Assembly (NCBI GenBank): GCA_019314005.1 | Contig: JAFDAE010000162.1 | Coordinates: 1-10,663, forward strand | From: Deltaproteobacteria bacterium | GTDB lineage: Bacteria > Desulfobacterota > Desulfobacteria > C00003060 > C00003106 | DNA: 10,663 nt | Reading direction: 5' to 3' | Part shown: piece after piece, positions 1-10,663 of the stretch | How the letters are laid out: each line of letters starts with the position of its first letter | How positions within the stretch are numbered: position 1 is the first letter of the stretch | Position numbers and translations under genes: made by a program | Notes under the pieces: generated by a model | Seen by the model: the letters and a program-made list of their open reading frames with translations, nothing else | Database searches by the model: none | What the model was told of the DNA's origin: nothing

Positions 1-666
1 TTAGCTGACTTGATGGCAGATCTCAATGGTAGGGTCTCTATAGTAATGATGGACGGTCAGCTCACGAGTAAGCATCTTGATCGGCTCCAGCGAATCCTGG
101 GTACCAATGTTTTACGGCTGATCAATCCATTCAAGAAAAAAGAGACACAAACCAAAGTGAATTGCTTTATCAACGATATCGATATCAAAGATGGCCTTGC
201 GAAGTGTAACTTCTTGCTCGACACTAATCAAACCAGCATCTTCAGTGCCGGTGACGTCGATCTGAGGACAGAAAAGTTGGATCTGGGGATCAAGCCGGTG
301 CCGAAAAAAGGACATGGTCTCGACAGCGTGGCCACGGTCGGCTTTAGCTTTAAGGAGTTGTCCCAACCGTTTGAACTGAGCGGCACTCTGGCACATCCTT
401 CTCTTGTCCTGGACCCAACCCGGACTCTTTTCATGCTCGGCAAGGTGGCCGGGGCTGTGGCACTGGGTCCTGCCGGCATCACGGCCTTCTTTGCAGATGT
501 TTCCCTGGGGAAAAAGGATCCTTGCCTTGAAGCGCTCAAGGCCTTAGAAAAAGAGGAGGAAGAGAAAACGGATAAGGAGCCCGATGACAGCAAGACCGGA
601 ACAGACAAGGAAAAGGGTAAAGAGTCTAATGGTTTTTTCAGGAAGCTGTTTCGCAGAGGAAAATAA
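1..666 (+). CDS. AsmA-family protein, C-terminal part (5' end outside the window)
   Basis: The frame is open from base 1 to the TAA at 664-666, and the true start lies upstream. The visible ~221 residues read like the C-terminal end of AsmA-like proteins: a segment of the form L-x-D-L-x-G-x-V-x-I-x-x-x-D-G at the beginning, then alternating beta-strand text, then a hydrophobic glycine/alanine stretch (LGKVAGAVALGPAGITAFF) followed by a DPC motif. That glycine-rich stretch plus DPC is a common ending in AsmA-like proteins of proteobacteria. The last ~40 residues are a highly charged, low-complexity Glu/Lys/Asp tail ending in FFRKLFRRGK. AsmA proteins sit in the inner membrane, project into the periplasm and are implicated in phospholipid transport and outer-membrane assembly. 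The next gene starts 18 bp downstream, so co-transcription is likely. An internal ATG at base 13 is not a credible start because the conserved domain is already under way. Confidence 0.75.
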   Translation, partial: LADLMADLNGRVSIVMMDGQLTSKHLDRLQRILGTNVLRLINPFKKKETQTKVNCFINDIDIKDGLAKCNFLLDTNQTSIFSAGDVDLRTEKLDLGIKPVPKKGHGLDSVATVGFSFKELSQPFELSGTLAHPSLVLDPTRTLFMLGKVAGAVALGPAGITAFFADVSLGKKDPCLEALKALEKEEEEKTDKEPDDSKTGTDKEKGKESNGFFRKLFRRGK

Positions 667-684
667 ACAATAAAGGATTTTACT

Positions 685-2865
685 ATGGACAAATCAAGAG
701 ACAAAAGATTTCGCCTCAGTTTATCCACGCGCATATTGATTGGGGTTGTTCTAGGGGTGGTGTGTGGCATTTTTTTTGGCGAGTACTGCGCGTCTCTGCA
801 GATCTTCGGCGATGCTTTTATCAAACTGCTTCAGATGACAATTCTACCTTATATCATCGTGTCACTTATCCTGGGCATCGGCGGCCTGACCTATGACCAG
901 GCCAAGATGATCGCCGCCAAGGCCGGAGTGCTGCTCCTCTTGTTCTGGGCGATCTCTTTCGCCATTGTACTGCTGATACCCCTGTCCTTTCCCGAATGGG
1001 AGTCTGCCGCGTTTTTCAGTACCTCCCTGGTGGAATCTCCAAAAAGGGTCGATTTTCTTAATATTTATATTCCCTCGAATCCTTTTAGCTCACTGGCGAA
1101 CAACGTTGTGCCTGCAGTGGTGCTATTTAGCATTCTGTTAGGGGTGGCACTCATCGGCATCAAGGAGAAAGACGCGTTTCTTCAAGGCCTATCCGCTGTA
1201 GCGGCAGCGCTCATCAAGATGACAAATCTCGTCGTGAAGCTTACGCCTTTTGGGGTATTCGCCATCTCAGCTGCAGCTGCCGGCACCATGACCATCGAAG
1301 AGTTCGGAAGGCTACAGGTTTATCTGGTGAGCTTTAACGTAGCAGCACTCTTTCTGACATTCTGGATTTTACCGAAACTGCTCACGAGCATGACGCCTTT
1401 CAAATATAAAGACATTGTCGGCTTCTCCAGAGACGCCCTCGCCACGGCATTTGCCACTGGCAACCTGTTTGTGGTTCTTGCCGTTTTGACAGAAAACTGC
1501 AAAACGCTGTTCAGACAATATGGCCTGACCCGGGAGAAGACTGAGTCCTATGTGGATGTGATAGTCCCGATTTCCTTCAACTTTCCGACTACTGGAAAAC
1601 TGCTCATGCTGTTGTTCATATTGTTTGCAGGTTGGTTTTCCGGCCACTCGTTGTCCCTTGCCCAGTATCCGACGTTTGTGTTTTCCGGACTGCTCAGCTT
1701 CTTCGGCGGGGTTGATGTTGCCATGCCGTTTATGCTGGATTTGATGCAGATGCCTTCGGATCTGTATCAGCTTTACGTGGTCACGGGAATTCTAAACGGG
1801 CGTTTTGCCACCTTGCTGGCGGCCATGAATCTGATTGTATTTACGATCCTGGGGACCTGCCTCCTCACCGGTACTTTTTTGCTCAACAAGAAAAAATTAC
1901 TGAACTACCTGGTCGTAACGCTGCTTCTGACCGGCGCTGTCATTGGCGGCACCCGCGTGTATTTTAGTCATTTTGTGAAGAATACCTACACTATCGACAA
2001 GGCCTTGGTTGAGATGCATCTGTTGCGTAATCCGGTGAAGGCAAAAGTCCACAAATCGCTGCCACCACCTCTGCCCCCCCACGATCCAAGAAAATCCCGC
2101 ATTGATGAGATTCATAGACGGGGGTTTATGCGTGTGGGTTACCTCAAAGAGCAGCTCCCGTATGCATTCAGAAATACCAAAGGACAACTGGTGGGCTTTG
2201 ACATCGAGATGGCCCACGAATTGGCAAGGACGCTGGATGTAACCCTCGAGTTCGTGATCCTCGAGAGGGACAAGATTGGAGAGCGGCTGAACGCGGGCTA
2301 CTGTGACATCATCATGTCAGGGCTCAGGGTCACTCCGGAGAGAGCTGAGGAGATAACCTTCTCGGAGTCCTATATGGACGAGACCATGGCCTTCGTCGTC
2401 AAGGACTACCGCAGGGATGAATTCAACAGCTGGGAGGCCATCGAAAAGCTCGATGCTCCCAAGATCGGTATAGGCGGCAACGTTCCATACTACATTTCGA
2501 AACTCCGGGATTATCTGCCTAAAGCGGAAATCGTGATACTTAATTCACTCCGGGAGTTCTTCAAGAAGAAAGGAGAGGATCTCGACGCCCTTGTGTTCAC
2601 GGCCGAGGCTGGATCAGCCTGGACCCTTCTGTACCCCGACTACACGGTTGTGGTCCCCCATCCGGATATCATTGCCGTACCGCTGGCCTATCCCCTTGCC
2701 TACGGCGATCAGAAAATGGTAGACTACATGAACTCATGGATCGAGCTGAAAAAGAAAGACAAGACTATTGAAAACCACTATAACTACTGGATCCTAGGCC
2801 AGGGCGCCACCAAGAAAGAGCCCAGATGGTCGGTTATACGTAATGTCCTTCACTGGGTTGACTAA
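685..2865 (+). CDS. Fusion: divergent SDF-type (dicarboxylate/amino acid:cation symporter) membrane domain plus periplasmic family-3 solute-binding domain
   Basis: This 726-residue protein has a good Shine-Dalgarno sequence (AAAGGA, 672-677) 7 nt before ATG 685. Residues ~15-400 follow the DAACS/SDF layout: a basic cytoplasmic N-terminus, membrane segments near 15-35, 43-67, 79-103, 139-163, 180-200 and 210-232, an HP1-like region at 245-275, TM7 at 288-316, an HP2-like region at 330-352 and TM8 at 360-400. A short Lys-rich loop (NKKK, 401-404) then precedes an extra helix at ~408-428. Residues ~472-705 are an SBP_bac_3 domain with the family pattern G-L-x-V-T-P-E-R-A-E-E-I-T-F-S-E-S-Y at 546-563 and a later LDALV at 633-637. 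The binding signatures of active symporters are not conserved, so substrate and ion coupling are unknown. It may be a transporter with a tethered receptor or a non-transporting sensor. Family assignment is firm; function is open. Confidence 0.85.
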   Translation: MDKSRDKRFRLSLSTRILIGVVLGVVCGIFFGEYCASLQIFGDAFIKLLQMTILPYIIVSLILGIGGLTYDQAKMIAAKAGVLLLLFWAISFAIVLLIPLSFPEWESAAFFSTSLVESPKRVDFLNIYIPSNPFSSLANNVVPAVVLFSILLGVALIGIKEKDAFLQGLSAVAAALIKMTNLVVKLTPFGVFAISAAAAGTMTIEEFGRLQVYLVSFNVAALFLTFWILPKLLTSMTPFKYKDIVGFSRDALATAFATGNLFVVLAVLTENCKTLFRQYGLTREKTESYVDVIVPISFNFPTTGKLLMLLFILFAGWFSGHSLSLAQYPTFVFSGLLSFFGGVDVAMPFMLDLMQMPSDLYQLYVVTGILNGRFATLLAAMNLIVFTILGTCLLTGTFLLNKKKLLNYLVVTLLLTGAVIGGTRVYFSHFVKNTYTIDKALVEMHLLRNPVKAKVHKSLPPPLPPHDPRKSRIDEIHRRGFMRVGYLKEQLPYAFRNTKGQLVGFDIEMAHELARTLDVTLEFVILERDKIGERLNAGYCDIIMSGLRVTPERAEEITFSESYMDETMAFVVKDYRRDEFNSWEAIEKLDAPKIGIGGNVPYYISKLRDYLPKAEIVILNSLREFFKKKGEDLDALVFTAEAGSAWTLLYPDYTVVVPHPDIIAVPLAYPLAYGDQKMVDYMNSWIELKKKDKTIENHYNYWILGQGATKKEPRWSVIRNVLHWVD

Positions 2866-2886
2866 TCCCACTTATCCACCCATAGC

Positions 2887-2914
2887 AAACCATAGAGGTC
2901 ACAAACCATAGGGG
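2887..2914. repeat. Short direct repeat AAACCATAGRGG, two copies
   Basis: AAACCATAGAGG (2887-2898) and AAACCATAGGGG (2903-2914) differ at one base and start 16 bp apart. A third, shorter CCATAG lies at 2880-2885. They sit just after the stop codon of the transporter fusion and well upstream of the tamB promoter candidate. Role unknown; chance is possible at this length. Confidence 0.4.
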
Positions 2915-2997
2915 TAAAGTCTTCACACTTACTTGCTGCGACAGCTTTGTTAAAAAAATATTTGACAAAACCACTTGCCTGAACTGACAAAAAATGA

Positions 2998-3009
2998 AAT
3001 TTCGAAATT
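2998..3009. repeat. Perfect 12-bp palindrome AATTTCGAAATT
   Basis: The twelve bases equal their own reverse complement. The palindrome overlaps the TTGACA at 3008-3013 and could be a small operator. AT-rich palindromes of this size do occur by chance. Confidence 0.35.
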
Positions 3010-3040
3010 GACAAATAGAATACACGCATTCAAAACAAAA

Positions 3041-3052
3041 GACTTTAAAGTC
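3041..3052. repeat. Perfect 12-bp palindrome GACTTTAAAGTC
   Basis: The twelve bases equal their own reverse complement, and the centre lies 43 bp from that of the palindrome at 2998-3009. Both are ~150-200 bp upstream of the tamB-like start. It may be a regulator site, but no named regulator can be assigned by eye. Confidence 0.35.
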
Positions 3053-3095
3053 AAGCAAGGGCGTCCCCCTGATTTTCCATCATTACAGATCTGCC

Positions 3096-3114
3096 AATTG
3101 TTATTCTCACAATT
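3096..3114. promoter_or_regulatory. Operator-like inverted repeat AATTGT-N7-ACAATT
   Basis: AATTGT (3096-3101) and ACAATT (3109-3114) are inverted copies around TATTCTC. The element ends 6 bp before the -35 candidate at 3121, a sensible place for a repressor or activator. Read on the minus strand it resembles the E. coli lac operator (TTGTGAGxxxATAACAA type) but is 2 bp shorter between half-sites, so a LacI-like protein would not be expected to bind in the usual way. No regulator gene is present in the window. Confidence 0.3.
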
Positions 3115-3120
3115 TACATT

Positions 3121-3149
3121 TTGTCAGAGTTATCACACTATGGTATTGT
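3121..3149 (+). promoter_or_regulatory. Candidate sigma70 promoter for the tamB-tamA unit
   Basis: TTGTCA (3121-3126, 5 of 6 to TTGACA) is followed after exactly 17 bp by TATTGT (3144-3149, 4 of 6 to TATAAT). Transcription would begin near 3156, giving a leader of ~45 nt before ATG 3201. The match is moderate. TTGACA sequences further upstream (2962, 3008) lack a good -10 box at the right distance. Confidence 0.4.
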
Positions 3150-3200
3150 ATTAGGATCGATATCAATTTGGGGATAATGATCAACTGGTAAGAACGTATT

Positions 3201-4400
3201 ATGGCGAGACGAATCAGACAAATTTTTATTAGCACAGGAATTCTCCTTGGCCTTGTTGTTCTTTTGCTAATTGGTGTTTCCTTCTACCTGAAGACGGATC
3301 ATGCCCAGCGCCTGATTCAAGCCAAAGTGAACCAGGCCATTTCCGGCACCATCACATGGGAAGGGGGCGGGTTCTCCTTTTTTGGTAACAATGTTGAATT
3401 AAGTAACATCTCCGTCAAAGGACCGGCCAGGGAAAAGCTGATGACAATGGAGAGCCTTTCTGTGAACATATCCTGGGCTGCCCTTCTTATGGGGGAACTC
3501 GCTATTGAGACCGCCATGCTCCATACACCCCGGGTATGGCTTGGAACAGACGCGGAAGGGAAGCTCAACGTGATGCGGGCCTTTGAATCTTCCGGAGCTA
3601 AAAAACAAGAAGCTTCTAAAGGCGGATTCCCCTTCAACATTGCAGTCAGACATTTAAAGATCATGAATGGTTTTGTTTCTTTCAAAGGGGACGGAGGGGC
3701 TAAGGAGGAGAGAACTGACCGCGCAGTCCTGCACAATATTGAACTCACTGTGAGTGATGTAAACTTAATGAAGCGTATAGGCTGCGTAGATCTCCGAATC
3801 GATAAAGGGGAGATCCACATGGCAGGCATAGAAGCTGCCGTCGACGAAGTTAGGCTATATGGGGCGCTCAAAGAAGATCGAATTGATCCCCTGGTCCTTG
3901 CCGTAAAGATTAACGGCTCCACCTTGGAAATTTCGGGTAATGTCGGAAGCCTCTTTTCCGATCCCCTTCTGGATATTGTTCTTCAGGGCGAAATCTGTCT
4001 TCCCGAGATCCAGGAGATACTTCAGACCGGAACAGGGCTTACAGGAGTGGTTAAAACGAGTCTGACCGTGCGGGGTTCTGTGAACAACCCTGATGTGGCG
4101 TTGCTGATGGGCTATGGTGGGGGGAATCTCGCCGGCAACCGCATTGACGGGATGGAATTAAGCTGCCACATGGAGGACAGGTCCCTCACCATTGAGAACA
4201 TGAAGGTCCAAACAGGGAAGACCTGGCTTGAACTGGCAGGAAATTACGACTTCTCCTCCCAGGAACTCGCCGCCACGGTCAAACTGGAGTCTCCTGACCT
4301 GGCGGAGACTTTTTTTTCTGCCGGTCTTCCGGATATCCGTGGGAAGGTGAGTGGGGCGGTAACGTTAAGGGGAAAACTCACGTCTCTCTTGGCGGGTTAA
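3201..4400 (+). CDS. tamB: tamB-like fragment 1: membrane anchor and N-terminal AsmA/TamB region
   Basis: ATG 3201 is the first start after an in-frame TAA at 3189; the Shine-Dalgarno sequence is weak (TAAGAA, 3189-3194). Residues 1-8 are basic, and residues ~9-29 (ISTGILLGLVVLLLIGVSFYL) form one uncleaved signal-anchor helix, as expected for AsmA/TamB. Next come typical N-terminal features: a short helix with TDHAQRLIQAKVN, then strands GTITWEGGGFSFFGNNVELS and NISVKGP, and a segment describing 'WAALLMGELAIETAMLHTPRVWL'-type text that in this family defines the first beta-taco layers. Repeated G-x-(V/L)-x-x-P-x-x-x-L units appear near the end, such as GSVNNPDVALL. The frame stops at TAA 4398 inside what should be continuous domain sequence, and the protein text resumes in the +1 frame. 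Confidence 0.75.
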   Translation: MARRIRQIFISTGILLGLVVLLLIGVSFYLKTDHAQRLIQAKVNQAISGTITWEGGGFSFFGNNVELSNISVKGPAREKLMTMESLSVNISWAALLMGELAIETAMLHTPRVWLGTDAEGKLNVMRAFESSGAKKQEASKGGFPFNIAVRHLKIMNGFVSFKGDGGAKEERTDRAVLHNIELTVSDVNLMKRIGCVDLRIDKGEIHMAGIEAAVDEVRLYGALKEDRIDPLVLAVKINGSTLEISGNVGSLFSDPLLDIVLQGEICLPEIQEILQTGTGLTGVVKTSLTVRGSVNNPDVALLMGYGGGNLAGNRIDGMELSCHMEDRSLTIENMKVQTGKTWLELAGNYDFSSQELAATVKLESPDLAETFFSAGLPDIRGKVSGAVTLRGKLTSLLAG

Positions 4401-4494
4401 ACTTCGGAACGGTAGTTCCGCACTGAGTATTTCCGGCACGGTCCAGGCACTCGATACCACGTCCGGTCAGATTCTTGAGAACCCTGCCCTTGAC

Positions 4495-5439
4495 GTGGCG
4501 CTGACTGGAGATAAGCTTTTCATAGAAGATTTTTTCGAGGGACTGAAAGGGGAATTGTCACTGAGTTGTCATGTCAAGGGAGATGCTGCGGAGCCAAAAG
4601 GGAAGGTTTCCCTGCTGGGGAAGAATATTCGCATAGGTGACCAAGAAATCGACGGGGTTCAACTGACATCGCACATAGACGGTGAGAGGGTTCACGTTGA
4701 CTCATTTGTCGTGACAGTGGCAGAGGGAGAGAAGATACGTATAGATGGATGGGTATCCCTCAACAACTATGATCTGCAGATTGCATCTGATGGCATTTCG
4801 ATAGAGCGAATTTATGAACTTCAGGAACACCTGCCTGTTGAAGGTAAGGTTTTCTTTCACATTACCGGCCAGGGTAGTTTTCAGAATCCCGCACTTCAGG
4901 GTGTGGTGGGCTTAAGGGACCTCGGGTTAAGCAATGAAAGCCTTGAAGCCTTTCAGCTCCAGGTCAACGTTAAAAACCAGGACGTGCGAATCTACGGTAA
5001 ACTCCCTTTTGACATTGAAGGACGGCTCCAATTACAGACAAGAGATTTTTCAGTATCCGCCTTTTTTCATGAAACCGATTTAGCCCCCTATTTGAAAATA
5101 GCAGGTCGACACGAACTGAACGGTGCCATTACGGGAAAAATCAGGATAGAGGGGAATGCCGGCGCCCCGGATCAGATCAGGGCGAAGATAGATATATCCC
5201 AGCTGGATCTCTTTTGGGAGAAAACAGCTTTGGTCAAAGCCCGGCAGTTCAAGGTATCTTTGGAGGACAACAAGATTTTCGTGCCCCGTGTTTATCTTGA
5301 TCTTTGGAGGACAACAAGATTGTCGTGCCCCGTGTTTATCTTGACCTTCTCGAAGGGGGTTTCTTGGAACTCAAAGGAGGCGGCAAGCTTGCCGGTCCCC
5401 TTGACCTTGAGGCAAAGGGCCGCGTTCCCTTGCGAATGA
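4495..5439 (+). CDS. tamB: tamB-like fragment 2: middle of the beta-taco region, no true start
   Basis: The formal start is GTG 4495, but no Shine-Dalgarno sequence precedes it. TamB-like protein text in this frame already begins near 4390 (LRNGSSALSISGTVQAL and onward), so this is the continuation of fragment 1 and not a separate gene. It contains the family's G-x-x-x-x-P repeats (GDAAEPKGKVSLLG, GSFQNPALQGVVGL, GNAGAPDQIRAKI) and ends its meaningful part at DNKIFVPRVYLDL near 5300. The remaining ~45 codons to TGA 5437-5439 (WRTTRLSCP and onward) are out-of-frame reading caused by the 44-bp duplication. No membrane segment or signal peptide is present, so the piece would not be exported if made alone. 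Confidence 0.6.
   Translation: MALTGDKLFIEDFFEGLKGELSLSCHVKGDAAEPKGKVSLLGKNIRIGDQEIDGVQLTSHIDGERVHVDSFVVTVAEGEKIRIDGWVSLNNYDLQIASDGISIERIYELQEHLPVEGKVFFHITGQGSFQNPALQGVVGLRDLGLSNESLEAFQLQVNVKNQDVRIYGKLPFDIEGRLQLQTRDFSVSAFFHETDLAPYLKIAGRHELNGAITGKIRIEGNAGAPDQIRAKIDISQLDLFWEKTALVKARQFKVSLEDNKIFVPRVYLDLWRTTRLSCPVFILTFSKGVSWNSKEAASLPVPLTLRQRAAFPCE
5256..5343. repeat. 44-bp tandem duplication inside the tamB-like gene
   Basis: Copy 1 is 5256-5299 and copy 2 is 5300-5343. They are identical except for one base (T 5278 versus G 5322). Both copies can be read as LEDN-KI-(F/V)-VPRVYLDL, each in its own frame. Because 44 is not a multiple of three, the duplication shifts the reading frame. Removing one copy joins fragment 2 to fragment 3 seamlessly. 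It may be replication slippage, or an error joining noisy reads. Confidence 0.9.
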
Positions 5440-6500
5440 TCAACTTGCTCACCTACGCGCTTCCCGGTGTCACCGGACACATTAACTTCTCAGCCAAGGT
5501 TGCGTTGGAGGAGTTCAAGCCATCCAAAATCCTTGTCAAACTGACGGCCCGTGAGCTGCCGGTGATAGTTCCTGATAACTTGGAGATCCTTTTGGACGCA
5601 ACACTGGACATCCACGGCACACCGGATAAGTCCATAGTGCTGGGGGAAGTGGTGATTCTTGAAGGGACCTATTACAGAGATGTGAACTTGAATCTCCTCC
5701 AAGAGATTGGACAGAAGAAGCGGGAAGCAGCTCCCGTGCCTTCGCAGATTACTCAGCCTTTTCTTAAGAATATGATCTTTGACGTCACGGTGAAACACAG
5801 AGATCCCTTTGTTGTGGATAACAACTTGGCCTTGTTGACTGTAAAACCCGACCTCCGCCTACACGGGACATTGAATAACCCGCTTATCAGCGGACGAACC
5901 GAAGTAGACTCCGGGACCATAAGATACGGGAAAAAGGAGTTCGAGGTCACCAAAGGTATTTTTGATTTTATCAACCCTTACAAAATTGAGCCGACCATTG
6001 ATGTGAAGAGCGAAGTCAATATCCGAACATGGACGATCTTCTTGGATGTCAATGGCACACCGGACAACCTAAAGTTTACACTTACCTCAGATCCTCCCGA
6101 GCACGATGAAGACATCCTCTCTCTGCTAATCGTGGGAAAAACAACCCGGGAACTCATCGAGGGAGAAGGTGGGTCATCCCTGTCCACAACCGAGATGTTT
6201 GCAAACATTTTGGCAGGGGCAATGGGTGAAGAGATAGAGGAGGCCACAGGCCTCGATATTGTTGAGTTGGAGTACGAGGAAGCGGTGAGTGAAGAGGAGC
6301 CTGACACAATTAAAGTGACGGTCGGTGAGGAGCTCTCTCGTCGAGTAACGGTCAAATACGGGATAGAGACGAGAAGTGCCGAGGTGATTCAGCGAGTCGT
6401 TGCTGAATACAAATTCCTTGAAAATCTTTCAATGAATACCTTCCGGGATACTGAGGGGCAATTTGGCGGTGAGCTCCAATACAGACTCGAGTTCAGGTAA
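5304..6500 (+). CDS. tamB: tamB-like fragment 3: C-terminal TamB (DUF490) domain
   Basis: The formal start is TTG 5304 within the second copy of the duplication, with no convincing ribosome binding site. GGAGG at 5306-5310 could in principle serve the GTG at 5325, but the spacing is long. The ~399 residues hold the TamB C-terminal signature: G-x-x-x-V-D-S-G-T-I-R-Y-G (197-209) followed by FEVTKGIFDFINPYKIEPTI (213-232), then LTSDPPEHDEDILSLLIVGK (260-279), and a closing strand region that reads like a barrel-docking beta sheet. In characterised systems this end contacts the Omp85 partner. The next gene begins 15 bp after the TAA, which supports a tamB-tamA operon. Confidence 0.8.
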   Translation: MEDNKIVVPRVYLDLLEGGFLELKGGGKLAGPLDLEAKGRVPLRMINLLTYALPGVTGHINFSAKVALEEFKPSKILVKLTARELPVIVPDNLEILLDATLDIHGTPDKSIVLGEVVILEGTYYRDVNLNLLQEIGQKKREAAPVPSQITQPFLKNMIFDVTVKHRDPFVVDNNLALLTVKPDLRLHGTLNNPLISGRTEVDSGTIRYGKKEFEVTKGIFDFINPYKIEPTIDVKSEVNIRTWTIFLDVNGTPDNLKFTLTSDPPEHDEDILSLLIVGKTTRELIEGEGGSSLSTTEMFANILAGAMGEEIEEATGLDIVELEYEEAVSEEEPDTIKVTVGEELSRRVTVKYGIETRSAEVIQRVVAEYKFLENLSMNTFRDTEGQFGGELQYRLEFR

Positions 6501-6515
6501 AAAGGGCTGCCCAAC

Positions 6516-9122
6516 ATGGCGCGGAAGCAGATCTGGCAGATACCGATAGTTCTATGTTTTTGGATGGTTGTGGGGTGTCTGTCTTCGGGACAGGCACATG
6601 CCCAGATTCCGGGGCATGATGAAGGACCGATTCAGGTCACACCCTTTCGCCAAATCAAGGACATTAAAATCCAGGGCGCATTCCCGCTTTTGGAAAGGGA
6701 AGTTCGGAGCGCCATGAAGCTCCACACGGGGGGTGGTTTTGACGAAGAACAAGTTTCTGAAAAGGAGAATGCCATAGCAAGACTCTTCCGGAATGAGGGG
6801 TATATTGCGCCAGAAGTAAATATTGTTGCGGAAGAAGACCCTAAGGACGGAAGCGTGGTCGTGTATGTGAATATCGACAAGGGCGGATTTTACCGTATCA
6901 AAGGCGTAGAAATCTCAGGAAACCAAGCCTTTCCAGATGCGCGCCTCAAGTTGAGTATCAGCACTTGGAAATCATCATTGCTCTTTGGGGAAATGAAGCG
7001 CTTCAGGCAAAAGGAACTTCACAAAGACGTTAAGAATCTCGTCACATTTTACCGTGAGCAGCAATACCCCGAGGTCAGCGTGGATGCCAGGGTAGAAAGG
7101 GACAGGGAAACCAACCATATCTTCGTTTTTATCACTGTTGATGAAGGCCCGAGGTATGATATTGCCTTTCAGGGGAACAAGGAATTTTGGGACTTTACCC
7201 TTAGAAAAGATCTGGTCCTATTTAAGGAGGGGAACAAGAGTGATTTTGGCTTAAGAAAGAGTGTTCGCAGGGTCAAGGACCGTTACCGGAAGGCAGGGTT
7301 TCCGGATGTTCGTGTGAAGACGGAATTTGCAATAGTAGAAGACAATGGAAAGACGTTGCGGAGGATTCGGCTGCTGATTGAGGAAGGGGCACGATACATC
7401 GTGAATACTATTACCATCACGGGCAATCATGCATTTGATGACGAAGAGATCAAGAAGCAGATGCTTACGCGGAGGCCGGGGATTCTTGCAAAGGGAGAGG
7501 TCGTTGCTGAAACCCTGGAGGAGGACATAGGAGCCATTACCGCCCTGTACCTCAAAGCGGGATACATGAATGCCCTTGTGACAGATGATGTCACGTGGCG
7601 GGAGGATCCAAAAGAGGGCAAAAAACCTGTGGATGTTGCGCTGAATATCCAGGAGGGCGTTCAGACCCGCGTGGCTTTTGTCACCCTAAATGGCGTGACG
7701 GCTCTAACAGAGTCAGAGGCCTTGGAGGCTATAACTCTGAGAAAAGGTGAAGTCTTCCGCAGCTACATGATTCGGAGTGATGAGAACACACTTTCCTCCC
7801 TGATCTCAGAAAAGGGTTATCCCCACGTGAAGGTGAAGGGGCGGGCAGACACAAGTGAAGACGGTACCCAGGCTGCAGTAATCTACGAAGTTGACGAAGG
7901 CCCCTTTGTAAAGATGGGGCAAGTGTACTGCGCGGGAAATTTTCGGACCAAAGGGCGGGTCATAAAGCATGCGATGGAACTTGAGCCAGGTGAGGCCTTT
8001 TCTCTGTCAAAGATGCTGGCCTCTCAACGTAACATTCGCAACATCCAGGTTTTTGACTCGGTCCACTTCAAGACCCCTGGTTTGAAGGAAAGGGCAGAGG
8101 AGGTGAACCTACTCGTAGAAGTGGAAGAAAAAAAGCCTTACTACATCCAGATAGGGGCAGGCTATGACACAACAAGGAGGTTGTATGGCAATGCCAGGGT
8201 GGGGGACCAGAATCTCTTCGGCCTGAATAAGGATGCCTGGGCAGGTCTTGAAGTGAGCGAAATCGGATACAGGGGCGATGTGGGAATCACAGAACCCCGA
8301 TTTCTTGGTTTTCCTATCTCGTCCACCCTGAATGTTTCCCGCGAGAAACGGGAGGAGTTTAATCAGGATTTCGGTACCAGAACCTTTGCGGGGTCCCTGG
8401 CTTTCGACCACCGTTTTCTCGAGAACTATTGGGCCAATCTCGCTTTCATTTATGAACGCCGAAAGCAATTTCAGCGTAACGGGAATCCGATCCCTGCCAA
8501 AGAGAAAGACAAATTTGAACCCAGGAGTATTCTGGTAACACGGCCTTCACTCATCTACAATTCGATAGATTCCTTTATCCGTCCCAAGAAGGGCATGTTT
8601 TACTCCCTATCCGTTGATATTTCCAAGGGTATTGAGAACTCTTTTGATAATTTCTTCAAATATCGTTTCGGGGCCAGGCATTTCTACACGCCTTTCGAGC
8701 GCCTCACCTTTGGCCTCCGGGGTCGTGTGGGTTACATTGACCCTTTTGATGCTACTAGCACGATTCCAGAAGACCAGCTTTTCTTTCTCGGGGGAATGTC
8801 GAATGTGCGCGGGTTTAAGGAGAACTTGCTACGGTTTGACTCTGCTGGAAACGCCGTGGGTGGTCGGACTGAAATTTTCGGCAGTATTGAAGCGCGGATT
8901 TGCTTGGGATTGAACTTTGATCTCACCATGTTCTGCGACACAGGTAGTGTAAGGGACCCTATCTTCGACAGGGGCTCCGATGAGTTCAGGTCTTCAGCAG
9001 GCTTGGGTCTGCATTACATCACTCCGGTCGGTTCTATCGGGATTGGCTATGGGCACAAGCTGGACAGAAAAGATCAGGAGAGCCCAGGAAGATTTCACTT
9101 TGCCCTGGGGTACATGTTTTAG
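6516..9122 (+). CDS. tamA: Omp85-family outer-membrane barrel (TamA/BamA-like) with six POTRA domains
   Basis: ATG 6516 has AAAGGG (6501-6506) upstream. The 868-residue product has a signal peptide (h-region IVLCFWMVVG, with likely cleavage after GQAHA at 29). Six POTRA units follow, each starting with a Gly-Asn-type strand and closing with an acidic-Gly motif, at about 46-123, 125-212, 213-292, 294-382, 384-463 and 465-541. The C-terminal barrel is ~543-868, with NVRGF at 763-767 (the conserved L6 loop motif) and a terminal Phe. Omp85 proteins insert barrel proteins into the outer membrane. Its place directly after the tamB-like gene favours a TamA role, but TamA normally has three POTRAs and BamA five, so a BamA-like origin is possible. 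The symbol is a guess from context. The gene is intact although its tamB-like partner is broken. Confidence 0.85.
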   Translation: MARKQIWQIPIVLCFWMVVGCLSSGQAHAQIPGHDEGPIQVTPFRQIKDIKIQGAFPLLEREVRSAMKLHTGGGFDEEQVSEKENAIARLFRNEGYIAPEVNIVAEEDPKDGSVVVYVNIDKGGFYRIKGVEISGNQAFPDARLKLSISTWKSSLLFGEMKRFRQKELHKDVKNLVTFYREQQYPEVSVDARVERDRETNHIFVFITVDEGPRYDIAFQGNKEFWDFTLRKDLVLFKEGNKSDFGLRKSVRRVKDRYRKAGFPDVRVKTEFAIVEDNGKTLRRIRLLIEEGARYIVNTITITGNHAFDDEEIKKQMLTRRPGILAKGEVVAETLEEDIGAITALYLKAGYMNALVTDDVTWREDPKEGKKPVDVALNIQEGVQTRVAFVTLNGVTALTESEALEAITLRKGEVFRSYMIRSDENTLSSLISEKGYPHVKVKGRADTSEDGTQAAVIYEVDEGPFVKMGQVYCAGNFRTKGRVIKHAMELEPGEAFSLSKMLASQRNIRNIQVFDSVHFKTPGLKERAEEVNLLVEVEEKKPYYIQIGAGYDTTRRLYGNARVGDQNLFGLNKDAWAGLEVSEIGYRGDVGITEPRFLGFPISSTLNVSREKREEFNQDFGTRTFAGSLAFDHRFLENYWANLAFIYERRKQFQRNGNPIPAKEKDKFEPRSILVTRPSLIYNSIDSFIRPKKGMFYSLSVDISKGIENSFDNFFKYRFGARHFYTPFERLTFGLRGRVGYIDPFDATSTIPEDQLFFLGGMSNVRGFKENLLRFDSAGNAVGGRTEIFGSIEARICLGLNFDLTMFCDTGSVRDPIFDRGSDEFRSSAGLGLHYITPVGSIGIGYGHKLDRKDQESPGRFHFALGYMF

Positions 9123-9228
9123 GCAACGGAACTCGCAGTCCCCAAGCGTCGTCGGGAGGTTTACCGTTTTGGTCTCTTGGCTTCCAGTAAATACCTCTCA
9201 ACCACAACATCTTGCGGTTGATCTACCC

Positions 9229-9257
9229 TTGACACACAATATCTTTTTTGTTAAAAA
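9229..9257 (+). promoter_or_regulatory. Candidate sigma70 promoter for the ParA-CBM48 gene
   Basis: A perfect TTGACA (9229-9234) is followed after 17 bp by TAAAAA (9252-9257, 4 of 6 to TATAAT) in an AT-rich stretch. Transcription would begin near 9264, giving a leader of ~80 nt. This suggests the gene is expressed separately from the upstream envelope genes. Confidence 0.45.
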
Positions 9258-9294
9258 GTTATTAAGCAGCAGTTTTTTATCATTTGCCGAGAAT

Positions 9295-9310
9295 GTTCCG
9301 TTACAGGAAC
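9295..9310. repeat. Short inverted repeat GTTCC-N6-GGAAC in the leader
   Basis: GTTCC (9295-9299) and GGAAC (9306-9310) are inverted copies around GTTACA. It lies ~30 bp after the predicted transcription start and ~18 bp before the Shine-Dalgarno sequence. It could be a small operator or a leader hairpin, but a 5-bp arm is weak evidence. Confidence 0.3.
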
Positions 9311-9342
9311 TATGCAAAGGTCTCTAAGGGAGGAAAAGCGTG

Positions 9343-10422
9343 ATGAAAAGAATCGCTTTGATCAATCAAAAAGGCGGCTGTGGGAAAACGACAACAGCTA
9401 TAAATTTAGCTAGTTGTCTATCAATGGAAGGGAAGAAAGTCCTGCTGATCGACCTCGACCCTCAAGGACATTCAGCGATGGGATTGGGGGTAAAGCCCGA
9501 CGAGATAGAGAACAGCATCTTTGAGGTCTTACTCCGTAAGGTTTCTATAAGTGAGGCCATACAGACCGTAAGGGAAAACCTTGACGCTGTTTTCAGCAAT
9601 GTTGTTTTGAGCGCTTTTGAACAGATAATGGCAGGCGCCCCGGATCGGGAGTATAAACTTACCCGGTGTCTTGAGGAGATTGACAATCATTACGACTATC
9701 TCATTATTGATAATCCTCCTGGTGTAGGCCTTTTGACATTTAATGGGTTGATGGCATCCCAAGAAACAATAATTCCGGTTGACCCCAGTTCCTTTTCACT
9801 TCAGGGGTTAGAAAAGCTGCTTGAAACCATGCAACTCCTTGAGAAGAGCGCGGACCACAAACTTTCCATAAAGATTCTGGCGACCAACGTTGACCGCAGG
9901 ACCAGATTTGCAAGAGGCGTGGTAGAGGAGTTGAAGGCTAATTTCCCTGACCACTGCTTTAAGGCTATTATCAATACCTCCACCCGCTTGAGGGAAGCCG
10001 CAAGTCACGGAAAACCTATAGGCGAATATGACAAGAACTGCGCCGGCTTCCGAGACTATTACAACTTAACCGAAGAAATACTCACCGAAGTAGCTGAAGA
10101 AAAGACTGAGGTTTCTATCTTTGAGTCGCTTCTGAATGTTGACAGATCCCAACAAGGGCCTGAGGAAAAGGAGATTCTGTTCGCATTGGAGGCGCCCGAG
10201 GAAGAAAAGATCCAGATTGCCGGCGATTTTAATGGCTGGATGCCGGAGAACCTCCGTTTAACTTACTCCCAGGGCAGGCCCATGTGGCAGAAGATTAAAC
10301 GGCTCAAACCAGGCGACTACCAGTATAAGTACTTGATTGATAACAAATGGGTTGCCGATCCGGGAAACCATGACACAGTTGACGATTTGTTCGGAGGTGT
10401 AAATTCTATTATTCGTGTGTGA
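9343..10422 (+). CDS. ParA-family ATPase fused to a C-terminal CBM48/AMPK-beta-like glycogen-binding domain
   Basis: I chose ATG 9343 (9 nt after GGGAGG); GTG 9340 directly before it is also possible. Numbering from the ATG, residues ~1-250 are a ParA ATPase: deviant Walker A KGGCGKTT (10-17, signature K10, catalytic K15), Walker A' LIDLDPQG (35-42), Walker B LIIDNPP (120-126), a DRRTRFARGVVEEL segment (184-197) and the ParA-type REAASHGKPIGEYD ending. There is no MinD-type amphipathic tail. After a ~25-residue linker, residues ~276-359 match CBM48/AMPK1-CBM: AGDFNGW, PGDYQYKYLID, W-x-x-DP and FGGVNSIIRV. By manual alignment to AMPK beta1, the glycogen-contact residues W100, K126, W133 and N150 correspond to W299, K329, W336 and N354. 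ParA proteins position DNA or protein cargoes using nucleoid-bound ATPase cycles. A glycogen-directed role is inference. No ParB or parS is visible. Confidence 0.88.
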   Translation: MKRIALINQKGGCGKTTTAINLASCLSMEGKKVLLIDLDPQGHSAMGLGVKPDEIENSIFEVLLRKVSISEAIQTVRENLDAVFSNVVLSAFEQIMAGAPDREYKLTRCLEEIDNHYDYLIIDNPPGVGLLTFNGLMASQETIIPVDPSSFSLQGLEKLLETMQLLEKSADHKLSIKILATNVDRRTRFARGVVEELKANFPDHCFKAIINTSTRLREAASHGKPIGEYDKNCAGFRDYYNLTEEILTEVAEEKTEVSIFESLLNVDRSQQGPEEKEILFALEAPEEEKIQIAGDFNGWMPENLRLTYSQGRPMWQKIKRLKPGDYQYKYLIDNKWVADPGNHDTVDDLFGGVNSIIRV

Positions 10423-10439
10423 TGATTTTGTAAAACGCC

Positions 10440-10493
10440 TGTAACTACTCGGGTTGTTGGGTTTAGGGTTGACTGTGAACCTGGGCAGTTACA
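10440..10493. repeat. Long imperfect inverted repeat (16-bp arms, 22-nt loop) after the ParA-CBM48 gene
   Basis: TGTAACTACTCGGGTT (10440-10455) pairs with AACCTGGGCAGTTACA (10478-10493): 13 Watson-Crick pairs, two G-T wobbles and one A-C mismatch. The loop is 10456-10477. An alternative inner hairpin can form between GGTT (10467-10470) and AACC (10478-10481). No T-run follows, so this is not a standard intrinsic terminator. It could be a 3'-end stabilising hairpin, a leader structure for the next gene, or a dispersed palindromic repeat. Confidence 0.65.
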
Positions 10494-10514
10494 AATGCCT
10501 TTGATGTATTTCGA

Positions 10515-10663
10515 ATGGAAGAGAGAAAAAAGCGGGAAAGAAGCGTAGAAGAAGTAGCTCATTTGTTTTTGTCTCGCCGGAATCCCTCTGATCGAACAAC
10601 AGTTCCTACCAAGAGAGAATTTCAAGCCGATTCCGTCACGATTGCTCCTTTCTCTGACAGGAT
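10515..10663 (+). CDS. Start of an unrecognised protein, cut by the window end
   Basis: From ATG 10515 the frame stays open to the end of the window (49 full codons), with an in-frame TGA upstream at 10476. The predicted start is strongly charged (MEERKKRERSVEEVAHLFLS, then RRNP) and has no membrane segment or signal peptide, so a cytoplasmic protein is likely. No good Shine-Dalgarno sequence precedes the ATG, so the start is uncertain. It follows the ParA-CBM48 gene by ~90 bp on the same strand and may be in the same transcript, although the inverted repeat at 10440-10493 lies between them. I do not recognise the family. Confidence 0.5.
   Translation, partial: MEERKKRERSVEEVAHLFLSRRNPSDRTTVPTKREFQADSVTIAPFSDR

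What the first reader, a model, noticed from the sequence alone, without database searches (positions are those of the whole stretch)
9343..10422. ParA-type positioning ATPase carrying a glycogen-binding (CBM48) domain
The sequence shows a complete ParA ATPase followed by a complete CBM48/AMPK-beta-like module. ParA relatives position chromosomes, plasmids, carboxysomes (McdA) and chemoreceptor clusters. CBM48 modules bind alpha-glucans and occur in GlgB, GlgX, pullulanases and AMPK beta. By manual alignment all four main glycogen-contact residues of AMPK beta1 (W100, K126, W133, N150) are kept, which argues against a decayed domain. Inference: the protein may tether, space or segregate glycogen granules, or sense glycogen to control its ATPase. 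I do not know a described system with this architecture.
Basis: partly seen in the sequence, partly recalled or inferred. Interest (0 to 1): 0.85.

Follow-up and report, generated by a model that had tools for sequence, protein, structure and literature searches.

The report
ParA ATPase with glycogen-binding domain
Many uncultured bacteria encode a protein that joins the engine bacteria use to position chromosomes and organelles to a domain built like known glycogen-binding domains, often next to a matching partner gene, which suggests an undescribed way to position, or respond to, stored sugar.

Summary
Window 9343-10422 encodes an intact ParA/Soj-class ATPase followed by an AMPK-beta-type glycogen-binding domain (PF16561, E 2e-10) with all four named contact residues. 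It is a family: all 120 homologues listed carry both domains, and 75 of the 80 genome loci kept, from about ten phyla, match over full length. Both binding-site tryptophans are invariant (39 of 39; 22 of 22 found by profile). On ATPase sequence they fall in one deep clade apart from three canonical ParA. New here: the next gene downstream often begins with a conserved motif, [RK]xLxD[IV]SHxFLS, usually before a linker and a degenerate FlhG/MinD-like domain; the window holds that gene's start at 10515, cut by its edge. The layout fits known ParA/MinD partners, which activate the ATPase through a basic N-terminus. Best reading: an ATPase-plus-activator system whose ATPase binds alpha-glucan. Glycogen as cargo is inferred, not shown: glycogen genes lie close by only in one Omnitrophota clade and a few other loci, and one carrier genome showed none. 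No description was found in the papers searched.

The parts
9343..10422 (+). ParA-CBM protein, 359 aa (whole gene)
9343..10092 (+). ParA/Soj-class ATPase domain, about residues 1-250; P-loop KGGCGKTT (K10, K15), D37/D39, H43 where M. xanthus ParA has N64, R215 at the place of M. xanthus ParA R238 (DNA binding)
   Evidence: paper PMC12462528 (passages) for R238 and the catalytic residues
10093..10170 (+). linker, about residues 251-276, low model confidence (253-272 under pLDDT 50)
10171..10419 (+). AMPK-beta-type glycogen-binding domain, about residues 277-359; W299, K329, W336, N354
10515..10661 (+). start of the partner gene, 49 aa seen, no stop before the window ends: MEERKKRERSVEEVAHLFLSRRNPSDR...; motif RSVEEVAHLFLS
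   Evidence: motif scores 25.1, above 949 of 949 control genes

Best explanation
The gene encodes a ParA/Soj-type positioning ATPase (nucleoid-binding ATP-dimer type) that carries its own alpha-glucan-binding domain. It works with an ATPase-activating partner encoded next door, whose short N-terminal helix docks on the ParA dimer and triggers hydrolysis. Through the CBM the dimer is tied to glycogen (or another alpha-glucan), so that glycogen is tethered to and spread over the nucleoid instead of piling up at the poles, and the partner (FlhG-like, HTH/RodZ-like or membrane-bound, by lineage) releases or locates it. Shown here: the two-domain gene, its conservation, the linked partner gene with its motif. 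Inferred from homology: ATP-dependent dimerisation, DNA binding, activation by the partner, alpha-glucan binding. Inferred and unproven: that glycogen is the positioned cargo.
Against: The GlgA association is not significant once genomes under 1.3 Mb are left out (57 of 59 v 21 of 25, p 0.06). Outside the Omnitrophota clade no glycogen family is among the commonest families of 205 neighbour genes. G013, a 5.4 Mb Myxococcota-type carrier, had no hit for GlgA or GlgP (E 0.001), GH13 (E 1e-15) or GH57 (E 1e-10). In known systems the partner, not the ATPase, binds the cargo (PMC10241942, passages). The ParB-pocket residues D110, V116, E117 and L192 are not kept. ParB N-termini do not score with the partner motif. 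N150 is D in 16 of 22 further, mostly Omnitrophota, relatives, and the DNA-binding place is K/R in only 14 of those 22. 17 of 73 loci, 11 of them planctomycete, have neither kind of linked gene.
Confidence: 0.42

Rival explanations
1. Glycogen sensor rather than cargo carrier: alpha-glucan binding to the CBM changes ATPase or dimer state, so that a ParA/partner switch reports the carbon store to cell-cycle, polarity or envelope machinery, as the AMPK beta subunit does for its kinase.
For: The domain is nearest to AMPK beta, a regulatory subunit. The CBM sits on the ATPase, not on the partner. Partners look regulatory: FlhG/FleN-like domain, HTH plus RodZ_C in L001.
Against: No regulatory target is known; the low-confidence linker gives no obvious allosteric contact.
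Confidence: 0.27
2. The CBM fold is kept but binds something else: another polysaccharide (envelope, exopolysaccharide) or a protein, and the system positions or regulates envelope assembly.
For: G013 has no glycogen genes at the thresholds used. In the window the neighbours are BamA/TamB-like envelope genes. In Omnitrophota the linked c1 gene looks by eye like a membrane protein. A CBM-less relative, L148, lies beside a Wzz-type polysaccharide chain-length gene.
Against: The two glucan-stacking tryptophans are invariant in 39 of 39 and 22 of 22, which fits retained alpha-glucan binding; GH57, GlgB and phosphorylase neighbours.
Confidence: 0.2
3. An ordinary chromosome- or plasmid-partition ParA that picked up a decorative domain.
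For: Closest folds and sequences are Soj/ParA.
Against: No neighbour was named ParB among ten partners scanned. The subfamily is a clade apart from three canonical ParA. 59 of 64 Omnitrophota carriers have a second ParA match, without the CBM in the rows listed. No plasmid or viral record covered the CBM in the rows seen (31 plasmid records covering 80% or more were not opened). Conserved across about ten phyla.
Confidence: 0.06

Closest known systems
Soj/ParA of chromosomal ParABS (T. thermophilus, H. pylori, M. xanthus)
   Different: C-terminal CBM; KGGCGKT and DPQxH instead of KGGVGKT and DPQxN (three canonical ParA seen); partner is not ParB
McdA (carboxysome positioning)
   Same: ParA-type ATPase used for a non-DNA cargo, with a partner, McdB (PMC10241942, passages)
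AMPK beta-subunit glycogen-binding domain (PF16561, CBM48-type)
   Same: Domain family and contact residues
   Different: Fused to a ParA ATPase, no kinase-binding region
FlhG/FleN MinD-like ATPases
   Different: P-loop lost in most partners; N-terminal motif of its own
ParB N-terminal ParA-activating motif
   Same: Basic residue two before a leucine, then a hydrophobic three on; LG[RK]GL shared by 4 of 25 aligned partners and 2 of 3 ParB starts read here, the third reading LGRGM (PMC12462528)
   Different: No ParB domain named by Pfam in any of ten partners scanned; ParB starts do not score with the partner matrix

Membership tests
ParA/MinD positioning ATPases | Deviant Walker A with signature lysine and catalytic aspartates | tested here: met
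   K10, K15 and D37/D39 in 39 of 39
ParA/MinD positioning ATPases | ParA fold | tested here: met
ParA/MinD positioning ATPases | Basic residue for non-specific DNA binding (M. xanthus R238) | tested here: met
   R215 in the window; K/R in 35 of 39 but only 14 of 22 further relatives; DNA binding itself not testable
ParA/MinD positioning ATPases | Partner that activates through an N-terminal peptide | tested here: inconclusive
   Linked gene with conserved N-terminal motif; activation not tested
CBM48 / AMPK-beta glycogen-binding domain | Profile match over the curated cut-off | tested here: met
   PF16561 41.2 v 26.8 bits; PF02922 21.3 v 22.4 bits, not over
CBM48 / AMPK-beta glycogen-binding domain | Glucan-stacking tryptophans and the lysine and asparagine contacts | tested here: met
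   All four in the window; W299, W336 39 of 39; K/R329 37 of 39; 354 is N 31, D 6 of 39
CBM48 / AMPK-beta glycogen-binding domain | Binds glycogen | not testable with these tools
   needs purified protein
ParABS chromosome partition | parB next to parA | tested here: not met
   The linked gene is the motif gene; ten partners scanned, none named ParB by Pfam
ParB (for the partner) | ParB/Spo0J domain | tested here: not met
   (ten partners of other loci); the window's own partner is cut after 49 aa and could not be tested
FlhG/FleN (for the partner body) | MinD-like fold with intact P-loop | tested here: not met
   Fold met; P-loop kept by eye only in L015 and L030, partly in L019, of 25 aligned

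The most novel reading that the evidence does not exclude
Bacteria in about ten phyla own a dedicated glycogen-positioning and inheritance system: a ParA ATPase that grips glycogen by its own AMPK-type domain, spreads the granules over the nucleoid and is cycled by a co-encoded activator, so that both daughter cells receive carbon stores and the granules do not displace the chromosome.
Probability: 0.35. Interest if true: 0.9.

Novelty: new variant of a known kind. Interest (0 to 1): 0.76.

Why it matters
[quoted passage not shown] I found no storage polysaccharide among them in the papers searched. How bacteria share glycogen between daughters is a real problem: in E. coli csrA mutants glycogen builds up at old poles and is thought to displace the chromosome, ending division (PMC4836754, abstract and passages). 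A nucleoid-binding, glycogen-binding ATPase would be a direct answer, and is testable with two small genes. It would also give a positioning ATPase that grips its ligand itself rather than through the partner, and an N-terminal signature for finding partners of orphan ParA proteins.

Tried and rejected
Whole-genome search of the window's own assembly: none held. Plasmid records: at least 5000 match the ATPase; the ten rows seen match ATPase residues only (about 1-260), and 31 records cover 80% or more of the query but were not opened. Viral contigs: 57 loci, none reaches past residue 265, so no sign of a viral origin.

Idea that the Omnitrophota upstream gene (c1) carries the same motif as the downstream partner: the first regex had been widened to admit it (21 of 55 upstream-adjacent genes). 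With a matrix trained on downstream partners alone the c1 genes do not stand out from control genes, so I keep only 'a different linked gene, never found together with the other'. Idea that the motif equals the ParB motif: ParB starts score -8.7 to -15.3 with the matrix, no better than most control genes. The resemblance is by eye and spacing only.

In Desulfobacterota only 5 of 118 are full-length carriers at E 1e-85, 4 of the 5 with GlgA against 72 of 118 overall, no power. Glycogen genes as general neighbours: not found, but the two tallies show only the 25 commonest of 123 and 94 families, nearly all with one or two members, so single glycogen genes would not show.

C13 (KGGCGKT) is present in all 73 intact loci, but this is partly built in, because the loci were fetched with the patterns KGGCGKTT or GLLTFN. 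The 22 profile-found relatives also all have C, and so do all five CBM-less ATPases that fall inside the clade, so it marks the subfamily, not the fusion.

Rows dropped: 8 of 80 loci (L006, L007, L008, L010, L026, L056, L075, L076), for which my gene picker did not return the core gene, apparently because it kept a longer frame on the other strand. The 73 loci are 72 plus the window, and include L071, which lacks the CBM. L164 (no core found) and L165 (same as L065) of the 23 further regions. 11 of 216 neighbour genes, left out of the two Pfam runs. G086, with the gene split over two contigs, was counted as a non-carrier; counting it as a carrier gives p 2.0e-4. The 33 motif loci are 30 that I named plus L015, L021 and L030 seen in the output. 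The 14 and 5 of 21 further loci are read by eye, L173 from a truncated print; it was not scored. Of the 17 loci with neither gene L077 has only 273 bases after the stop. Only two partner bodies pass as CbiA among ten scanned; the FlhG assignment rests on the 25-row profile and one model.

Whole-model fold search was filled by the ATPase domain, so the CBM fold rests on sequence profiles.

Full report

IT IS A FAMILY. A search of 5.8 billion proteins gave 6808 matches among 8000 scored; all 120 listed carry PF16561. One scan of 84,980 species genomes kept 80 loci of 545 relatives. 75 of the 80 match to residue 356 or beyond, four stop at 342-344, and one (L071) at 300, lacking the CBM. Record titles name Desulfobacterota/Deltaproteobacteria, Omnitrophota, Planctomycetota (mostly Phycisphaerae), Myxococcota, Nitrospirae, Acidobacteria, Eisenbacteria, Krumholzibacteriota, Latescibacterota, Auribacter and Gammaproteobacteria. 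In Omnitrophota 64 of 97 genomes drawn from the phylum have a full-length copy, in Desulfobacterota 5 of 118. A quick tree of 83 ATPase domains separates the 80 subfamily members from 3 canonical ParA with full support; the CBM label needs 3 changes and one origin is not ruled out. Only three canonical ParA were used, so this is not a survey of all ParA.

CONSERVED RESIDUES. Over 39 diverse members W299, W336, K10, C13 and H43 are invariant; position 329 is K 19, R 18, Q 2; 354 is N 31, D 6; 350, in the place of AMPK L146, is F 18, Y 12. In 22 further relatives found by profile (one, L165, the same as L065), W299, W336, C13 and H43 are 22 of 22, 329 is K 17, R 5, and 354 is D 16, N 6. H43 stands where M. 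xanthus ParA has N64, listed as catalytic in PMC12462528 (figure legend seen), so the hydrolysis rate may differ from ParA.

THE PARTNER GENE. The gene directly downstream is variable in body but often starts with [RK]xLxD[IV]SHxFLS. A strict pattern hit 24 of 66 downstream-adjacent genes and 1 of 949 non-adjacent genes; that pattern was drawn after looking at the adjacent genes. As a fairer test, a matrix with the clade of each tested gene left out was scored against 949 control genes: 16 of 24 motifs beat all of them, 4 (L012, L032, L039, L053) have one control at or above, and 4 (L020, L027, L037, L046) have 2 to 19. The window's own start at 10515-10661, RSVEEVAHLFLS, was not in the training set and beats all 949; 13 other starts not in training have 0 to 3 controls at or above. 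Of 73 intact loci (72 fetched and the window) 33 have the motif gene, 23 instead have a conserved upstream gene of about 190 aa (c1), none has both, 17 have neither, 11 of these planctomycetes, mostly Phycisphaerae. Of 21 further loci 14 have the motif gene, 5 c1, 2 neither. L071, which lacks the CBM, still has the motif gene, so the motif goes with the ATPase rather than with the CBM.

GLYCOGEN LINK, FOR AND AGAINST. For: a GH57 gene (PF03065, E 4e-65; nearest solved chains named only GH57 N-terminal domain-containing protein) lies two genes upstream in 11 of 80 loci and 4 of 23 further regions, in the order GH57, c1, ParA-CBM. The 11 are all but one of a 12-member clade of the tree, and the twelfth, L064, starts too close to c1 to tell. 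GlgB is the next gene in L003 and next but one, on the other strand, in L001, the window's nearest relatives in the tree. In L144 a carbohydrate phosphorylase gene (PF00343, E 2e-12) on the same strand ends 292 bases upstream. 17 of 19 carrier genomes have a GlgA-family match (12 at E 1e-70 or better), 14 of 19 GlgP, 10 of 19 GH13 at E 1e-15, 17 of 19 GH57. Against: many bacteria have such genes (12 of 14 control genomes for GlgA and for GlgP, 8 of 14 for GH57); G013 has none of the four families at the thresholds used, and G002, whose record L003 has masked stretches, none either; the co-occurrence fades without small genomes; 205 neighbour genes outside the Omnitrophota show no glycogen family among the commonest. 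In the window itself the upstream genes are BamA and a TamB-like gene.

JUDGEMENT. That this is a real, widespread ParA subfamily, undescribed in the papers searched, with a co-encoded N-terminal-motif partner in much of it: about 0.9. That the CBM binds alpha-glucan: about 0.7. That the cargo is glycogen: about 0.4, with a glycogen-sensing switch the main rival. Absence from print rests in one open-access library, listings only except for the three papers named; subscription papers are mostly not held. PMC4836754 (abstract and passages) shows why it would matter.

Noticed in passing
window 3201-6500: TamB-like gene spread over three + strand frames (3201-4400, 4495-5439, 5304-6500) with a short repeated stretch (SLEDNKI[FV]VPRVYLDL) near 5300: a decayed gene or an assembly fault.
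   Followed up: partly
window 685-2865: Sodium:dicarboxylate symporter domain fused to a family-3 solute-binding domain in one 726-aa protein, which I take to be an unusual transporter-receptor fusion.
   Followed up: no
L003 (record titled Methanomassiliicoccales archaeon): ParA-CBM and a GlgB 89% identical to that of L001 (Desulfobacterota) lie in a record with an archaeal-type HTH gene about 1.2 kb upstream: recent transfer or a chimeric assembly.
   Followed up: partly
L147, L148, L152, L153: CBM-less ParA with the same KGGCGKT/DPQxH signature in four Desulfobacterota genomes (two of them, G116 and G192, also have ParA-CBM); L148 is beside a Wzz-type chain-length gene.
   Followed up: partly
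L031 11457-12092, L036 3609-4004 and 19 other loci: In Omnitrophota a protein with a lysine-rich tail and an EF-Tu-domain-2/U32-like part (weak matches, under Pfam cut-offs, in L036; none in L031) is encoded shortly after ParA-CBM (21 loci, all but one within about 0.5 kb), a possible DNA-binding member of the same operon.
   Followed up: no
Eisenbacteria-type loci L015, L030: Their partner proteins keep a GGxxSPGKST P-loop, so the FlhG-like body may still be an active ATPase there.
   Followed up: no
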